Source: Anaerococcus sp. Marseille-P3625
GTDB taxonomy: Bacteria; Bacillota; Clostridia; Tissierellales; Peptoniphilaceae
DNA length: 64,000 nt
Reading direction: 5' to 3'
Assembly: GCF_900232825.1 (NCBI RefSeq)
Contig: NZ_OCTP01000011.1
Coordinates: forward strand, 124,001 to 188,000
Shown one piece after another: positions 1 through 64,000 of this stretch (the stretch's first letter is position 1; each line of letters starts with the position of its first letter). The notes under the pieces are model-generated. The model saw only the letters and a list, made by a program, of their open reading frames with translations, had not been told where the DNA came from and made no database searches. A program made the position numbers and the translations under genes.

Positions 1-1337
1 ACATCAGAAACTGATGCCATCAAATTTCTAATAATTTTCCACTGGTAGTTATCATCTTTGTCCAAGTCGAAATATCTTTCAATTAAATCCAGCTCTTCCT
101 CATCCATCTCGTCAATCCAACCTTTTAAGGTTGAAGAATCGTGAGTTGATGAATAAACTGTGGAATTTCTTTTATAATTGTGTGGTAGATAATTACTATC
201 AAAATTTTCTCCAAAGGCAAATTGGATTACATTCATTCCAGACATCCCATAGTAATCTTTTAACTCATTTACTTCTTTGGTGATGTAGCCTAAATCTTCT
301 GCTATAAATTTCTTATCTGGAAATTTTTCTTTTATTAGGTCAAAAAGTTCATAGCCATAAGCTTCTTCCCACTTGCCGAATTTTGCGTTTTCATCTGTTG
401 CTGGAATTGCATAATATTTTTCGAAACCTCTAAAATGATCTAGACGTAGAAGATCACAAGTTCTAAAAGCCATTTCTATTCTTTTTATCCAAAAACTAAA
501 TGAATCTTTCTTCATCTTATCCCAATCATAGCAAGGATTGCCCCAAAGTTGCCCATCTTCAGAATATGAATCTGGTGGAGCTCCTCCAACTATTAGTGGT
601 TTTTTATCTTTTGGGTCAATTTGTAATATATGAGAATTTACCCATGCATCAGAAGAATCATAGGCTACATAAATTGGCAAATCTCCTATGATTTCAATAT
701 TTCTTCTGTTGGTGTATTCTTTTAGTTTTTCCCATTGTTTGAAGAATTCATATTGGATAAATACATAAAAATTAATATCTTCTTTGTGTTTTTTTCTAAA
801 ATCTTCTAGGGCTTTAGGATCCCTATCTCTTAAAGCTTCTTCCCATTCTACCCAGCTTATGTCAAGTTTATCTTTTTTGATTGCCATAAATAAAGCATAA
901 TCTTCTATCCAAAAGGCTTCTTTTTTTCTAAATTCTTTTATTTCTTTATCTAATTTTCCTTTTGAATTTTGATAGGCCTTTTCTAAGATTCTATATCTTA
1001 AATTATATTGGATGGCATAATCCACATATCTTTCATGATCGCCAAAATTTAACGATTCCAAATCTTCTTTTTCCAAGAGTCCATCTTCAATTAGTAAATC
1101 CAAGTCTACAAAATAGGGGTTGCCTGCAAAAGATGAAAAGGATTGATAAGGACTATCTCCATAGGAAGTTTGCCCTAGGGGTAAAATTTGCCAATATTTT
1201 ATTGATGCAGCTGAAATAAAATCAACTACCTTGTAAGCATCTTTGCCAAAAGTTCCTATTCCGTAGGGTGAAGGAATAGAAAATATAGGAATAATAACTC
1301 CATTTGATCTTTTTAGTCTTTCTTGTTTTATCGCCAT
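1..1337 (-). CDS. malQ: 4-alpha-glucanotransferase (partial, C-terminus outside window)
   Basis: This is amylomaltase of glycoside hydrolase family GH77. It transfers alpha-1,4-glucan segments between maltodextrins in the cytoplasm during glycogen or maltodextrin use. The N-terminus reads MAIKQERLKRSNGVIIPIFS and carries the family hallmarks SPYGIGTFG, YWQILPLGQTSYGDSPYQS and FAGNPYFVDLDLL. The ATG at 1335-1337 is preceded by GGAGTAAG. About 445 codons are present, against roughly 500 for the family, so some 55 residues of the C-terminus lie beyond the left edge. A small YqfO-like gene ends just upstream in the same direction. Identification is by recognition of conserved motifs. Confidence 0.93.
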   Translation of the reverse strand, partial: MAIKQERLKRSNGVIIPIFSIPSPYGIGTFGKDAYKVVDFISAASIKYWQILPLGQTSYGDSPYQSFSSFAGNPYFVDLDLLIEDGLLEKEDLESLNFGDHERYVDYAIQYNLRYRILEKAYQNSKGKLDKEIKEFRKKEAFWIEDYALFMAIKKDKLDISWVEWEEALRDRDPKALEDFRKKHKEDINFYVFIQYEFFKQWEKLKEYTNRRNIEIIGDLPIYVAYDSSDAWVNSHILQIDPKDKKPLIVGGAPPDSYSEDGQLWGNPCYDWDKMKKDSFSFWIKRIEMAFRTCDLLRLDHFRGFEKYYAIPATDENAKFGKWEEAYGYELFDLIKEKFPDKKFIAEDLGYITKEVNELKDYYGMSGMNVIQFAFGENFDSNYLPHNYKRNSTVYSSTHDSSTLKGWIDEMDEEELDLIERYFDLDKDDNYQWKIIRNLMASVSD

Positions 1338-1347
1338 TTCTTACTCC

Positions 1348-1650
1348 TTACAATAGCTCTATAAAATTTATTACAGGAATCTCATAGGGGTGGTTTTCTT
1401 TTATTATTTTAAAGGCTCTTTCTTTATCTTTAGCTTTTATTCTAAATTCAAGCTTAACTTCTTCAACTTGACTTTCTTCTTTTTTTTCTCCTATAAATGG
1501 ATTTGCATTTTCCAACGGTATAAAATGACCGAGAACTTTTGTTTGACTGTAGACTCTGTCGTAATTTTCGTATTTTAAAATTCCACAGCTTGTTAGGGCA
1601 TCAATTAATTTTTCCTTGTTAGCTAAGGGAATAAATACCTCAACTTTCAT
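1348..1650 (-). CDS. stand-alone YqfO/CutA-like domain protein
   Basis: A protein of about 100 residues starting MKVEVFIPLANKEKLIDAL and ending with a HPYEIPVINFIELL-type strand. This matches the small alpha/beta (PII/CutA-like) domain that is inserted in some NIF3/YqfO proteins and also occurs alone; HPYE is its signature. The role of the free form is not established; metal or ligand sensing is the usual guess. I chose the ATG at 1650 because it begins the conserved strand and leaves a 19-base gap after the upstream gene; longer in-frame starts overlap that gene. It probably shares a transcript with the peptidase-like gene and the AI-2E exporter. Confidence 0.72.
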   Translation of the reverse strand: MKVEVFIPLANKEKLIDALTSCGILKYENYDRVYSQTKVLGHFIPLENANPFIGEKKEESQVEEVKLEFRIKAKDKERAFKIIKENHPYEIPVINFIELL

Positions 1651-1669
1651 AAATTTCTCTTGCATAATT

Positions 1670-2272
1670 TTATCTCTGAAAATATATAAGACCAGTGTAA
1701 GTCCTAAATTGCTTGTCAAATTCGTTAAAATTTATCCTATAAAGCCTTCCCCAACTAGAAACTACAAGTTCATGGTAATTGCCCATATCATTTAATTCAG
1801 TAATTACAACTCCATGGTGGTTCATTACTTTTATGTCGTTGCTTATCCAATTTATTAATATTACTGGTAGGTCTTTTGCCAAAGCTTCGTTTATAAAATC
1901 TATCTTTTCACTTAAAGGAGCTTTAATTATTAGTTCTTCTTTTATATGACTTTTTAAAAGCAAATTTCTTTCAAGTCTAATTTTGTTAACTCTTCTATCC
2001 AAGGAAATGACTGTAGGAACACCATTTATGTGAGGGGTGAGTTTTTTATAAAAATCATAATGAAAATCATTGTATTCTTCTAAGCTAAATACTTTGTTTT
2101 TTTCATACATATATAAATATGCGTTGGTAAAAGCTGTTACCACACAAGATCTATCTCTATAAAACTTTGAAACTCCCATAGCTTCTAAGGAATTTTGAAA
2201 GCCTCCATAATATATTCCTCTATCAGTTTTTATCGGCAAAAATTTACCAACTTCACTATTAATCAATTTCAT
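1670..2272 (-). CDS. putative cysteine-peptidase-fold protein (C39/papain-like)
   Basis: A 200-residue protein that I cannot assign to a named family. It has the layout of a papain-like fold: a Cys at the start of a helix (DRSCVVTAFTNAYLYM, near residue 43), a later His in MNHHGVVITEL (near residue 154), and a following strand-turn VSSWGRLYRI that could supply the third residue. No signal peptide is visible, so it should be cytosolic. Its start overlaps the end of the AI-2E transporter gene by 14 bases, which indicates translational coupling. The peptidase assignment is an inference from motif order; the protein could instead be a non-catalytic relative. Confidence 0.5.
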   Translation of the reverse strand: MKLINSEVGKFLPIKTDRGIYYGGFQNSLEAMGVSKFYRDRSCVVTAFTNAYLYMYEKNKVFSLEEYNDFHYDFYKKLTPHINGVPTVISLDRRVNKIRLERNLLLKSHIKEELIIKAPLSEKIDFINEALAKDLPVILINWISNDIKVMNHHGVVITELNDMGNYHELVVSSWGRLYRINFNEFDKQFRTYTGLIYFQR

Positions 2273-3458
2273 CTGCTGGTTCCTTGTGAAAATCTTTTTT
2301 CTTTTTATTGATAATATCTTCCATAGTGTATCCTTTTTTGATTAATCTAGCGTCAATTTTTTCGTGAACTAGAGTGTAAATTACAGATGCAACTGGAATA
2401 CTTACAAGCATACCGATAATTCCAAACAATGAACCTCCAATTGTTACACTTGCCAAAACCCAAACTGCAGGAAGTCCAACTTGTGCAGTTGCAATTGCAG
2501 GATAAATTACATTTTCTTGAACTTGTTGAATTATTATATCATAAATTAGAAATATCAAGGCTTTAAATGGTGATTCTATAAAAATTAGAACAGCAGAAAT
2601 TCCTGCCCCAAAAATAGGTCCAAAAATCGGTATCAAATCACTAAGACCTACCAAAATAGAAATCATCGGTGCATTTGGTATTCTAAAAATGAGCATTCCT
2701 ATATATGTTAATGTTATAAGCATGGCTACGGCAATTAATCTTGAAAATAGGTAATCTTTGAAGGTGTGATAGGCAATACTAAAAACTCTATTTATATAAT
2801 CTCCAGTATCTTCTTTAAAAATCGCATACAAAATCTTGTTGCCATGAAGAGCTAGCATATCTTTGTAAAGAAGGACAAATATTGAAAATACAAAAACAGT
2901 AAAGACTGTAATTGCACTTGAACTTACAGAATTTATAACAGACGATGTCATTGTAAATAAACTAACTTCATTTGTCTTAAAAATTCTAAATAAAGGTCCA
3001 TTAATACTTAGCCAATTTACTCCATTTGCCATGTCGTAAAAACTATCGGCGTAATTTTCTGTAATTGAGTTGGTTTTCATTAATTTATAAATTTCTTTGA
3101 CAAATTGCGGCCATTTTCTCGTTAGAGCAAAAGCAGAATTTATTATTTGTGGAATTAAAATATTTAAAAGTAAAAGTCCTATTACTATAATACTAATCCA
3201 GCTTAGAACCAAAGAAAAAAATCTGATCAACTTTTCATGTTGTGGATCTTTGTAATTTTCTCTAATAAGCCTATAAAAAAAATTCATTGGTATATTGATG
3301 ATATAAGCAACCATAAATCCCGCGATGAAAGGTTGTATAATTTTTAAAAAATCTTTTATAAACTTAAGTATATTTCCCATATACCAAAAAATAAAAAATA
3401 CTCCCAAGCCTATAAGCAATGTTTTTAATATTTCATTTTCTTTAATATTTAAATTCAT
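2259..3458 (-). CDS. AI-2E family transporter (YtvI/PerM type)
   Basis: A 399-residue integral membrane protein of the AI-2 exporter superfamily (TqsA, PerM, YtvI). It has about eight hydrophobic segments and the conserved C-terminal block with IFGPIFGAGISAVLI, QQVQENVIYPAI and LFGIIGMLVSIPVASV. Family members export signals or ions; the substrate here cannot be inferred. A soluble loop of about 70 residues lies between the early and late membrane segments, as is usual. The start is preceded by GAAGGAAATAAT. It is the first gene of a leftward unit with the peptidase-like and YqfO-like genes and is divergent from thiN. Confidence 0.88.
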   Translation of the reverse strand: MNLNIKENEILKTLLIGLGVFFIFWYMGNILKFIKDFLKIIQPFIAGFMVAYIINIPMNFFYRLIRENYKDPQHEKLIRFFSLVLSWISIIVIGLLLLNILIPQIINSAFALTRKWPQFVKEIYKLMKTNSITENYADSFYDMANGVNWLSINGPLFRIFKTNEVSLFTMTSSVINSVSSSAITVFTVFVFSIFVLLYKDMLALHGNKILYAIFKEDTGDYINRVFSIAYHTFKDYLFSRLIAVAMLITLTYIGMLIFRIPNAPMISILVGLSDLIPIFGPIFGAGISAVLIFIESPFKALIFLIYDIIIQQVQENVIYPAIATAQVGLPAVWVLASVTIGGSLFGIIGMLVSIPVASVIYTLVHEKIDARLIKKGYTMEDIINKKKKDFHKEPADEID

Positions 3459-3571
3459 AATATTATTTCCTTCTTTCAGTCAGTACTTAAGTTAATTTTA
3501 CCACTAATTACCATATTTCTCTAAATTATCAAAAATGGGTAAAATAATGGTAAGTATATAAGGAGATTTTA
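3459..3571. promoter_or_regulatory. divergent promoter region between AI-2E transporter and thiN
   Basis: This intergenic stretch must drive both flanking genes. On the minus strand TTGATA, 17 bases, then TGG-TAATTA or the nearby TGG-TAAAAT are plausible sigma-A elements. The plus-strand elements are less clear, but AAGGAGATTTTAATG forms a good ribosome site for thiN. No TPP riboswitch is recognisable before thiN. Confidence 0.4.
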
Positions 3572-4195
3572 ATGAATAAATGCTATATAATTTCAGCTGG
3601 AGAATTTGATGGTTTTTTTGACACAATTGATAAAAGTGATTTAGTAATAGCCGCCGATAAGGGTTATATTTACGCCAAAGATTCTGAGATTGACCTTGAT
3701 ATTGTAATTGGTGATTTTGATTCATCGACCAAACCTGATGGAGAAAATGTAATAACTCTTAATCCCATTAAAGACTATACAGATACCATGGCAGCTTTGA
3801 TGATTGCAGTTGAAAAGGGTTATAAGGAAATTATCATCTACGGTGGACTTGGCGGACGCGATTCTCATTTTATTTCAAATATTAGAAATGCCCTAAAGTT
3901 AAAAAAAGAAGGGATAAATGTAAGTTTTAGAAGTAAAAATAAGAAAATTTTTATTATAGATGATAAATTTTCTTATGAATTTAAAAATTCCGAGGAAGAT
4001 TTTTATGTTTCAATTTTTGCTTTGGAAAATATGGCTAAGTCAATATGCATAAGAAATCTTTTCTACGAATTAAATAATTATGATCTTAGTTTTGACGATA
4101 GTCTAGGAGTTTCAAATGAAACTATCGGCAAGGATTTTTCTATAAGTCTAGAAAGCGGCTATTTGCTGGTAATTTTCGAAAGTAAAAAAATGTAA
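3572..4195 (+). CDS. thiN: thiamine pyrophosphokinase
   Basis: A 207-residue enzyme transferring pyrophosphate from ATP to thiamine to make thiamine diphosphate. The active-site signatures are in order: AADKGYIYA, IGDFDS (about residues 47-52), KDYTDTMAAL and GGLGGRDSH. The C-terminal half is the all-beta thiamine-binding region. Length and motif spacing fit the family. The ATG follows AAGGAGATTTTA. It is a single plus-strand gene in an otherwise minus-strand neighbourhood and ends in a hairpin it shares with the convergent ABC-F gene. In many Bacillota this gene supports thiamine salvage. Confidence 0.93.
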   Translation: MNKCYIISAGEFDGFFDTIDKSDLVIAADKGYIYAKDSEIDLDIVIGDFDSSTKPDGENVITLNPIKDYTDTMAALMIAVEKGYKEIIIYGGLGGRDSHFISNIRNALKLKKEGINVSFRSKNKKIFIIDDKFSYEFKNSEEDFYVSIFALENMAKSICIRNLFYELNNYDLSFDDSLGVSNETIGKDFSISLESGYLLVIFESKKM

Positions 4196-4200
4196 AAAAA

Positions 4201-4234
4201 CTATTGGTAAAATTAATTGCCAATAGCTTTTTTT
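4201..4234. terminator. bidirectional terminator between thiN and the ABC-F gene
   Basis: The arms CTATTGGTAA and TTGCCAATAG form a 10-bp stem (one G-U pair) with an A-run before it and a T-run after it, so it can stop both converging transcripts. Confidence 0.85.
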
Positions 4235-4238
4235 GATG

Positions 4239-6161
4239 TTATTCTATTTCCATGCTTAATTCTAGCCACCTGTCATCAAGTATTGTCTTTTCTTCTTCTA
4301 AAGTTTTTATTTGATCAAAGGTTTCTTTTACTTGTATTTGGTCGGCATAGAAGTTTTCTTCTAGGGTTAAATTTGTCAATTCTTTGATTTTTTCGTCAAT
4401 TTCTATGTGTCTTTCTTCTATCTCTTTGATTTCTGCCTTAATTTTTCTAATCTCATTTTTTTTAAGATTTATTTTTTTCTTTTCTTTTACAAGTTGAGTT
4501 TTACTTATTTCTTTTTTAGCCTTTGGCTCTTCTTTTGCTTCGCTTAGTTTTTTCTCATAGTAATCGTAATTGCCCAGATATTCTGTCATCTGCTTACTTT
4601 CCATAAGCAAAATTTTACTTGCAATTTTATTTAGAAAATACCTATCGTGGCTTATTATTAATAGGCTTCCTTCATAATCAAGAATTGAATCTTCCAAAAT
4701 TTCTTTTGAATCTATATCCAAATGATTGGTCGGCTCATCCATCAATATGAAGTTATTATCAGAAATCATCAGTTTAAGTAGTGAAATTCTAGCTCTTTCT
4801 CCACCAGAAAGCTCAGAAATTTCCCTATCGACATCGTCATTGTAAAACATAAATTTGGCCAAATAGGATCTTATTTCAAAATTTGTAAGCATAGGATAAG
4901 TTTCACTAATTTCATTAAAAATCGTGTTTGATAAGTCCAAAGATTTTTGCTCTTGGTCAAAATACCCAATATGTACGCTTTGACCGAGGTAAACTTTGCC
5001 GCTTGTAGGATTTTCTTCTCCCAAAATTATTTTAAACAAGGTAGTTTTGCCTACTCCATTTTCTCCAATTATTGCAGTTCTTTCAGATCTAAAGAGTTTA
5101 AAAGAAATATTTGAAAAAATTTCTTTTTGATCAAAAGTCTTAGAAAGTTTGTCTACAGCTAAAACATCTTGGCCGCTTAAAATTCTTGGGGTTAATTTTA
5201 ATTTCATAAGATGATTAGGCTTATTGGGATTTTCAATTTTTTCCATCTTATCAAGAAGTTTTTGACGTGATCTTGATTGAGAAATTCCTCTTTTTCTTTT
5301 GGAACCGCCTTGATTTTTTAGCCTATAAATAATTTCTTCTTGCCTATCTATTTCTTTTTGCTGGTTTTTGTACTGATGGTAACGGGATTCCAGATCTTTT
5401 TTTCGCTTTTTGATAAAGCTTGTATAATTGCCATCATAAGTGTTTAAAGATCCATTATCTAAAAATAAAATTTTATTTACAGTGTTATCTAAGAAATACC
5501 TATCGTGGGATATTACTATTACTGATCCCTGGTAGTTTTTGACAAAAACTTCCAAAAACTTGATGGCGTTTATATCTAAATGGTTGGTCGGCTCATCTAG
5601 CAAAATCAAATCTGGTTTTTCTAACAAAAGATAGGCCAATTCGACTCTGGCTTTTTGTCCACCTGATAATGTTTGTATGTCCTTGTCAAAATCCTCATCA
5701 GAAAATCCCATGGCTTTAAGAGTTCCTTCAAGTTCAGATTTTATTTGGTAACCATTCTTTTCTTCAAATTCTTCAAAAAGTCTGTTGTGTTCGTGCAATA
5801 AATCATCTTGTTCTTTTTGATTTAGGTTTTCTTTTGCAAGTTTTATTTCAATTTCCCTTAGTTTTTTTTCTATATCTATAAGATCTTTAAAAACACCAAG
5901 ACAATAATCGTAGATGCTTTGGTGGCTTTTTATCGATAATTGTTGTTCTAAATATCCTATTTTTACACCATTGGGAATAAAAATTTCTCCATCATCTTTT
6001 GAAATTTCATCTGTTAGAATTTTAAAAAGGGTGGATTTGCCAGCCCCATTATTGCCAATGAGTCCTGCCTTATCACCCTTTTCAATTATAAAATTGATGT
6101 TTGAAAATATATCCTTGGTTGGATAAGATTTGCTTAGATTACTTACTTGTAATACATTCAT
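4239..6161 (-). CDS. ABC-F family ATPase (YdiF-like)
   Basis: A 640-residue soluble protein with two ABC ATPase domains and no membrane segment. Domain 1 has GNNGAGKST and LSGGQKAR; domain 2 has GENGVGKTT and LSGGERAR; each has a DEPTNHLD Walker B. The interdomain linker is long and basic, and the last 100 residues form a Lys/Glu-rich coiled coil, as in YdiF/Uup-type members. ABC-F proteins bind the ribosomal E site and act in translation or antibiotic protection; nothing here points to a resistance subtype. Its ATG overlaps the rex stop codon (TAATG). The ydiF-rex adjacency is also known in Bacillus. Confidence 0.9.
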   Translation of the reverse strand: MNVLQVSNLSKSYPTKDIFSNINFIIEKGDKAGLIGNNGAGKSTLFKILTDEISKDDGEIFIPNGVKIGYLEQQLSIKSHQSIYDYCLGVFKDLIDIEKKLREIEIKLAKENLNQKEQDDLLHEHNRLFEEFEEKNGYQIKSELEGTLKAMGFSDEDFDKDIQTLSGGQKARVELAYLLLEKPDLILLDEPTNHLDINAIKFLEVFVKNYQGSVIVISHDRYFLDNTVNKILFLDNGSLNTYDGNYTSFIKKRKKDLESRYHQYKNQQKEIDRQEEIIYRLKNQGGSKRKRGISQSRSRQKLLDKMEKIENPNKPNHLMKLKLTPRILSGQDVLAVDKLSKTFDQKEIFSNISFKLFRSERTAIIGENGVGKTTLFKIILGEENPTSGKVYLGQSVHIGYFDQEQKSLDLSNTIFNEISETYPMLTNFEIRSYLAKFMFYNDDVDREISELSGGERARISLLKLMISDNNFILMDEPTNHLDIDSKEILEDSILDYEGSLLIISHDRYFLNKIASKILLMESKQMTEYLGNYDYYEKKLSEAKEEPKAKKEISKTQLVKEKKKINLKKNEIRKIKAEIKEIEERHIEIDEKIKELTNLTLEENFYADQIQVKETFDQIKTLEEEKTILDDRWLELSMEIE

Positions 6162-6805
6162 TAATAATTATAATCCTCTGGAGAATTAATAAAATAAGTT
6201 AGGGTAAACAAAGATTCATCAAGATGAACATTTTCTAGAACCACTCCGTTAGATGTTTTTAAATCTACTGGAGAAAAATTCCAAATCCCTTTTACTTCTC
6301 TCTTACATAATATATCACAAATTTCTTGAGAAACTTCTTTAGGAGTTGCAATTATTCCTATATCAATATTATTTTTTTTCAAATAATCAGATAAATCTTC
6401 TATGCCGTAAATATCTTCGCCGTCTTTGGTTTTTTGTTTTGTATTTTTATCAAAAACTGCACTAAAAGTGTAACCGAGATCCTTAAATGAAGAATATTGG
6501 TAAAGTGCGTGTCCAATATTTCCATAGCCTATTAATACCATGGAATATTTTTTATTAACTCCAATAATTTTTGACAATTCGTCCATCAAATCTCTAACAT
6601 TGTAACCATAACCTTGTTGACCAAAGCAACCATAGTGATTTAGGTCTTGTCTAATTTGGCTGGCTGTTAGTCCTGTTATATCAGATAATTCTTTTGATGA
6701 TACTCTTACTATTCCTTTATCGTTGATGCTTTCAAGATACCTATAATATTTTGGTAATCTTTTTATTACTGCTAATGATACTCCACTTTCTTTAGTCATT
6801 TTCAT
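6161..6805 (-). CDS. rex: redox-sensing transcriptional repressor Rex
   Basis: A 214-residue NADH/NAD-sensing repressor of fermentation and anaerobic respiration genes. The N-terminal winged helix includes SSKELSDITGLTASQIRQDL, and FGQQGYGYNV leads into a Rossmann domain with LIGYGNIGHAL, the dinucleotide-binding GxGxxG. Length is normal. It overlaps the ABC-F gene by one base and the upstream membrane protein by 14 bases, so the three genes are probably translated from one message. Rex fits the anaerobic, fermentative physiology suggested by the rest of the host region. Confidence 0.96.
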   Translation of the reverse strand: MKMTKESGVSLAVIKRLPKYYRYLESINDKGIVRVSSKELSDITGLTASQIRQDLNHYGCFGQQGYGYNVRDLMDELSKIIGVNKKYSMVLIGYGNIGHALYQYSSFKDLGYTFSAVFDKNTKQKTKDGEDIYGIEDLSDYLKKNNIDIGIIATPKEVSQEICDILCKREVKGIWNFSPVDLKTSNGVVLENVHLDESLFTLTYFINSPEDYNY

Positions 6806-7514
6806 TCCCGCTTTCCATAAAATCTAGATCTTCATCTGTTAATTCTTCTACAAGTACTACTTTTTCATTATTATACCCTAAATCTTTGTTAATTTCTGGA
6901 TCATAGGCAATTTTTTCACTATTTTCTATATTATCAGTAGAAACATTATCATTTTCTAATGATTTTTCACTTAGATTTGCATCAATATTCTCTTCTGCCT
7001 TTTGATTCTCATCTTCTTTTGCAGCTGTGATTTCTTCTTTATTGTTTTCTATATTATTTTCCTTGATCGCTTCTAATGATTTTTCAACATTTGCAATAGT
7101 TCTTGCCCTTCTATTTAATATTATTATATGGATTAGGTGAAGAGAATATAACATCATTAAGGTGTTATATATTATTACTTGGCTATTTTGATCCAAAACT
7201 TTTATATGGTAAGTTAAATTCATTGGTATAAGAGGGATAAATTTACCTAAAATCAAAAGAGATGGAACACTTAGGATAGCAAAGCCTATTGCCGTCATTA
7301 TAGCAATAAATATGGAAATTCCATAGGTATCTTTTTTTATTAGCACAAAAATTGTAAAAATTAGCAAACTTATCCATGAGATAACAAATAATCCCGACCA
7401 TAAATAATTTAGTATCCAAATATTTGTTCTTATCGATATCATGGTTAATAGGAAAACTAAAAGTATCATCGTGCTTATTATTTGACTTAGAGTTTTTTCA
7501 AATTTTTTTTCCAC
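6792..7514 (-). CDS. membrane protein with acidic cytoplasmic tail
   Basis: A 240-residue protein with four hydrophobic segments in the first 135 residues (for example MILLVFLLTMISI and LMMLYSLHLIHIIIL), followed by a strongly acidic, Asn/Glu-rich C-terminal tail of about 100 residues that looks disordered. I do not recognise the family. It lies between typA and rex and overlaps rex by 14 bases, so a role linked to envelope or redox control is possible but unsupported. The ATG follows AGGAGGCC. Confidence 0.6.
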   Translation of the reverse strand: MEKKFEKTLSQIISTMILLVFLLTMISIRTNIWILNYLWSGLFVISWISLLIFTIFVLIKKDTYGISIFIAIMTAIGFAILSVPSLLILGKFIPLIPMNLTYHIKVLDQNSQVIIYNTLMMLYSLHLIHIIILNRRARTIANVEKSLEAIKENNIENNKEEITAAKEDENQKAEENIDANLSEKSLENDNVSTDNIENSEKIAYDPEINKDLGYNNEKVVLVEELTDEDLDFMESGNEND

Positions 7515-7523
7515 TTTGGCCTC

Positions 7524-9344
7524 CTATTTATATTTTTTTGATTTATATCTTAGGTTAGAATCGAGTATTCTCTTTCTAATTCTTAAATTCTTTGGAGTAA
7601 TTTCTATCAATTCGTCATCTTCGACAAATTCCATCATCTCTTCTATGCTCATTTTTTTTGCTGGAGTTAATAATATAGCATCATCTGAACCGCTGGCACG
7701 GGTATTTGTAAGTTTCTTTTGCTTGCAGACATTTACATCTATATCAAGTCCTTTTGGATTCATTCCAACAACTTCGCCTTCATAGACCTCATCTCCAGCT
7801 TCTACAAATAATAAACCACGCATTTGAGCTGTATTTAGTCCATAAGCGCGAGCAATTCCCTGTTCGCTTGCTATTAGTGATCCATCTTGACGAGTTTCTA
7901 TATCACCTTTGTATAATTCATAGCCTGCAAATTCTGAGTTTAGGGTTCCCGTTCCTTTGGTGTCAGTTAAAAATTCTTGTCTATAACCTATAAGTCCTCT
8001 TGCAGGAATTTTAAATATAAGTCTTGTATAGCCTGATGAATTTGGATTCATATCCATTAGTTCACCTTTTCTTCTACCAAGTTTTTCTATGACTGAACCA
8101 GTATATTCTTGATCGACATCAATTGTTGCATACTCCATTGGTTCGTGTTTTTTACCATCGATAGTTTTATACATTACTTCAGGTTTTGAAACTTGAAATT
8201 CGTAACCTTCACGTCTTAAATTTTCAATTAGAACTGATAGATGAAGCTCCCCACGTCCAGAAACTTTGAAACTTTCTGTTGTGTCTGTATCTTCCACCCT
8301 AAGTGAAACGTCAGTTTGTTTTTCCTTAAATAATCTATCTCTAATGTGTCTGCTTGTTACATATTTTCCATCACGACCTGCAAATGGAGAATCATTTACT
8401 GAAAAAGTCATGGACAAGGTTGGCTCTGAAATTTTGGTAAATTCAATAGGTTCGCTATCTTTTTCTGTCCCAATTGTATCTCCAATAGAAATATCTTCCA
8501 TTCCAGATAAAGCAACGATAGATCCAAATTTAGCTTCTCCAACTTCTACTCTTTGGAGACCATCAAACTCGTAAATTGTTACAATTTTTGATTTTACCAT
8601 CCTATTTTCATCGTTGTAATTAGTTATTATTGCGTTGTCATTTTTTCTGATGGTTCCATTTTCTACTTTACCTATGGCAATTTTACCTAGATAATCATTA
8701 TAATCTGTAGTAGAAACCAAAACTTTAAATGGCTTATCTTCATCGCCTTCAAAAACTGGTGTATAATCGATTATCGTATCAAGTAAGTCAGTCATATCCT
8801 CTTTTACTTGATTCTTATCTAAACTTGCCCAACCATTTTTTGCTGAAGCATAAATAAAAGGACTTTCCAAATATGATTCATCAGCTTCAAGAGCAATAAA
8901 TAAATCTAATATTTCATCTTCAACTTCGTCAATCCTTTGATCAGGTCTATCGACCTTGTTTATACAAACTATAGCTGGCAAGCCCAATTCGATAGCTTTT
9001 CTTAAAACAAACTTTGTTTGTGGCATTGGTCCTTCGTGGCTATCAACAACCAAAACAACAGATTCTGCCATATTTAGTACACGTTCAACTTCTCCACCAA
9101 AATCAGCATGGCCTGGAGTATCTATAATATTAATTTTTATTCCCTTATAATGAATGGCGGTATTTTTTGAAAGAATTGTAATTCCTCTTTCTTTTTCAAT
9201 ACTATTAGAATCCATAACTCTTTCATTAACAGTCTGATTATCACGAAACAAACCAGAAGTTTTTAATAGTCCATCCACAAGTGTGGTTTTACCATGGTCA
9301 ACATGGGCAATAATTGCGACATTCCTTACATCTTTTCTATTCAT
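7524..9344 (-). CDS. typA: ribosome-associated translational GTPase TypA/BipA
   Basis: An elongation-factor-like GTPase that helps 50S subunit maturation and stress or cold adaptation. G-domain motifs are AHVDHGKTT (G1), RGITI (G2), DTPGHADF (G3) and NKVDR (G4), followed by EF-G-like domains and the BipA-specific C-terminal region (GLIGYRQEFLTDTKGTG). I take the ATG at 9344 (MNRKDVRNVAIIAHVD), which matches family N-termini; an in-frame ATG five codons upstream has the GAAGGAATT ribosome site inside its own reading frame, so it is unlikely. About 606 residues. It has its own promoter upstream. Confidence 0.95.
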   Translation of the reverse strand: MNRKDVRNVAIIAHVDHGKTTLVDGLLKTSGLFRDNQTVNERVMDSNSIEKERGITILSKNTAIHYKGIKINIIDTPGHADFGGEVERVLNMAESVVLVVDSHEGPMPQTKFVLRKAIELGLPAIVCINKVDRPDQRIDEVEDEILDLFIALEADESYLESPFIYASAKNGWASLDKNQVKEDMTDLLDTIIDYTPVFEGDEDKPFKVLVSTTDYNDYLGKIAIGKVENGTIRKNDNAIITNYNDENRMVKSKIVTIYEFDGLQRVEVGEAKFGSIVALSGMEDISIGDTIGTEKDSEPIEFTKISEPTLSMTFSVNDSPFAGRDGKYVTSRHIRDRLFKEKQTDVSLRVEDTDTTESFKVSGRGELHLSVLIENLRREGYEFQVSKPEVMYKTIDGKKHEPMEYATIDVDQEYTGSVIEKLGRRKGELMDMNPNSSGYTRLIFKIPARGLIGYRQEFLTDTKGTGTLNSEFAGYELYKGDIETRQDGSLIASEQGIARAYGLNTAQMRGLLFVEAGDEVYEGEVVGMNPKGLDIDVNVCKQKKLTNTRASGSDDAILLTPAKKMSIEEMMEFVEDDELIEITPKNLRIRKRILDSNLRYKSKKYK

Positions 9345-9379
9345 AATTCCTTCTTTCAAAATTCAAATCATATCAATAT

Positions 9380-9407
9380 ATTATATCTTAGGTTAATAGA
9401 TTATCAA
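9380..9407 (-). promoter_or_regulatory. sigma-A promoter of typA
   Basis: On the minus strand TTGATA (9402-9407) and TATAAT (9380-9385) are separated by 16 bases and lie about 35 bases upstream of the typA start. Confidence 0.65.
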
Positions 9408-9414
9408 TAAATCA

Positions 9415-9446
9415 CACAAAAAAACACCTAGTGAAAATTCTAGGTG
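9415..9446 (-). terminator. terminator of the RsbW-like gene
   Basis: Minus-strand hairpin with arms CACCTAG and CTAGGTG and an 8-base loop, followed by a run of seven Ts. It separates the kinase-like gene from typA. Confidence 0.85.
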
Positions 9447-9454
9447 GCAATTTA

Positions 9455-9838
9455 CTAATTGCTTTTTAGAGATACAAATGCAGTTACAACATTATTATCA
9501 ACCAGCATTCTATCAGAGATAAATTCAACTATATGAAGGCCTCTTCCATGTTCTGAAAAAACATCCTTTTTTTTATCAAAATTTATCCCTTTACCCTCAT
9601 CTCTTACTTTTATCATACAATAATCTTGATTAATTTCTATAGTAACTTCAATATTTTTCTTATAATCTTTATTATTTCCATGCTTGTAAGAATTTACTAT
9701 AAGCTCATCTAAAATCAATCTGATCTTAAATAAATCATCCTCATTAAGGCCATAAGTTTTTAAAATGGCTAGAGAATCATCCCTAAATTTTTTGATAAGC
9801 TTAAGATCTGTTTGAAGGGTGCGTCTAATAGTATGCAT
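9455..9838 (-). CDS. RsbW/SpoIIAB-like ATP-binding protein (HATPase)
   Basis: A 127-residue GHKL-fold protein of the anti-sigma-factor serine kinase type. The N box is ELIVNSYKHGN, the G1 box DEGKGI and the G2 region HGRGLHIVEFISDRM. In Bacillus such proteins bind sigma factors and phosphorylate anti-anti-sigma partners. Here no antagonist or sigma gene is adjacent, so the partner is unknown and it may act alone or with distant genes. It is monocistronic, ending in a strong hairpin. Confidence 0.82.
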   Translation of the reverse strand: MHTIRRTLQTDLKLIKKFRDDSLAILKTYGLNEDDLFKIRLILDELIVNSYKHGNNKDYKKNIEVTIEINQDYCMIKVRDEGKGINFDKKKDVFSEHGRGLHIVEFISDRMLVDNNVVTAFVSLKSN

Positions 9839-9939
9839 ATAAAGATCTCCTTAACACTATCTATATACCCAAATTTAATCTTATAAATATTCCAATTATT
9901 GTTGATAATTTTAATATCCAATACAAACTAATGATTTAG

Positions 9940-9948
9940 TGGTATAAT
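9940..9948 (+). promoter_or_regulatory. extended -10 promoter of rubredoxin
   Basis: TGGTATAAT is an extended -10 element about 32 bases before the rubredoxin start codon. No good -35 is visible, which is typical of extended -10 promoters. Confidence 0.6.
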
Positions 9949-9979
9949 AAATATATAAAATAATGAAAGGAGACAATTA

Positions 9980-10138
9980 ATGAAATACGTATGTACAGCA
10001 TGTGGATATATTTATGATCCAGCTCAAGGAGATGAAGATAACGGAATCAAAGCTGGTACAAAATTTGACCAACTTCCAGAAGATTGGGTATGCCCAGTTT
10101 GCGGAGTAGGCAAAGATATGTTTGAACCACAAGAATAA
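9980..10138 (+). CDS. rubredoxin
   Basis: A 52-residue iron-sulfur-free FeCys4 electron carrier. The four ligands are in two CxxC knuckles, CTACGY near the N-terminus and CPVCGVGK near the C-terminus, with the conserved [14 protein letters not shown] between them. It serves oxygen and peroxide detoxification (rubrerythrin, flavodiiron proteins) in anaerobes. The ATG follows AAAGGAGACAATTA. It has its own promoter and terminator and stands between two minus-strand genes. Confidence 0.97.
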
Positions 10139-10147
10139 AAAATTTTC

Positions 10148-10172
10148 AAAGAGGCTTAGGCCTCTTTTTTTT
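10148..10172 (+). terminator. rubredoxin terminator
   Basis: AAAGAGGC and GCCTCTTT pair over a 4-base loop and run into a tract of Ts, ten bases after the stop codon. Confidence 0.9.
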
Positions 10173-10213
10173 ATGAAAAAATTTAAGCATTTCAAAAATT
10201 TTTAAATTATTTA

Positions 10214-10249
10214 CAAAAAAATCGCCACAAAGTTTATAACTTTATGTCG
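10214..10249 (-). terminator. terminator of the lysine-rich surface protein gene
   Basis: Minus-strand imperfect 10-bp stem CGACATAAAG/CTTTGTGGCG with a 7-base loop and a following T-run. Confidence 0.7.
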
Positions 10250-10276
10250 ATTAGATTTTACAAAATGCTTCTATTT

Positions 10277-11242
10277 TTATTTGATTTTTTGCTTTATTTT
10301 ATCTTTTGCTTTTAGCGCATAGTACAAGGCAAATGATATGCTTAGTAATAAAGCTAATACTAGTACTAGTATTATATAATTTAGTTTGGATGATTTTTTT
10401 TGATTTAGTTTTGGAGATTTTCCCAAATATATAGATTTGGTTTTCTCTTTATTGTTTACTTCATTTTTTTCATCCAAAAAATCTTCCGTATTTGGATTTG
10501 ATGCTTCAATTTCAACTACCAGTGTTTGGTTTTTCTGGTCAAATATTGTTTCTTTTTCGCTCTTATTTGCTTTCTTTGGCGAATCATTGGATATTTTTTT
10601 TACGCTTTTGTTGATTTTTTCAGCGGCTTCCTTGGCTAGCTCTTGTTTTTTTTGATTATTTGAAGTTTGCTCAATCTTTTTTGAGTATTCTTTTAATATG
10701 GTCTCAGTTTCTTTGGCTATTTTTTCAGTTTCTTTTTTGCTTAGATCGTTTGATTTTAATATAGCCTTTGCCTTTTCGACAGCTTTTTCAAATTCAGTTT
10801 TACTTTCTTTGCTAGCTTCAACTTTTGAAGATTTTAAAGCTTTTTTAGAATTTGCTTGGCTTTTAGTAATCTCTTCTATGCATTTGTTAATTTCTGATAT
10901 TATCTCTTTAACATCTTTTTCTTGTGTTTTATTTGTGGAAGATGGAGCTTGTGCCTTTGATGGCTTTTGTGCGTCGGTGTTTGAGTTTCCAGTATTTTCT
11001 TGATCTTTAGTTTTTTCCGGTGGTTTTTGTCCATTGGCATCTGCCGGCTTATCTACTGGTTCAATTTCGGGATTTTCTTCACTTTCATTTTCACTTTCAG
11101 TTAATATTAATTCATCTCCGCTTTTTAGTACAGTATCTTTGTTATCTTCAGTTGTGGCTTCCTTTGCTTCTACTCTAAATATAGGATAGAAACATAAAGT
11201 CACAATGAGGATTAGCAAAAATTTCATTTTTTTTGACTTCAT
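10277..11242 (-). CDS. secreted lysine/glutamate-rich surface protein with C-terminal membrane anchor
   Basis: A 321-residue protein with a signal peptide (basic start, MKFLLILIVTLCFYPIF, cleavage likely after VEA), a disordered Pro/Ser/Thr/Asn-rich stretch at about 30-105, then about 120 residues of Lys/Glu/Ala helix with two related units of FIVAR/GA-like character (for instance TEFEKAVEKAKAILKSNDLS). Near the C-terminus is a transmembrane helix (YIILVLVLALLLSISFALYY) with a basic tail. There is no LPXTG motif, so it should be membrane anchored. Its function is unknown; adhesin-like or wall-spanning roles are possible. It has its own promoter and terminator. Confidence 0.6.
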   Translation of the reverse strand: MKSKKMKFLLILIVTLCFYPIFRVEAKEATTEDNKDTVLKSGDELILTESENESEENPEIEPVDKPADANGQKPPEKTKDQENTGNSNTDAQKPSKAQAPSSTNKTQEKDVKEIISEINKCIEEITKSQANSKKALKSSKVEASKESKTEFEKAVEKAKAILKSNDLSKKETEKIAKETETILKEYSKKIEQTSNNQKKQELAKEAAEKINKSVKKISNDSPKKANKSEKETIFDQKNQTLVVEIEASNPNTEDFLDEKNEVNNKEKTKSIYLGKSPKLNQKKSSKLNYIILVLVLALLLSISFALYYALKAKDKIKQKIK

Positions 11243-11268
11243 ATTCCCTCCTATATGTTCCTACCTAT

Positions 11269-11297
11269 ATTTTACACTTATTTTCTACACAATTCAA
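11269..11297 (-). promoter_or_regulatory. promoter of the surface protein gene
   Basis: Minus strand TTGAAT (11292-11297), 17 bases, then TAAAAT (11269-11274). The ribosome site AGGAGGGAATATG follows. Confidence 0.55.
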
Positions 11298-11320
11298 TTA
11301 AATTATTGATTTTTAGCTTC

Positions 11321-12280
11321 TTATTTGCCATCGTTGGTTAGATAGAAGCCTTTGCCTATAATTTTTGACGTGTTTATTATTGTTATAAAAGCATAAGGAT
11401 CAATTTGTTTTAAAAATAATTTAGTTCTTGGAGCTTCTTTTGGTGATAATACTAGGAAGAATACAGATCTATTTACACCTTTGTATAGACCAAGTCCGTC
11501 TAAGACTGTGGCGGATCTATTTAGATCATCTCTAATAAATTCGCCAATTTCTTTAGGTTTTGTTGTTATTATTATAAATAGCTTATCGGTATTCATCGAT
11601 TGAATTATTACATCGACAAAAACTCCTTTAAGAAATAGTCCAAGAAATGATAGTAGGCCTATTTCCATATCAAATATCCATATTGATAAGAAGGTGAAGG
11701 TAGAATCTACTACTAGTAAGGATTTGCCAACTTCAAGTGCCGAGTATTTTTTTATTATCATAGCGATAATATCTGTCCCACCCGAGCTTGCTGCAAGGTT
11801 AAATAATATTGCCGATCCAATAGCTGAAAGGATTAGAGTATAAATTAGCTCTAACATTTTATTATTTGTTAGTGACCCATGTACTGGAGCTATATAATCT
11901 AGTGCCAATGCTGTTAGCGAGTTTAATATTGCAACATAACCAGTTCTTAAAGTAAAATGCTTGCCCAAGACAAAAAATGCCACTATCAACAAAAGTATGT
12001 TTATTATTAATGTCAATTCTGCACGAGTTAAAGGTAAGAAGGTTGAGATTATAATACTCATACCTTCTACTCCACCGATAACAAAAGAGTTGGGATATTT
12101 GAAAAAATGAGTGCCCAAAGCCATGAGGATTGCTGCAAAACTCATCATAAGAAATCTTGTAAACTCATCCATAGGGTCGTGGTTGTATTTAGCTATAGCT
12201 CTTTTTTCCAAATAAGTATCTATAAATTTAATTCCAAAGGTCTTATTATCTTTTTTTTCGTTTTTGCTAGCCTTATCCAC
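11321..12280 (-). CDS. YitT family membrane protein (DUF161 plus DUF2179)
   Basis: A 319-residue protein. The first about 215 residues carry hydrophobic helices of the YitT/DUF161 type, including NSFVIGGVEGMSIIISTF and NLAASSGGTDIIAMIIKKY. The last about 80 residues are the cytoplasmic DUF2179 domain (LGLYKGVNRSVFFLVLS). Family members are membrane proteins of uncertain, possibly transport-related, function. The N-terminus has a hydrophilic extension of about 35 residues. It lies just downstream of, and in the same direction as, the F420-ligase-family gene with a 19-base gap, so they probably share a transcript. Confidence 0.85.
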   Translation of the reverse strand: MDKASKNEKKDNKTFGIKFIDTYLEKRAIAKYNHDPMDEFTRFLMMSFAAILMALGTHFFKYPNSFVIGGVEGMSIIISTFLPLTRAELTLIINILLLIVAFFVLGKHFTLRTGYVAILNSLTALALDYIAPVHGSLTNNKMLELIYTLILSAIGSAILFNLAASSGGTDIIAMIIKKYSALEVGKSLLVVDSTFTFLSIWIFDMEIGLLSFLGLFLKGVFVDVIIQSMNTDKLFIIITTKPKEIGEFIRDDLNRSATVLDGLGLYKGVNRSVFFLVLSPKEAPRTKLFLKQIDPYAFITIINTSKIIGKGFYLTNDGK

Positions 12281-12299
12281 TAGTACTTCTCCTTACAAA

Positions 12300-13481
12300 C
12301 TAATTATTAGAATAATTATCAAAATATCCTTGAATTAGGACAATTGGAGTACCTTTATCTCCAGAACCTGATGTTAAATCAGCTAATGAACCCAATAAAT
12401 CTGTGATTTGTCTTGGAGTTGTTCCTAAAGTTTCATCTCTACCAACCAATTCCTTTTCTTTTTTGGAAATTCTATCTACCATAGCTGCGGTTCTTTCTTC
12501 TATTGATAAATGTGAAAATTCGTTATCAGCTATATATTTAATTTTTAGTTCACTTGGAGTTCCAAATAGTCCATCTGTAAAGGCTGGAGATACAACTGGA
12601 TCTGCTAGTTCCCAAATTTTTCCAACAGGATCTTTGAAAGCTCCATCGCCATAGATCATAACTTCAATATCTTTGTTAAATTCATTTTTAAGTTTATCTT
12701 GAAGTTTTAATACAAATTCTTCTCCATTTCTTGGGAATAATTTTACTTCATTTTCTGTTGATAAGTTTGACCCCAAAAGTCCGTATTTTTCGTTAAAGCC
12801 TGAACCATCAACTGATCCATCTAAAATTTCATCAAGTGATAAGATGTTTTTTCCACCTGCTTCTTTTAGTTTTCTTTTTACGATTTCTCTGGTATGAATT
12901 GAGCATACCAAAACATCTCCAGAAAATCTTAAAGCATCTACTGGGTTATTTAGAAAATGAATTTCTGAATTTTTTGCATATTCGCTGTATAATTTTGGAT
13001 AATCGATGTCTGTGAATGTGTGTTTATAATCTCCAGCAATCTTTCTAAATTCATCGATGTCTAAAACATCTTTGTAAGGATTGATATCGCTGTTAAATAA
13101 GTCCATCTCATCCATTAAATAGTTTCCTACTTCATCTTGAGGATATGATAGGCAAATGTGAAGTTTTTTGCCACTTTTTGCTATTCCTCTAAGCAAAATT
13201 GAAAATCTATTTCTTGATAAAATTGGAAATAATACTACAAGTTCATCACTATCAAATTTATTGTTGATATCTTTTGCAATTTGGTCGACATTTGCATAAT
13301 TTCCCTGAGCTCTTGCTACAAGTGATTCTGTAACACAAATTACATCTCTATCATTAACTTCAATTTCGTGATTTTTGCATGCATTTTTCACGCTGTCAAA
13401 GACGATTTCTACTAAATCGTCACCTTTTTCTATAATTGGCGCACGTAGTCCAATTGATCTTGTTCCTATAAGTCTTTTCAT
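12300..13481 (-). CDS. coenzyme F420-0:L-glutamate ligase family protein
   Basis: A 393-residue protein of the CofE-like family, recognised from RSIGLRAPIIEKGDDLVEIV, NDRDVICVTESLVARAQGNY and the C-terminal GDGAFKDPVGKIWELADPVV. CofE adds glutamate to F420-0, but this host group is not known to make F420 and no other F420 gene is in the window. The enzyme therefore probably performs a related ligation on another substrate. Homologues occur in many Bacillota without F420. It starts a unit with the YitT gene. Confidence 0.78.
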   Translation of the reverse strand: MKRLIGTRSIGLRAPIIEKGDDLVEIVFDSVKNACKNHEIEVNDRDVICVTESLVARAQGNYANVDQIAKDINNKFDSDELVVLFPILSRNRFSILLRGIAKSGKKLHICLSYPQDEVGNYLMDEMDLFNSDINPYKDVLDIDEFRKIAGDYKHTFTDIDYPKLYSEYAKNSEIHFLNNPVDALRFSGDVLVCSIHTREIVKRKLKEAGGKNILSLDEILDGSVDGSGFNEKYGLLGSNLSTENEVKLFPRNGEEFVLKLQDKLKNEFNKDIEVMIYGDGAFKDPVGKIWELADPVVSPAFTDGLFGTPSELKIKYIADNEFSHLSIEERTAAMVDRISKKEKELVGRDETLGTTPRQITDLLGSLADLTSGSGDKGTPIVLIQGYFDNYSNN

Positions 13482-13540
13482 TATAATCCCCTTTCTAAAA
13501 AATTATACTTTCTATCTGCAAATTTAAAAGATGCTAGAGC

Positions 13541-13930
13541 TTAACTTCTAGCATCAAATTTTTCTCCGCATTTTGGACATCTTACTTTGACATTGCCTTT
13601 TTTCTTTGGAATTCTAAGTTTTTGACCACAATTTGGGCAGGCAATATACTTAAAATCCTTGTTTCTATTTAATTTTGTCGCATCATTCTTTCCATTTTTT
13701 ATGGCTTTTTTTATTGGATTTATAAATTTTTCTTTAAATTGTTCATTTTCCAATGCTCTTCTTTGCGTTTGTCTAGAAAAAGACCTGTATATGGCAAAGA
13801 CGAAAATTACAAAGCCAAATGAATTTAGAAATGTAGATTTGGTAAAATATGAGATTAGGCTAAAAATAATTCCCATCCATACCAAAAATATTCCAAATTC
13901 ATCTATGTTTAGTTTACTTTTCATCATCAT
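13541..13930 (-). CDS. small membrane protein with C-terminal zinc ribbon
   Basis: About 129 residues. Two hydrophobic helices occupy residues 10-50 and a basic linker follows. The C-terminus is a zinc ribbon with YIACPNCGQKLRIPKKKG followed by VRCPKCGEKF, which can bind one zinc through four Cys. The start could be the first or third of three consecutive ATG codons; AGAGGATG is best spaced for the third. It overlaps the end of the sirtuin gene by about 17 bases, so it is co-translated. Function unknown. Confidence 0.65.
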   Translation of the reverse strand: MMMKSKLNIDEFGIFLVWMGIIFSLISYFTKSTFLNSFGFVIFVFAIYRSFSRQTQRRALENEQFKEKFINPIKKAIKNGKNDATKLNRNKDFKYIACPNCGQKLRIPKKKGNVKVRCPKCGEKFDARS

Positions 13931-14657
13931 CCTCTACTAACTTTTCCATAATCTTACTTATGTCACCTTGGAGAATATAATTTGCAATATTATCTCTGCT
14001 TGTAGCTTCCATATTTATCAAAATTAATTTATTTCCCCTATAAAAATCTATAAGGCCAGCAGCAGGATACACTGCAAGGGAAGTTCCACCAATAATTAAA
14101 ACATCAGCTCTTGCTATCAAATTTATTGCATAGCTAATATTATCTTGATTTAGCCCTTCTCCGTAAAGAACTACATCAGGTCTAATAATTCCACCACACT
14201 TATCGCAAATTGCTATATCCTCATACTTTTTAATATAGTCTAAATCAAAATTTTTTCCACAATTCATGCAATAATAGTCTTTTATATTTCCATGAAGCTC
14301 GATTACATTCTTACTTCCAGCATCTTGGTGAAGGCTATCTATATTTTGAGTTATAATTCCTTTAAGTTTGCCCATTTTTTCTAATTTGCTCAAAGCATAG
14401 TGGCAAGCATTTGGCTTTATTCCATCAACCATCAAGTTTTCTTTTATATATTTCATAAATTCATCAGGATGATTGATCAAAAACTCATGACTTAGCATAT
14501 ATTCTGGAGAATAGGCAGAATTATTTTTCCTATTGTAAAGTCCAGTTGCAGATCTAAAATCTGGCAATCCTGAAGCAGTTGAAACTCCAGCTCCACCAAA
14601 AAATACAATGTTGTTAGAATTTTTTATTATTTCTTTGACTTGATCAAATGTATTCAT
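13914..14657 (-). CDS. cobB: NAD-dependent protein deacylase (sirtuin)
   Basis: A 247-residue SIR2-family enzyme that removes acyl groups from lysines using NAD. The NAD site is FFGGAGVSTASGLPDFRS, the catalytic region TQNIDSLHQDAG with His in ELHGN, and the zinc site is CMNC plus CDKC. The end of the domain has IIGGTSLAVYPAAGL. It follows the ABC permease gene by a small gap in the opposite reading order of the cluster (it lies downstream on the minus strand), so it may be in the GntR-ABC transcript. The symbol is by family likeness. Confidence 0.92.
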   Translation of the reverse strand: MNTFDQVKEIIKNSNNIVFFGGAGVSTASGLPDFRSATGLYNRKNNSAYSPEYMLSHEFLINHPDEFMKYIKENLMVDGIKPNACHYALSKLEKMGKLKGIITQNIDSLHQDAGSKNVIELHGNIKDYYCMNCGKNFDLDYIKKYEDIAICDKCGGIIRPDVVLYGEGLNQDNISYAINLIARADVLIIGGTSLAVYPAAGLIDFYRGNKLILINMEATSRDNIANYILQGDISKIMEKLVEDDDEK

Positions 14658-14666
14658 TTAGCCCTC

Positions 14667-15404
14667 CTATGGTAAATCTATATTATTTTCCAAAAATTTA
14701 GACGTTTTTACAAAAGCTCCTAAAGTTATCACCAAGTAATAAATAAAGGGTGTAAGATTTTTATAAATTCCATATTTACCTATAGCAAAAGGAAATATAA
14801 AAGCATAATCCATAGGTTTTGCTAGCTGTAAGCTTGAATTTACAAGGACTAGTGAAAAATATTTGCAAATAATATAAGCAAATAAAATAACTAGGGCAAG
14901 AAAAATTACAACAATGATCCCAGCCGATTTATTTTCCTTAAAATTACCTAGGACATTTTTGTTAATTCTTGCTAGTAAAACTAACACAAAGCAAATTAAA
15001 CCACTAGCAAAATAATAAATCAAATCACTTCCTATATAAAAATAAAATAATTTATAAAATCCTAGCAAAAATATTAAATTTATTATATAAAAACATGCAA
15101 AATTTATGATTTTGCTTGCCAAATATGTTTTGCTAGATAATGGTAGGGAAAAGATTAAATATGAATTTGCCTTAGTAAAATCCTTATCTAAAAGTTTAAA
15201 TAAGTAAAGAAAATTTTCAAGGATAAAAAATCCTAGCCCTGCTATAAAAACACTTGCGACAAAGTCACTTGAAAAACTGATGTTCAATTTTTTTACAATG
15301 AAGTGAAATACTATGGCAAAGGCCAAAAATATGGCATTTACTATCATAAGTCTTGTAATAATTTTATTATTTCTTTTTAGATCAAATTTTAATAACTTTT
15401 CCAT
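14667..15404 (-). CDS. ABC transporter permease-like membrane protein
   Basis: A 245-residue hydrophobic protein with about six membrane helices, starting with a short basic segment LLKFDLKRNNKIITRLM. It directly follows the ATPase gene by one base, as in the YtrA-type ABC modules, so it is the likely membrane partner. ABC-2-like exporters of this size move peptides, antibiotics or lipid-linked substrates; the substrate is not evident. Sequence conservation is low, so the call depends on topology and position. Confidence 0.72.
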   Translation of the reverse strand: MEKLLKFDLKRNNKIITRLMIVNAIFLAFAIVFHFIVKKLNISFSSDFVASVFIAGLGFFILENFLYLFKLLDKDFTKANSYLIFSLPLSSKTYLASKIINFACFYIINLIFLLGFYKLFYFYIGSDLIYYFASGLICFVLVLLARINKNVLGNFKENKSAGIIVVIFLALVILFAYIICKYFSLVLVNSSLQLAKPMDYAFIFPFAIGKYGIYKNLTPFIYYLVITLGAFVKTSKFLENNIDLP

Positions 15405-15405
15405 A

Positions 15406-16110
15406 TTAATTCAAATATATCCTATCGTAAAAATCAGCCAGGCTCATATTTTCTTTATTTCTTAAATCTTCTGCCTTAGCTTTTATGAAAATTTTCCCTC
15501 TATTTAAGAAAATCACATCATCTATCAAATCTTCAATCTTATCGATCTTATGACTTGCAATTATCATGGTTTTACTGCCGTCAATTTTATCAATCAACAA
15601 ATTAATTATTTTTCCGCACACAACTTGGTCAAGGCCGTCAATTATCTCATCTAAAAGATAAATTTTCGCATCTAAAGATAAAGTAAGAGCAATATTCAAT
15701 TTTTGCCTTTGACCCTTGGATAAATTTTTAATAATTTTTGAAGTATCAATGTCTAAATATTCATTAAGTCTTTCATTGTAATCCTTGTCAAAATTTTCAT
15801 AAAAATCACCATAAAGTTCAATTAGATCATCTCCTGTAAAATCTTCTTCAAAATCAAAATTTGATGACTTAAAAGCGATATATTCTTTGTTTTTGTAACT
15901 TATTTCTTCACCAAATATTTTAACTTCGCCTTTTGTAGCTTTTGAAAGGCCTCCGATAATTTTTAATAGGCTCGTTTTCCCAGACCCAGATGGGCCAAAT
16001 AAGCCCAAAATTTTGCCTTGGCAAATATCAAAGCTTATATCATCAAGGGCTATTATATCTCTGTATTTTTTCTTAGCATTTTTTAATTCTATTATCTTAT
16101 CCATTTGCAA
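15406..16110 (-). CDS. ABC transporter ATP-binding protein
   Basis: A 234-residue single ABC domain. Walker A is GLFGPSGSGKTSLLK, the signature LSKGQRQK (a degenerate form typical of ABC-2 exporters), Walker B IYLLDEIIDGLD and the H loop IIASHKI. It is slightly overlapped by the GntR-type regulator upstream (14 bases) and leads into the permease gene, forming a regulator-ATPase-permease operon. Confidence 0.92.
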   Translation of the reverse strand: MQMDKIIELKNAKKKYRDIIALDDISFDICQGKILGLFGPSGSGKTSLLKIIGGLSKATKGEVKIFGEEISYKNKEYIAFKSSNFDFEEDFTGDDLIELYGDFYENFDKDYNERLNEYLDIDTSKIIKNLSKGQRQKLNIALTLSLDAKIYLLDEIIDGLDQVVCGKIINLLIDKIDGSKTMIIASHKIDKIEDLIDDVIFLNRGKIFIKAKAEDLRNKENMSLADFYDRIYLN

Positions 16111-16447
16111 GATTCCTTAGCTTTAAATGTTCGATGGCCTCATCTAGGCTGATATCAATATCTTCCAAAGATTCTAAAAAATCGTTGATATAGGAATGAA
16201 GAAATTCATATCTGATATTGGCCTTTTTCTCCTCATCAATTCTTATATACAATCCATCCGACTTGCTTTCCAAAATGTGACTATCGATAAGTTCGTCAAA
16301 ACATTGGTCGACATAGACTGGATTTATTTTAAATTTGCTGGTAAAAAATTTTTTGTCATTAACTTTACTACCATCTATTAAATTTCCATTTAGAATTTCA
16401 AGTTTTATATAATCTTTTAACTGATTTTTTTTAGATTTGTATTTCAT
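16097..16447 (-). CDS. GntR family regulator, YtrA-like
   Basis: A 116-residue protein with a GntR winged helix at the N-terminus (QLKDYIKLEILNGNLIDG, then a recognition region around FKINPVYVDQCFDELIDS) and a short C-terminal helix pair. YtrA-type members are this small and typically repress the ABC operon they begin. Here it overlaps the ABC ATPase gene and is the first gene of the unit, consistent with autoregulation. No operator was identified. Confidence 0.82.
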   Translation of the reverse strand: MKYKSKKNQLKDYIKLEILNGNLIDGSKVNDKKFFTSKFKINPVYVDQCFDELIDSHILESKSDGLYIRIDEEKKANIRYEFLHSYINDFLESLEDIDISLDEAIEHLKLRNLANG

Positions 16448-16578
16448 ATTTAATACCTTTTTAAGAATTTAAACTTTAAAAAGTAAGCTCCCTATGTTTT
16501 ACTAATTTCCTATTTATGGTATTATTATATCAGAATTTTGTCCTTTGCCTAATAGGATTAAAAATTTTTATTTTGCCC

Positions 16579-16607
16579 TTGACAGATATTTTTTATTATC
16601 GTATACT
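16579..16607 (+). promoter_or_regulatory. consensus promoter of tRNA-Pro
   Basis: TTGACA (16579-16584), 17 bases, then TATACT (16602-16607). The tRNA begins 18 bases after the -10 element. Confidence 0.88.
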
Positions 16608-16625
16608 ATATTAGTAAGCACTTAA

Positions 16626-16702
16626 CGGGGTGTGGCGCAGCTTGGTAGCGCGCGTGTTTTGGGAACATGAGGCCGAAGGTTCGAATCCTTTCACCCCGAC
16701 CA
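16626..16702 (+). tRNA. tRNA-Pro (UGG)
   Basis: A 77-base cloverleaf with encoded CCA. The acceptor stem is CGGGGTG/CACCCCG, the T arm has GGTTCGAATCC and the anticodon loop TTTGGGA holds TGG. It has its own consensus promoter. Directly to its right the prophage begins, so its 3' end is the likely integration site. Confidence 0.97.
16673..16702. other. candidate prophage attachment core (3' end of tRNA-Pro)
   Basis: All genes to the left are chromosomal and all genes to the right are phage-like, and the junction falls at the T arm and acceptor end of this tRNA, a standard tyrosine-integrase target. The other att copy would be beyond the right edge and cannot be seen, so the exact core is unknown. 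Confidence 0.4.
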
Positions 16703-16725
16703 TATTAAATTTATTCATTCATATT

Positions 16726-16837
16726 GACGTAAACTGATGAAAATTGAATGAAACTAAAAATAATTATTCATAAATAATGAAAACTAATGCAAACTAATGC
16801 AGACTAAAACACATTAATGTAGTTAAAATGTAGTTAG
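16726..16837. repeat. short direct repeats next to the tRNA (possible arm-type integrase sites)
   Basis: AAACTAATGC occurs twice in perfect tandem (16781-16790 and 16791-16800), with diverged copies on both sides such as AAACTGATGA (16731). AATGTAGTTA occurs at 16816-16825 and again at 16828-16837. The stretch has no gene. Repeats of this size near an attachment site resemble integrase arm sites; this is inference. Confidence 0.5.
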
Positions 16838-16859
16838 CTAAAAATTAAAGTAACGCTAA

Positions 16860-16889
16860 AATAGGAGGTTTTTGCACCTCCTATTTTTT
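16860..16889. terminator. hairpin terminator at the prophage left end
   Basis: AATAGGAGGT and ACCTCCTATT form a 10-bp stem. On the plus strand six Ts follow, so it can stop transcription leaving tRNA-Pro. It also contains the stop codon of the AP2-domain gene coming from the other side, where the T-run is weaker. Confidence 0.75.
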
Positions 16890-17552
16890 ATTGATTTTAT
16901 CTTTATACTTTTCTAATATAGGCCTATAATATTTTTCTTCGCCATCAAGCCTTGCTTGGTATGCTTCTTCTACTGTGTTATATGATCCCAAATTTATTTT
17001 CTTATAGTTAAGGGTTAAAGATGCTCTATATTTTTTTAATTGTTTATCATAAGTTACTCCCTTGTAACCAGAAGTGTTGTTTTTTGATAAACCTTGTGTT
17101 AATCCATATAGACTTGTACCTTCTACTAATTTGTCTTTGATTTCTTTTTGCTCTTCTCTTTTGTGACCACACGATACAGTTCTGCCACTAAGTAGCTCCA
17201 TACCTCTAACATTGACTTCTTTCCCACAACTACACTTACATAAATATGTTGCTTGACCTTCAACATTAATTCTTTTTATTGCTGTTAGCTCTCCAAAAGT
17301 TTTTCCCAATATTTTACTATCAGTTTTTTTGTACTTAATGAGTCTAGCTTTCTCTCCAAAATTCTTGTCACCTAACTTTTTATAGCTACTATGACCACAT
17401 GAGGTAGATCTACCACTGATCAATCCAGAATTATATACTTCTTTTTCTAAGCCACATGAGCATCTACATAAGCTTTTGCCTTTAGATGAATAGGCCTTTA
17501 AAACTGTCCGTTCCCCGAATTTATCGCCAACATTTATCAGTCTTTTTGCCAT
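16881..17552 (-). CDS. AP2-domain protein with two zinc-knuckle repeats
   Basis: A 223-residue prophage protein. Two related N-terminal units each have a CxCxCG knuckle and a later SCGH: CRCSCGLEKEV with STSCGHSS, and CKCSCGKEV with TVSCGHKREE. Before each is a GDKFGERTVL or GKTFGELTAI strand. Residues about 162-215 are an AP2-type DNA-binding domain (NTSGYKGVTYDKQLKKYRA, then LGSYNTVEEAYQARLDGEE). No HNH nuclease motif is visible, although phage AP2 proteins are often related to homing endonucleases. It overlaps the preceding small gene by 32 bases. A DNA-binding role is likely. Confidence 0.78.
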   Translation of the reverse strand: MAKRLINVGDKFGERTVLKAYSSKGKSLCRCSCGLEKEVYNSGLISGRSTSCGHSSYKKLGDKNFGEKARLIKYKKTDSKILGKTFGELTAIKRINVEGQATYLCKCSCGKEVNVRGMELLSGRTVSCGHKREEQKEIKDKLVEGTSLYGLTQGLSKNNTSGYKGVTYDKQLKKYRASLTLNYKKINLGSYNTVEEAYQARLDGEEKYYRPILEKYKDKINKK

Positions 17553-17727
17553 TAGGATTCTCCTTTTTATAAATATCTAAAAGTTCTCCTACATCATCAT
17601 CATCTGCATAAGTTCTGAAATAAAGTCTTGCTGTTCTTAAATAATTTTGCTTTCTTACGTGTTCTCGATTTTTTTCTTCCCATCTTCTAGTTGCCTGCAC
17701 TTGTGATTTAGGCGTTTTATTTTTCAA
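17521..17727 (-). CDS. small phage protein of unknown function
   Basis: A 68-residue charged protein, mainly helical, with RRWEEKNREHVRKQNYLRTA and the segment RLYFRTYADDDDVGELLDIY. Similar short proteins occur in Bacillota phages; I do not know a function. Its 3' end overlaps the AP2 gene by 32 bases, implying coupled translation. The start is preceded by AAGGAGATATT. Confidence 0.6.
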   Translation of the reverse strand: MKNKTPKSQVQATRRWEEKNREHVRKQNYLRTARLYFRTYADDDDVGELLDIYKKENPNGKKTDKCWR

Positions 17728-17767
17728 TAATATCTCCTTAATAATAAAACTCTTTACAATAAGACTT

Positions 17768-18076
17768 TTATTCTTCTACTTCCCCAAAAATATCAACATA
17801 CTCATCAACTGATAACCTTTCTTCAGCCCACTTTTTAGCTTCACCCTCACTTAAAGGTATGATCTTTTTACCAGCCCTAGACGAATTAACATCAACACTT
17901 TCAGCATAATCAGATAAGCCATTTCCTTCACCAAACAAGAAAAACTGACCAGTTTTCTTCTTATACAAAGTTTCCTCAAAAAAATGAAAATCATTCACTG
18001 AATAATCACTCTTGTAATAAGCCATAATCTTCGCACTATCAGTATCGTACAACTTGCCATTAATAATTTTCTTCAT
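17768..18076 (-). CDS. conserved phage hypothetical protein
   Basis: A 102-residue acidic protein that begins MKKIINGKLYDTDSAK and has the pattern FEETLYKKKTGQFFLFGEGNG and later KIIPLSEGEAKKWAEERLS. I recognise this as a widespread but uncharacterised family of phage and plasmid accessory proteins. It lies in the accessory zone downstream of the 208-residue unknown gene and probably shares its transcript. No catalytic residues stand out. Confidence 0.65.
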   Translation of the reverse strand: MKKIINGKLYDTDSAKIMAYYKSDYSVNDFHFFEETLYKKKTGQFFLFGEGNGLSDYAESVDVNSSRAGKKIIPLSEGEAKKWAEERLSVDEYVDIFGEVEE

Positions 18077-18134
18077 CTTCTTTAATCTCTCCTTTTTTTA
18101 TTGATACCCTTATCTTTTAGATATAAATAATTAC

Positions 18135-18761
18135 CTAAAATCCTAATAATTGATTATCAAAATCTATGCCTGATGGAAAATTCAAGCTTTCTAAATTTGA
18201 ATTTACATAATCCAAATTGATTGATCTTAAATCTTGATAATCGACTATAGATCTAATAGCATCTATATCATTTTTTATGTCTTCGTTCCAATTATTAGTC
18301 AAGAAATTCAAAAGTGTTTCTTTATCATTATCAACATTTTTAATATAGTCAAGTAATTGGTAAAAATCCATATACTTACTCAATTCATCTTTACAAATTG
18401 ATGCATAGGTAAAAGAATAGCGTGCCATCATATTTTTCCTCATAACAAGTTCAGCCAACCAATAGCTATAAAAGCTCTTTAAAATAATATTTCCTACTTC
18501 CTCCCCCTTATCTTCAAGTTCTATTTCACTAACAAGATTACCTATTTTTTCATCTAGAAATACAAATCTTTTAAATTCATCATCTTTACTAAATACTTCT
18601 TTAAAATATTTGTACATTCCCATATCAACAAGTTCATCTTTTACAATATCAATTGATAGTTCCACCATATCAAGCATTTTTTCGGTTTCATAATATTTAT
18701 TAAATTCTTTTCTAGCTTCAAATGCTAAAGGATTTGCTGCTCTTAAATCTTCCCAACTCAT
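18135..18761 (-). CDS. unknown 208-residue accessory protein with a consensus promoter
   Basis: I do not recognise this gene. The protein is acidic, largely helical and without a signal peptide, with one Cys and several aromatic-rich helices (SFYSYWLAELVMRKNMMARY). The start follows AAGGAGATTTGGAAG. A perfect sigma-A promoter lies 40 bases upstream, so it should be expressed in the lysogen rather than with the late genes. Its place between the toxin-antitoxin pair and the attachment site is typical of lysogenic-conversion or phage-defence cargo, but no function is shown. Confidence 0.6.
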   Translation of the reverse strand: MSWEDLRAANPLAFEARKEFNKYYETEKMLDMVELSIDIVKDELVDMGMYKYFKEVFSKDDEFKRFVFLDEKIGNLVSEIELEDKGEEVGNIILKSFYSYWLAELVMRKNMMARYSFTYASICKDELSKYMDFYQLLDYIKNVDNDKETLLNFLTNNWNEDIKNDIDAIRSIVDYQDLRSINLDYVNSNLESLNFPSGIDFDNQLLGF

Positions 18762-18801
18762 CTTCCAAATCTCCTTTTAATATATTACCGATCTTACTTA
18801 T

Positions 18802-18830
18802 ATTATACCGTATACGTTATACTCTGTCAA
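18802..18830 (-). promoter_or_regulatory. perfect consensus promoter of the accessory gene
   Basis: Minus strand TTGACA (18825-18830), 17 bases, TATAAT (18802-18807). The spacer contains the palindrome GTATA-ACG-TATAC, a possible operator. Confidence 0.9.
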
Positions 18831-18987
18831 GTCTTTTTTAAAAAATTTTTCACTTTTTTACTTTTTTTTATCTAAATCAAAAAAATCCACCACAAACGTT
18901 GAAATATACACAATCATTCATATTTTACCCTACAAGCGATTTAATTTTCTTAGCCATAGTTTTATATGCCTAATATTGATATAAAAA

Positions 18988-19022
18988 GACAAAAAAAAGA
19001 GCCGACCACATTGGCCGACTCT
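18988..19022 (-). terminator. terminator of the hicA-hicB operon
   Basis: Minus strand AGAGTCGGCC/GGTCGGCTCT stem of 10 bp with two G-U pairs and a 5-base loop, then eight Ts. Confidence 0.9.
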
Positions 19023-19044
19023 AGGATATTGTCTTTATTATATT

Positions 19045-19446
19045 CTAAACCATTTCCATTTCTTTTTCAAGTGCGTAAGTTAAAACTTTTGAAAAATTTA
19101 TACCTCTATTCTCAGCAGCTTTAGCTAAGCTTTCCGGAATAGTGCAATTCTTTTTAACTTTATTTTCATTATCTAGCCTTACATACCTATACAAATCACA
19201 TACAACAAAATTTTTAAAGTCGTAATCATCCTCTGTTTCTACATTTTCATCGGGATCTATTATCTTCTCACCGTTACAAAAAGCGTCATAAGCCATTAAT
19301 TCTATAGCATCTTTAGCCATATATAGAGCTTCTTCTAGTGTCTTTCCTTGTGTTGCTATAGGAATGCTATCATTCCATACAGCGTAAAAACCATCTATTT
19401 TTTTAAGGTAAATCGGATATGCCTTAACATCTTGTGATATTGCCAT
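19045..19446 (-). CDS. hicB: HicB-type antitoxin
   Basis: A 133-residue antitoxin. The N-terminal degraded RNase-H-like HicB domain has YPIYLKKIDGFYAVWNDS and ATQGKTLEEALYMAKDAIEL. The C-terminus (VKKNCTIPESLAKAAENRG, then NFSKVLTYALEKEM) is a ribbon-helix-helix DNA-binding domain, so it should bind its own promoter. It neutralises HicA, an mRNA interferase. It follows hicA by about 42 bases and ends in a strong terminator, making a closed two-gene operon inside the prophage. Confidence 0.92.
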   Translation of the reverse strand: MAISQDVKAYPIYLKKIDGFYAVWNDSIPIATQGKTLEEALYMAKDAIELMAYDAFCNGEKIIDPDENVETEDDYDFKNFVVCDLYRYVRLDNENKVKKNCTIPESLAKAAENRGINFSKVLTYALEKEMEMV

Positions 19447-19488
19447 TATTCCTCCCTTTATATTGCCTTCCCCTATTGAGGGGAGCAG

Positions 19489-19671
19489 TTAGAGCTTTAT
19501 CCCCAACTGCTTGAAAATCTTTTTAGCAGTAATCTCGTTTATTTCATTGTGTCGTGGGACTTGTGATTTTTTAGTTCCTTCGGCATTTGAATATATATCA
19601 TGGTCTGAACCGTGTCTAACAAATTTACCGCCGTGACTTTCTATAATTTTTATTAAATCACGCTTCTTCAA
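19489..19671 (-). CDS. hicA: HicA-type mRNA interferase toxin
   Basis: About 60 residues, starting KKRDLIKIIESHGGKFVRHG after the initiator and containing GSDHDIYSNAEG and VPRHNEINEITAKKIFKQLG. This is the double-stranded-RNA-binding-like fold with the catalytic His in the GSDHDIY region. I use the TTG at 19671: AAAGGAGG lies nine bases before it. A longer reading frame starts at 19725, but that codon overlaps the -35 box of the operon promoter and cannot be in the transcript. A TTG at 19677 is the alternative. Confidence 0.9.
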   Translation of the reverse strand: MKKRDLIKIIESHGGKFVRHGSDHDIYSNAEGTKKSQVPRHNEINEITAKKIFKQLGIKL

Positions 19672-19696
19672 AGACAATATCCTCCTTTCAATATAT

Positions 19697-19725
19697 AGTA
19701 TACGCCTATATATACGCCTTGTCAA
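19697..19725 (-). promoter_or_regulatory. hicAB promoter with repeated operator half-sites
   Basis: Minus strand TTGACA (19720-19725), 17 bases, TATACT (19697-19702). The spacer and -10 contain GGCGTATA twice, 12 bases apart, suitable for the ribbon-helix-helix domain of HicB. Confidence 0.85.
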
Positions 19726-19747
19726 GTTTATTTTTTATTATTTTCAC

Positions 19748-19776
19748 AAAAAAAGAGGCCAGCCATAAGGCCAGCC
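19748..19776 (-). terminator. terminator of the phage late/lysis operon
   Basis: Minus strand GGCTGGCC-TTAT-GGCTGGCC folds into an 8-bp stem with two central G-U pairs and is followed by seven or more T bases, just after the holin-like gene. Confidence 0.82.
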
Positions 19777-19806
19777 CAAAGTTAAACAGTATCATCACTT
19801 TACTAT

Positions 19807-20187
19807 TTATTTTTTTTGTTTTCTAACTTCCGCCTCAACTACATCAGTAAGATATGAGTCAAGATCATCATGAGTCTTGCTTAAGATTTCCTTGCTTTTG
19901 TCATTTAGATTTTTCTTGATTGCGGTTTTTGCCCCATTGAATGCTTCCTTTTGTGCTTCTTCATCAAAATTAAGTTCTGGACTATTTTTTAAAGGATCCA
20001 CAATTGTTTGATTAATGCTACCAACTATAATTTCTGCTAACTCCAAAACTTGATCAGTTGCGTATCTTAAAAGTTCATTTTCTATTAATTGTGCTTTTGC
20101 CTTAGCTTCTTTTATCCCTTGAACAGTAAGGGTAAGCACACTTCCAGCTATCAACACCAAAACAAAAATTATTAAACTATCAGTCAT
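19807..20187 (-). CDS. holin-like protein (LL-H family type)
   Basis: A 126-residue protein with one N-terminal transmembrane helix (SLIIFVLVLIAGSVLTLTV) and a long charged helical domain (LLRYATDQVLELAEIIVGS, then KEAFNGAKTAIKKNL) of the sort found in LL-H superfamily holins. It is last in the late operon, right after endolysin and before a terminator, the normal lysis position. The holin call is by architecture and context; sequence identity to known holins cannot be tested here. Confidence 0.6.
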   Translation of the reverse strand: MTDSLIIFVLVLIAGSVLTLTVQGIKEAKAKAQLIENELLRYATDQVLELAEIIVGSINQTIVDPLKNSPELNFDEEAQKEAFNGAKTAIKKNLNDKSKEILSKTHDDLDSYLTDVVEAEVRKQKK

Positions 20188-20196
20188 TATTTCCTC

Positions 20197-20916
20197 CTAA
20201 ACTAATTTATTTACTTCATCTTGAACCGCTTTATATAATCGCTTTTTGCGATCAGAACCAGTTCCATACTTACCAGCTATTACATCACGAGCCATCAAGG
20301 TTACATAATCCCCACGACCCTTTCCACCTTTTAGTAAGGTATTTACTTCTGTTTGTACAGCCTTATAGATAAGTTCTATACGAGTCTTTCCAGTTCCATA
20401 TTTTCCACCTATAACCGCTTTAGCAAAATCGGTAATATATCCACCACTTGCCTTGACTTTTTCTATTTGAGGTATAGGTCTAAAGTATCTTTCTTTGTAG
20501 GATCTCTTTCTATCAATAAAATAATCTATATAGCAAGTCGTGTCGTTGTAAGAAATACCATTGTTTGAGTAATTGCAATGGATTATTCCGTCTTTTTTAT
20601 AAAAAATACCAGTATGCCCACCAGCACCGCCAGATCTGCCCTGCACTCCTCTGATAAAAATATCTCCACGTCTAACATCTTTATATGAGTATATTTCTTT
20701 TAAATTCGGCTCTTTGTAAAGAGTTTCAGTTGTCCCAATGTAATTAATTGCGGACTTCCAACCTCCAGCAAGCAAAGCCTTATACACCATAGAAGAGCAA
20801 TCCAAAAAATTTGGTCCTAATCTTTGTGGGTATTTCATACTATATTTAGGAGCACCGGGTTTTTTGCGGTGTCTATCCTCACACCATTTAATTACCTTGT
20901 CAATATCTACAGCCAT
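20197..20916 (-). CDS. phage endolysin: Amidase_5-type peptidoglycan hydrolase with two CW_7 repeats
   Basis: A 239-residue endolysin. Residues 1-150 form an NlpC/P60-related phage amidohydrolase domain with catalytic Cys40 in FLDCSSMVYKALL and His101 in AGGHTGIFYKKDG. Residues about 157-195 and 203-238 are two Cpl-7-type CW_7 wall-binding repeats sharing GKYGTG and KAVQ-EVN. No signal peptide is present, so release depends on a holin. It stands next to the holin-like gene. The enzyme cuts peptidoglycan stem peptides or the amide bond at lysis. Confidence 0.9.
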   Translation of the reverse strand: MAVDIDKVIKWCEDRHRKKPGAPKYSMKYPQRLGPNFLDCSSMVYKALLAGGWKSAINYIGTTETLYKEPNLKEIYSYKDVRRGDIFIRGVQGRSGGAGGHTGIFYKKDGIIHCNYSNNGISYNDTTCYIDYFIDRKRSYKERYFRPIPQIEKVKASGGYITDFAKAVIGGKYGTGKTRIELIYKAVQTEVNTLLKGGKGRGDYVTLMARDVIAGKYGTGSDRKKRLYKAVQDEVNKLV

Positions 20917-20943
20917 AATTTATCCTTTCTTATGCACATAAAT

Positions 20944-20963
20944 AGGCTAGCCTAAGCTAGCCT
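20944..20963 (-). other. intercistronic hairpin
   Basis: AGGCTAGC and GCTAGCCT form a perfect 8-bp stem over a 4-base loop between the coiled-coil membrane protein gene and the endolysin gene. No T-run follows on the minus strand, so it is more likely an RNA-processing or stability element than a terminator. Confidence 0.5.
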
Positions 20964-20966
20964 TTG

Positions 20967-21440
20967 TTATTTTTTTATATCTTTTTTGAGTTCATCTAGA
21001 TTTTTTGAAATTAACTCTATAGTTGCTTTGGGTGCTAAACCTTGTACTTGCCCTTTTAAGGACTCTAATTGGTAATCTACGCTATCAAATCTTTTATCTA
21101 TACTAGTAAAATTATCAGCAGACATTTTATTGTGTTCAGATAGCATATGATCGTTAGTTTCCATATTGTAGCTAAGTTTAGACATTATATCAGTATATTT
21201 AACATTCAAATCAATTATCAACTGATTTTGTTCCCTTACAAGCTTTCTGTCCTCGCTCCTTTCTTTTCTTTCTAATTCTTTTTCAGCTTTAATATTATCT
21301 CTGTCTAATTTCTTTTGCTCATCATATTGCTTTAAAAAGCTTCTACCAAACAAAAAGATAAAAGCTAACAAAACTATGCTAATTGCAATAGCAATACCTT
21401 GTTTATTTGCAATATCAGCAATTTTTTCTATAATGTTCAC
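20967..21440 (-). CDS. single-pass membrane protein with long coiled coil, lysis-region
   Basis: A 157-residue protein with one transmembrane helix at residues about 15-35 (IAIAISIVLLAFIFLFGRSF) followed by a charged coiled coil (KKLDRDNIKAEKELERKERS and onward). This topology is shared by holin-associated and XhlA-like lysis proteins. It lies between tail genes and endolysin, so a lysis role is probable, either as a second holin-like protein or as a regulator. I do not recognise a specific family. Confidence 0.5.
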   Translation of the reverse strand: MNIIEKIADIANKQGIAIAISIVLLAFIFLFGRSFLKQYDEQKKLDRDNIKAEKELERKERSEDRKLVREQNQLIIDLNVKYTDIMSKLSYNMETNDHMLSEHNKMSADNFTSIDKRFDSVDYQLESLKGQVQGLAPKATIELISKNLDELKKDIKK

Positions 21441-21546
21441 AATTTATTTCTCCTAACTTTTTTTGATTATCTAAATTATCAGTTAGGCTTTAACCAATTA
21501 TCATTTAGATGAGGCTTTAAAGCCTTATAATTAGCTAGTTCACTAA

Positions 21547-21690
21547 TTATTCAACATAATCTTGACCAGTAATTATCTTAAATTCTTCTGGAGTAATTTG
21601 TCCCCAAGGTTGTTTTTTTGTTTTTACCAAAAATTTAAGCTCATCAAGTGTAATCCATTCATATTGCCATGCTAATTGTAAAAAATCCAT
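21547..21690 (-). CDS. XkdX family phage protein
   Basis: A 47-residue protein reading MDFLQLAWQYEWITLDELKF and ending ITPEEFKIITGQDYVE. This is the XkdX pattern (aromatic-rich start, TPEEFKEITG end) found between tail fibre and lysis genes in many Bacillota phages. Function unknown. Its ATG overlaps the stop of the preceding gene by one base (TAATGG), so translation is coupled. Confidence 0.85.
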   Translation of the reverse strand: MDFLQLAWQYEWITLDELKFLVKTKKQPWGQITPEEFKIITGQDYVE

Positions 21691-21911
21691 TATTTGCCCC
21701 CTTGTAGATCTAGAATTTCTTTTTCCATTTTTGCCATTTTTATCATATTCATAGCTGATTGTTTGCCTAAAGCTTCTATGACTTTCTCTTTTTCAGCAGC
21801 TTCTAATGTTAGTTTGGAAATTTGCTTTCCCATTGCCATAAAGCGTTTTTGTTCAGCTTCTTTTTTCTTGTTGATTCCTAGTATAGAATCTATTTTATGA
21901 AATACTGCCAT
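21690..21911 (-). CDS. small coiled-coil phage protein
   Basis: A 73-residue protein when started at the ATG at 21911 (MAVFHKIDSILGINKKKEAE), whose first base overlaps the stop of the DUF6273 gene; a longer in-frame start would run into that gene. Residues 15-70 are helical with heptad-like spacing. It sits between the variable-tip protein and XkdX and may be a small tail or chaperone protein. No family recognised. Confidence 0.6.
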   Translation of the reverse strand: MAVFHKIDSILGINKKKEAEQKRFMAMGKQISKLTLEAAEKEKVIEALGKQSAMNMIKMAKMEKEILDLQGGK

Positions 21912-23128
21912 TATTCGAAGTTTCCCCCTATTGATGAAATGTAACATTCTCCTATTGCTCCGTTTCTTTCTACACTTACTCTTATATTAAATCCCCAATT
22001 TGATGCTGTTTTTTGCTTATTTGATAAGAATATCTTCTTATTCCCAGCAGCTTTATCTGTCACATCTTCCCATGTAGGATTTGCATCACTACCATTGTTG
22101 CAAGCTTCTATTTTTAGTATCGCTTTTTCTGGTATTGATCCGACTAGATTTATTAGTGCCTTTGTTACCATAGCATCTGCCTGTAATGGCTTTTGGAGTT
22201 CAAAGAGTATTTTTGTTTCGTTCTTTCTAAAATTAAAGACTTTCTCTGCAACACCTCCTTCATTATCATCTGCGACTATTTTTATAGTATGATTGCCATT
22301 AAGTAATTTTTGATAGGCTAATCTTGACAAGCTAAAAGTATATGTTGATCCAGCGGTTGCTGTAAATTGCTTGGTTGATTTACCATCAAGATATTCATTG
22401 ACAGTAAGAGTTGGATTGTCTTGATCTGATACCTTGTAAGTAAATTCAAACTCTTTATTTTGTAGACCCATGTTAGCGCTTGTAGTAGTTTCAATGATTG
22501 GTATTCTATTCCAAGAAATAGTGTATGCACCGTCAGAGCCTTTATTATCATATATCAAGATTTCAGGTTTCAGATTACAAAGCGGACGGACACCAGAGGC
22601 GTTGTAGTAGTACTGGGCGTTAGCATTACCATCGGTGTCGACGGTGCGCAACAGATTTTCGGTGGATTTATAGAAAGTTCTAAGCCACCAAGCTTTATTG
22701 CTGTTATCAAAATCTTTGCCCATTCTACTGTTATTGTCGGTAAATAAGGGAAATCTATATCCTTCTTTTTCAGAACCGCTTTCTAACCCTACTTCTGTCA
22801 TCGAAACTAAAAACATTTTATCCGTAGCATTTCCAGATGCTGTGCTTATGCTAGTGTAGACAATATCATTTTTAAAATTAGAAGAAAAATTTTTCAACAA
22901 TCCATTATTATCATTAATCCACCTCCTAAGTTCTGAATCTTGGTACTTTATTGTAGAACTATCAAATTTCTTATCTAGTAAAACTCTCTCGCTTATGAGT
23001 GTTACCGTGTTATTCGGATAACCCCTGTGATTTTTGTCTGCTATTATCCATACTATGGTATGACCGTTGTATTTTGTATTTATATCCTTAATCTTTGCCC
23101 CTATTGGTAAATCACTTAATCTTTTCAA
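21911..23128 (-). CDS. DUF6273 domain phage tip protein with Ig-like C-terminus
   Basis: A 405-residue protein. Residues about 1-195 form a C-type-lectin-like DUF6273 domain: it begins LSDLPIGAKIKD, has SELRRWINDNNGLLKNFSSN and ends WWLRTFYKSTENLL, DTDGNANAQYYYNASGVRP and LKPEILIY. The rest is beta-rich with an Ig-like unit (SDQDNPTLTVNEYLDG) and a final domain of unknown type. Similar proteins are phage or cell-surface tips. It follows the fibre genes, so receptor or host-surface binding is the best guess. The codons of residues 160-190 are markedly GC-rich; see the separate entry. Confidence 0.75.
   Translation of the reverse strand: MKRLSDLPIGAKIKDINTKYNGHTIVWIIADKNHRGYPNNTVTLISERVLLDKKFDSSTIKYQDSELRRWINDNNGLLKNFSSNFKNDIVYTSISTASGNATDKMFLVSMTEVGLESGSEKEGYRFPLFTDNNSRMGKDFDNSNKAWWLRTFYKSTENLLRTVDTDGNANAQYYYNASGVRPLCNLKPEILIYDNKGSDGAYTISWNRIPIIETTTSANMGLQNKEFEFTYKVSDQDNPTLTVNEYLDGKSTKQFTATAGSTYTFSLSRLAYQKLLNGNHTIKIVADDNEGGVAEKVFNFRKNETKILFELQKPLQADAMVTKALINLVGSIPEKAILKIEACNNGSDANPTWEDVTDKAAGNKKIFLSNKQKTASNWGFNIRVSVERNGAIGECYISSIGGNFE
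22571..22650 (-). other. GC-rich hypervariable-type block inside the DUF6273 domain
   Basis: In these 80 bases 44 are G or C (55 percent), whereas flanking genes are visibly AT-rich. It encodes GNANAQYYYNASGVRPL, using codons AAC, TAC, GCC, GTC and CGT that neighbouring genes avoid. The row of NAC codons is what adenine-directed mutagenesis of AAC codons would give, and DUF6273 proteins often carry Asn-rich variable loops here. No template copy is seen in the window. Confidence 0.6.
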
Positions 23129-23176
23129 AGTTTATCACTTCCTTTTCCTATTTAATATTTTGTAAAATAGCATCTA

Positions 23177-23824
23177 CTAGCACTCCAACCTAGATAAATC
23201 TTCATTGAATACTCCGTTGGTAAATTTAATCCCATTTAAATCTTTAAAATTAATAGTAAATGGGTTGCCAGTTATATCTTCATAAAGTCCACTTTCAACC
23301 TGTTTAAGTCTTACCAATATATCTGATGAAATTATTCTTTCTACGTTGGTTATATTGTTCCACTTGGTCTTTTCAGCATCTGTTACTGTTCTGTGAGTTG
23401 GATCTTCTTTTAATTGAGAAAGACTTAGTTTTAGATCAATCTCATCTAAAAATCTTCCCCAACTTGACCATGTAACATTATCTAAACCTAGTCTAAAGTA
23501 AGTCTGCATATTTTTTGTAAGTAGACAAATCTGTATTGGATATCCACCACTTGAATCTTCCCAACCTTGCATAGTTATTAGTAGACAATATTGAGCATCA
23601 GTTTTGGTATGTAAGCCTAATGCTAGCGTCTTTTTAAATTCTTTTACTATCTCATAAGGGTGATTTTCTATATACCATTGAGGGCTTTCGTCTGTATCTT
23701 TAGTGTCGATAAATTTTGAACTTATTTCTAATTTTTCAAATTTATCTTTGTCGGCTTTCTTTTCGATAAGTCCTTTTATTTTACCTACAACCTGCTTTAA
23801 TCCTTCATAATCTAATAGTTTCAT
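23177..23824 (-). CDS. tail fibre protein
   Basis: A 215-residue protein beginning MKLLDYEGLKQVVGKIKGLI, a start that resembles the next fibre gene. It has a short coiled region, then a beta-rich part (SSGGYPIQICLLTKN, YFRLGLDNVTWSSWGRF) typical of receptor-binding pyocin-knob or fibre heads, and the tail-fibre motif HRTVTDAEKTKWN. It probably forms a trimeric fibre attached through the upstream baseplate proteins. The start is preceded by a weak ribosome site near the preceding stop. Confidence 0.7.
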   Translation of the reverse strand: MKLLDYEGLKQVVGKIKGLIEKKADKDKFEKLEISSKFIDTKDTDESPQWYIENHPYEIVKEFKKTLALGLHTKTDAQYCLLITMQGWEDSSGGYPIQICLLTKNMQTYFRLGLDNVTWSSWGRFLDEIDLKLSLSQLKEDPTHRTVTDAEKTKWNNITNVERIISSDILVRLKQVESGLYEDITGNPFTINFKDLNGIKFTNGVFNEDLSRLEC

Positions 23825-23827
23825 AGA

Positions 23828-24445
23828 CTATGCTCCCATGGCTTGGTTGATTTCTTCTGTACTTATAGCTTGTAAATCTGCTTCTTTAACATATCCATCA
23901 AGATTTACCTGTGTGTTTGTATCTCCGATCTTTTCCCACTTCTTATTGATGAATAACCATTCTTCATAAACGTTACTTCCTTCGCCTTTCGGCCCTATGA
24001 GATATATGGTATTTTCATCTGCTGTGCTTGGCTTTTCTGCTGCTATTTCTTTTTTCATGTGCCTTGCATCACTAATAAGTTTTTGTACAGTTGTTTTGTT
24101 TACAAGATCTTTATCATCAACTAATTCTGATATCTTTGTAGGTACTGTGATATTGACTTCTTTGTTGCTTACATTGACTAGTGTTCCATTTCTTTTTATC
24201 TTTGTAATAATATTTTTTTCTGCACCATCTTCTAATCCGTTAAGCTTATTAAGATTTGCGCTAGATAAAAGGCCTGCTTCTTCACTTGTTGCCACATTAT
24301 AGGTCTTTAAAGTCGATAGCTTTTGCTTATCCTCATCTGTATAGTTATTCTTTGATAAACCCATACCAGATTCTTTTTGCACGAACTTTTCTTTAATTAA
24401 TCCTATTAGGTGTTGCAATCCAACTAAATCTAAAAATCTACTCAT
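23828..24445 (-). CDS. tail fibre/baseplate upper protein with fibre repeats
   Basis: A 205-residue protein. N-terminal MSRFLDLVGLQHLIGLIKEK resembles the start of the neighbouring fibre gene. The motif GLSKNNYTDEDKQKLSTL and a glycine-rich linker around KLNGLEDGAEKNII are hallmarks of Bacillota phage fibre shafts. The C-terminal EEWLFINKKWEKIGDTNTQV is a short beta-hairpin region. It likely connects the baseplate to the distal tip. Confidence 0.7.
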   Translation of the reverse strand: MSRFLDLVGLQHLIGLIKEKFVQKESGMGLSKNNYTDEDKQKLSTLKTYNVATSEEAGLLSSANLNKLNGLEDGAEKNIITKIKRNGTLVNVSNKEVNITVPTKISELVDDKDLVNKTTVQKLISDARHMKKEIAAEKPSTADENTIYLIGPKGEGSNVYEEWLFINKKWEKIGDTNTQVNLDGYVKEADLQAISTEEINQAMGA

Positions 24446-24454
24446 TTTTTCCTC

Positions 24455-24979
24455 CTAGAACATCTTAGCTATATCTTCTTCTGTGATCCTAGCTACACTC
24501 ATTTTTCCAATTTTTTCCAACATCTCTTGCTTATCTGCTTCAGTAAAAAAGTCTATTCCAACTTTTGGCGTATAACCATCTTTGCTTATCATAAATGGAT
24601 TTGATATAAAAGTATCCTTGCCAATTGTACCAATTACTTTTCTTACTTGTAGATAAAATTCACCACTAGTTAGAACATAGTCTTTATTTATAATCTTTAT
24701 TTCACATTGCAAAATCCCCGGTTGACATAGAGTTCCATCTGTAAGCACTATTTTTAGTTGCTTATTATCTTCTGAAACTTGGCAATCTAGCTTTAAGGTC
24801 TTCATATCAGGCCTAAGCATAAGACAATAAATTTCCTCATAGTCTTTAATTTCTAAAATCCTTATCCCTTCAGTAAGATTGATATATAGAATATTAGTTT
24901 TGTTGTCATATTGTACAAAGCCTGTATAAAGTCCGTTGTTATTTTTCATATCTACTTTGATTTTATAAGCTTTTTCCAT
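24455..24979 (-). CDS. BppU-family baseplate upper protein
   Basis: A 174-residue protein with the N-terminal BppU immunoglobulin-like domain of phage baseplates (ILYINLTEGIRILEIKDYEE, LTDGTLCQPGILQCEIKI) and the characteristic linker TPKVGIDFFTEADKQEMLEK. BppU links receptor-binding proteins to the baseplate. The start follows a ribosome site overlapping the previous stop. The C-terminus is short compared with full-length BppU, with the fibre domain apparently on separate genes downstream. Confidence 0.8.
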   Translation of the reverse strand: MEKAYKIKVDMKNNNGLYTGFVQYDNKTNILYINLTEGIRILEIKDYEEIYCLMLRPDMKTLKLDCQVSEDNKQLKIVLTDGTLCQPGILQCEIKIINKDYVLTSGEFYLQVRKVIGTIGKDTFISNPFMISKDGYTPKVGIDFFTEADKQEMLEKIGKMSVARITEEDIAKMF

Positions 24980-24982
24980 AGG

Positions 24983-25555
24983 CTATTCTCCTAAACTTCC
25001 TAATAACTGGAGCAATTCTTCTTGACTTACTGGCTCAAAATCTTGTACATTGTAAAAGTCTTTTATTGTTTCTTTGATAGCTGCCATTTGTTTCTTATTT
25101 TCTTCTGAAATTTCTGAAACTATACTAATATTGTTTTGAACTGAATTATATTCTTTGATAAAAGAATCTAAAATATTCATTTGGTAGCTAACTGTAAGAA
25201 TATCACCTTCGGCTAATGTTTTTTCTTTAAAGACAATCTTATCTCCCTTATAAAGAAAAATATTATCGACAATGTTGTTAGCTTTGAATAACTTTCCCTC
25301 TGTGCTTTGTCCCTTTATGGATAATTCATAGGGCAAAACAGAGTTTTCAGTCGTTAATTCTATCTTGTAAACACCAATAACATCTACATCATAAGAAATG
25401 GGAAGATCAGTATATTTATAAGTTTTAGTCAAGGACTTGCTTATATCTGGCTTAAAATTTAAATAAATATCCTTGTTATTATTTAATTCATCTACGATCT
25501 CGTTAATTCTTTTGGTAATATCAAAAAGTGGAGATTGATTAGTTAATTTTTCCAT
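24983..25555 (-). CDS. baseplate-associated protein of unknown family
   Basis: About 190 residues from the ATG at 25555 (MEKLTNQSPLFDITKRINEI), preferred over an ATG six codons earlier because GAAGGTGA lies directly before it. The middle is beta-rich and contains VIGVYKIELTTENSVLPYEL; the C-terminus is helical (SVQNNISIVSEISEENKKQM). It sits between DUF4815 and BppU-like genes, so it is probably a baseplate or fibre-adaptor protein. Confidence 0.55.
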   Translation of the reverse strand: MEKLTNQSPLFDITKRINEIVDELNNNKDIYLNFKPDISKSLTKTYKYTDLPISYDVDVIGVYKIELTTENSVLPYELSIKGQSTEGKLFKANNIVDNIFLYKGDKIVFKEKTLAEGDILTVSYQMNILDSFIKEYNSVQNNISIVSEISEENKKQMAAIKETIKDFYNVQDFEPVSQEELLQLLGSLGE

Positions 25556-25586
25556 ACAGTCACCTTCAAGCAAAAAAGGAACGACT

Positions 25587-25772
25587 TCATATTGTCATTC
25601 CTTTCTTTATTTTTTCTATTTCTTTTTTAAGTGCCTTGTTTTCATTTCTTAGCATTTCAACAATTTCTTTTATTGATTTTATTTCTTCTTGCATTTGGTC
25701 TATACTATCTTTTTTTTCGTCTTTCTTTGCTGAAAAAATTAAGGCTCCTACTTCATCAACTCTATAATCCAT
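25587..25772 (-). CDS. small coiled-coil phage protein
   Basis: A 61-residue protein, MDYRVDEVGALIFSAKK followed by a continuous heptad coiled coil (IKSIKEIVEMLRNENKALKK). Short proteins of this design occur beside baseplate and fibre genes, where they may trimerise. No function is assigned. It fits the tight spacing of the cluster. Confidence 0.6.
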   Translation of the reverse strand: MDYRVDEVGALIFSAKKDEKKDSIDQMQEEIKSIKEIVEMLRNENKALKKEIEKIKKGMTI

Positions 25773-25778
25773 ATCTAC

Positions 25779-28700
25779 CTACTTCATAATACATTTTAGT
25801 CTTCTTACTGTTGGTATAAGTGCAGGGTTATTAGAAGATAAGTCAACCTTGATTCTAAAATTGTTTTGTGGACTTGTTTCTGTAGCTTCATAAGTGTATT
25901 CAATATAACCACCTACTTTTTTTACCTTGCCTTCACCTTTTTGAGATAGTTTTTTCCATTCTTTGCCATCTCGATCAACAGCATAGTAGAAAACTACACC
26001 AGTTCCACTTGGAGCATAGACATCAACTACTACTTTTATATCACTGTATTTAACATCTGTTACTACGTTTCTTGAAATGTAGGAGCTTTTACTATCATTT
26101 AAGCAACCAACCAACAACAAGCTATCCAAAGCTATTGCCGGTGATAAATTACCTTTAGTTGTCATAATCGCTCTAATTGTTACATTATCTACTTTTTTAA
26201 GTAAGTTCATTTGATTATCTACTGCAATTGGAAACCATGTTTTTGACTCATCAGTTGAATATGACCATTCCAAAGAGCAATCCAAAGGTACAGATGTATC
26301 TGAAAGTATTTTTATTGAGTCATACTCGATACCTTTTATAGAGTTAAAGTAAACATAAGATTCTCTTACATAATCATTTGTATACAAATCGAATTTTAGG
26401 TTAAAGTCTTGTTTAGCACTCCATGCTATAGCGTTAGAAGATTCAAACATTAAGCCTGGCAAATATGGATTTTCAAGTATAAGTTTTTTGCTTGCCAAAT
26501 CTCTTTTACCTAATTCTTGTACATATATACTAGCTGTTGATGAGTTTGACAAAACAGTTATTGCATACTGTTCATTAGCCTTTAAATAAACTGGATTATC
26601 AAAGTCTATTTTTGTTTGACCAGTGCTATCTTCACTAATATTTATCTCGTCAAAGTTTATTACTTTTTCTGTGAGAATTTCTTGACCTGGATAACCATTA
26701 TCACATTTTCTTATTTGTATTCTTAGATCATAGTCCTTATCCTTGCTAGCAAAATATAAGCCTATTGAATTTAACATCTGATCTTTGCCAACAGAAAAAG
26801 TTTGTGCAACTGGATCTACTATGTTTCTCTGAAACCAATTTGTAGTATAAACTGTTGTATAAGTCTTATGAGTAGTTGTGGTGTGTGTAGTTGTAGTTGT
26901 TTCTAGAATACCATTAGCTGTAAATGGTGTTTTGCCTCTTAATTTTGGATTATCCTCTGCAAAAACATCTACGCTTACAGTTCCACATCTTACCTTGGCT
27001 GGAATAGTAAATGAAGCTTTTACTTCTCCGTTGGTGTCAGCTATAAGCTGTCCATCTGCTCCTTTGTTGTTTTCGCTTAATGGCTTTGCATCTACTTCAA
27101 TATCATTAAATAAAATTTTAATATTGTCTTGCTTTGGCAAAAATCTTGTTGCTGTAACTGTTATCTCTATAGGTCGCATATACTCTATAGCGCTTTCTGT
27201 TACATTTACACTTGTTGATGTTGTTTGATAAGAAGATGTTGATGCACTTTGACTAGTAGTAGAACTCCATGCCCATCCATCACCTAATAGCGGGCCTTGT
27301 TTACCATTATCTCTTCTAATACTATTAAAAGATACTTCCGTTCCACCATTTTCTCTTAATACTATGCTGTTGGTTTCTACCCAATTATCTACCTGCGGAT
27401 AGATCTTAACACTTGGTGTTTTTGGAAAGGCTGTAAAAGGATTTATCCTATAGGCTCTAGTTGCATAAGGCTGTTTGTCACCTATTATTTCTTTTCCACT
27501 GGCAGTAACAATTCTTTCGTATTCCTTTATATCTTTTGAATTTTCCTTATCTATACTTAATTTATTGATGGAAAATTTATAACCTAAAGTCAATTCATTA
27601 GTTGTTACATCTATACTTGCATTATAATCAGGGTGGTTTATATCTGCTTTACTAAAGCCCATAAAGCCATCAGTTAAAATCCCCTTTAGTTGAGTTGCTT
27701 CTTCACCTTCAAGAGCTTCTTTGTCTAAGTCCGTTATGGCTTGGTTAAGTTCCATATCTTCTAGTCTTTCAAACATTCTTTGGATTCTTGCCATATCTGA
27801 TCTTAAACTTCTGGAATTTATTATTTTTAAAACATCATTTACCGGTGCAACTTGTACATAACCTAAAAGAAGAACATCTTGATCTGTAATATCTGCTGGT
27901 GCTACTTTGTCAACCGTATCTGATTGACCTGTAATAACTCTTAGCATTCCTTTCTCATCAATGGTAATACTTGCTATATAGTGCAAGTAAAATGTGTAGT
28001 CTACAATCATTTGTGATTTATCTACTGGCATATCACCATCAAGAATTTCAATATAATAATTACCTCTGTCTACTGTTAGCTTATAATCTTTGTCTGCTAA
28101 CATTGCCTTGTTGTAGGTAAGCTCTACCTCATAACTAGTTCCCAAATCTGGTTGTTTTCCACCATCTAGCCATCTTATAGTATCAGACTCTAATACATAA
28201 TCAACATTCTTACTATAAGTTGTATTGGTGTTTGTTTGCTTAACTGATAAGATTTGTGCAACTGGTGTAAATTGACTTGGAATAGGATCTGTACCATTTA
28301 CCGACCCTTGTCTAGTTAATCTTTGACTTACTTGTATAACTGAAATAAGCCTATCTATTTTTGCTACCGGACTATTATTTAATAAATATCTACTATTGCC
28401 AGTCTCAAATATTTTTGGCTCTGCAATAATATTTCTGGTTACATTAGCTCTAGGAATAGGAATAGTTGTTGCTGTTTGCTTTTCTATTTCCCAACCCTTT
28501 ACATAAGCTTTACCGCTTGATAGGTTTAGGTATAAGCATTCTTCGTCACTTTGTGCCTTTTGTGATAGCTCCATACCCCTAACCTTGTAATGACCGGATT
28601 CGTCATAGGTTCTTCTAGCTAGCAAAGCTAAGAACTTATTAAATATGGTATCTTCATCGTTTTTGTTATTTGTTACAAGCTCGCCATCTTGCAATACATA

Positions 28701-29195
28701 GATTGTAGTGGCCTTATCATCGTTTGCTCTTAATATCAAGCTTTCTTTTAATCTATCAGCTCCTGGCAACCCATAATTAGGTGTACCACTTGCAGGAGAA
28801 ACAAGCCTTTGATCGTCAATAGATTGTATAGCTTCTCTTTGAAGTCTTACTCCTATAGTTTCAAGACCTTTTCCTCTTATTCTTACAGTCTGTTTATAAA
28901 AATCTCTTACTATTCCAGCTAAATAAATTTTTCCATCTGTAACTGTTACATTCTTTTCTATGGATCCTTCTATATCTTCAATAAGTATTTGTGCTCCACT
29001 TTTTATATCTCCATCTTTCAAAAAACAATCAGCAATATTTTTAACTATTCTTTTTTGACTAGATTGTAATTCGTTTAGTTCTCTACTTTGAAGATGAAAT
29101 CCAGGTCTAAATAACAATTGAGTATAATTATTATCTAGATTTATGTCATAATATGGTGCTTGTGACAAATCAATATTTTTAATTTCTTCTGTCAT
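25779..29195 (-). CDS. DUF4815 phage tail/baseplate protein
   Basis: A 1138-residue protein, the largest in the window. The first about 550 residues match the DUF4815 family found in contractile-tail phages (PYYDINLDNNYTQLLFRPGF, LQSRELNELQSSQKRIVKNI, then the SGTPNYGLPGADRLKE loop). Later parts are beta-rich with a Thr-rich linker at DNA 26840-26910 and Ig-like or fibre-like domains. It likely forms a long baseplate wedge or fibre-attachment protein. I start at the ATG at 29195, which has AGGAGGATAT before it; an ATG five codons upstream lies within the previous gene. Confidence 0.82.
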   Translation of the reverse strand: MTEEIKNIDLSQAPYYDINLDNNYTQLLFRPGFHLQSRELNELQSSQKRIVKNIADCFLKDGDIKSGAQILIEDIEGSIEKNVTVTDGKIYLAGIVRDFYKQTVRIRGKGLETIGVRLQREAIQSIDDQRLVSPASGTPNYGLPGADRLKESLILRANDDKATTIYVLQDGELVTNNKNDEDTIFNKFLALLARRTYDESGHYKVRGMELSQKAQSDEECLYLNLSSGKAYVKGWEIEKQTATTIPIPRANVTRNIIAEPKIFETGNSRYLLNNSPVAKIDRLISVIQVSQRLTRQGSVNGTDPIPSQFTPVAQILSVKQTNTNTTYSKNVDYVLESDTIRWLDGGKQPDLGTSYEVELTYNKAMLADKDYKLTVDRGNYYIEILDGDMPVDKSQMIVDYTFYLHYIASITIDEKGMLRVITGQSDTVDKVAPADITDQDVLLLGYVQVAPVNDVLKIINSRSLRSDMARIQRMFERLEDMELNQAITDLDKEALEGEEATQLKGILTDGFMGFSKADINHPDYNASIDVTTNELTLGYKFSINKLSIDKENSKDIKEYERIVTASGKEIIGDKQPYATRAYRINPFTAFPKTPSVKIYPQVDNWVETNSIVLRENGGTEVSFNSIRRDNGKQGPLLGDGWAWSSTTSQSASTSSYQTTSTSVNVTESAIEYMRPIEITVTATRFLPKQDNIKILFNDIEVDAKPLSENNKGADGQLIADTNGEVKASFTIPAKVRCGTVSVDVFAEDNPKLRGKTPFTANGILETTTTTHTTTTHKTYTTVYTTNWFQRNIVDPVAQTFSVGKDQMLNSIGLYFASKDKDYDLRIQIRKCDNGYPGQEILTEKVINFDEINISEDSTGQTKIDFDNPVYLKANEQYAITVLSNSSTASIYVQELGKRDLASKKLILENPYLPGLMFESSNAIAWSAKQDFNLKFDLYTNDYVRESYVYFNSIKGIEYDSIKILSDTSVPLDCSLEWSYSTDESKTWFPIAVDNQMNLLKKVDNVTIRAIMTTKGNLSPAIALDSLLLVGCLNDSKSSYISRNVVTDVKYSDIKVVVDVYAPSGTGVVFYYAVDRDGKEWKKLSQKGEGKVKKVGGYIEYTYEATETSPQNNFRIKVDLSSNNPALIPTVRRLKCIMK

Positions 29196-29203
29196 ATATC
29201 CTC

Positions 29204-29758
29204 CTAGCACTCAATAATCATAAAGTAGCTATCTTTAGTATCTGATTGTCTTGTTGTTACTTTTCTATTTGCTATCACTTCAAGAACACCAACATCTTCT
29301 ATATCCTCTGGCAATAAAATTCTTTTATTTTCGTTGCCATTTTTTGGTGTAACTCTTGAAAATATGCCTATTTGCCTATAAGTAACTGGTGGCAATTCAT
29401 CAAAATATATGGTGCTTTCAATCAAAACCCATCTGGATTTTAGCTTCAAAGCTTCTTCTTTTGTCAAAGTTTTAAATTTTATCTTTGCATATTCAATTTC
29501 TCCAGACTCATCTGGAATTACCATAGAAACTCTGTCCGCTTTTTTCATACCTACTAACTCATCAAGGTTTTCAGCATCAAGATTTGGTTCAGGTGGCACA
29601 AAGCCATCTTTGTTTTCATTTTCCCATGGACTAGTTCTGCCAAGACCAATAAAGATGTTTCCTTGTTCCAATAAGGATAAGGCTCTGGAACAATGGGCTG
29701 TGTTAGTTATTATTGGCAATCTTTCGTAAATATTTGTATTGACTGTTTTAATAGCCAT
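29204..29758 (-). CDS. baseplate wedge-like protein
   Basis: A 184-residue protein with the pattern ITNTAHCSRALSLLEQGN, GLGRTSPWENENKDG and TYRQIGIFSRVTP. Comparable short proteins lie between tail-protein-I and DUF4815 genes in contractile phages and act at the baseplate periphery. It ends in a run of charged and aromatic residues (DSYFMIIEC). The start overlaps the preceding region with a good ribosome site. Assignment rests on context and motif likeness. Confidence 0.6.
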   Translation of the reverse strand: MAIKTVNTNIYERLPIITNTAHCSRALSLLEQGNIFIGLGRTSPWENENKDGFVPPEPNLDAENLDELVGMKKADRVSMVIPDESGEIEYAKIKFKTLTKEEALKLKSRWVLIESTIYFDELPPVTYRQIGIFSRVTPKNGNENKRILLPEDIEDVGVLEVIANRKVTTRQSDTKDSYFMIIEC

Positions 29759-29759
29759 C

Positions 29760-30776
29760 TTATTTGATCCTTTCTGTTCTAACTTCTATAGGTTTTAAAG
29801 TCATAGTAAGTCTTCCTTCCTTTTGTCTATCTGCACTAAATGATTCGTTTTCAAGTGCATAAGCTTCTTCTAGGCTCGGGTTTTCTTTTTCTAATACCTT
29901 TGCTATATCTTCTAAAGATAAGATCCCGCCTAAATGATTTCTTAATACTCCTGTTGCATAAATTTCTCTTACCTTGCCAACTCCATCCCAAAACATTATT
30001 TGTTTACCTTCAAGAATAGCTTTGCCATCTAAAATGGTATTTGCTAAATCATCTAATAAGATATCAATTCTTGCATCTGGTACGGTTGCAAATGCATCGT
30101 TATTTACATAAGCAATATCTATAAAGTGTTCTCTATATATCTTGTTATAAACGTGAGTATTTCTTTCTTCCCAAAATTGGTCTTTAATAATATTCCATCT
30201 AGGAGCAATAGAAAATGTGATTTTTACACCTGCTGCTTTAACTCTGTTAAGATAGTTTATCAAAGCTGGTGTAATATGACTTGAATCTGGTAAAGATATA
30301 TCTATTACAGAATAGATCCAATAATCATAAGAAATCAGCCTTCCTTCGCCATCTAAATATTCTCTTTCATCAAGCTTGATAAGCTTTGTCCATGGTTCAA
30401 AAATTCTAATGGATTCTGGCAATAAATTTTCGTTATTGTCTTTGTTGATTTTTCTTGCAGCTGCAATTTTTATGCCTTCTAGTGTGTTCTTTGGGGTCAA
30501 TATTTCAATTATTATTCTTTTTCTATAAACATCATCAATTTCTTGGTAGTCTCTTGGTACTCCAAACATATTGCCCCAATAGTCAAGCCAATCGTCATTT
30601 GCTGTTTCTAAAGCCATTTCTAATATAGCTAAATTCAATCCATCTTTTTGAATTACTAAAGCTTGAAATATCGCATCAATAAGTATGCTCTTAGCTCTTC
30701 CATCAGCATCAACATTTAACTTATACAGTGCTAACAAGGACTTGTAATAAATAGAGTTCAGCAATCTTAATTTCAT
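29760..30776 (-). CDS. tail protein I-like baseplate protein
   Basis: A 338-residue protein following the gpJ-like gene, the usual place of P2 gpI/YmfQ-like proteins. It has WLDYWGNMFGVPRDYQEIDD and YRKRIIIEILTPKNTLEGIK, the pattern by which such proteins are recognised, then a beta-rich C-terminus (RIDILLDDLANTILDGKAIL). It should connect the wedge to fibre or DUF4815 proteins. Its length is larger than gpI. Confidence 0.7.
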   Translation of the reverse strand: MKLRLLNSIYYKSLLALYKLNVDADGRAKSILIDAIFQALVIQKDGLNLAILEMALETANDDWLDYWGNMFGVPRDYQEIDDVYRKRIIIEILTPKNTLEGIKIAAARKINKDNNENLLPESIRIFEPWTKLIKLDEREYLDGEGRLISYDYWIYSVIDISLPDSSHITPALINYLNRVKAAGVKITFSIAPRWNIIKDQFWEERNTHVYNKIYREHFIDIAYVNNDAFATVPDARIDILLDDLANTILDGKAILEGKQIMFWDGVGKVREIYATGVLRNHLGGILSLEDIAKVLEKENPSLEEAYALENESFSADRQKEGRLTMTLKPIEVRTERIK

Positions 30777-30778
30777 TA

Positions 30779-31873
30779 CTAACTCTTTTCTTTGCCTTTA
30801 AGCTTTTCAACGGTAGTATTGACTGCTATTACACCGGGTCTAATTATTTCATCTTTTCTTATATTTACATCCTTTAAATTTTCAAGATCAACATAAGCTA
30901 TAGCTTCACTGTATGAGTCATATATATAAGCTAATAAAGATGAATATTTAAGGCTTTGAGATACTTTCATATTGTCCATGTATTCTTTAATAGCTACAGT
31001 AATCATTGAATCGTATAAAATGCTATTAACGCCTTCCCTATAAATAACTTTTATATTGTCCACGTCTACAATTCTTTTGACAGCTGGCTTTATAGCTACT
31101 TCAATTCCAGCGGATCTATATATTTCTACAGCCTTATATACTTCTTCGTAAAGCTCGTTATTTAAGTTTCCTGCTTTATCATGTACATAAGCTAATGCAA
31201 ATCCAATGTAATTATCATCTATATATACACCACTTACGCCAGGAACTTCTTTTATACCATAAGCAATGGCTTCTGCTGTACCTCTTTGTAGAGTATGCAC
31301 AAATTCTTTAAATCTTTGTGCTCTACTAGCTTCACTTTCTCTATCTTCACCATTGAAAATATCGTTAGTATTGGCAACATTAGCTATGTTTGCTGAACCC
31401 ATTTCCATTTTGCAAATTTCACCAGCTACAGCATTACCTCTTTTGCCTTTTTCGACAGCTTCTATTTTTATTATTATTGATCTGCTACCTTCTTGTACTT
31501 TTACGTTTTCAACGCTTTTATAATATTCTTTTTTAAGCCTATTCTTACCAGTATGAAAAAGACTACCTCTTGGAATTATCATTTCTTGATATAAAGGCTC
31601 ATCAAAAAAAATTGTTACATAGCCTTCTGCTCTAATTGCAGGTTTTCTTTCAAAAGAAAAAGCATTGTAACAGCTATTCCTAATAGCATGCTCAACGCCT
31701 TTTTTAAGATCATAATAAAATTCTTCTGCTTGTAGTGCTACCGATTCTAGTAGAGTTCTGGTAGCTGAACCGACATTAAAGTCTGTTAGCTTATCAGTTC
31801 TTGATGCTACCCAATTGATAAGCTCTTCTAAAATACTATTAGCTCCTTTTATTCTAAAGGCCACGCTTCTCAC
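30779..31873 (-). CDS. baseplate J-like protein (gp47/gpJ)
   Basis: A 364-residue member of the Baseplate_J family that forms the wedge of contractile tails. It shows FNVGSATRTLLESVALQAEE near the start, FDEPLYQEMIIPRGSLFHTG, GKRGNAVAGEI and the PGVSGVYIDDNY region. This is a core component that triggers sheath contraction. The start GTG or ATG lies close to the end of the gp25-like gene. Genes on both sides are baseplate genes. Confidence 0.9.
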   Translation of the reverse strand: MRSVAFRIKGANSILEELINWVASRTDKLTDFNVGSATRTLLESVALQAEEFYYDLKKGVEHAIRNSCYNAFSFERKPAIRAEGYVTIFFDEPLYQEMIIPRGSLFHTGKNRLKKEYYKSVENVKVQEGSRSIIIKIEAVEKGKRGNAVAGEICKMEMGSANIANVANTNDIFNGEDRESEASRAQRFKEFVHTLQRGTAEAIAYGIKEVPGVSGVYIDDNYIGFALAYVHDKAGNLNNELYEEVYKAVEIYRSAGIEVAIKPAVKRIVDVDNIKVIYREGVNSILYDSMITVAIKEYMDNMKVSQSLKYSSLLAYIYDSYSEAIAYVDLENLKDVNIRKDEIIRPGVIAVNTTVEKLKGKEKS

Positions 31874-31876
31874 CTC

Positions 31877-32521
31877 CTATAATATATATTCAAAGCTAAA
31901 AGGCTTGCCAGGCTCTATTGGAATAACCTTAGCTCTAATAATCACTTGTCCGTCAATAACTTCTGCATCGATATCTTTTATATCTTTGACTCTAAAGTCC
32001 GATCTAATGCAAGATTCAACTTCAAATATTATTTTATTTACGTTTTCTTGACTGTAATTTTTGCCATAGTATCTACTAAGCCTAGATCCAAATTCAGGGT
32101 GCATAAACAAGCTCCCTTTTTCAACTGAAAGCCTTGATAATAGTTGCTGACCTAAATTTTCAAGTCCTTTTACAATATCAACATCTGAATGGTTGACTTC
32201 CAAATGACCTTTTACATCATGGTCTACCGTCTTATTGTGGTATAAGTCTAAATCCATTCCATAAGCAACAGCTTCTATTTCTGATTTGTCATTGCTATTA
32301 GCAACAGAATAAGCTTGGCTAGTTGGTATTAGTATATACTCACCTAATTTAGCAACTTTCTTATCTCCATAATCTAAAAATCCTTCGTGAACCGAATCTA
32401 TGTAAGGAGAATCTAATTGATTGACCTCTACAATTTCACGCCAATTTTTAATATCATATTTTTTAGCTATTCTTTGTAAAGAATCTCCCAATTCTATTCT
32501 GTGTGTAATAAGTCCATTCAT
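31877..32521 (-). CDS. baseplate protein: LysM domain fused to gp25-like domain
   Basis: A 214-residue protein. Residues about 5-75 form a LysM-like fold (HRIELGDSLQRIAKKYDIKN). Residues about 100-214 are a gp25/GPW domain with GSLFMHPEFGSRLSRYYGKN, whose EFG-S-L pattern is conserved in sheath-attachment proteins. gp25 joins the sheath to the baseplate. The fusion of LysM with gp25 is seen in other Bacillota phages and joins hub and wedge functions. It overlaps the preceding gene by four bases. Confidence 0.85.
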   Translation of the reverse strand: MNGLITHRIELGDSLQRIAKKYDIKNWREIVEVNQLDSPYIDSVHEGFLDYGDKKVAKLGEYILIPTSQAYSVANSNDKSEIEAVAYGMDLDLYHNKTVDHDVKGHLEVNHSDVDIVKGLENLGQQLLSRLSVEKGSLFMHPEFGSRLSRYYGKNYSQENVNKIIFEVESCIRSDFRVKDIKDIDAEVIDGQVIIRAKVIPIEPGKPFSFEYIL

Positions 32522-33204
32522 AGCTCGCCCACCTCAATAAAATCATGTTTAAGCTTTTTCTTTATCAACCATAAGTTAGTTAACAAGCACGTTAGATGAT
32601 TATTTAGATCTGTTGTTTTATTCAAATTATAGTCTTCTAGCTTATCTTTGACATAATAAACATTATTTATAAGCCTATCAAGTCTTTCTTCTCTAAGCTC
32701 GCCATATTCAATATCTATATCTAATATATAATGCTTGTATAGCTCATATCTTAGACTATAAGAGTCAAGTAGGATAAAAAGTATATAAGTATATAAATAG
32801 CTTTTTTTAATCTCGTGTAAACTCTCTAAACAATCAAATATAGCACTGTCATTCTTAAATTTGTTTATAGAATAGAAGAAAAGCATATCATTTAATGATA
32901 ATGTGTTCTTAACATCACCTGGAAAGTTGGTAAAAGATTGTGTCTGTATAAAGTAGCTCGTATCAAGTACGTTTTTGTCCATTGCAAGTACTTTCTTGTG
33001 GATATTATAAGTACTGATACTTATTTTGTTTTCAAATTTATATTTAATCCCACTTTTGTAGTATTTATCATTGTTTACATCTAAGCAAACAAGGGAAGCA
33101 AATCTAAGATTCTTACATATTTGGTAAGCCGTTGAAGGGCACCATCTTATAGAATTAACTTTGCAACCTACTAAAGGGGATAAGTTTTCAATTAATTGGA
33201 TCAT
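32518..33204 (-). CDS. tail-region protein of unknown family
   Basis: About 228 residues from the ATG at 33204; AAAGGA lies six bases before it. It overlaps the gp25-like gene by four bases. Residues 1-90 look beta-rich with WCPSTAYQICKN and many Lys and Tyr; the rest is helical with leucine-rich segments (SYLYTYILFILLDSYSLRYE). No family is recognised. Its place between the hub-associated and gp25 genes suggests a baseplate chaperone or small hub component. Confidence 0.55.
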   Translation of the reverse strand: MIQLIENLSPLVGCKVNSIRWCPSTAYQICKNLRFASLVCLDVNNDKYYKSGIKYKFENKISISTYNIHKKVLAMDKNVLDTSYFIQTQSFTNFPGDVKNTLSLNDMLFFYSINKFKNDSAIFDCLESLHEIKKSYLYTYILFILLDSYSLRYELYKHYILDIDIEYGELREERLDRLINNVYYVKDKLEDYNLNKTTDLNNHLTCLLTNLWLIKKKLKHDFIEVGEL

Positions 33205-33206
33205 AA

Positions 33207-33815
33207 TCAATCCTTTGTTAAATTAACTTTGCTAAACTTTGTATCGTTAGTGTCAAGTTTTTCTATTACATCTCTATCTCTTACTGTTATTGTTATCGTT
33301 TTAGGACTTTCTAATGGATTTCCTATTACTTGTATTTCGGGACTTTCTACTGCATCTCCAACACGTCTTAATACATAAAGTTGTATATCATATTTGTATA
33401 TTAGTGGCTGGTTAACATTTCTAGAAATATTTAATCTAATTGGTATTGTTACGTATGCTTCGCCATCAGTATGATTATAAAAGTTTAAAAAGTCCTTTAC
33501 TGGTCTTCCATCTCTTATATCATCCATAACTGTTAACATAGTTTTTTTAAGGCTTAGAAACTTTTGATATCCATGTGCTGGATCTTTTCCTGTTCCTTTG
33601 TAGCCTGTAGTGCCTACTATATTAAGTTCTTTTAATCCGGATCCAAACAAATCAACTACTGCTCCAACTTTTGTATAATGTACATTTACTCTATTTGGAA
33701 TTTTTAAATCATAAGTTTCTGGGTTTAAATCAAATACATAGGATTGATTTTTATATTCCAACTCCATTCTTTTTAATCTATTAATTCCATCATAAGCATT
33801 ACCATTCAAGGCCAT
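33207..33815 (-). CDS. baseplate hub-associated protein
   Basis: A 202-residue protein with the pattern YVFDLNPETYDLKIPNRVNV and DLFGSGLKELNIVGTTGYKG, which resembles the N-terminal domains of hub and tail-tube-initiator proteins of contractile phages (XkdP or gp53-like). The C-terminal beta-rich part ends in charged residues. It overlaps the spike gene by 17 bases. The assignment is based on motif and position. Confidence 0.6.
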   Translation of the reverse strand: MALNGNAYDGINRLKRMELEYKNQSYVFDLNPETYDLKIPNRVNVHYTKVGAVVDLFGSGLKELNIVGTTGYKGTGKDPAHGYQKFLSLKKTMLTVMDDIRDGRPVKDFLNFYNHTDGEAYVTIPIRLNISRNVNQPLIYKYDIQLYVLRRVGDAVESPEIQVIGNPLESPKTITITVRDRDVIEKLDTNDTKFSKVNLTKD

Positions 33816-35103
33816 TTTTATTTCCTGTTCCTGTTTCGCCTGGATCGATAAATCTTATAGGCTTACTATCGTATCTATCAATTGGCGAATTAGATCCTTT
33901 GATTTCATTTACTTCGGGTGCAATTAAATTTATACTACTACCGGATCTTATGTTAACACTTCCTTTTGAGTTAATGGTTGTTTCACCTATAGAGTCTATT
34001 CTAACATCACTATCAGAAAGTATTTTTACTTTTTGCTCTGTTTTAATTTCAACATCTTCTGATGTTTCCAATCTTACTCCCTTTTCAGTAAAAGATAACT
34101 TTGTTTGTCCTTTGTCAGTTTGCCTAAATAATGATAAAGTCCCATCATTTTCAATTTTAACACTTGCAAGTTCCACTATATCTGGGACTTCCATTTCTGG
34201 TCTAGGATTTTCTTCAAAATGTTTTCTCATTATCTTAGACTCTGATTTTCTTAATGTTCTTCTGTCGTATTCTTTAGGCTCGTCATCTCTTCTAAGCCTT
34301 TTGAACGTTTTAGGTTGTGTTCTAATTTCAAAATTCTTATTTTCATCTATACCTATAGTAAATAAAAAGTCGGGTGTATCTTGAGAATATCTTGTAATGC
34401 CTAATTGTGCATCGTGATACCATCTGTTGTATTTTGCATCAGCCCTATCTTCTACAGAATCTTTTGTAACTCTTAGATAGTTAAAGGGTTCTATTAAGCT
34501 TGTATGCAAGTTGTGGCGAATAGTTTTGTTTGTCTTTTTGTTTTTAAGCGTTAAATCTTCAAAGTTAAAAGCATCTTCTCTATGATCACTCATTTTATGG
34601 ATTTTACCTACAGAAAAAGCACATGAACTTTCAACATTTTCATATTCACCACTACCATTTCTATAAGTATAAGATTGATCCTTATTTACTCTTGCGCTTT
34701 CGCCACGTGTAGCTACAGCTTCACCATAAGCATCTATTCTAGGATTTACATTAGTTTTATTTTTATTCCAGGTTGGAAGAGTTCCAATAATAATAGGTTT
34801 ATATTTTTCAGATCCTATAAAAGCAAGTACAACTCTTTGACCTACTTGCAAAGGCGTGTAATCTCCATAATACATATCTGATTCTTCATCATAACCAGAA
34901 TAGCTTTCTAATTGTACACAAGAATTAACTATTCCATTTGTTATTTGATTATCCCCTACAAAAGAACCTGATTGTAGCAAAACATCAGCTGTACCATTTT
35001 TATCATATACTCTTGTTACAGTACCTGTTATGATTTTCCCTTGATTGTCTGCATCTGCTCTTCCTCCGTATTGGACTTCACCTAAACTTGATTGTAATCT
35101 CAT
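33799..35103 (-). CDS. baseplate spike protein (gpV/VgrG-like)
   Basis: A 434-residue protein started at the second of two adjacent ATGs, which is better spaced from AGGAGGA. The N-terminus is an OB-fold (ITGTVTRVYDKNGTADVLLQ, YTPLQVGQRVVLAFIGS) as in gpV/gp5. The C-terminal part has beta-helix-like repeats (VRLETSEDVEIKTEQKVKIL, DSIGETTINSKGSVNIRSGS) that form a membrane-piercing needle. The spike sits below the hub encoded by the gene upstream. Confidence 0.88.
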   Translation of the reverse strand: MRLQSSLGEVQYGGRADADNQGKIITGTVTRVYDKNGTADVLLQSGSFVGDNQITNGIVNSCVQLESYSGYDEESDMYYGDYTPLQVGQRVVLAFIGSEKYKPIIIGTLPTWNKNKTNVNPRIDAYGEAVATRGESARVNKDQSYTYRNGSGEYENVESSCAFSVGKIHKMSDHREDAFNFEDLTLKNKKTNKTIRHNLHTSLIEPFNYLRVTKDSVEDRADAKYNRWYHDAQLGITRYSQDTPDFLFTIGIDENKNFEIRTQPKTFKRLRRDDEPKEYDRRTLRKSESKIMRKHFEENPRPEMEVPDIVELASVKIENDGTLSLFRQTDKGQTKLSFTEKGVRLETSEDVEIKTEQKVKILSDSDVRIDSIGETTINSKGSVNIRSGSSINLIAPEVNEIKGSNSPIDRYDSKPIRFIDPGETGTGNKNGLEW

Positions 35104-35111
35104 CATTCCTC

Positions 35112-37184
35112 CTACAAACCATATATTCTAAGTCCACAATTCCAATTTGCTGGATTATATTTTCTGCCTGGGCCAGAAGGTACACCATAATCATGTGCCC
35201 CAAATGTTCTACCATCATCAGATAGAAATTCTGTATGCTCATTTCTTAATAGTATATCCCAAGGTTTAACCTCACTAAGTGGTATTTTATACCATAGCTT
35301 TAGTTTCTCCCCTTGTTCTATCATTGTATAAGTTGATGGAGCCCATGTTCCATGCCAATCTCTGCCCTGTGCTTCCATTGCTACCTTGTATACCAAACTA
35401 GAACAATCTGAAATTCCATCATTCATTCTTAATGATCCCATATCATAACGTTCATTTGCGTGACTCCAAGCTATAGAAGCAATACTTGCTCTAAATCCAG
35501 TAGGATCTGAATATTTAATCGGTACATATCCTCCGCTTGTACTACCGCCATATTGAACTGGTATATCCATTGATGAATAGTCCATGCCTGTTATTTCTGT
35601 CATATCATCCGCGGTTATCATCTGCCATTGATTCCAAGGCTTTTTAAATCGACTACCGTATTTTAAGCCTCTAGTTACTTGTAAAGTTGTTTTCCGACCT
35701 TCTGCATAAACAAAACTGTGACTAACATTTTCAATATAGTATTCCATATCAGTAGTTGGTACTAATAACCTACAACCAACTTTATATACAGCATCACCTC
35801 TTAAAATGAAACTACCGTTTTCCATCATTCCATTTTTGATATTCCAATTAAATAAATCAATGGTCTTCTGTGATACTTGAGAGTCATCTTCTTTGTTGGC
35901 TTCGCTTATAATTGATTCCATATTTGATTTAGCTTCATCTACACTATCTTTGACTATTTCTTCTTCTAGTTTTTTCTTTTTATATTCTAGTTCATCTTTA
36001 GATAGTCCCATATAATTAGTTTCACGTCTAACATCGCTGTAACTAAGGTCTGTAGATTTTGCTTCTTCTTTAGCTTCTTTTGCTGCATCATCTATGTTCT
36101 TTTGATCAAATTCTTTTTTCCAAAATTCAAGATCTTTTTCATAATCACTTTTTTCATGAATACCAACATCCCATTCACCGCTACCCTCACTAGCTCCAGT
36201 AGGGCCATAAGCTCCAGCGCTAGAATATTTACTAGTAACTTGTAATCTTCTTAGTCCATATCTGTCATAATAAGGTTTATACCAAATAGGAGGGCCAAAT
36301 AATTGATCGTAATCTGTTATTAAGCTTTCGCCCTTAACAGAATAAACTGTATAAGACTCCAAATCAGATGTGCCTAATTCTTCATCCATAATATCTTTAT
36401 CATCTATCTTATATAATGGTAGATTTGCCCAATCTGTAGGATTAAAAGGTGTCGGTCTTGATATAAGGGTCGGTTTATCATCAACCACTTCCCAAAACAA
36501 CTCATTAAAAGGAGCGTTTCTTAATTCTTTTAAGTAAGTCCATAAACTGCCTTGAAACTCATAAGCTGTAAAATTATTCCCCAAAGACTCTTGACGTTGT
36601 CTTGCATTATCAAGATATATGCCTTTAAAATAATCTTTGAATGATTTTCCATTAGCAAAATTAAGATTTATGCCCTTATCAAGATAGAAATCAACAACAG
36701 TCTTAATAAGTTTTGATGGAGAGTTTTGACTTACAATAGCATCTTGACCTTGGTAAAATCCACACATATTGTAGCTTGCATTTATTTCTTGCACTGCTCC
36801 AATGTCAAATTGCATAAAGGCTTTATTAAAACCTCTACCTGTTATGTTTATAATTCTTTTAGGCACTAGATCTACGTACACTAAAGATTTGTAAGAATTA
36901 TCTACCATGCCAAACAAAACAGTCCCTTTTTTATCACCTCTGCCTAATTCAATAATAACAAGATCACAAGAATGTATTTTATCATACCATTCTTGCTTAA
37001 AGGCTAAGGATATAGAAAAAGTTGCACAATCATCAGCTCCTACATCTCTTGTAGTTTCAAGCGATAGTACATCAAAATCAAGGTTCTTATTTGTTGTAGG
37101 GTTGGCTAATTGAAATATCTCTACGTTACCCTTTTCTGTGGCAAATGTAATTTTACAATAAGGGTTGCTTACATAGCTATACAT
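35112..37184 (-). CDS. tail hub protein with C-terminal NlpC/P60-type peptidase
   Basis: A 690-residue hub. Residues about 1-330 are gpD/gp27-like (ETTRDVGADDCATFSISLAF, FGMVDNSYKSLVYVDLVPKR). A coiled-coil insert lies at about 345-435 (KDELEYKKKKLEEEIVKDSV). Residues 564-690 form a cysteine peptidase domain with Cys594 in ISDCSSLVYKVAM and a candidate His650 in LLRNEHTEF, homologous in layout to the endolysin catalytic domain. It would cut peptidoglycan during injection. Confidence 0.87.
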   Translation of the reverse strand: MYSYVSNPYCKITFATEKGNVEIFQLANPTTNKNLDFDVLSLETTRDVGADDCATFSISLAFKQEWYDKIHSCDLVIIELGRGDKKGTVLFGMVDNSYKSLVYVDLVPKRIINITGRGFNKAFMQFDIGAVQEINASYNMCGFYQGQDAIVSQNSPSKLIKTVVDFYLDKGINLNFANGKSFKDYFKGIYLDNARQRQESLGNNFTAYEFQGSLWTYLKELRNAPFNELFWEVVDDKPTLISRPTPFNPTDWANLPLYKIDDKDIMDEELGTSDLESYTVYSVKGESLITDYDQLFGPPIWYKPYYDRYGLRRLQVTSKYSSAGAYGPTGASEGSGEWDVGIHEKSDYEKDLEFWKKEFDQKNIDDAAKEAKEEAKSTDLSYSDVRRETNYMGLSKDELEYKKKKLEEEIVKDSVDEAKSNMESIISEANKEDDSQVSQKTIDLFNWNIKNGMMENGSFILRGDAVYKVGCRLLVPTTDMEYYIENVSHSFVYAEGRKTTLQVTRGLKYGSRFKKPWNQWQMITADDMTEITGMDYSSMDIPVQYGGSTSGGYVPIKYSDPTGFRASIASIAWSHANERYDMGSLRMNDGISDCSSLVYKVAMEAQGRDWHGTWAPSTYTMIEQGEKLKLWYKIPLSEVKPWDILLRNEHTEFLSDDGRTFGAHDYGVPSGPGRKYNPANWNCGLRIYGL

Positions 37185-37187
37185 TTA

Positions 37188-40133
37188 TCACCTTGCCTTT
37201 CTTTGATAAACTTGATTTAGCTGGAATTTTTGTTGATTATTAGATAATTGCTTAATCGCTGCTAATACCGCTTCTTTTACTTGCTCTGTAATGGTATTAT
37301 TTTCTGCTCCATTAATGCTAACATTTAAATTTATAGTTCCGTTAGTTGCGTTTGACAAATTACTTTCTCTATAATCTTTTGCATCAAGTTTTGATAAAAC
37401 TGCTTCATCTTTGTGTATAAAGGCTAGCTGGTCTTCTGGTACTCTATCTATACCGATAGCATAAGAACTTATATTGGATTGACTGCCAATATTTGCATCT
37501 TTTTGGTCGCTTAGCTGTTTTATTCCTTGAGATAATATAGTTTCTGCTATATTTCCTCTTTCAACATTATGATTATTAGCTGGTCTTTCAAAGGTATTTT
37601 CAAAGCTTGCAGCAGACTTTCTAGCATCATTAGATGTTTTGAATGAGTCATACCATGAAGATGAATAATCAGAGTTCATCTCTTGCATTAAGAAATCTAA
37701 TTGAGTTTTAAGATTTGTCCAATCAGTTCCTTTTGACTGTGCATAGTTAACTAGATTTTTAAATCGTGGGCCTTCCCATTGAGCAAGTCCCCTACCAGGG
37801 CCTCCACCTAGTTGTTTTTGTGCTGGATTAAGCCCGGATTCTGCTTGTAGGTTTGCCATAATTCCAGCTGTACCAGCATCAGAAAAGCCTTGTTTTTTGA
37901 AATAGCTCCAAATCTTATCAAAGTTTTCATTGCCTTCGAGAGGACCAGTATCTACTGGCAAGCCATTAGCTCTATTAAAAGCGTATTGACTTCTACTTTG
38001 TGCATAACTTGACCCTGCTTTCTTGTTTGTACCTGTAGACTTAATTTTTTTCTCGCCTTTAGATCCTTCAACAGTTATGTTGAATAATCCACCATTTTCA
38101 AGCCTATCTAATAGCTGTTCTTCTCTTTTAACAACTAATTCTTTTCTACCAACAAGATCTTTATCTTTTTTGTCTTTGTGGAGTTCGCTTGCTTCAACAG
38201 TAGATATACTTGCAGCGCCTTTCCCTAGTTTTCTACCTAGTTTATCTCCTACAAATGCACCAGCTATACCGCCTAAAGCTCCACCTATTATAGTTCCTAC
38301 TGGGCCAGCTATTGCTGTTCCTGCCATAGCGCCATATTTTGCACCAGCAAAACCGCCACCCAATGTTCCAGCACCAGCACCGATGGATCCAAAACCTTCT
38401 TTTACATCACCTTTTTTGAAATTGTTGTAAGCTTCATATCCATATGTACCAACTGTAATAGCTGTACCTGCTATACCTAAACCTTTAGAAAATTTGCCTG
38501 CATTTTCACCTAGAAAACTTACAGACTTAGCAACATTTCCGCCTTCTTCTGCAACAACCGGATTCTTTAATTTTGAAAATAAACTAAAGACTTTTGCACT
38601 TTCGCCAGCTGAACTGCCAGCACCCTTGCCTAGATTACCGATAAGTAACCTTGGTACATTTGCTACTGCTGCACCTATACCCCCACCTATTAAGGCTTGA
38701 CCAGCTATTGAGCTTGTACCTTGTAAGAAACTTGGCATATTGTTGTAGGTTTCTTTAAATGGTCTTGTAGCTTCATTAAGAGCATTGCCCGCATCCATAG
38801 AAGTGGCTTCTTTGTTCAACTCATAATTGGTATTTATTAATGCTTTTGAGTTTATAGCGTTATCAAGTTGTGCTTCTTTATTTCCACCCTTGCCATACTT
38901 TTCTTGGATTTCTTTGTATGATTCAGGACCTTGATTAAGAAGTTTTACAACTTCGTCGCCTTCATCAACGGTAACTCCCATATGATCTTGCAACCATAGG
39001 GATCTCATAGTATCACTATGAAGATTTTTACCAAGACCTCTTGTTAAAGCTTTTATTGCTTCAGGATCTGAAAAACCATGTTCTGCTCTTCTTCTAGCTT
39101 CTTTTAGTGCATCTTCGCCATAGCCTAACTCTTCGCCATAACCAAACATTCTCAAGGTCATGTTGTCTCTAGCGTTAAATCCACCTTGCATTTTACCTAC
39201 AAGTTCAGCAGCCTTATCACCTTTTAATGCAGGATTTTGCCTAGCTAATTGTGCTTGTAGGCTTGCTGCCATTTCAAAGTCAGATGAAGTCACTTCAAGT
39301 TTGCCTTTAGTTATTACATCTGTAATATCAGCAAGACTTCGTGCGAGTTCATCTTCTCTGCCTTTCATACCTGTGGCGGCAATATTTGTTCCTATAGCGT
39401 CTGTGTATTCTTTTGAGCTTATATTGTCAAAACTTCTTTTTCTTAATTGAGAAAAATCCGATCCTAGAGAATTGGCGTTAATACCAAAAGCTAATGATGT
39501 TTCCATCATATCTTTTGAGCTTTGCTTTAAGTCATTTTGCCCATAATATCCACCACTAACCAAGGTATCTTGTAGATTCATTACTTGTCCAGTATCAAAA
39601 CCATATTTCTTACCTTGATTACTAGCTTCACTTCTAGCCTTGTTAAAGTCGCTTCCGTAAACTCCTAGTCTATTGTAAATATCTAAGGCGTTTTTCTCAT
39701 AAGCAGCTGCATTTTTTGAACCATTGTTTAGATAAGAAAAAACCGCTCTTCCAGCTCCTATTGCAAGTCCACTTTTTGTTAAATTTCCAAATAAATTATC
39801 TTTAAAGCTTTTATTATTACTTGAATTAACATCAGAACTATTAAAGCTAGATGGAGAAGATGGAAAATTTGTAGAATTATTATAAGCGCTTCTAGCAGAA
39901 AAACTTTGACCTAACTTATCAATGTTATTACTAAGCTTTCTAATTACTTCTGATAAATCGCCTATATTATCTTTATCTTTGCTAGCAAAATCTGTTAAAT
40001 TGGAGCTTTCAGATCCACCAATACCAAAATTTTGAGCATCTTTTTGTACATTTTTTATATATTTGCTTAAATTTGAAAAACTCTGTTTAGCAGGATCTGT
40101 ATTGGCTTGTACATTAATCTTGATATCACTCAT
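37188..40133 (-). CDS. tail tape measure protein with tail-lysozyme domain
   Basis: A 981-residue protein that sets tail length and is ejected. It begins helical; residues about 470-650 are Gly/Ala-rich and hydrophobic (GGFAGAKYGAMAGTAIAGPV), a probable membrane-inserting part. Residues 735-870 are a phage-tail lysozyme domain with catalytic Glu765 in NLQAESGLNPAQ, and the C-terminus has the tape-measure motif YAIGIDRVPEDQLAFIHKDE. If the usual 1.5 angstrom per residue applies, the tail is about 145 nm long (inference). It is preceded by the two overlapping chaperone frames. Confidence 0.92.
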   Translation of the reverse strand: MSDIKINVQANTDPAKQSFSNLSKYIKNVQKDAQNFGIGGSESSNLTDFASKDKDNIGDLSEVIRKLSNNIDKLGQSFSARSAYNNSTNFPSSPSSFNSSDVNSSNNKSFKDNLFGNLTKSGLAIGAGRAVFSYLNNGSKNAAAYEKNALDIYNRLGVYGSDFNKARSEASNQGKKYGFDTGQVMNLQDTLVSGGYYGQNDLKQSSKDMMETSLAFGINANSLGSDFSQLRKRSFDNISSKEYTDAIGTNIAATGMKGREDELARSLADITDVITKGKLEVTSSDFEMAASLQAQLARQNPALKGDKAAELVGKMQGGFNARDNMTLRMFGYGEELGYGEDALKEARRRAEHGFSDPEAIKALTRGLGKNLHSDTMRSLWLQDHMGVTVDEGDEVVKLLNQGPESYKEIQEKYGKGGNKEAQLDNAINSKALINTNYELNKEATSMDAGNALNEATRPFKETYNNMPSFLQGTSSIAGQALIGGGIGAAVANVPRLLIGNLGKGAGSSAGESAKVFSLFSKLKNPVVAEEGGNVAKSVSFLGENAGKFSKGLGIAGTAITVGTYGYEAYNNFKKGDVKEGFGSIGAGAGTLGGGFAGAKYGAMAGTAIAGPVGTIIGGALGGIAGAFVGDKLGRKLGKGAASISTVEASELHKDKKDKDLVGRKELVVKREEQLLDRLENGGLFNITVEGSKGEKKIKSTGTNKKAGSSYAQSRSQYAFNRANGLPVDTGPLEGNENFDKIWSYFKKQGFSDAGTAGIMANLQAESGLNPAQKQLGGGPGRGLAQWEGPRFKNLVNYAQSKGTDWTNLKTQLDFLMQEMNSDYSSSWYDSFKTSNDARKSAASFENTFERPANNHNVERGNIAETILSQGIKQLSDQKDANIGSQSNISSYAIGIDRVPEDQLAFIHKDEAVLSKLDAKDYRESNLSNATNGTINLNVSINGAENNTITEQVKEAVLAAIKQLSNNQQKFQLNQVYQRKAR

Positions 40134-40428
40134 CTATATCCACCTCCTCCCATTGCTGTTCATTATTTACATCTATTTGTTTTTTCTCTACTTCAGGAGC
40201 ATCTTCATTCCACCATTTTTCAAATTCTGGATCGGTGAAACTTCTTCTGTATTGGTCTATGTTCATAGGATCATCAAAATAGCTTAGCCATTGCATCAAT
40301 TCTAAATCATAGGCATTGTAATTAGCTAACCTATCATCAAACATTGAACAACCAAGTATTTTACTTGCTTTCCACAGACTCCTTATCCAAGGATTTATCG
40401 CCAGTTCCTTTAGATCCAGTTTCTTCAT
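40126..40428 (-). CDS. tail assembly chaperone, second frame (possibly made by +1 frameshift)
   Basis: A 100-residue frame that overlaps the preceding chaperone gene by 68 bases in the +1 frame and ends 8 bases inside the tape measure gene. It has WLSYFDDPMNIDQYRRSFTD and an acidic C-terminus, as in the T part of gpG-GT. The ATG at 40428 lacks a ribosome site (CGACCAACAAATG), and the frame is open upstream to 40446. This arrangement suggests it is expressed as a frameshift extension of the upstream gene. Confidence 0.65.
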   Translation of the reverse strand: MKKLDLKELAINPWIRSLWKASKILGCSMFDDRLANYNAYDLELMQWLSYFDDPMNIDQYRRSFTDPEFEKWWNEDAPEVEKKQIDVNNEQQWEEVDIDE

Positions 40429-40771
40429 TTGTTGGTCGAAAGGAATTTATAAACATATTGACCTCTTCGTATAATCCCAAAACGGTTTCTGGATTATCTA
40501 TCTTGTCATAGTCAAACCAATCAGGTTTTTTAACAATTAAATTATCGAGAAAAGCAATAGCTTCTGCTAGGAAATAACTTTCATTAGGTAGGGTTGATAA
40601 TGAAGCATCAGCTAATAATTGTGACATTTTAGTACCTATTGCAACTCTATCGCGAATAGAAGGGAACTTTACAACGAAAGTCCCCTTTACTTTTTCCCCT
40701 TGAATTGTGCTTTCAAATTCAATTTCTTTTTCTCTAGCACTTAAATCTGTAAACTCTTTTAATCCTTGCAT
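40361..40771 (-). CDS. tail assembly chaperone, first frame
   Basis: A 136-residue protein in the gpG/XkdN position between the tail tube and tape measure genes. It has DLSAREKEIEFESTIQGEKV near the start, RDRVAIGTKMSQLL, and LAEAIAFLDNLIVKKPDWF, like Bacillota tail chaperones, and a low-complexity Gly/Ser/Lys C-terminus that overlaps the second frame. Tail chaperones coat the tape measure before tube assembly. Confidence 0.82.
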   Translation of the reverse strand: MQGLKEFTDLSAREKEIEFESTIQGEKVKGTFVVKFPSIRDRVAIGTKMSQLLADASLSTLPNESYFLAEAIAFLDNLIVKKPDWFDYDKIDNPETVLGLYEEVNMFINSFRPTNEETGSKGTGDKSLDKESVESK

Positions 40772-40776
40772 CTATT

Positions 40777-41199
40777 TTATTCTCCCATATCGCATGATAA
40801 GAATTGTACTGTAGCATTTTCACCTGCTATAGCGTTAGCTCTAATAGTAGTTGTGTAATCACTAAAAGTACAACCTCTGTAGACTCTAAGTGTTTTATTG
40901 TCCCATTTGTTTATTACTTCTATATCGATAATATCTTTTTGAAGAATATCTTCTCCAAGCCCTATATATCCAACATCTGCCAAGTCTGTATTTCTTAACA
41001 TATATCTTTCTAGGGTGAAAGTACCTTCATATCTATTTTGTACGTGTTCTTGTGGCATTATTGAGCCTATCTCATACACTCCTTCAGTTCCATAAGAAAT
41101 TTTAGGATCTAATGATTGTGCTCTGCCAACTACTTGTCCTTTAATTTTTAATAGGACGGTTGCACCAGTTACAACCGTTTGTTTTTCTGCACTTGCCAT
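40777..41199 (-). CDS. tail tube protein
   Basis: A 140-residue protein following the sheath gene, as expected for a contractile tail tube (XkdM-like). It has VVTGATVLLKIKGQVVGRAQ at the start and the beta-rich sequence YEGTFTLERYMLRNTD and GCTFSDYTTTIRANAIAGEN. The last residues overlap no neighbour. The order sheath-tube-chaperone-tape measure is universal in this phage type. Confidence 0.85.
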   Translation of the reverse strand: MASAEKQTVVTGATVLLKIKGQVVGRAQSLDPKISYGTEGVYEIGSIMPQEHVQNRYEGTFTLERYMLRNTDLADVGYIGLGEDILQKDIIDIEVINKWDNKTLRVYRGCTFSDYTTTIRANAIAGENATVQFLSCDMGE

Positions 41200-41213
41200 G
41201 TATATTTACCTCT

Positions 41214-43298
41214 CTAACTTTCTTGATCCATGATGGATAGTTCTTCACTGTAGAATGTGATATCGATAAATGTGAAGTTAGTTACTTCTGTTGGTGCTAC
41301 ATCGAATGTTAGATATACTCTGTCATTCTTTTTTGATATATTGACATTCTTATAAGCAATAATTATTCCGTCTTTCTTGTATTGTTGTAAAACAGAAATA
41401 GCTCTGTTTCTTGCAGATTCAAGTACAGAATAAGGTGTCAATTTACCAGTTAGCATCTTATCAAGTTGTTTTCTAATTTCTTTAGAAAGTTGGTCGGCAA
41501 TAGCTCCTGTAGATCTTTCAACCTTGAGTGGGTCATTATATTGTGCAAAAGTAGTGTAGTCCCATACAAGTTTAGGGTAGAAAATCAATTGATTATCTCT
41601 ACTAGCAACCATATCGTCAAATAGAACTCCATTATCTATAAGCTTGTTCTTATCATCTTCTGGATATGTTTTTTCAGGTTTTAAATAGTTGAAAACATCA
41701 GCTGTTGCACTTTCAACACCTAAGAAAGCAAATCTACCAGCATACATAGCTGCATGAATAAATGCAGGATATAGTTTATTGTTAAAGTCATAGATACCTT
41801 GACCAGTAAATTGGACTCTTTCATGTTCTAATTGAGATTTGAAATTAACTTGTTGTTGAACTGATATATTGTTAGCAGCACCACAGACTAGTCTTCTTTC
41901 TTTGCCATATCTTTCACTCATCTTAATTACGTGTTCTCTACATTCAGCGATAATCCCAATATCATCAGTTAGTGGAACGATGTAGTCGATATCGTATTTT
42001 CCTAATTTATCTAAGAATTTGATAAAGGATCTAGCTTCTCTTCCTTCGCTTCCACCTGCTAGTAAAGTAAATGGATAGTTTTCATAATTTGAAACTTCTC
42101 TATTTATGATAGTTACCTCAACATATTCTGATTGAGTCTTAGTTGTTTTTTGTATATCTCTTAGAACACCAGTAATTGGAGTTGTTTCTGTAATCTCTTT
42201 CTTATCAAAGAAATCTAAATCCAATACTGACAATTCAATATTTGCAGTTTTAACAGGTTCTATATCGTAGTTTTCGTAACCCATTAAATAAAGTGCTAGA
42301 CTTCTAACGTTTCTATATTGTGTAGGGTCAAGGTTAAGGTCGATATCAACCTTTGCTGTTTCTGCATTCTCGCCAATATAGGTTTGAAGTTTTATAGAAT
42401 CACCTTTACCATTAGATATGATTGAAATACTAGCGTATTTTTCATCACCGGTATATTTAATAGAAAAAGCACCACCCAAATTGTCGAATATCTCGTACTT
42501 ATCTGATTTAGCGTCATAGATAGTCAAGCATTTTGTATTGGCTGATGCTCCGTCTGTTAGTTTGTGTGATATTAAGTTGTTTTCTTCTCCGTAGTCTTTT
42601 GAAGTTATTGTATAAACAAATTCTGACTCGGTTACAGGTGCTGTACAAGGTATTAGGAATGTATCGCCTTGATTGTATTTACCTTGGCCAAAAGTTATTT
42701 TAATTCCATCTCCTAAATCCTTATCAGTTGCATTAGCTGTTTCTTTTAGTGATAGTTCTTCGCCTATTTGCTCTCCATCTGATGCTAAAGAGTATTTATA
42801 TGTTGCATCAGAAATATCTCTAAGTCCAGTTGATGTAATTTCAATCTTAAAGGTTTTGTTTTCTTTGCCAGTATAATCGCCTTTTACTGTTAGGCTTCCA
42901 GTTGAGTTAGCGTGTTGAGTGCTTATTACCTTTCCGACTGTTGCCGGTACTTCTTTCTTTTGGAATACATTTCCCATTGACTTTGTAGCGTCATTTGATC
43001 TTATACAGAAAATTTGATCTGCTCCACCTATTTCTACTCCATCTTTTGTTTCAATAACAGGATCGTAAGCTTTTAAAGCTGCATCTAAAAGATATCCACC
43101 TTTTAGAATTTTGATAGCATCTTCAGGGTCTTCTATGATAGTTATTTCTCCAGGAACGCCACCTTTAGAAGATCCTATTAATGCCATATTCTTTGCTCCA
43201 TTGGTTTTAAATATTCTCATATTACTTTCTACATGAGAATAAACACCTGGTTTTCTGTATCTTACTTTGTGAAAATGGTAGCCTTTTTTATATGCCAT
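41214..43298 (-). CDS. tail sheath protein
   Basis: A 694-residue contractile tail sheath. N-terminal GVYSHVESNMRIFKTNGAKN and DQIFCIRSNDATKS are typical. Residues about 125-310 carry extra beta-rich domains projecting outward. The C-terminal part has SFIKFLDKLGKYDIDYIVPL, QQQVNFKSQLEHERVQFTGQ and LTFDVAPTEVTNFTFIDITF, the conserved sheath core. It proves the phage is a myovirus. The start is preceded by AAGGAGTAAATAT. Confidence 0.94.
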   Translation of the reverse strand: MAYKKGYHFHKVRYRKPGVYSHVESNMRIFKTNGAKNMALIGSSKGGVPGEITIIEDPEDAIKILKGGYLLDAALKAYDPVIETKDGVEIGGADQIFCIRSNDATKSMGNVFQKKEVPATVGKVISTQHANSTGSLTVKGDYTGKENKTFKIEITSTGLRDISDATYKYSLASDGEQIGEELSLKETANATDKDLGDGIKITFGQGKYNQGDTFLIPCTAPVTESEFVYTITSKDYGEENNLISHKLTDGASANTKCLTIYDAKSDKYEIFDNLGGAFSIKYTGDEKYASISIISNGKGDSIKLQTYIGENAETAKVDIDLNLDPTQYRNVRSLALYLMGYENYDIEPVKTANIELSVLDLDFFDKKEITETTPITGVLRDIQKTTKTQSEYVEVTIINREVSNYENYPFTLLAGGSEGREARSFIKFLDKLGKYDIDYIVPLTDDIGIIAECREHVIKMSERYGKERRLVCGAANNISVQQQVNFKSQLEHERVQFTGQGIYDFNNKLYPAFIHAAMYAGRFAFLGVESATADVFNYLKPEKTYPEDDKNKLIDNGVLFDDMVASRDNQLIFYPKLVWDYTTFAQYNDPLKVERSTGAIADQLSKEIRKQLDKMLTGKLTPYSVLESARNRAISVLQQYKKDGIIIAYKNVNISKKNDRVYLTFDVAPTEVTNFTFIDITFYSEELSIMDQES

Positions 43299-43309
43299 AT
43301 ATTTACTCC

Positions 43310-43519
43310 TTATTCAATTTCAGCAGCAAGAATTTTGTCCCACTCTTCTTGGCTTTTGTATAATTGGCCATTAAGTTTGACTCTTATTGCTGCTTTGGTT
43401 TCTGCTCTTACATTTCCTTTTCCAATAAAATATTCTTTAAAGGAAATTAGCCTTTTACTCTTTTGAGGTTCTTTCTTTACCTCTTGTTTCGCTTTTGGTG
43501 CAATTTTCTTTTCCGTCAT
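43310..43519 (-). CDS. small lysine-rich phage protein
   Basis: About 69 residues from the second of two ATGs (MTEKKIAPKAKQEVKKEPQK), better spaced from AAAGGAG. The N-terminus is a Lys-rich tail and the C-terminus a short helical unit (QLYKSQEEWDKILAAEIE). It is embedded in the neck genes and overlaps the preceding gene by 65 bases. Similar short proteins occur between tail-terminator and sheath genes. Function unknown. Confidence 0.55.
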   Translation of the reverse strand: MTEKKIAPKAKQEVKKEPQKSKRLISFKEYFIGKGNVRAETKAAIRVKLNGQLYKSQEEWDKILAAEIE

Positions 43520-44183
43520 CATCTACTCCTTTACGATTAATAGATATATCGTTAATAGTTGTTCCTAAATTGAATTGAGAATCTAATTCTCCTGCAAATT
43601 CATCAAATCTATAGTATGTCGTTGTATATTCACAAGATAAAGTTAAAGCCCTTCTATAAACAAAAAAGTTTATATAATCTGGTATAGGCTCTAAATCTCC
43701 ACCACTTAAACTTGATAAGATTATGTTTTCTTCCTCAAAATCTTTTCTTGTTGTCAATAAGCAATATTTTGTTATTGCATACAAAAAAGAAGTGATAATT
43801 GCGTTATCACTCCATATTTCACACCTTATATTTGTTTGCATTTGAATACTTTCTTGTATTGGGTGTCTTATATTCTTTGACCAATTAAGATAATTACTAT
43901 CTGATTCATTTCCTATATAGTTTTCGTCTATACCATTTCCCAAACCATAAGAAACCTCTTGATCCGACTCCACCAAGACAACAATACAAGGTAGATACAA
44001 TTCTTCTCTAGGATAGCTTGATCTCACGTTGATTTTGTATTCTTTTATGAATTTTTTAACGTCTTCGTTAGTTTTTTCATCTGCGTATAAAAAAAACTTA
44101 TCTATCAATTCAACATTGTTAGATAAGTAATTCAAAACTTTTTTTATTTTGCTTTTTACAAACAAGTCCAGCATCTGTATCAT
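43455..44183 (-). CDS. putative tail terminator protein
   Basis: A 242-residue protein placed between the tail completion gene and the sheath, where tail terminators of contractile phages are encoded. It contains YKINVRSSYPREELYLPCIV, and SIQMQTNIRCEIWSDNAII resembles neck proteins. The start follows GGAGGCTAACCT. The last about 25 residues overlap the small lysine-rich gene. The assignment depends mostly on context. Confidence 0.55.
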   Translation of the reverse strand: MIQMLDLFVKSKIKKVLNYLSNNVELIDKFFLYADEKTNEDVKKFIKEYKINVRSSYPREELYLPCIVVLVESDQEVSYGLGNGIDENYIGNESDSNYLNWSKNIRHPIQESIQMQTNIRCEIWSDNAIITSFLYAITKYCLLTTRKDFEEENIILSSLSGGDLEPIPDYINFFVYRRALTLSCEYTTTYYRFDEFAGELDSQFNLGTTINDISINRKGVDDDGKENCTKSETRGKERTSKE

Positions 44184-44860
44184 AGGTTAGCCTCCAAATA
44201 ATCATATGAAAATTTTTCAGCCTTTTTACTAACCTTTGGAAAAGCTTTAATACCTTTTAAGCCTGGATGAAACCAGCTTTTTGGATCTGACTTATCTGAT
44301 ACTCTCCTAAAGGTTAAATACTGACTTCTTTTGGCTCCGGACTTATATGTTTTGGTTTTTCTTACTAGATAATCATATTTAGAATTTTTCCACTTATATC
44401 CTGTATTAGATCTTTGTGGTGAATATCCTAAATCTCTTACAAGACTTTCTTCAAGGTATTGACCATATTTTAAATTTTTAGCAGCTTTTAATATCTTAGG
44501 TGGTAATGATCCTCTGCCTGCTGTTCTGTGCCTAAATGGTATTGTTAAATACCAACCTGGCTCATTTTTTCCATCTACACGTCTAACTACTTTTGTTCTT
44601 TTGGGTGACTTAGAAAAGCCTATTTTTTCATCAAACTTATTACAACCATTTTCAAGTAAGGCTGGGAATTTTCCATTTAGTTGCACATAGCCTTTTAATG
44701 GGCCTTCCATCGTTACAGCTGATATAGCTTGCTTATAATCTGTGCTAGTTGATCTTAATTTTGTATTTGCTTCATAAATAAGTTCATCTCTAGCATAAGA
44801 TAGAGTTGCCTTAACCATATCACTTGCTACTGTATCTATAGCCTTGTATATATCAGTCAT
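44180..44860 (-). CDS. HK97 gp10-like tail completion protein
   Basis: About 226 residues from the ATG at 44860 (MTDIYKAIDTVASDMVKATL), with GGAGG eight bases before it; a TTG two codons upstream is an alternative. It has VQLNGKFPALLENGCNKFDE and IPFRHRTAGRGSLPPKIL and a positively charged C-terminus, as expected for the gp10/HK97-type neck proteins that join head and tail. Its end overlaps the putative tail-terminator gene by four bases. Confidence 0.65.
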   Translation of the reverse strand: MTDIYKAIDTVASDMVKATLSYARDELIYEANTKLRSTSTDYKQAISAVTMEGPLKGYVQLNGKFPALLENGCNKFDEKIGFSKSPKRTKVVRRVDGKNEPGWYLTIPFRHRTAGRGSLPPKILKAAKNLKYGQYLEESLVRDLGYSPQRSNTGYKWKNSKYDYLVRKTKTYKSGAKRSQYLTFRRVSDKSDPKSWFHPGLKGIKAFPKVSKKAEKFSYDYLEANL

Positions 44861-45578
44861 AAGCAAATCCTCCGTCTTTTTCTAAACTAGGTTCATATTC
44901 CCTTTTAGCATTAACCGTATTACCATAAGCAAAATTTATTCTAGTTGCTAGGTACTGCTTTGGCATAATATCTGTTTGAGGCTCTTTTAAGCCTTTAGAT
45001 ACATTTACAGATCTTAATTCATGAGTCATCTCTTTTATCATATACTCTGGGCTAGTTAAGTATAAAACACTTACTCTTGCTCCATTTGGGGGTTTTGAGC
45101 TTTCATCTATCCATTCTAAATGGTGTTTATCTTCACTAATTTTAAAATCTATATTTTCATCATAGACATAGTCGCCTACCATTACAAAAATAACTTTCTT
45201 AATCGGTCTATAGGTGCTGGAGGTTTTGTTGCCATTAACTGTAACAACTTGTGAATATCTACAGTCGATTTCATAAAAGTCTAATTTATCATGGTAGGAC
45301 ATTATAATATCTCTTTCTGGGGTAATATATACTGTCCCCGGCTCTGATATTCCTTCAAGTTTTAAAACTTGTTTACCATTAAAGCTAGTAGCAACAACCT
45401 TTATTTCTTTTCTTCTAATGTATCTATAGCCTTCGCCCTTGCAATAAGGGCAATGCGGATCTGGCTGACCTTCAATCATGCACTCACAAACAATAGATTG
45501 ATACCATGAAGCGTTATAACCATGAGTTTCTATTAATTCATCAAAGTTTTTAGGTATAAAACCTGCATTAGCTGCCAT
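44853..45578 (-). CDS. head closure/neck protein with a zinc knuckle
   Basis: A 241-residue protein with a CxC and CxxC pair in the N-terminal part (VCECMIEGQPDPHCPYCKGE), a candidate zinc knuckle, then beta-rich segments (VYITPERDIIMSYHDKLDFY). It lies between connector and gp10-like genes and is therefore probably a head-closure protein. The start follows TAGGAGGATATT. I do not recognise a Pfam family. It overlaps the gp10-like gene by eight bases. Confidence 0.6.
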   Translation of the reverse strand: MAANAGFIPKNFDELIETHGYNASWYQSIVCECMIEGQPDPHCPYCKGEGYRYIRRKEIKVVATSFNGKQVLKLEGISEPGTVYITPERDIIMSYHDKLDFYEIDCRYSQVVTVNGNKTSSTYRPIKKVIFVMVGDYVYDENIDFKISEDKHHLEWIDESSKPPNGARVSVLYLTSPEYMIKEMTHELRSVNVSKGLKEPQTDIMPKQYLATRINFAYGNTVNAKREYEPSLEKDGGFAYD

Positions 45579-45587
45579 AATATCCTC

Positions 45588-46442
45588 CTACAAAACAACT
45601 GAATCAAACCTGGCAAAATATTTCCTAATTATCGGAGTTAATTCTTCTAGGTCTTTTCTGTACTCTAGGATACGCGCGGATGCTCCACCATACATAGCTG
45701 ATTGAGTTGTTCCTATAGATTGACTTAAACCATCTATTGATACAGAAGATGAAGCAATACCAGCACCTATAATCTGATCTCCCCATACTTCAAATATAGT
45801 TATAGCAGCGTATTTGAAGATCCAATCTAAAAGATTGTGTGGAATTTCTTCCTTTTCCATACCTGCTTTATAATTAATTGAAATTGCCATTGGCATATAA
45901 GATCTTGTCATAAAATATGGTACAGCTACACCTATAGCTGGGTTAATATAATTTACACTTCCTGTTGTAGGAAAAATTGTCACATCTCCAACTCTTTTAT
46001 CAAGTTGTATCCATTCTTTAGGAATTTTAAGTATTTTCTTATTGCCCATTTTATAGGTTATAGACTCAATTTCTCTTACTGGTCTTTTAAATAACGGTGT
46101 ATATTGGTAAGAGTCAAAAAGACTGTTTCCCTCAAAGTCGTGTAATTCATCTTTGATTTCTCTAGGGGTTATACAAATATCAAATACTTGCTCTGCCCTA
46201 TCTATAGCTGAATTAAGGCTTGACACTAAAAATGTTCTTGAAAATGGTGTGCCATCATAAGTCATTAGGTCTATACCTTGGAAGTGATTATCTATTAAAT
46301 CTTCGGTTGTAAGCCCTTTAATCTTTATAAGGTTTTCTGCCGCTTGATCTGTTGGTAATGTAAATTTTTCTCCCTGGTCGTATATATTTTCATTAGAAGA
46401 GGGATTCTCTTCATCATACATATTGTCATAGTATTTTCTCAT
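45588..46442 (-). CDS. head-tail connector/adaptor protein
   Basis: A 284-residue protein of connector type. It has TEDLIDNHFQGIDLMTYDGT and the characteristic PREIKDELHDFEG segment, then FKRPVREIESITYKMGNKKI and a helical C-terminus (LEYRKDLEELTPIIRKYFAR). Adaptors dock on the portal, and the position after the capsid gene fits. The start follows a good ribosome site. It is followed by the zinc-knuckle closure protein. Confidence 0.65.
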   Translation of the reverse strand: MRKYYDNMYDEENPSSNENIYDQGEKFTLPTDQAAENLIKIKGLTTEDLIDNHFQGIDLMTYDGTPFSRTFLVSSLNSAIDRAEQVFDICITPREIKDELHDFEGNSLFDSYQYTPLFKRPVREIESITYKMGNKKILKIPKEWIQLDKRVGDVTIFPTTGSVNYINPAIGVAVPYFMTRSYMPMAISINYKAGMEKEEIPHNLLDWIFKYAAITIFEVWGDQIIGAGIASSSVSIDGLSQSIGTTQSAMYGGASARILEYRKDLEELTPIIRKYFARFDSVVL

Positions 46443-46460
46443 ACCCTCCCCTTTCTATGT

Positions 46461-46841
46461 TTATTTATCAAGCTTTAAAAGAGTTTCTATAAGCTCTGCT
46501 TTACTAGATCCTGCTGGCGCTTTTTCTCCTTTAGCCTTGATTAGTTCTTTTAGTTCTTTTATAGATAAAGTTTCATAGTTAACTTCTTCTTTTTCAGCAT
46601 TTAAGCTTTCCACTTCTACTTTCCCTTGACCTAAAGTTACTTCTTGTATCTTATTTGTATCTTTATTAGCTTCTGACTTTTCTTTTTTATTATCATCAAC
46701 CAATTCATAACCTTTAAGTCCTAAAAGTTTTTTAGCTAATTCATCTTCTATTTCAACCATTCCGTATTCATCAAATTTAACAGAATTTTCTTCATCTATG
46801 ATAAGTCTTGAATTAACTAAATTATCATTTTTTATCAGCAT
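46461..46841 (-). CDS. phage protein with C-terminal HeH/SAP-like domain
   Basis: A 126-residue protein with an acidic middle and a C-terminal HeH/SAP-like helix-extension-helix (YETLSIKELKELIKAKGEKA, then SSKAELIETLLKL), known to bind nucleic acid in Rho-N and phage head-tail proteins. Located right after the capsid gene, it may be a head-associated DNA-binding protein. N-terminal half of unknown fold. Confidence 0.7.
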   Translation of the reverse strand: MLIKNDNLVNSRLIIDEENSVKFDEYGMVEIEDELAKKLLGLKGYELVDDNKKEKSEANKDTNKIQEVTLGQGKVEVESLNAEKEEVNYETLSIKELKELIKAKGEKAPAGSSKAELIETLLKLDK

Positions 46842-46874
46842 AATTTCTCCTTAAAGAAAAACTAGGCGATAAGC

Positions 46875-48245
46875 CTAGTCAATCTTGATGTTTTTAATTG
46901 TTACAAATTTCTTTGGTGCATATACTATTGGTGTACCATATAAGAAAATACCAAATCTTCTTACTGGGCCAGTCATTGCATATGGTAATTTAAAGGCTGG
47001 TAGCAATTGTCTAAAGGTAATAGCTGACTCATCAAATTGGCCTATAACTGCTTCACCTGTATTTGGCAATACTTCGTTTTTATCAACAAAGATTGTTTCA
47101 GCGGATTTTTCTCTTGATTTTGCGCCGACTCTACCTATTTCATAGAATTTAGATCCATTATCTTCTGTTCTATAGATTACAAAGTATTCTGGTGCAAAAA
47201 TTTGTGTATCTGAATTTTTAATTGTTAATTTTACGCCTTTTTTGATGTTTTCAGTTGCAACTGTTACCGCATCTGTTTCTACAGCTACAGATTTACCTTT
47301 GTGTGAGTATGCAACTACTGCATATTTGAAAGTTCCACCTTGTGCAAATTTAGCTGGGTTTTTAGCATCTTCGTCAGCTACTGCTGCTGTTACTGTTGGT
47401 GCTGTTGGTGGTTCTTGTCCATAAGCTGGTGCATTGGTATCTAATACTTCCATACCTCTTCTTAAAAATACATCTGGGATTAAATCAACAGTTCCGCCTA
47501 ATGTATTAAATTTAGTTACAGTAGTACCTGCTACCATTTCTCCTGCTTCAACACTCATAATTGCTCTTTGATTTGGATAGTATTGCTCACTAAATTTTTG
47601 TGCAACATTCATTGGTAGATAAGCTTTAGTTGGTGTACCATAGTTGTCTAAAATATTTGTTGCTGCGTTGTTAATGTGTTTATCTTCTAGATATTTACCT
47701 CTTAAATCTACAACATTATGATCTGCTGTTTGTTTTAAAATACCATTCCATTGTAAGCCTTCTTCATCTGCTGGTGCTAGTGTTGAATCACCATAGAAAA
47801 GTGCTTGTTCAGCTTGACCTAAAATGAATTTCATTCCATTTTGAGTTTCTAATGCTTCTGGTTCTGAAACAGTATTTACTAATCTCATAAGATCGGTTAC
47901 TGATCTAGTTACATTTAAACATTTAACTTTTGCAAGTTCTCTTTTATAGCTTGATGTTGTATCAAGTCCTGCAATACCCTCTGGTTGGAATCCTGGTATA
48001 TCTTCTCCGTAAGAATCAACTACGTTATATTCTTCAACATTAGAGAAAGCTCTTGATTTTGGAATATCTCTCCAAAGTTTTAGGTGTTGTTCAGAATAAG
48101 TTAATGTCTTGATTGTGTTTTCTAGTGACTCTGGAATTATAGCTGCGCCACCTTTTGCTCCAGGGTTAATTTGTGCAAAATTATTTGTAGTTAATGCCTT
48201 ATAAAGGTCTTGTACTTGTGTTTGTGTTAATGAATTAAATGCCAT
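46875..48245 (-). CDS. major capsid protein with Ig/FN3-like insert
   Basis: A 456-residue HK97-fold capsid protein of the SPO1/Twort type, with NPGAKGGAAIIPESLENTIK, VTRSVTDLMRLVNTVS, FILGQAEQALFYGDSTLAP and a closing GPVRRFGIFLYGTPIVYAPK. Residues about 276-392 form an extra beta-sandwich (PPTAPTVTAAVADEDA, then YAVVAYSHKGKSVAVE) of FN3/Ig type that would project from the head. It follows the scaffold and protease genes in the usual order. Confidence 0.9.
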   Translation of the reverse strand: MAFNSLTQTQVQDLYKALTTNNFAQINPGAKGGAAIIPESLENTIKTLTYSEQHLKLWRDIPKSRAFSNVEEYNVVDSYGEDIPGFQPEGIAGLDTTSSYKRELAKVKCLNVTRSVTDLMRLVNTVSEPEALETQNGMKFILGQAEQALFYGDSTLAPADEEGLQWNGILKQTADHNVVDLRGKYLEDKHINNAATNILDNYGTPTKAYLPMNVAQKFSEQYYPNQRAIMSVEAGEMVAGTTVTKFNTLGGTVDLIPDVFLRRGMEVLDTNAPAYGQEPPTAPTVTAAVADEDAKNPAKFAQGGTFKYAVVAYSHKGKSVAVETDAVTVATENIKKGVKLTIKNSDTQIFAPEYFVIYRTEDNGSKFYEIGRVGAKSREKSAETIFVDKNEVLPNTGEAVIGQFDESAITFRQLLPAFKLPYAMTGPVRRFGIFLYGTPIVYAPKKFVTIKNIKID

Positions 48246-48262
48246 GTTTATTACTTCCTTTC

Positions 48263-49039
48263 TTAAATTAAGTGTTTTTCAATAATTGATACTAAAGCTT
48301 CAGATAAAGGTGCTCCTTGTTCAGCTTTACTTACATCTAAAGCACTTACATTTCTATTGCCTGCTAGAAATTCATTTGATAGAATTTCTGCTCTTTGTGA
48401 TTTTGATAGGTCTTTGTAAGTTTTCTTTTCTTCTTCGTATTTATTAAAAACTTGTGCGTTTTTAACTGATTTTCTAATGTTATTGGCTCTACTTAGTTTT
48501 TTGCTTAATAGATTAATTGACTTTTCAAGCTCTTTATTTTTTTCAACTACTTCATTTGCATTGTCAGTATTAATTTCTAATAGATCTACAACTTTCTTTA
48601 GATTTTCTGTTAAATCATCTAATCTACCATTGATTTCATCTAAGCCTAAATCATCTTTAATTCTGTCAAGCAAGTCATCATAATCGACTTCTTCTGTATC
48701 TTCGTCTTCTTCTACTTGCTTTTCAGTTTCGTTTTCTTCTTCGCTTTCTTCGTCATTTTCAGCTATTTGGTCATCTTCGGTTTTTTCTAATTCTTCATCA
48801 TTTTCGATTTCTTCATTGTCAGTTTCTTCATCAGCGATTTCTTCATCAGATGCTTCTTCTTCATCTTCGCCTTCGCTAAAATCGTAAACTATTTTTTCAT
48901 CATCATCTTCTGATTTAGCAACTTCATCTTCGCTTATATAATCTTTGTCTACTTCATCTTCATTAAAGTAGTCATCTGCTACATTTTTTAATAGTCTATT
49001 GAGTTTTTCATCAATGCCTAATTCTTTTTCTTTGTCCAT
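48263..49039 (-). CDS. capsid scaffolding protein
   Basis: A 258-residue protein with a very acidic first 120 residues (EEEASDEEIADEETDNEEIE) and a coiled coil at about 125-190 (LDEINGRLDDLTENLKKVVD), followed by a basic C-terminus. This charge pattern, and its place between protease and capsid genes, fits a scaffold that is removed by the protease. The start follows AAGGAGTAAAA. Confidence 0.78.
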   Translation of the reverse strand: MDKEKELGIDEKLNRLLKNVADDYFNEDEVDKDYISEDEVAKSEDDDEKIVYDFSEGEDEEEASDEEIADEETDNEEIENDEELEKTEDDQIAENDEESEEENETEKQVEEDEDTEEVDYDDLLDRIKDDLGLDEINGRLDDLTENLKKVVDLLEINTDNANEVVEKNKELEKSINLLSKKLSRANNIRKSVKNAQVFNKYEEEKKTYKDLSKSQRAEILSNEFLAGNRNVSALDVSKAEQGAPLSEALVSIIEKHLI

Positions 49040-49041
49040 TT

Positions 49042-49776
49042 TTACTCCTTAAAGTTGATTATTTGGTGTACTTTATCTTCCATTTCAGATCCATAGATTC
49101 CTCTAAACATCATTAGATACAGCTTAATATCGTCTTTATTCTTGCTTTTATTTAGCTTATTTTTAAAAGTTTCTAATGTTTCAAGCACTTGCCTATCCCC
49201 ATCTAAAGCCTTTTGATAATAGATTTTGCCATTTTCTAAGCTTTCTTTTAATAGGGCTTTTTGACTTGTCGAACAAGCTGTCATTGACTTAACTATTGCA
49301 TTCCATGTTGCATTAGCATTACAAGGTGTGCTAGTTACTGCAACATTTGTCACTCTTGCCTTTAGAATTTGTCCCTTTTCGTCTTCTTTGAGAATTTGTC
49401 CTTCGATAGAAAAACCTAATCTTCTAGAAGTACCGGACTTCTGTAGGGCTATTGCGGTTTCCCAAAATCTTCTGCCATCTGCATTGTCAAGTAAGTATCC
49501 CTCTAGGTATAAACCTTCTTTTGTGATTTTTGTGTTTTTCTTATCAGGATAACCAACAATTCTTGAATTATCGTGATCTAAATTTAAAAATCCTTTTTCT
49601 AAAAAAGATGAAATATCAAGGCCATTTTGAACAACCTTTTCGCCTTGATAATCAAGATCTGGTGTACTTGCCAGCCCTTTAATCTTGCCTATAATTCCTT
49701 TTTGAGAGTTTAGACTCTTTGATTCATCGCTTTTTATAAGGTCTACTAAAGGTACATAAATCTGCATATCCCTCAC
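49042..49776 (-). CDS. prohead protease (U35-type)
   Basis: A 244-residue prohead serine protease. It has NLDHDNSRIVGYPDK with the catalytic His and RRLGFSIEGQILKEDEKG with the Ser, then the NVAVTSTPCNANAT strand. I use the GTG at 49776: GGAGG lies eight bases before it. An ATG at 49797 would have that ribosome site inside its coding frame, and the ATG at 49767 is poorly spaced. It processes the scaffold and capsid. Confidence 0.85.
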   Translation of the reverse strand: MRDMQIYVPLVDLIKSDESKSLNSQKGIIGKIKGLASTPDLDYQGEKVVQNGLDISSFLEKGFLNLDHDNSRIVGYPDKKNTKITKEGLYLEGYLLDNADGRRFWETAIALQKSGTSRRLGFSIEGQILKEDEKGQILKARVTNVAVTSTPCNANATWNAIVKSMTACSTSQKALLKESLENGKIYYQKALDGDRQVLETLETFKNKLNKSKNKDDIKLYLMMFRGIYGSEMEDKVHQIINFKE

Positions 49777-49842
49777 ATTCTTATCCTCCTTTCTCAAAGT
49801 TCTTGCTCCCTACCTCCCACCCTTTATTCATAGATATGCAAT

Positions 49843-49872
49843 AAAAAAACACCTATGATTTCTCATAAGTGT
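49843..49872 (-). terminator. terminator within the late cluster, before the prohead protease
   Basis: Minus strand ACACTTATGA-GAAA-TCATAGGTGT, a 10-bp stem with a GNRA tetraloop and seven Ts. It lies between the 71-residue gene and the protease, so transcription there must be partial, restarted or antiterminated. Confidence 0.88.
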
Positions 49873-49897
49873 TTTAGTGTTTGTATTAATTTTTATT

Positions 49898-50113
49898 TTA
49901 GATCAAAGGCTTTATATACTTATCTGCTATTCTTTGCTCCCCTAATTCTACTAATGCGTCATAGCATTCTTGATATCTATTTTCTCCATCGACTATTAGA
50001 TCTGTATCAAGTGGCATTAGTTCAAATACAATTGCTCTGTAATTATCTTGCCCTTCTACTTCTTTTAAGATTTCATTTATCATTTCTTTTATGTTTCTTA
50101 TTACTTTTGCCAT
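49898..50113 (-). CDS. small phage protein of unknown function
   Basis: A 71-residue mostly helical protein, MAKVIRNIKEMINEILKEVE and EECYDALVELGEQRIADKYI-like helices. The start follows AGGAGGTAAGAA. It lies between the zincin protein and a strong terminator, so it is the last gene before that stop. No family is recognised. Confidence 0.6.
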   Translation of the reverse strand: MAKVIRNIKEMINEILKEVEGQDNYRAIVFELMPLDTDLIVDGENRYQECYDALVELGEQRIADKYIKPLI

Positions 50114-50123
50114 TTCTTACCTC

Positions 50124-52217
50124 CTAAAATGATAAGGCTAATGCATCTATTGCATCTAAATCTTCATCTTCAAGAAATTTAGTTATTAATACTGCCGCTA
50201 TTTCTCTATATTCAAAGCTATTGAGCGCTCCTTCTAATGATATAGTACCGCGTTTTAGTTCTTCAACAAGATTTGCAATTCCTGAACTTCCTAAATCATT
50301 TTGTATCTTTTCTACTTTGTCTGTTCTTTCTAGAACCTTTGTTTCTATAGCTTTATATTTATTGCTTATTGCTGGGTCTTTTTTGCTATCTTGATATTTA
50401 TCTAATACATTTGCTAGAAAATCTCCGTTTTTAGCTGTAAGTTGCTTGTAGATCTCTCTACCTATACCATGAGTCCCTTCTTTTCTAACGTTTTTAAATT
50501 CTTCCAAATCCCAAATACAAGGTAAGCAATGTGCTATTTGATCAGCGTATGAATGTATTTGTCTATCGGTGTCTTTTCCATGAACTAAATTGCTTATAGC
50601 TTGACCTGCGGTTTCTACTAGAGTTTCTTCAAGAGGTTTTAAGGATTCTCTTCTTTCTGGTGTGCATAACTTGTCTGGATTTGCTGTAACAGTTTCACTT
50701 ACCTTAGCGTGCATACATTCATGTATAGCTGTTTTGGTTTCGTGAACTGGATCCCCGGTTTCAGCGACTAAACATATTTCATGATTGTATCTTATTCCAT
50801 CATTATGGACGGCGAATCTACATAGTCCTACTGCATTTGATCGCCCCGTATTAAATGCTTTCCCATTTCTTTTGCTATATAAAGGTAAATTTAATCCTAG
50901 CATATCCATAATTGCTCTGCCCTTTATATCGGTGTGCATATCTTTAATTGGTTTTATTTTTTCTACTAATTCATTAGTAGTTTTTACTTCTTTATATTCA
51001 TACTTTGGGTCAATCTTCTTTGTGCCTAGTCTGTATCTGAACTTACCAGCTTGTTCGCCTGTTAGTGTTTTTTCTCTAGCTTTTATTTTTTCCTTTACTG
51101 CTTGACTAGATCTTTTTTCTTTTAAAACTTTGTCTTCTGCGGCTAATTTGTTGACTAATTCATTGCTTTTGATTTCTTCTATTAAATTATTAATGGCTGT
51201 TTGTGCCATATCTCTTACGCCTTCTCTATCTTTGGTATCACCAAAAACTTTATTTCTATTAACATCATATTTTAGATTAAATAAAGTTTCGTTTGCCCTT
51301 CTGCTAGCAGCTTTTGATTGGTGTCCTCCGCCGATCTTACCTATAAGTTCTTGCATTGCTTTCACATCTGGTTTAATCCATGTATGTGAATGTGTATTTT
51401 CTATATTTACATCTGCACCTAATCTTTCAAGTAATGCTTTTTCTTGCCTTGCTGTCAAATTAGGATTGTCTGTTAGTCTATTTATATCTTTTGGATTAGA
51501 TTCTTCTTCTTTTGTCAAATTTTCTAATAGGCTTTTGGCTTCATTAAAAATTGCACCAGCAAACTTGCCACTATCGCCTCCATTGACCTTGGTGTAGAAT
51601 TTCCCGGAATCCATATCATAGTACATTTTCCCACCTTGTTCATTTATTGCTCTTTCGCCTATTTTACCTTTAAATTCTGGATTGTTGCTGACTTTTCCTG
51701 CCAAATCTATTCCTAAATCATTAAAGTATAATCTCTTTTCACCATTCTTATCCCATAAAGATGCGCCTTTTTGTTGCAATCTTCTAAATTGGTATTTGGA
51801 TAAGTTCCCATAAGTATTTGCCTTGCTATTTTCATTATTCTTGGCTGGACTAGTTTTCTTTTCTGGCTTTTGCATATCGTTAATAGATAATTGATTGGTT
51901 TTTACTTTTGGTCTTTTAAAATTACTTGCTATAAAATCTTGCAATGATCCATGCTTTCCTGCTTTTGTGTATAGGTCTAATACTTCTTTTTCTGATAAGC
52001 CTTTAGCTTTTCCATCTTTGCTATCAAAAGATACCTCTATATTTTCTGGTAGTTTCATTTGCTTTTTTGCAATTTCCATAGCTTTATTACCGGATTTATA
52101 TCTTATTCCATAAAATGTTTTGTTTTTGCCATTTATTAATACTTTTACCGGAAATAGATGCGCTCTGTTTTGTACAGCTTTTATTAGGCTTTTAAAGTCC
52201 TTTATAATTATTCTCAT
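50124..52217 (-). CDS. large head-region protein with a zincin metallopeptidase motif
   Basis: A 697-residue protein in the head gene block. Residues 24-100 resemble a segment in the portal extension (see findings). Residues 120-440 are Lys/Glu-rich and of unknown fold. Residues about 440-560 carry HECMH (499-503) followed by ETAxxA with Glu535, the gluzincin arrangement of two His and one Glu for zinc. The position fits internal head proteins that enter the cell with DNA (polyvalent proteins often have zincin domains). Catalysis is inferred from the motif only. Confidence 0.7.
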   Translation of the reverse strand: MRIIIKDFKSLIKAVQNRAHLFPVKVLINGKNKTFYGIRYKSGNKAMEIAKKQMKLPENIEVSFDSKDGKAKGLSEKEVLDLYTKAGKHGSLQDFIASNFKRPKVKTNQLSINDMQKPEKKTSPAKNNENSKANTYGNLSKYQFRRLQQKGASLWDKNGEKRLYFNDLGIDLAGKVSNNPEFKGKIGERAINEQGGKMYYDMDSGKFYTKVNGGDSGKFAGAIFNEAKSLLENLTKEEESNPKDINRLTDNPNLTARQEKALLERLGADVNIENTHSHTWIKPDVKAMQELIGKIGGGHQSKAASRRANETLFNLKYDVNRNKVFGDTKDREGVRDMAQTAINNLIEEIKSNELVNKLAAEDKVLKEKRSSQAVKEKIKAREKTLTGEQAGKFRYRLGTKKIDPKYEYKEVKTTNELVEKIKPIKDMHTDIKGRAIMDMLGLNLPLYSKRNGKAFNTGRSNAVGLCRFAVHNDGIRYNHEICLVAETGDPVHETKTAIHECMHAKVSETVTANPDKLCTPERRESLKPLEETLVETAGQAISNLVHGKDTDRQIHSYADQIAHCLPCIWDLEEFKNVRKEGTHGIGREIYKQLTAKNGDFLANVLDKYQDSKKDPAISNKYKAIETKVLERTDKVEKIQNDLGSSGIANLVEELKRGTISLEGALNSFEYREIAAVLITKFLEDEDLDAIDALALSF

Positions 52218-52474
52218 TTTCTCGCTCCTTTGTTGATATTTATGTATCTGTTTTTCTTATCTAGTTCTTTAAATTCTTCTTCTGTTAGTATTCTTTGCAT
52301 TGCAATTTTGTATTTTTTGTTATATGGATACTTGTTAGCATCAATTAATCTTCTAACATTTTCAGCATCTTTTTTGCACAAAAAATGGGCGTACTGTTCA
52401 TAAGCCCCACCCTCTCTTTTAAGTAACCATTTACGCTCTGGTAGTTTTGGATAATATTTTATTGTTAATTTCAT
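52214..52474 (-). CDS. small phage protein upstream of the zincin gene
   Basis: An 86-residue basic protein: MKLTIKYYPKLPERKWLLKR, then AHFLCKKDAENVRRLIDANK. It overlaps the start of the zincin gene by four bases (ATGA), implying coupled translation. Its beta-hairpin N-terminus and helical C-terminus match no family I know. It may act with the zincin protein as an inhibitor or adaptor, which is inference only. Confidence 0.55.
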   Translation of the reverse strand: MKLTIKYYPKLPERKWLLKREGGAYEQYAHFLCKKDAENVRRLIDANKYPYNKKYKIAMQRILTEEEFKELDKKNRYININKGARK

Positions 52475-52526
52475 GACCTATGTTTATTTTTATTTCAACG
52501 TTTTGTATTTCACAATTATTTCACTA

Positions 52527-52793
52527 TTAACCTAATAATTCTCCATTGCTAAACATAATGTTTTTTTGCTTTTTATAGATATCAAAATAAGTTTCTTGCT
52601 TATCTCCATTTTGTGTACACTCTACATATATCCCATCTAAAAGAGTTGTAGAAATTAGTATTTTATTATTTTGTAGAATTTTACAAGACCAAACAACAAA
52701 TATATCTTCAATACTAATATTCTTATTAAAGTTTTCCTTGTAATACATAATTAACCATTCTTTACAAGCTTTTTGAAATTTATAACTATCCAT
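52527..52793 (-). CDS. DUF6275 family phage protein
   Basis: About 88 residues from the ATG at 52793, with AAGGAGAATAAA before it. An in-frame ATG eleven codons upstream lies in the terminator stem and is rejected. The pattern FQKACKEWLIMYYKEN, VWSCKILQNNKILISTTLLD and NGDKQETYFDIYKKQKN is the DUF6275 signature, a small phage family of unknown function frequently found among early or head genes. Confidence 0.85.
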   Translation of the reverse strand: MDSYKFQKACKEWLIMYYKENFNKNISIEDIFVVWSCKILQNNKILISTTLLDGIYVECTQNGDKQETYFDIYKKQKNIMFSNGELLG

Positions 52794-52813
52794 TTTATTC
52801 TCCTTTTTAACGT

Positions 52814-52845
52814 AAAAAAAACACATTAGTTTTTACTAACGTGTT
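52814..52845 (-). terminator. terminator inside the head gene block
   Basis: Minus strand AACACGTTAGT and ACTAATGTGTT form an 11-bp stem with one G-U pair and AAAA loop, followed by eight Ts. It ends the portal-linked small genes and overlaps the leader of the DUF6275 gene. Confidence 0.85.
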
Positions 52846-52865
52846 TAAAATAATATTTATTAAAT

Positions 52866-53075
52866 TTACATTCCTGAATTGTTCATTCCTACTACTTGCC
52901 AATAACCTAATGTATCACCTGTCACAACTTGTGGCCATTCCTCTTTTAGATAATTAGCAACGTCTTGCCATTTTCCCTTTTCATCTTGAGATAGTGTATC
53001 CCATTCAGCTTTTTCTTTTTCAAATTCACAAATTATTTTTATTTTATTGTTTCCCTTTTGCATAATTATTTCCAT
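52866..53075 (-). CDS. small phage protein of unknown function
   Basis: A 69-residue protein, MEIIMQKGNNKIKIICEFEK and DTLSQDEKGKWQDVANYLKE, ending in hydrophobic residues. No ribosome site precedes the ATG; its first base overlaps the stop of the preceding gene (TAATG), so it depends on coupled translation. No family recognised. Confidence 0.5.
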   Translation of the reverse strand: MEIIMQKGNNKIKIICEFEKEKAEWDTLSQDEKGKWQDVANYLKEEWPQVVTGDTLGYWQVVGMNNSGM

Positions 53076-53305
53076 TAATACATAAGAGATAATTCATAAG
53101 CAGTCGATCCTACGCAACCGTGCATTAAAATCTGTTCAGTGATTTTCCCTGCTTTTAAATCGGCTAAATGGTCTTCAAAATCTTCTCTTGTAGTCTCTTC
53201 ACCTTCGCCTTCAAAGTATTTGTTAACTTCTTCATCACTTAAGCTAGGCCATAACTCTTTAAATTCTTTTATAACCTTGTTTTTATAATCTTCATATTTT
53301 GCCAT
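53075..53305 (-). CDS. small acidic phage protein
   Basis: A 76-residue acidic protein (MAKYEDYKNKVIKEFKELWP, DEEVNKYFEGEGEETTREDF) with two helices. It follows the portal gene by three bases with a good ribosome site and overlaps the next small gene by one base. A possible anti-cargo or chaperone role for the portal extension is inference. No family recognised. Confidence 0.55.
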   Translation of the reverse strand: MAKYEDYKNKVIKEFKELWPSLSDEEVNKYFEGEGEETTREDFEDHLADLKAGKITEQILMHGCVGSTAYELSLMY

Positions 53306-53308
53306 TGC

Positions 53309-55702
53309 CTACTCCTTTAATATATTGTCTCGATAATTATAAGCATCTTCGTATGCTGTTTCCCCATTAAATTCTTTGATTTTACTCTTTTGTTTTGACC
53401 ATTTTTCAAATTCTGTGTTGCCATCATATACGTAAAAAGCTATATCTTCTTCTTTGTCATAGCCTTCTCTCCAAAGAGGAGGTTTATAGTTTTTATCAAA
53501 TTTGCATCTACTATATGCTGTAAACCCGATTTCAGAATAAAACTTATGATTGCCAATAAAACTATCTAATTTTTTACCACCTAGTCTTACAGCTTCTTTT
53601 AATAAGTCTCTTCCTCTGATATTATCATTACTATTTTTACAAACTGCTTCAATATCTCCTTGATTAGTAATGGCAAATACACTACCACCATCAGTTCTAT
53701 AACACTTTAAGTCTTGGCATTCTTCTTCTGTTTTAGAAGACACTCTCCATCTTTTGTATTTTGGCATAGATTCTATAGCTTCGCTTAAAGCCTTTACAAA
53801 CTCTTTAGGTTCGACTTCTTTTACTTCTACTTTAGGATCTTCTTTGATCTTTTTAGGTTTTAGTGTTTCTTGTTTTTCTATTATAAAATTGTGCTTTATA
53901 AACTCTTGCAAAGTTTCATTTGGATTTTGCTTTAGGTATTGGTCTATTAGTTCTTTTTCACTTAATATTATACCATGTTTTGCTTTACTTTTAAATGATA
54001 AATTGCTATTTTGGGCCACTTTCATTTGTTTTTTTATTTCATTTAAGGCTATATTGGGATTTTTCCATCTTTTAGCTCGGTGTACTCCATACTTGTCTTC
54101 AACTTGAGTCTCCATCAATACGAGCTTTGATCTGTCTAGTTTCTTTTCAAGGATATTTTCAAGTTCTAATTCTTTATTTACTAATGCAAGTGACTTTTGA
54201 AATAGACTTTCTTGTGTTTCTTCACTTTCTTCTGTATCGTCTTCTTCGCCACTATCTTCAAAGTCAAAACCCATGGAATTATCCGATGGTAGCATTTGTT
54301 TAGCTTGTAGATAGTAAGGATTTGCTATTATATCTCCACCTTCAATTTCTGCTAGTCCTTTTTCTGCTCTTACTTCGTTAATTGTCATGTAAGATTCTGA
54401 TTTTTTCTTTGCTAGGTCTACTTGATCTGATTCTGATTCTTTATCTATTCCATCAAAGATAAAAACATATTCATCTTCGGTATTAAATTTAGAAACTATA
54501 AATTTGTTTATTGTGTTTTCTACAAATCTTAATAGTGGAAATAGTCCCTTGGCTTTTGAGTTGTCTATTTTCTTTTCATCTCCTGAAAATAGACTAGATC
54601 CCTTGCCACCTACACCTCCGTTATTAGGGAAGTTTATTTCTGCTGGGTCTATTTTATATGCACCACAAATTATGTTTATTAGATAGTTTACCCATTTTTC
54701 AAATACCATTTCACCTCCTGACTGGGCAATATTAATAAATTCCAATTCGCCTGGTAGGGTAAAGACTGGTATTTTCCATGCACCTTTTTGACCTGTGACT
54801 TGAGTTCTCCATTGTCTTTTAAATGATTCTAGGGTCTGTCTATCTCCTGGTGCTGGGCCATTTTTTTCTCCTTTAATATTTAGTATGCCTTTTGTCATAC
54901 CACCTTGTTGGAAAAATCTCATATTGTAGTCTTCTGCTTCAAGGTATGAAGTAAGTTGTCTTACTATAGTTTCTATTTCTGATAGGCCATAAGGTTGACT
55001 ATGTACACTAGTTCTTGGATTTCTTACTGCAAAGGCCATCTCATCTGCTGTAAAGCCTGCTACTATCTTTCCGTCTACAACTTGTACATAGGATAATTTT
55101 TCTCCATCTCTGATATCTATATCATCTGCGTAGGCTGATTCTTTTAGGTCTATATTATCAAGGGCTGGTTTTATTGTAGCTGCATCTACTGCCTCAAAGG
55201 CTTGAACAAACTGACCTGTAACATCATATTCTAATTCAAAGTTGACCTGGTCGTATGTCAATGAGTCTCTGATTATTTTTCTAATAAAGGTGTCAAATCT
55301 GTCGCGATTAGGATCATTCCCTAATCCACAATTTTCTATAAACTTTTCTATAAGGTCTATGGTTTTTTCTTGTTCTTCGGTCGGTTCTTTGCTGCTATCT
55401 TTCAGCATTACCTTAAAGCCTACACCATCTGTAGCATATTTGGATCTGGAAGTAAAAGTTCCTACTTGGTCTATTCTAGTCGATATAATATTTGAAATAG
55501 GAGCTACTTCCAGGGATATTTTCTCTAATAATTCAAATGATAGCTTGTTTTCCTTTTCCCTATAGTTAGTTGATACAAACATATCCTCCATAGGTGATTC
55601 ATTATCATAGTATGAATATTTAAGCCTTGGCACAAATTGGTCGGCGTTGAATGAGCCTCCCTTGCTGGCAAAGTTTACTTTTATTCTTTTATCTTCTGTC
55701 AT
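53309..55702 (-). CDS. portal protein with cargo-like module and GNAT-like C-terminal domain
   Basis: A 797-residue protein, about 300 residues longer than usual portals. Residues 1-490 are portal: SFELLEKISLEVAPISNIIS, FDTFIRKIIRDSLTYDQVNF, SQPYGLSEIETIVRQLTSYL and FFQQGGMTKGILNIKG. Residues about 527-606 are the module shared with the zincin protein. Residues about 632-765 resemble an acetyltransferase-like (GNAT) domain seen in phage polyvalent proteins: DGGSVFAITNQGDIEAVCKN, GRDLLKEAVRLGGKKLDSFI, HKFYSEIGFTAY. It overlaps the MuF-like gene by four bases. Confidence 0.85.
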   Translation of the reverse strand: MTEDKRIKVNFASKGGSFNADQFVPRLKYSYYDNESPMEDMFVSTNYREKENKLSFELLEKISLEVAPISNIISTRIDQVGTFTSRSKYATDGVGFKVMLKDSSKEPTEEQEKTIDLIEKFIENCGLGNDPNRDRFDTFIRKIIRDSLTYDQVNFELEYDVTGQFVQAFEAVDAATIKPALDNIDLKESAYADDIDIRDGEKLSYVQVVDGKIVAGFTADEMAFAVRNPRTSVHSQPYGLSEIETIVRQLTSYLEAEDYNMRFFQQGGMTKGILNIKGEKNGPAPGDRQTLESFKRQWRTQVTGQKGAWKIPVFTLPGELEFINIAQSGGEMVFEKWVNYLINIICGAYKIDPAEINFPNNGGVGGKGSSLFSGDEKKIDNSKAKGLFPLLRFVENTINKFIVSKFNTEDEYVFIFDGIDKESESDQVDLAKKKSESYMTINEVRAEKGLAEIEGGDIIANPYYLQAKQMLPSDNSMGFDFEDSGEEDDTEESEETQESLFQKSLALVNKELELENILEKKLDRSKLVLMETQVEDKYGVHRAKRWKNPNIALNEIKKQMKVAQNSNLSFKSKAKHGIILSEKELIDQYLKQNPNETLQEFIKHNFIIEKQETLKPKKIKEDPKVEVKEVEPKEFVKALSEAIESMPKYKRWRVSSKTEEECQDLKCYRTDGGSVFAITNQGDIEAVCKNSNDNIRGRDLLKEAVRLGGKKLDSFIGNHKFYSEIGFTAYSRCKFDKNYKPPLWREGYDKEEDIAFYVYDGNTEFEKWSKQKSKIKEFNGETAYEDAYNYRDNILKE

Positions 55703-56514
55703 TCAACTTTCCTTTCAAAAATCATTCTGCCATTTTCATCAAAAGTAGCATTGTCCGGCAATACCTCAATCATACATTGGCAATGTGGGTGAGTAACTCC
55801 TACAACTGCTTTCCATTCGCTAGTCTTTTTCCCATAATTACTGCCATTAGCTATTAGATCAGCAAGTAAAAATACCTTTGGGGTTTTCCCATCTTCTTCT
55901 AGGTAAAGACTTGAACAATGTTTACAAGCTCCTTGGCTTGGTCTTTTGAACACTTTTGTTTCAAGTCCCTTGTTAGAATATGGACTATTACCCTTAATTA
56001 TTCCATCTGCTATGCCCTCATTTTTGCTATTGATTAATTCAGTTTTTACAACCATATCCCAATCTTGTTTAGTATCTTGAGTTATTTTTCTTAGCTCTGT
56101 AGCAATCCATGTATCTCTAGGTCTGTCATCTTTAAATACTTCATCAATAACTGAAAATTCTTTTTTAAAATATTCAATGCTCGCACTTGAAACCTTGTGC
56201 CTAAACTTATCTAATTGATAATCAAGACCTTCTTGAACACATTCTTGACTTATCTTGTATATAGGGTTATCACTAGGCTTTATTTCTCTTATGAGTTTTT
56301 CAAATTCACTAGGGTCTAAATCAAGATCTGGATGTGAAATATCAATCTGCCCTTTTTTGTAAGCTCTTTCTAATATTGATTGAAACTCAACTGGTATATT
56401 AAGCTTCTTTGCTAGACTTGGATCTATCTTTCCACCTCTAGCAACCTTATTCAAAACTTTTAAATATCGGTCAAGAATAACCTTGACTCTTCTATACTTT
56501 TCTCTTGGGGTCAT
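55699..56514 (-). CDS. head morphogenesis protein (MuF/SPP1 gp7-like)
   Basis: A 271-residue protein with the MuF signature in the C-terminal half: KTELINSKNEGIADGIIKGN, FKRPSQGACKHCSSLYLEED and GVTHPHCQCMIEVLP. N-terminal helices are basic. It lies upstream of portal in transcription order, as MuF genes do, and is thought to be a minor internal head protein assisting DNA ejection. The four Cys may bind zinc. The start follows AGGAGGCGAGA. Confidence 0.88.
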   Translation of the reverse strand: MTPREKYRRVKVILDRYLKVLNKVARGGKIDPSLAKKLNIPVEFQSILERAYKKGQIDISHPDLDLDPSEFEKLIREIKPSDNPIYKISQECVQEGLDYQLDKFRHKVSSASIEYFKKEFSVIDEVFKDDRPRDTWIATELRKITQDTKQDWDMVVKTELINSKNEGIADGIIKGNSPYSNKGLETKVFKRPSQGACKHCSSLYLEEDGKTPKVFLLADLIANGSNYGKKTSEWKAVVGVTHPHCQCMIEVLPDNATFDENGRMIFERKVE

Positions 56515-56539
56515 TCTCGCCTCCTAATATTATTAAAAT

Positions 56540-56615
56540 TGGTAGGGCGGATAGGATTTGAACCTATATCTTTAGTCTTCTGAACTAATATTCTGCCTGG
56601 TTAAACTACCACCCT
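56540..56615 (-). tRNA. phage tRNA-like gene with a non-canonical anticodon loop
   Basis: A 76-base cloverleaf with encoded CCA: acceptor AGGGTGG/CCGCCCT, D arm with U8 A9 and GG in the loop, anticodon stem TTAGT/ACTAA and T arm ATAGG-TTCAAAT-CCTAT. The seven-base anticodon loop is TCAGAAG, so position 33 is C rather than the near-invariant U, and the nominal anticodon is AGA. That would be Ser, but the molecule lacks the long variable arm of Ser tRNAs. Function uncertain. Confidence 0.75.
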
Positions 56616-56633
56616 AAAAAAATAAGCAACTTT

Positions 56634-56843
56634 TTAGTCGCCTATTAATACTCGATATATTTCTTTATTAGCTTCTTTCATAACTCTATCAAAAATAATA
56701 GATGCTTCCATCTGCAAAACCCTTAAATATTTATCTTCTAAAGGATATTGAGCTGTTTCTGTATTTATTGTCTTTCTATTAGATTTGCATAAGCATTTAA
56801 GCTCTTTATTTGCCTTTTTAAAGCCTTTTATTTTTATAGTCAT
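56634..56843 (-). CDS. small basic phage protein
   Basis: A 69-residue basic protein, MTIKIKGFKKANKELKCLCK, with a CxC and a helical C-terminus (MEASIIFDRVMKEANKEIYR). The start follows AAAGGAGTAATCCT. It lies between the cytosine methyltransferase and the odd tRNA. Function unknown. Confidence 0.55.
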   Translation of the reverse strand: MTIKIKGFKKANKELKCLCKSNRKTINTETAQYPLEDKYLRVLQMEASIIFDRVMKEANKEIYRVLIGD

Positions 56844-56913
56844 AGGATTACTCCTTTAAGTTCTTTTCTTTTTATCTGAATTAAATTACTTGTAGTATTT
56901 TAGGTTTTAACAC

Positions 56914-58461
56914 TTAAATTTCTATTTCTTTATTCCTAAATAACTGCATAAAAATAGCAGCTAATACATCTACTACGATTGCATTACCTGCCTGTTTATA
57001 TAACTGACTATCACTATTTACTTTTCTTGCCTTATAAAAATCTTTATCTTCTATTCCCATGAGTCGCCAAAACTCCAATGGTGTTAGTTTTCTGATTCTA
57101 AAATCATCTGTAACCACTCCCCTGTCATTATTACAAGTCAAGGTTTGGCTACAATCTTTCTGCACCCTACCCCTACGATTGTTACAAGTAGGATTAATAA
57201 GGTCTATACCGTCGCCTTGGTGGGCTTCTAGGTAACCTTTTTTAGTTCCGTTTTTAATTGGTATGGTTTTATTAGTATCGCTTGTAACTAAATAATTGTC
57301 TTTTCCAACCGTTGTCAAAGTATTTGAAGTTCCATCTTTTTTTAATTCTAATTGTTGAACAAATTTATCATCTCTAAGTCTGCCCCTACTTGCTGCAATA
57401 GCTGGTAATTCTACCGTTACACAAGGCTTACTACTATTTGATAGTAATGTTGGTGATAAACCATCTGCATTGTAAGTTCTAAATTCACTTGGATTAGTTC
57501 GTCTTTGATGCTTTATCTTATGAGTTTGTACAATTTTAGCTTCGTTTATTTCATCTATACAAGGTTGAAGTCCTCCACCTTGACAAGTATTTAGAGTTGG
57601 GCTTATTCCCTCTTTGTCAAATACTCTAAATCTTTCTGGATTGTTTCTATTTCTGCTATTGAGTTTATGAGTTTGTATAAGCTCTGGTTCGACTACAACA
57701 TTACCTTCGCTTTTCCTTATAGATATTCCTCTTTGCTTTGTTGTCACACAATTAGCAACTTCTTTTTCTTTGGGATCATTAATCGAAGAATCGAATACAC
57801 TTTTATATTTAATATCATAATTTCTCACAATACCGACAAGCTTTTTAACTCGTTCACTAGTCAAATAATATTTTTCATCTACATTTTCTTCTAAGATATC
57901 TTTAAGTCTTGTTTTTAACACCTGCTTTTCTGGAAATTTAAAACCTTGATTATCATCCAGTATTGATATACAAAATACCCTTTCTCTATTTTGTGGTACT
58001 CCATAATCTTTTGCATTTAATACCTTTGAATAGTTTGTATAACCTAAATTAGTTAAGATATCAAGCCACTTTTCATAACCCGCTTTATTTTTCTTAAAGG
58101 TTAAGGCTTTTACATTTTCCATAAGTAAATATTTAGGTCTTTTAGCTTCTATTATTCTTTCACACTCCCAAAGTAGACTACTTCTTGTGCCACTATCTTT
58201 TTCAAATCCTTTTTGTTTGCCGGCCATAGAAATATCTTGGCATGGAAAAGAATATGTAAACAAGTCAAAATCCGGCAAATCTTTAGGATCTATTTTGCAT
58301 ATATCTCCAAAATTTTTAACCTCACCATGTATAGCTTTATATGAGTCAATAGCAAATTTATCTATTTCACAAATTCCCACTACTTCATGGTCTATATTCG
58401 CCCTTTCTAGACCCATTCTTTGCGTACCTATACCGGCAAAACTTTCAAAAACTCTTAACAT
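56914..58461 (-). CDS. DNA (cytosine-5) methyltransferase with repeat-containing target domain
   Basis: A 515-residue C5-cytosine methyltransferase. Motif I is FESFAGIGTQRMGLE, motif IV YSFPCQDISMAG with catalytic Cys74, motif VI MENVKAL, motif VIII PQNRERVF, and motifs IX-X are LTPLEFWRLMGI and YKQAGNAIVVDVL. Between residues about 260 and 450 it has four loosely repeated units containing GISPTL, GLSPTL, GTSNTLTT and CSQTLT, which make up an enlarged target-recognition domain. No restriction enzyme is adjacent, so it is probably an orphan phage enzyme that protects DNA. Repeats upstream may control it. Confidence 0.93.
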   Translation of the reverse strand: MLRVFESFAGIGTQRMGLERANIDHEVVGICEIDKFAIDSYKAIHGEVKNFGDICKIDPKDLPDFDLFTYSFPCQDISMAGKQKGFEKDSGTRSSLLWECERIIEAKRPKYLLMENVKALTFKKNKAGYEKWLDILTNLGYTNYSKVLNAKDYGVPQNRERVFCISILDDNQGFKFPEKQVLKTRLKDILEENVDEKYYLTSERVKKLVGIVRNYDIKYKSVFDSSINDPKEKEVANCVTTKQRGISIRKSEGNVVVEPELIQTHKLNSRNRNNPERFRVFDKEGISPTLNTCQGGGLQPCIDEINEAKIVQTHKIKHQRRTNPSEFRTYNADGLSPTLLSNSSKPCVTVELPAIAASRGRLRDDKFVQQLELKKDGTSNTLTTVGKDNYLVTSDTNKTIPIKNGTKKGYLEAHQGDGIDLINPTCNNRRGRVQKDCSQTLTCNNDRGVVTDDFRIRKLTPLEFWRLMGIEDKDFYKARKVNSDSQLYKQAGNAIVVDVLAAIFMQLFRNKEIEI

Positions 58462-58485
58462 ACACCAATTCTCCTTAAAATAAAA

Positions 58486-58519
58486 AATCGTACGATTTAC
58501 GCACGATTAATTCACGATT
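58486..58519 (-). promoter_or_regulatory. 11-bp phased repeats upstream of the cytosine methyltransferase
   Basis: ACGATT (plus strand) occurs at 58492, 58503 and 58514, exactly one helical turn apart. The first copy is part of the palindrome AATCGTACGATT (58486-58497). The block ends 24 bases before the methyltransferase start. It looks like an operator for a repressor, or for the enzyme itself. Confidence 0.55.
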
Positions 58520-58532
58520 GTTTTTGTTTTTC

Positions 58533-58620
58533 TGGCGACAAGAGAGGGATTCGAACCCTCGCACCTTTTAAGGTCTAACGGATTAGCAATCCGTCCCCTT
58601 GACCGCTTGGGTATCTTGTC
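58533..58620 (-). tRNA. tRNA-Ser (GCU)
   Basis: An 88-base class II tRNA with acceptor GACAAGA/TCTTGTC, encoded CCA, anticodon arm CGGATTGCTAATCCG giving GCT, a long variable arm and the T arm GAGGG-TTCGAAT-CCCTC. It is phage-borne and would aid AGC/AGT codons. Confidence 0.96.
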
Positions 58621-58664
58621 ACAAAAAAAAGACGGCAAAAACCGCCTTAAATAAATTATTATAT

Positions 58665-60359
58665 TTAAAATTCTACTAAGTCCATCTGGTAACCTTTAGA
58701 TATTTTAGATCCATACTGTGTATACTTATCAACTCCTATTAGTGCATAAGCTAAACAACAAGCCAAATGATCTGGGCCTTTTCTTGTTGCTACTTGGTAA
58801 ATGTATCCATCTTTATCTCTATCAAGGATTTGTACATTTATCAAATGTTTTGTAAGTATCTGTGTCATCTCATCTTGATAAGAATAAAAGCCTATAAAAC
58901 CCTGCTTTACCGCTTGTATAGTCCTTTGCATCTTAGAAGTTTTATCTACCTTTACCATTCTTCTTTGATCGTTCCAATGATCTGTAAAGTTTACTGCTGA
59001 ATAGGGGCCAGTAGTAGTTGTCCATGTACAAGCATAGGCTGAATATGGGAAAGCTCTTAATAATTCTGTATTTTTATCTGCACCATAACCGGCATCTGCT
59101 ATTATCAAATCTGGATTAAATGGCTTTAACAAAGATATTACTTGCTTAACATCCATTAGTGGCATTATATTAGAACGTTTAAATTCTCGCATACACACAA
59201 CTTGTAAAGTCATATTAGGCCTAATTCCAATAACCAGTACCCATGTAGGTTCTCCCCAATCTATACCAGCTATGTATGCTATAAATTCATCTGTTCTATT
59301 GATTTCTTCATGACCTGCTACAATATGAGTCTTTACATCATTTTCCCCTATCTCTAAACCTTTATTGGCATAAGGTTCTCCTAATACATAATTATAGAAT
59401 AACTGTTTGAATGGATATTCTAATTTTCTACGCATAATAGAATCTGCTGAAATGTGTAAAGCATTTAATTGTGAAATAAAATAACCTCTAGTATCTTTGA
59501 TTTGAGGTTTTTTAGCAATCCATTTGCCAACCTGCCATCTGTCTAAAGGCTTTCTACATTTAATGCACCTATATTCATAAGTGCCATTTTCTATTTCTTC
59601 TGTTATAGGATTATATCCATCTTTTACTTGAATAATATTATCTAAAGTTATTTCTTGCCAAGTATTACAATGTTTACATTTGTATAAATATCTTCTCTGA
59701 TCTGACTTTTCGTATAATTCATTTATTCCAATACCTGGTAATGTTGGTGTTGACCATCTACGCATTAATCCATACTTAGAAGATGACATTGACTCTTTAA
59801 AAGCTAATTCAGTTCCTATCCTCATTCTGTCGTACTCATCTGCACAATACATATCAATATCTGCACCCTCACCTTGTGATCCATCTCCTGATGTTCTCAT
59901 AAAGATATTAGATGTGCCTATTTTCTTACTTGATACGTTATTTAAGTCTTTAGCAACTTGTCTTTGTAGATGTGGGCTGTCTTTAATAACCGGACTTACT
60001 CTAGTTCTTGAAAAATCCGCCATTTGTGCCATTGTAGGGAATGTATACATTATATTTACATTGTCGTGAGTATCTGCAAACCATAAAACTTCGGCTGTAG
60101 CTAACTCACTCATGCCTAACTGCCTAGCTTTTTGTATAACTTTATTAGGGTGATTATCATTTAAAATTGATTCTTGCCATGGTCTATGAGCAAAAGGATT
60201 ATGATCTGAAACAAAGGTCATTGGCTTTGACTTTATAGGCTTATATTTTAAAGCCCATAAGGCTGGAAAGCTTCTAATAATGGTATCTTCTATAGACTTT
60301 TTAGCTAAATAGCTAGACTTAAAAGAATTTACATTATCTATAATGTTTAATTCATCCAT
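58665..60359 (-). CDS. terminase large subunit
   Basis: A 564-residue packaging motor of the lambda gpA type. The ATPase part has a deviant Walker A QKARQLGMSE (about 76-85), Walker B IDMYCADEYDRM (Asp174-Glu175) and a zinc site with CKHC (228-231) and CIKC (265-268). The nuclease part begins AGIDWGE (Asp367) with ADAGYG (Asp422). The ribosome site AGGTGG lies before the ATG. It cleaves and drives DNA into the prohead with the small subunit encoded upstream. Confidence 0.93.
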   Translation of the reverse strand: MDELNIIDNVNSFKSSYLAKKSIEDTIIRSFPALWALKYKPIKSKPMTFVSDHNPFAHRPWQESILNDNHPNKVIQKARQLGMSELATAEVLWFADTHDNVNIMYTFPTMAQMADFSRTRVSPVIKDSPHLQRQVAKDLNNVSSKKIGTSNIFMRTSGDGSQGEGADIDMYCADEYDRMRIGTELAFKESMSSSKYGLMRRWSTPTLPGIGINELYEKSDQRRYLYKCKHCNTWQEITLDNIIQVKDGYNPITEEIENGTYEYRCIKCRKPLDRWQVGKWIAKKPQIKDTRGYFISQLNALHISADSIMRRKLEYPFKQLFYNYVLGEPYANKGLEIGENDVKTHIVAGHEEINRTDEFIAYIAGIDWGEPTWVLVIGIRPNMTLQVVCMREFKRSNIMPLMDVKQVISLLKPFNPDLIIADAGYGADKNTELLRAFPYSAYACTWTTTTGPYSAVNFTDHWNDQRRMVKVDKTSKMQRTIQAVKQGFIGFYSYQDEMTQILTKHLINVQILDRDKDGYIYQVATRKGPDHLACCLAYALIGVDKYTQYGSKISKGYQMDLVEF

Positions 60360-60730
60360 GGTAAAATACCACCTAGACTTTGTATATTTTCACTTGTTTT
60401 ATATAGGTCTAGCTCTTGCAATCCACTTGTAAAGCTAGCTTTGTTTAGGTGCAAAATATATTCTCTATCCTCAATACTGTTAGGGTTTTTTATTATAATT
60501 CTTAAATAAGGATAATAGCAAAATTTCAAAAAATCTGCATCTTCCCCATAATATCTTTTAACTGTTTCTGGATCTATAAATTCATTGGCATTTATATATC
60601 CTATAACTTTATAACCGTTAATTTCTAAAATAAGTCTTTTCTTATCTAAGCCGCTTATTTCATATTCCCTAAAATCAATACTTAAATCGTTAGAAGATTT
60701 TAATTTTCCATAAATACTAGAATAATCCAT
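60347..60730 (-). CDS. phage protein between terminase subunits
   Basis: About 127 residues from the ATG at 60730 (MDYSSIYGKLKSSNDLSIDF). An ATG eight codons earlier is possible, but neither has a strong ribosome site, so translation is probably coupled to the upstream gene. It is beta-rich (RLILEINGYKVIGYINAN, FCYYPYLRIIIKNP). It overlaps the large terminase gene by 13 bases. No family recognised; the position hints at a packaging helper. Confidence 0.55.
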   Translation of the reverse strand: MDYSSIYGKLKSSNDLSIDFREYEISGLDKKRLILEINGYKVIGYINANEFIDPETVKRYYGEDADFLKFCYYPYLRIIIKNPNSIEDREYILHLNKASFTSGLQELDLYKTSENIQSLGGILPWMN

Positions 60731-61052
60731 CTTTAGGCCTATTTTCTTCATCATTAGTGGTGTTTAAATGTATCAACATTCTGCTATATAGTTCTTTAAG
60801 ACTATCATCTTCGCTTAATCCCAATGTATCAAGTAATAAAGCTTTATTGTCTCCATCTCCACTATCCATGCTCTTTAACATTAAACTTATATTAATTAAT
60901 CGGTTTAAATCTTCTACATTTTTTGCTCTAACTCTACCCTCTGAAACGTCAATAAAAAAATTAGTAATTAGGGTATCAACAGCACCATTAATTAATTTGT
61001 CTTTGCTATATTTAGTTTTTAAATATTTGCTAGCTGAATTAATTCCCATCAT
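60717..61052 (-). CDS. helical phage protein between terminase subunits
   Basis: A 111-residue helical protein, MMGINSASKYLKTKYSKDKL, with ISLMLKSMDSGDGDNKALLL in the middle. AAAGGA lies eight bases before the ATG. It overlaps the small terminase gene by 14 bases and the next gene by 14. It may be a third terminase-associated protein. No family recognised. Confidence 0.55.
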   Translation of the reverse strand: MMGINSASKYLKTKYSKDKLINGAVDTLITNFFIDVSEGRVRAKNVEDLNRLINISLMLKSMDSGDGDNKALLLDTLGLSEDDSLKELYSRMLIHLNTTNDEENRPKDGLF

Positions 61053-61743
61053 CGCTAATTTCCTTTAGTTTTCTTTGTATTTCTTTTTCGCTTTTTCCTA
61101 TACTTCGTAAATAATCTTCATAATAGTCTGTGGCTTTGTAATATTCTTCCTCTACGTTTTCAAGTTCTGATAATACCTTTTGTTTTTCATCATCTGGTAT
61201 ATGAGTAAACATTGACTGCAACAGTTGCATATATTTTTTTTCGGTGATTTCTTGCAAGTTTTTAATACCAAATTGAGTTAATCCTCCCAATGCTCCGTCT
61301 GTTAATTTATCTTTTAGTTCTATAGCTTTAAATACATTTTCTATAGTGATAAAATAGTCATTTTCTTTAATCAAGTTTTTTAGCTGATCTGCTCCGGATT
61401 GAATAACCATATCCAAAAACTCTAAATCATTTTTAAGCTTGTTTGTTTCAGAACCTGGCTGGATTTCTTTTTCTTGTTCTTCTATGAGTTTAGCAATTGG
61501 TGCTTTGTTGATAAAATCCTTTAGGTTGTTTTCTTCGGCTGAATAAGCTTGTCTTATCTTCCTGTATTGGCCTAAATAGGCCCACGATATATTAAAACCC
61601 TGCTTATCTAGATATTCTTTTATAGATTGTATGCTGGTCTTAATATCAATCATTCTATTTACTTCATCAATATATGGACTATCCATTAAAAGTTTAATTT
61701 TAGGAGGTATTTTTTTCTTGCTGTCTATCTTTGTCTTTGCAAT
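61039..61743 (-). CDS. terminase small subunit-like protein, probable ATT start
   Basis: A DNA-recognition subunit by context and by its N-terminal helix-turn-helix (DIKTSIQSIKEYLDKQ, ISWAYLGQYRKIRQ) and long helical C-terminus. An ATG at 61686 (MDSPYIDEVNRM) has no ribosome site. The frame is open upstream for 19 codons to an ATT at 61743 with AGGAGG nine bases before it; the added residues AKTKIDSKKKIPPKIKLL are basic and colinear with family N-termini. I therefore extend the gene to this ATT. The ATG at 61686 remains the conservative start. Confidence 0.7.
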   Translation of the reverse strand: MAKTKIDSKKKIPPKIKLLMDSPYIDEVNRMIDIKTSIQSIKEYLDKQGFNISWAYLGQYRKIRQAYSAEENNLKDFINKAPIAKLIEEQEKEIQPGSETNKLKNDLEFLDMVIQSGADQLKNLIKENDYFITIENVFKAIELKDKLTDGALGGLTQFGIKNLQEITEKKYMQLLQSMFTHIPDDEKQKVLSELENVEEEYYKATDYYEDYLRSIGKSEKEIQRKLKEISDDGN

Positions 61744-61756
61744 TTTAAAACACCTC

Positions 61757-62083
61757 CTATTCTTCTAAATATATTGTCTTTATGTATAATTCTACTAAGG
61801 CTATGGCTCTTGCAAAACCCTCTATAATGGCCTCTTCGTCTTTGCTTGAATATTGAGAAATAGCAAGTTCGGAGTTATCTTCTATAAAGTCATGCAAATT
61901 ATTAATCATAGCTTTAGATTCTTGTTCTATATCTTTATGTTCATAATCATAACTATAATTTGGGAAATAGTCCTTGACTGTGTAAGGCTTTTTAGTCTTA
62001 ATAATATACAAGTTATTTTCTGATTTTTCGGTATCCATTATTTTATTATCATGATCAACTTTGCTGATATCTTTATGCTTCAT
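61757..62083 (-). CDS. phage protein before the small terminase
   Basis: About 108 residues from the ATG at 62083 (MKHKDISKVDHDNKIMD); AAGGA lies seven bases upstream of it, and a GTG eight codons earlier is less likely. Acidic and helical (SKDEEAIIEGFARAIALVEL). Its stop codon lies inside the ribosome site of the small terminase gene, so the two are coupled. Function unknown. Confidence 0.6.
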   Translation of the reverse strand: MKHKDISKVDHDNKIMDTEKSENNLYIIKTKKPYTVKDYFPNYSYDYEHKDIEQESKAMINNLHDFIEDNSELAISQYSSKDEEAIIEGFARAIALVELYIKTIYLEE

Positions 62084-62118
62084 AACTCTTTCCTTGCTAT
62101 TTTTCACAAATTTATAAA

Positions 62119-62146
62119 TAAAAAAAGCTTTGAATAAATCAAAGCT
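62119..62146 (-). terminator. terminator downstream of the structured RNA
   Basis: Minus strand AGCTTTGA and TCAAAGCT form an 8-bp stem over a 5-base loop, followed by seven Ts. Confidence 0.9.
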
Positions 62147-62276
62147 AGGGAAACTGACAAATGATGTAGTAGATCAAGGTCGGTAAAAATATTTCTTTCA
62201 GGAGTGTTTGGTGTAACAATTCATTTAGGCTAGACGTAGGTACTAATGGGTAAAGTGACCTTGATACTACTATACA
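62119..62276 (-). ncRNA. candidate phage small structured RNA
   Basis: This gap of more than 200 bases carries no reading frame, yet has RNA-like structure. On the minus strand GTAGTATCAAGGTC (62270-62257) pairs with GACCTTGATCTACTAC (62181-62166) as 14 base pairs with a two-base bulge, enclosing about 75 bases, and is followed at once by an intrinsic terminator. A TATAAT (62287-62282) lies just upstream. It stands between the late regulator and the packaging genes. No known family is identified. Confidence 0.6.
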
Positions 62277-62327
62277 GTTATATTATAATCCATTTTTATT
62301 TTTAATGTGTCTAATGATTTTCTAATT

Positions 62328-62762
62328 TTACGCATCGCCAAACATTTTATAGCTTAATACCTTTAAGGCTTCATTGGCTATATTATATATCTGGGCTCTT
62401 TCATAATGATACTTGTCCATCAACTCATATACTGCTCCTCTTTCTCCATAAGCATAAAGAGTCATTACTATATCTTTTTCTTTCTCATCAAGGTAGGTTA
62501 AAGCGTTTTCTACCATTCTAACTAGGGCCTTGTTAACTCTGTTATTGCGTTCTAACATAGCTCTCTTAGCTATATTATTTATATATGTATCGTCAAGATT
62601 TCTCCCTCCGCCTTGGACAGATTCATCCCCATACCTAACTGTAATATTAGTCAATCGATCACTAATTTCGGTTATCTTGTCATCTATTTCTTTTGTAGTA
62701 GTTCTCACTTGCAAGTATTTTTTTAAAATTTCCTTGCAAAGACATTTATAAAACTCTTGCAC
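62328..62762 (-). CDS. phage late-gene transcription regulator (ArpU/DUF1492/sigma-like)
   Basis: About 144 residues from the GTG at 62762, which has GGAGGGATA directly before it; an ATG upstream has no ribosome site. The C-terminal part, LTYLDEKEKDIVMTLYAYGE and YELMDKYHYERAQIYNIANE, resembles sigma-70 region 4, as in the RinA/ArpU group that switches on late genes. It is positioned immediately upstream of the packaging module in the direction of transcription, where such regulators are usual. Confidence 0.75.
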   Translation of the reverse strand: MQEFYKCLCKEILKKYLQVRTTTKEIDDKITEISDRLTNITVRYGDESVQGGGRNLDDTYINNIAKRAMLERNNRVNKALVRMVENALTYLDEKEKDIVMTLYAYGERGAVYELMDKYHYERAQIYNIANEALKVLSYKMFGDA

Positions 62763-62836
62763 TATCCCTCCGTATTTTGGAAATATTTTACCATAATAAA
62801 GCATATTGATAATTATGCCTAGTTTTTCTTCGATTT

Positions 62837-62851
62837 TGTGATTTTTTCACA
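62837..62851. promoter_or_regulatory. inverted repeat upstream of the late regulator
   Basis: TGTGA-TTTTT-TCACA is a perfect inverted repeat 75 bases before the late regulator start. It resembles an operator but no binding protein can be named. Confidence 0.35.
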
Positions 62852-62868
62852 CACTTTTTTGTCGATTT

Positions 62869-63135
62869 TTAATCGTTTTCTTTTAGTATATCGCTCCAAT
62901 TGACATAATCCAAAGTAATACAATCAAGTTTTAATTCAAGTCTTTTTTTAAATCTTTCAAGTCTTACTGGGCCAAATCCAAACTCATCTTTTAGAGTTTC
63001 CACAACTAAAGCAAGAAATCTTTCTACAAGAAAAACAGTTGTATCTGACTTAGCGATTCTTGCCATTTCTTCTTTGTAGACTCTTTCGGCTTTCATCTTT
63101 TTACCTATAGAAGTGCCACCTTTGTATCTAAACAT
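62869..63135 (-). CDS. phage protein of unknown function
   Basis: An 88-residue basic, helical protein with MKAERVYKEEMARIAKSDTT and FGFGPVRLERFKKRLELKLD. The ATG at 63135 follows AAGAAAGGTTTAGA. Comparable proteins lie between early DNA enzymes and late regulators in Bacillota phages. Function unknown. Confidence 0.6.
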   Translation of the reverse strand: MFRYKGGTSIGKKMKAERVYKEEMARIAKSDTTVFLVERFLALVVETLKDEFGFGPVRLERFKKRLELKLDCITLDYVNWSDILKEND

Positions 63136-63192
63136 TCTAAACCTTTCTTAATTGCTTTATTATGTAGATCAAAATTAATCACATAAATATTT

Positions 63193-63747
63193 TTATATCC
63201 ACCTGATAACCGGTTCACCTTTAAAGCCTTTTTCCCATATATACCAGCAATAGCAAACAGCACTTGACGGATAATTTGTAAAAACTCCATTTCTAACACA
63301 ATTAGCCCTCTTGCTAAATACATATACGTACTTAGGTGGATTTTCTTCAAATAGTTCTCTACGTTTTACACTTTCTAAAAACTGTATTTTAAGCAACATT
63401 GCTAGCCTTTTGCCATCATCTATAATCTTAATAGAATGCTCTACAAACTCTTTAGCATACTTATAGGGTGGATTAGTAATTATATCTTCATGCCAACTTG
63501 TAGTTGTAAAAAAATCCATCCCTCCTACTCCATATCCGCGATAATACAGATCCCTAGAAGTTACATTATATTTATTTTCTTCAAGTACTTTTGAAATATG
63601 GCCCTCACCACAACAAGGCTCTAATATGTTTTTATCAAAGCTTTCTACCTTCAATAGTTCTTCAACCGCTTGTGGATCAGTAGCATAATAATCGTGTTGT
63701 ACTCTTGTAAAGTCTGAATGATTGCTTGCCCCCATAATTACAAACAT
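63193..63747 (-). CDS. phage DNA adenine-type methyltransferase
   Basis: A 184-residue (or longer) SAM-dependent methyltransferase: HDYYATDPQAVEELLKVESF, LEPCCGEGHISKVLEEN and DIITNPPYKYAKEF with the NPPY active-site motif of N6-adenine or N4-cytosine enzymes. The ATG at 63747 lacks a ribosome site. The frame is open upstream to the dUTPase stop and an ATT at 63801 lies eight bases after GAGG, so the protein may begin there with YNPNNNMFVIMGASNHS. I list the ATG start as conservative. Confidence 0.85.
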   Translation of the reverse strand: MFVIMGASNHSDFTRVQHDYYATDPQAVEELLKVESFDKNILEPCCGEGHISKVLEENKYNVTSRDLYYRGYGVGGMDFFTTTSWHEDIITNPPYKYAKEFVEHSIKIIDDGKRLAMLLKIQFLESVKRRELFEENPPKYVYVFSKRANCVRNGVFTNYPSSAVCYCWYIWEKGFKGEPVIRWI

Positions 63748-63816
63748 ATTGTTATTAGGGTTATAATCCAGCGCGTTTTTATCTTTTTCTCTATCTATAA
63801 TCTTCTTTTCCTCTTT

Positions 63817-64000
63817 CTATTTCTTGCCACTTGATCCAAAACCTTTATCACCTCGGCTGGTATCTAAATTTATTTCATCTACTTTACAAGGATAAACATT
63901 AATTTCTTGACCAAATACTAACTGGGCTATCCTATCACCTTTTTTTATAACATAAGAGTTTTTACTCAAATTTGTAAGACAAACTTTAATCTCGCCCCTA
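63817..64000 (-). CDS. dut: dUTP diphosphatase (partial, N-terminus outside window)
   Basis: The C-terminal about 60 residues of a trimeric dUTPase. It has GDRIAQLVFGQEI (motif IV) and TSRGDKGFGSSGKK (motif V, the flexible arm closing the active site). The stop is TAG at 63817-63819. It hydrolyses dUTP to dUMP, keeping uracil out of phage DNA. It is at the right edge and reads in the same frame as the methyltransferase that follows. Confidence 0.92.
   Translation of the reverse strand, partial: RGEIKVCLTNLSKNSYVIKKGDRIAQLVFGQEINVYPCKVDEINLDTSRGDKGFGSSGKK

What the first reader, a model, noticed from the sequence alone, without database searches (positions are those of the whole stretch)
22571..22650. 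GC-rich Asn/Tyr-rich block in a DUF6273 tip protein, possible diversified receptor-binding site
Counting from the sequence, 44 of 80 bases are G or C, while neighbouring genes are strongly AT-rich. The block encodes NANAQYYYNASGVRP with AAC, TAC, TAC, TAC, AAC codons, which is what adenine-specific mutagenesis of AAC codons would give. DUF6273 domains have a C-type-lectin-like fold, the fold used by diversity-generating retroelement (DGR) targets. No reverse transcriptase or template repeat is in the window, so the mechanism could also be recombination with other DUF6273 genes.
Basis: partly seen in the sequence, partly recalled or inferred. Interest (0 to 1): 0.75.

Follow-up and report, generated by a model that had tools for sequence, protein, structure and literature searches.

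The report
Frozen hypervariable tip protein, mutator lost
A bacterial virus lodged in an Anaerococcus genome carries a receptor-binding protein whose relatives are rewritten by a built-in mutation machine; here the machine is gone, but the stretch that it seems to have written is still recognisable by its unusual codons.

Summary
The block is 44/80 G+C. It has the highest third-position C and GC3 of 17,628 25-codon windows in the 64-kb window, and amino-acid content does not explain this. The gene (21911-23128, minus) encodes a "tentaclin", a DUF6273 plus Ig-like phage receptor-binding protein, a family already known as a DGR target (PMC10743442). In the six phage relatives examined (of 25 found) and in two Anaerococcus prophages, the homologous block is the DGR variable repeat (VR), beside a reverse transcriptase and a template repeat that differs from it almost only at adenines. 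In those AT-rich Anaerococcus prophages the GC3-rich tract coincides with the VR. The window's own genome shows no DGR RT, no template repeat and no other DUF6273 gene, and the block is identical in all three tandem prophage copies. Best reading: a frozen VR whose DGR core was lost. RT-less relatives are scattered on the tree, so loss looks recurrent; some keep the codon footprint, others do not.

The parts
21911..23128 (-). tentaclin-like receptor-binding protein, 405 aa: N-terminal DUF6273, then Ig-like region, C-terminal half matching PHROG 10993 (Hoc-like)
22568..23011 (-). DUF6273 domain (residues 40-187)
22583..22669 (-). 29-codon stretch ending at GVRP, aligned with the DGR variable repeat of relatives (orphan VR)
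22598..22648 (-). core of the third-position-C island (C3 0.71)
   Evidence: 0 of 500 shuffles
23129..23176 (-). 48-nt gap where relatives carry Avd-like gene, TR and RT; no RT recognisable (weak match to the L085 RT-tail region only, 18 of 1000 shuffles as good)
23177..23824 (-). tail-fibre-like gene; its last 49 residues are 57% identical to the end of the fibre gene ahead of the DGR in G006
21690..21947 (-). small downstream ORF, 51% identical to the ORF after the tentaclin in G001/G006
16687..16703 (+). 17-bp att-like core at the 3' end of tRNA-Pro (16626-16702), left edge of the tandem prophage array

Best explanation
The block is a former DGR variable repeat in a tentaclin, frozen because the DGR core (Avd-like gene, TR, RT) was lost from the fibre-tentaclin junction of this prophage or of its donor module. 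While a DGR is active, the VR is overwritten by cDNA copied from a TR rich in AAC codons, so the VR takes the TR's C-ending codons whatever the host composition; after loss, ordinary mutation should erase this slowly. Here the footprint is still strong, which suggests recent loss. Shown: homology to active-type VRs, the footprint, absence of a detectable RT and TR in the held genome, identity of the three copies. Inferred: that a TR wrote this very block, that loss was recent, and that the protein still binds a receptor with a fixed specificity.
For: Full-length alignment with six DGR target proteins, 32-41% identity. In these six (of 25 records found) the gene directly ahead is an RT (four matched by RVT_1; L031 and L034 by alignment). 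Mismatches between TR and VR lie at TR adenines: all in Toutatis, MT835569, nd12 and MT835552 (the last with one 3-nt gap), 16 of 17 in nd4, 17 of 19 in Lelie. Same genus: A. degeneri (G001) and A. lactolyticus (G006) have TR, RT and VR with 9 of 9 changes at A each, G001 also an Avd-like gene (weak matches). In the viral-contig copies of these prophages with the same VR peptides (L084, L086) the GC3 segments, codons 218-247 and 222-251, coincide with the VRs, 218-248 and 222-252. The best C3 segment falls inside the VR in 18 of 21 TR/VR loci with gene C3 <0.40 (21 of 29 overall). Decay series: L085, a prophage 82% identical to L084/L086 over 5 kb of tail genes and 77% over the tentaclin, keeps a 129-aa RT remnant and shows no TR; L122 has Avd-like gene, TR, RT and tentaclin, its sister L124 the tentaclin directly after the structural gene; G009 has the gene directly after the fibre gene and lacks the VR part. 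RT-less tentaclins need 8 changes on the tree, at least 7 by well-supported branches.
Against: No cognate TR exists to show A-specific change directly. Against the TRs of three same-length relatives (two identical in this stretch) the excess of mismatches at TR adenines is only borderline (codon positions 1-2: 11/22 vs 6/26, p 0.05; 12/21 vs 8/27, p 0.05; all positions p 0.10-0.15). The 48-nt junction has no convincing RT scar: 664 and 678 of 1000 shuffles match the G001/G006 tails as well. The window row has a long branch (0.88) and no well-supported nearest kin. Against same-gene usage of the same amino acids the C excess is modest in L084 and L086 (17 and 18 seen, 15.1 expected in each), and the GC3 segment of L084 is reached by 5 of 60 shuffles. 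The RT contrast of GC3 excess (p 0.011; full RT against none p 0.015) weakens to p 0.08 if loci with RT pieces are counted as RT-less.
Confidence: 0.7

Rival explanations
1. The block was imported by homologous recombination from a DGR-bearing, higher-GC gut phage, whose variable repeat replaced the local one; this lineage may not itself have carried a DGR.
For: Among the 20 window proteins compared, the fibre end, tentaclin and next small ORF are like G001/G006 and the baseplate-side proteins gave no match there (40 kb of G001 and 39 kb of G006 compared), so modules move. The block keeps the register of the Toutatis/Lelie/MT835569 TRs.
Against: No donor found: 0 matches to two 24-base patterns from the block in viral contigs, and only short blastn matches in phages (best by E: 47 bases, 83%, E 2e-4) and plasmids (E 0.4 and worse). 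AT-rich Anaerococcus prophages with a full DGR have the same kind of tract.
Confidence: 0.22
2. The block is rewritten in trans by a DGR on another element in this or in co-infected cells.
For: DGRs with distant targets are on record (passages of PMC3521204).
Against: No DGR RT at E<=10 in a 99.89% complete genome; three copies identical in the block although adjacent copies differ elsewhere by 13 bases.
Confidence: 0.04
3. Only protein composition: Tyr/Asn-rich loops need such codons, with no special history.
For: The footprint rests on 23 NNY codons.
Against: Synonymous choice is shifted: 15 of 23 end in C, 5.5 expected from the same amino acids in the prophage, p 1e-5; RT-less L090, L119, L127 and L093 show no such shift.
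Confidence: 0.04

Closest known systems
Tentaclins (Baykov et al. 2023, PMC10743442; outline and parts 1-3 of 6 of the text read)
   Same: N-terminal DUF6273 followed by Ig-like domains; [quoted passage not shown] full-length alignment with nd4 and nd12 targets.
   Different: They report that each analysed genome (several picked at random from five groups) had the tentaclin inside a DGR cassette; here RT and TR are absent and no Avd was detected. This one is 405 aa; nd4 and nd12 are given as 569 and 579 aa.
Faecalibacterium phage DGRs (PMC11792537: passages and section 31 read; PMC5883640: passages read)
   Same: Lelie's targets contain DUF6273 with the VR at its C-terminal end (paper); the Toutatis target has DUF6273 too.
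   Different: Those have RT and TR; this one does not.
Inactivated DGRs (PMC3521204; passages read)
   Same: Loss of RT function with the target kept is on record.
   Different: The cases seen there keep TR/VR pairs with a broken RT; here RT and TR are both undetectable, and the VR is recognised by homology and codon footprint.

Membership tests
tentaclin | N-terminal DUF6273 domain | tested here: met
   PF19789 E 2e-24, residues 40-187
tentaclin | Ig-like region and conserved C-terminal domain | tested here: met
   PHROG 10993 residues 215-405, E 6e-84; alignment to nd4, nd12, Toutatis; Pfam Ig matches are below cut-off. The published seven-residue consensus was not checked.
tentaclin | C-type-lectin fold with surface beta-hairpin | not tested
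   structure prediction not available; reported for nd4/nd12 in PMC10743442
DGR cassette | DGR reverse transcriptase | tested here: not met
   0 matches at E<=10 in own genome; the same profile at E<=1e-15 hits 3 of 130 family genomes. The 7 RVT_1 hits form two groups of equal score and length; one of each was scanned and is over the group II intron maturase cut-off.
DGR cassette | template repeat | tested here: not met
   blastn at E<=10 gives the three copies and 11 short matches of 14-23 bases; none in the prophage pieces held
DGR cassette | accessory protein Avd | tested here: inconclusive
   no match with the G001 Avd-like protein, single query without positive control
DGR cassette | variable repeat in the target gene | tested here: met
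   homologous place and register, C3 island
DGR cassette | VR differs from TR only at TR adenines | tested here: inconclusive
   no own TR; against relatives' TRs borderline

The most novel reading that the evidence does not exclude
A tract of C-ending codons limited to the VR is a fossil and rough clock of lost DGRs. Phages repeatedly shed the mutator and keep one chosen receptor-binding variant, and such frozen VRs can be found in genomes that RT-based DGR searches pass over.
Probability: 0.4. Interest if true: 0.6.

Novelty: new variant of a known kind. Interest (0 to 1): 0.45.

Why it matters
A DGR search that starts from the reverse transcriptase would miss this gene. If VRs outlive their DGRs with a readable codon footprint, one can count how often phages freeze a hypervariable receptor, date the loss roughly, and study which variants were kept. 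In the Anaerococcus and Anaerococcus-like prophages seen here there are full DGRs (A. degeneri, A. lactolyticus), an RT remnant (L085), an orphan VR (window) and a gene without the VR part (G009).

Tried and rejected
Composition alone: rejected by same-amino-acid codon controls. Recombination among DUF6273 genes of this genome: no match besides the three copies. Group II intron RTs as DGR RT: one of each of the two groups exceeds the maturase cut-off. Junction scar of a lost RT: inconclusive. Codon identity at shared residues, block against rest of the gene, with 24 relatives: no consistent difference. Search for the prophage's own lineage by its 1143-aa protein and by the fibre gene in viral contigs: no relatives. 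Structure prediction: machine busy, then not open. PDB search with the DUF6273 profile: one strong hit, the N-terminal part of an IgA protease, 9qa6, E 7e-19; the one passage seen of PMC12402451 (on gut-bacterial IgA peptidases) calls DUF6273 a domain of unknown function, and a find for words beginning with 'lectin' in its main text gave none.

Rows dropped: of 25 phage records six were looked at. Three loci without a GxRP motif (L108, L128, L129) were left out of the codon counts, and loci with the same VR peptide counted once. Five partial loci (L096, L097, L100, L128, L129) and near-duplicates were left out of the tree. Of the six RT-fragment rows of the tree, L113 and L118 are cut by the contig end. 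Loci with an RT fragment counted as RT-bearing; one search gives the other ways of counting.

Correction: an earlier count said that L114 keeps the 3' end of RT; one search shows that the reading frame begins with the N-terminal part of RT and ends early.

Full report
What is there. The finding lies in gene 21911-23128 (minus strand, 405 aa), in the tail region of a prophage whose tandem array begins inside tRNA-Pro at 16687. The window is G000:C1:124001-188000 of an Anaerococcus genome: the same-genus genomes G001 and G006 have contigs of the lengths of A. degeneri DSM 29674 and A. lactolyticus ATCC 51172 contigs found with the same gene. The protein has an N-terminal DUF6273 domain and a C-terminal half matching PHROG 10993. 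It aligns over its length with the DUF6273 targets of nd4, nd12, Toutatis, Lelie and two gut contigs, 32-41% identity.

Is the block unusual? Yes. It has 44 of 80 G+C. Among 17,628 25-codon windows in 59 ORFs of the window it has the highest third-position C (0.56; next 0.40) and the highest GC3 (0.68; next 0.56). The excess is in C, not G: C3 0.52 against 0.13 in the rest of the gene, G3 0.14 against 0.12. The best C3 segment is 22598-22648 (0 of 500 shuffles). Amino-acid choice does not explain it: 15 of 23 NNY codons end in C, while the prophage's own usage predicts 5.5.

What the block is in relatives. A protein search found 25 phage records; six were examined. In each of the six the gene before the DUF6273 gene is a reverse transcriptase (so annotated in two; four matched by RVT_1; the two unannotated contigs by alignment). 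A template repeat lies ahead of it, and the matching variable repeat lies in the DUF6273 gene and reaches GVRP or its equivalent. Mismatches are at template adenines: all in four of six, 16 of 17 in nd4, 17 of 19 in Lelie. G001 and G006 in the same genus have TR, RT and VR with 9 of 9 changes at A each; the Avd-like protein of G001 was scanned (bAvd and DivGenRetAVD matches below the cut-offs). The window's block aligns with these variable repeats. The family is already described as tentaclins, DGR targets with the VR in a hairpin of a C-type-lectin domain (PMC10743442, parts 1-3 of 6 read).

Why it is GC-rich. In G001 and G006 the tentaclin gene is AT-rich outside the VR (GC3 0.38 and 0.35) and the VR is not (0.74 and 0.77). 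In the viral-contig copies with the same VR peptides (L084, L086) the maximal GC3 segment is codons 218-247 and 222-251; the VRs are 218-248 and 222-252. Shuffle support is strong in L086 (0 of 60) and weak in L084 (5 of 60). Across the survey the maximal C3 segment falls in the VR in 18 of 21 TR/VR loci with gene C3 below 0.40, and in 3 of 8 with higher C3. The likely cause is that the TR is rich in AAC, so its mutated copies give NNC codons, and its fixed codons are also C-rich; the VR inherits both at each rewriting. Among 21 distinct loci with gene GC3 below 0.6, the 15 with RT or a piece of it show a GC3 excess of +0.19 to +0.55; the six without show -0.04, -0.04, 0.00, -0.02, +0.13 and +0.51 (Mann-Whitney p 0.011, not corrected for kinship). 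Full RT (11) against none (6) gives p 0.015; with the four RT-piece loci counted as RT-less, p 0.08. Two of these four (L085, L114) fit recent loss, so this weakening is expected under the reading but does not prove it. The window shows +0.40 without RT.

Is the machine present? No sign of it. A profile of six DGR RTs finds nothing in the genome at E<=10; at E<=1e-15 it finds G001, G006 and one other of 130 family genomes. Seven RVT_1 matches form two sets of equal score; one of each is over the group II intron maturase cut-off. The block occurs in the three tandem prophage copies, identical in each, and otherwise only matches of 14-23 bases were found. Adjacent copies differ elsewhere by 13 bases in three clusters. 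No other DUF6273 gene was found in the genome.

How it most likely came about. In G001 the order is fibre, two small ORFs (the second Avd-like), TR, RT, tentaclin. In the window the fibre gene, which ends with the same conserved stretch (57% over 49 residues with G006), is followed after 48 nt by the tentaclin. L085 has the fibre gene, then a 129-aa RT remnant, then the tentaclin, with no TR detected; calling it Anaerococcus-like rests on its 82% identity to L084/L086. L097 (partial tentaclin) has the fibre gene directly before the tentaclin. L122 has a structural gene, an Avd-like gene (by position and size, not scanned), TR, RT and tentaclin; its sister L124 (75% identity in the tentaclin) has the tentaclin 2 nt after a structural gene with the same ending, and L125 and L126 hold the same junction. 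L114 is about 99% identical to L098 in the shared stretches but lacks most of the RT while keeping its TR. On a tree of 47 tentaclins (32 full RT, 6 RT piece, 9 none) the RT-less label needs 8 changes. The label is not clustered (204 of 500 shuffles as low), as repeated loss would give; repeated gain is not excluded by the count alone. Hence the most likely history is loss of the DGR core with the last VR kept.

Limits. The cognate template is unknown, so the adenine rule could not be tested on this block itself; with relatives' templates the result is borderline. Import of a VR from a DGR phage remains possible. The lectin fold and the binding function rest on the literature for relatives, not on tests here. 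Survey loci were found with patterns from five sequences, four of them DGR targets, so the share with RT (45 of 55, fragments and duplicates included; TR/VR pair in 38, all changes at A in 29 of these) is not an unbiased frequency, and pairs with under 80% of changes at A were not counted.

Literature. Searches for DUF6273, tentaclin, DGR with Faecalibacterium, DGR with loss, orphan, remnant or inactive terms, and DGR with Anaerococcus were seen as listings and starts of abstracts; none of these, nor the passages read, describes an orphan tentaclin VR or a codon footprint of a VR. Papers behind the listings were mostly not opened. Inactivated DGRs as such are known (PMC3521204). The site type is therefore known, and the DGR-free state with a codon footprint is, as far as seen, a new variant.

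Noticed in passing
G000:C1:140687-329226 (window from 16687): Three tandem copies of a 62,841-bp prophage in tRNA-Pro with a 17-bp att-like repeat at the junctions looked at; adjacent copies differ by only 13 bases in three clusters, five of them within window 24620-24674 in a 174-aa tail gene.
   Followed up: partly
G009:C1:942260 and 978972: Another Anaerococcus genome also carries its tentaclin-like gene twice, 36,712 bp apart, possibly a tandem prophage too.
   Followed up: no
L098 and L114: Two nearly identical phage contigs; L114 keeps the TR but lost most of the RT, and its VR differs from its TR at 18 adenines.
   Followed up: partly
G000 contigs C1, C10, C11: Two groups of group II intron-type RTs in four and three copies of equal score.
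   Followed up: partly
PDB 9qa6, N-terminal part: The only strong PDB sequence match of the DUF6273 profile is an IgA protease.
   Followed up: partly
G050:C3:340550-341554 (L048): A genome of another genus of the family has a DGR-type RT with a nearby repeat pair, 86 of 89 bases identical, all three differences at A in one copy.
   Followed up: no
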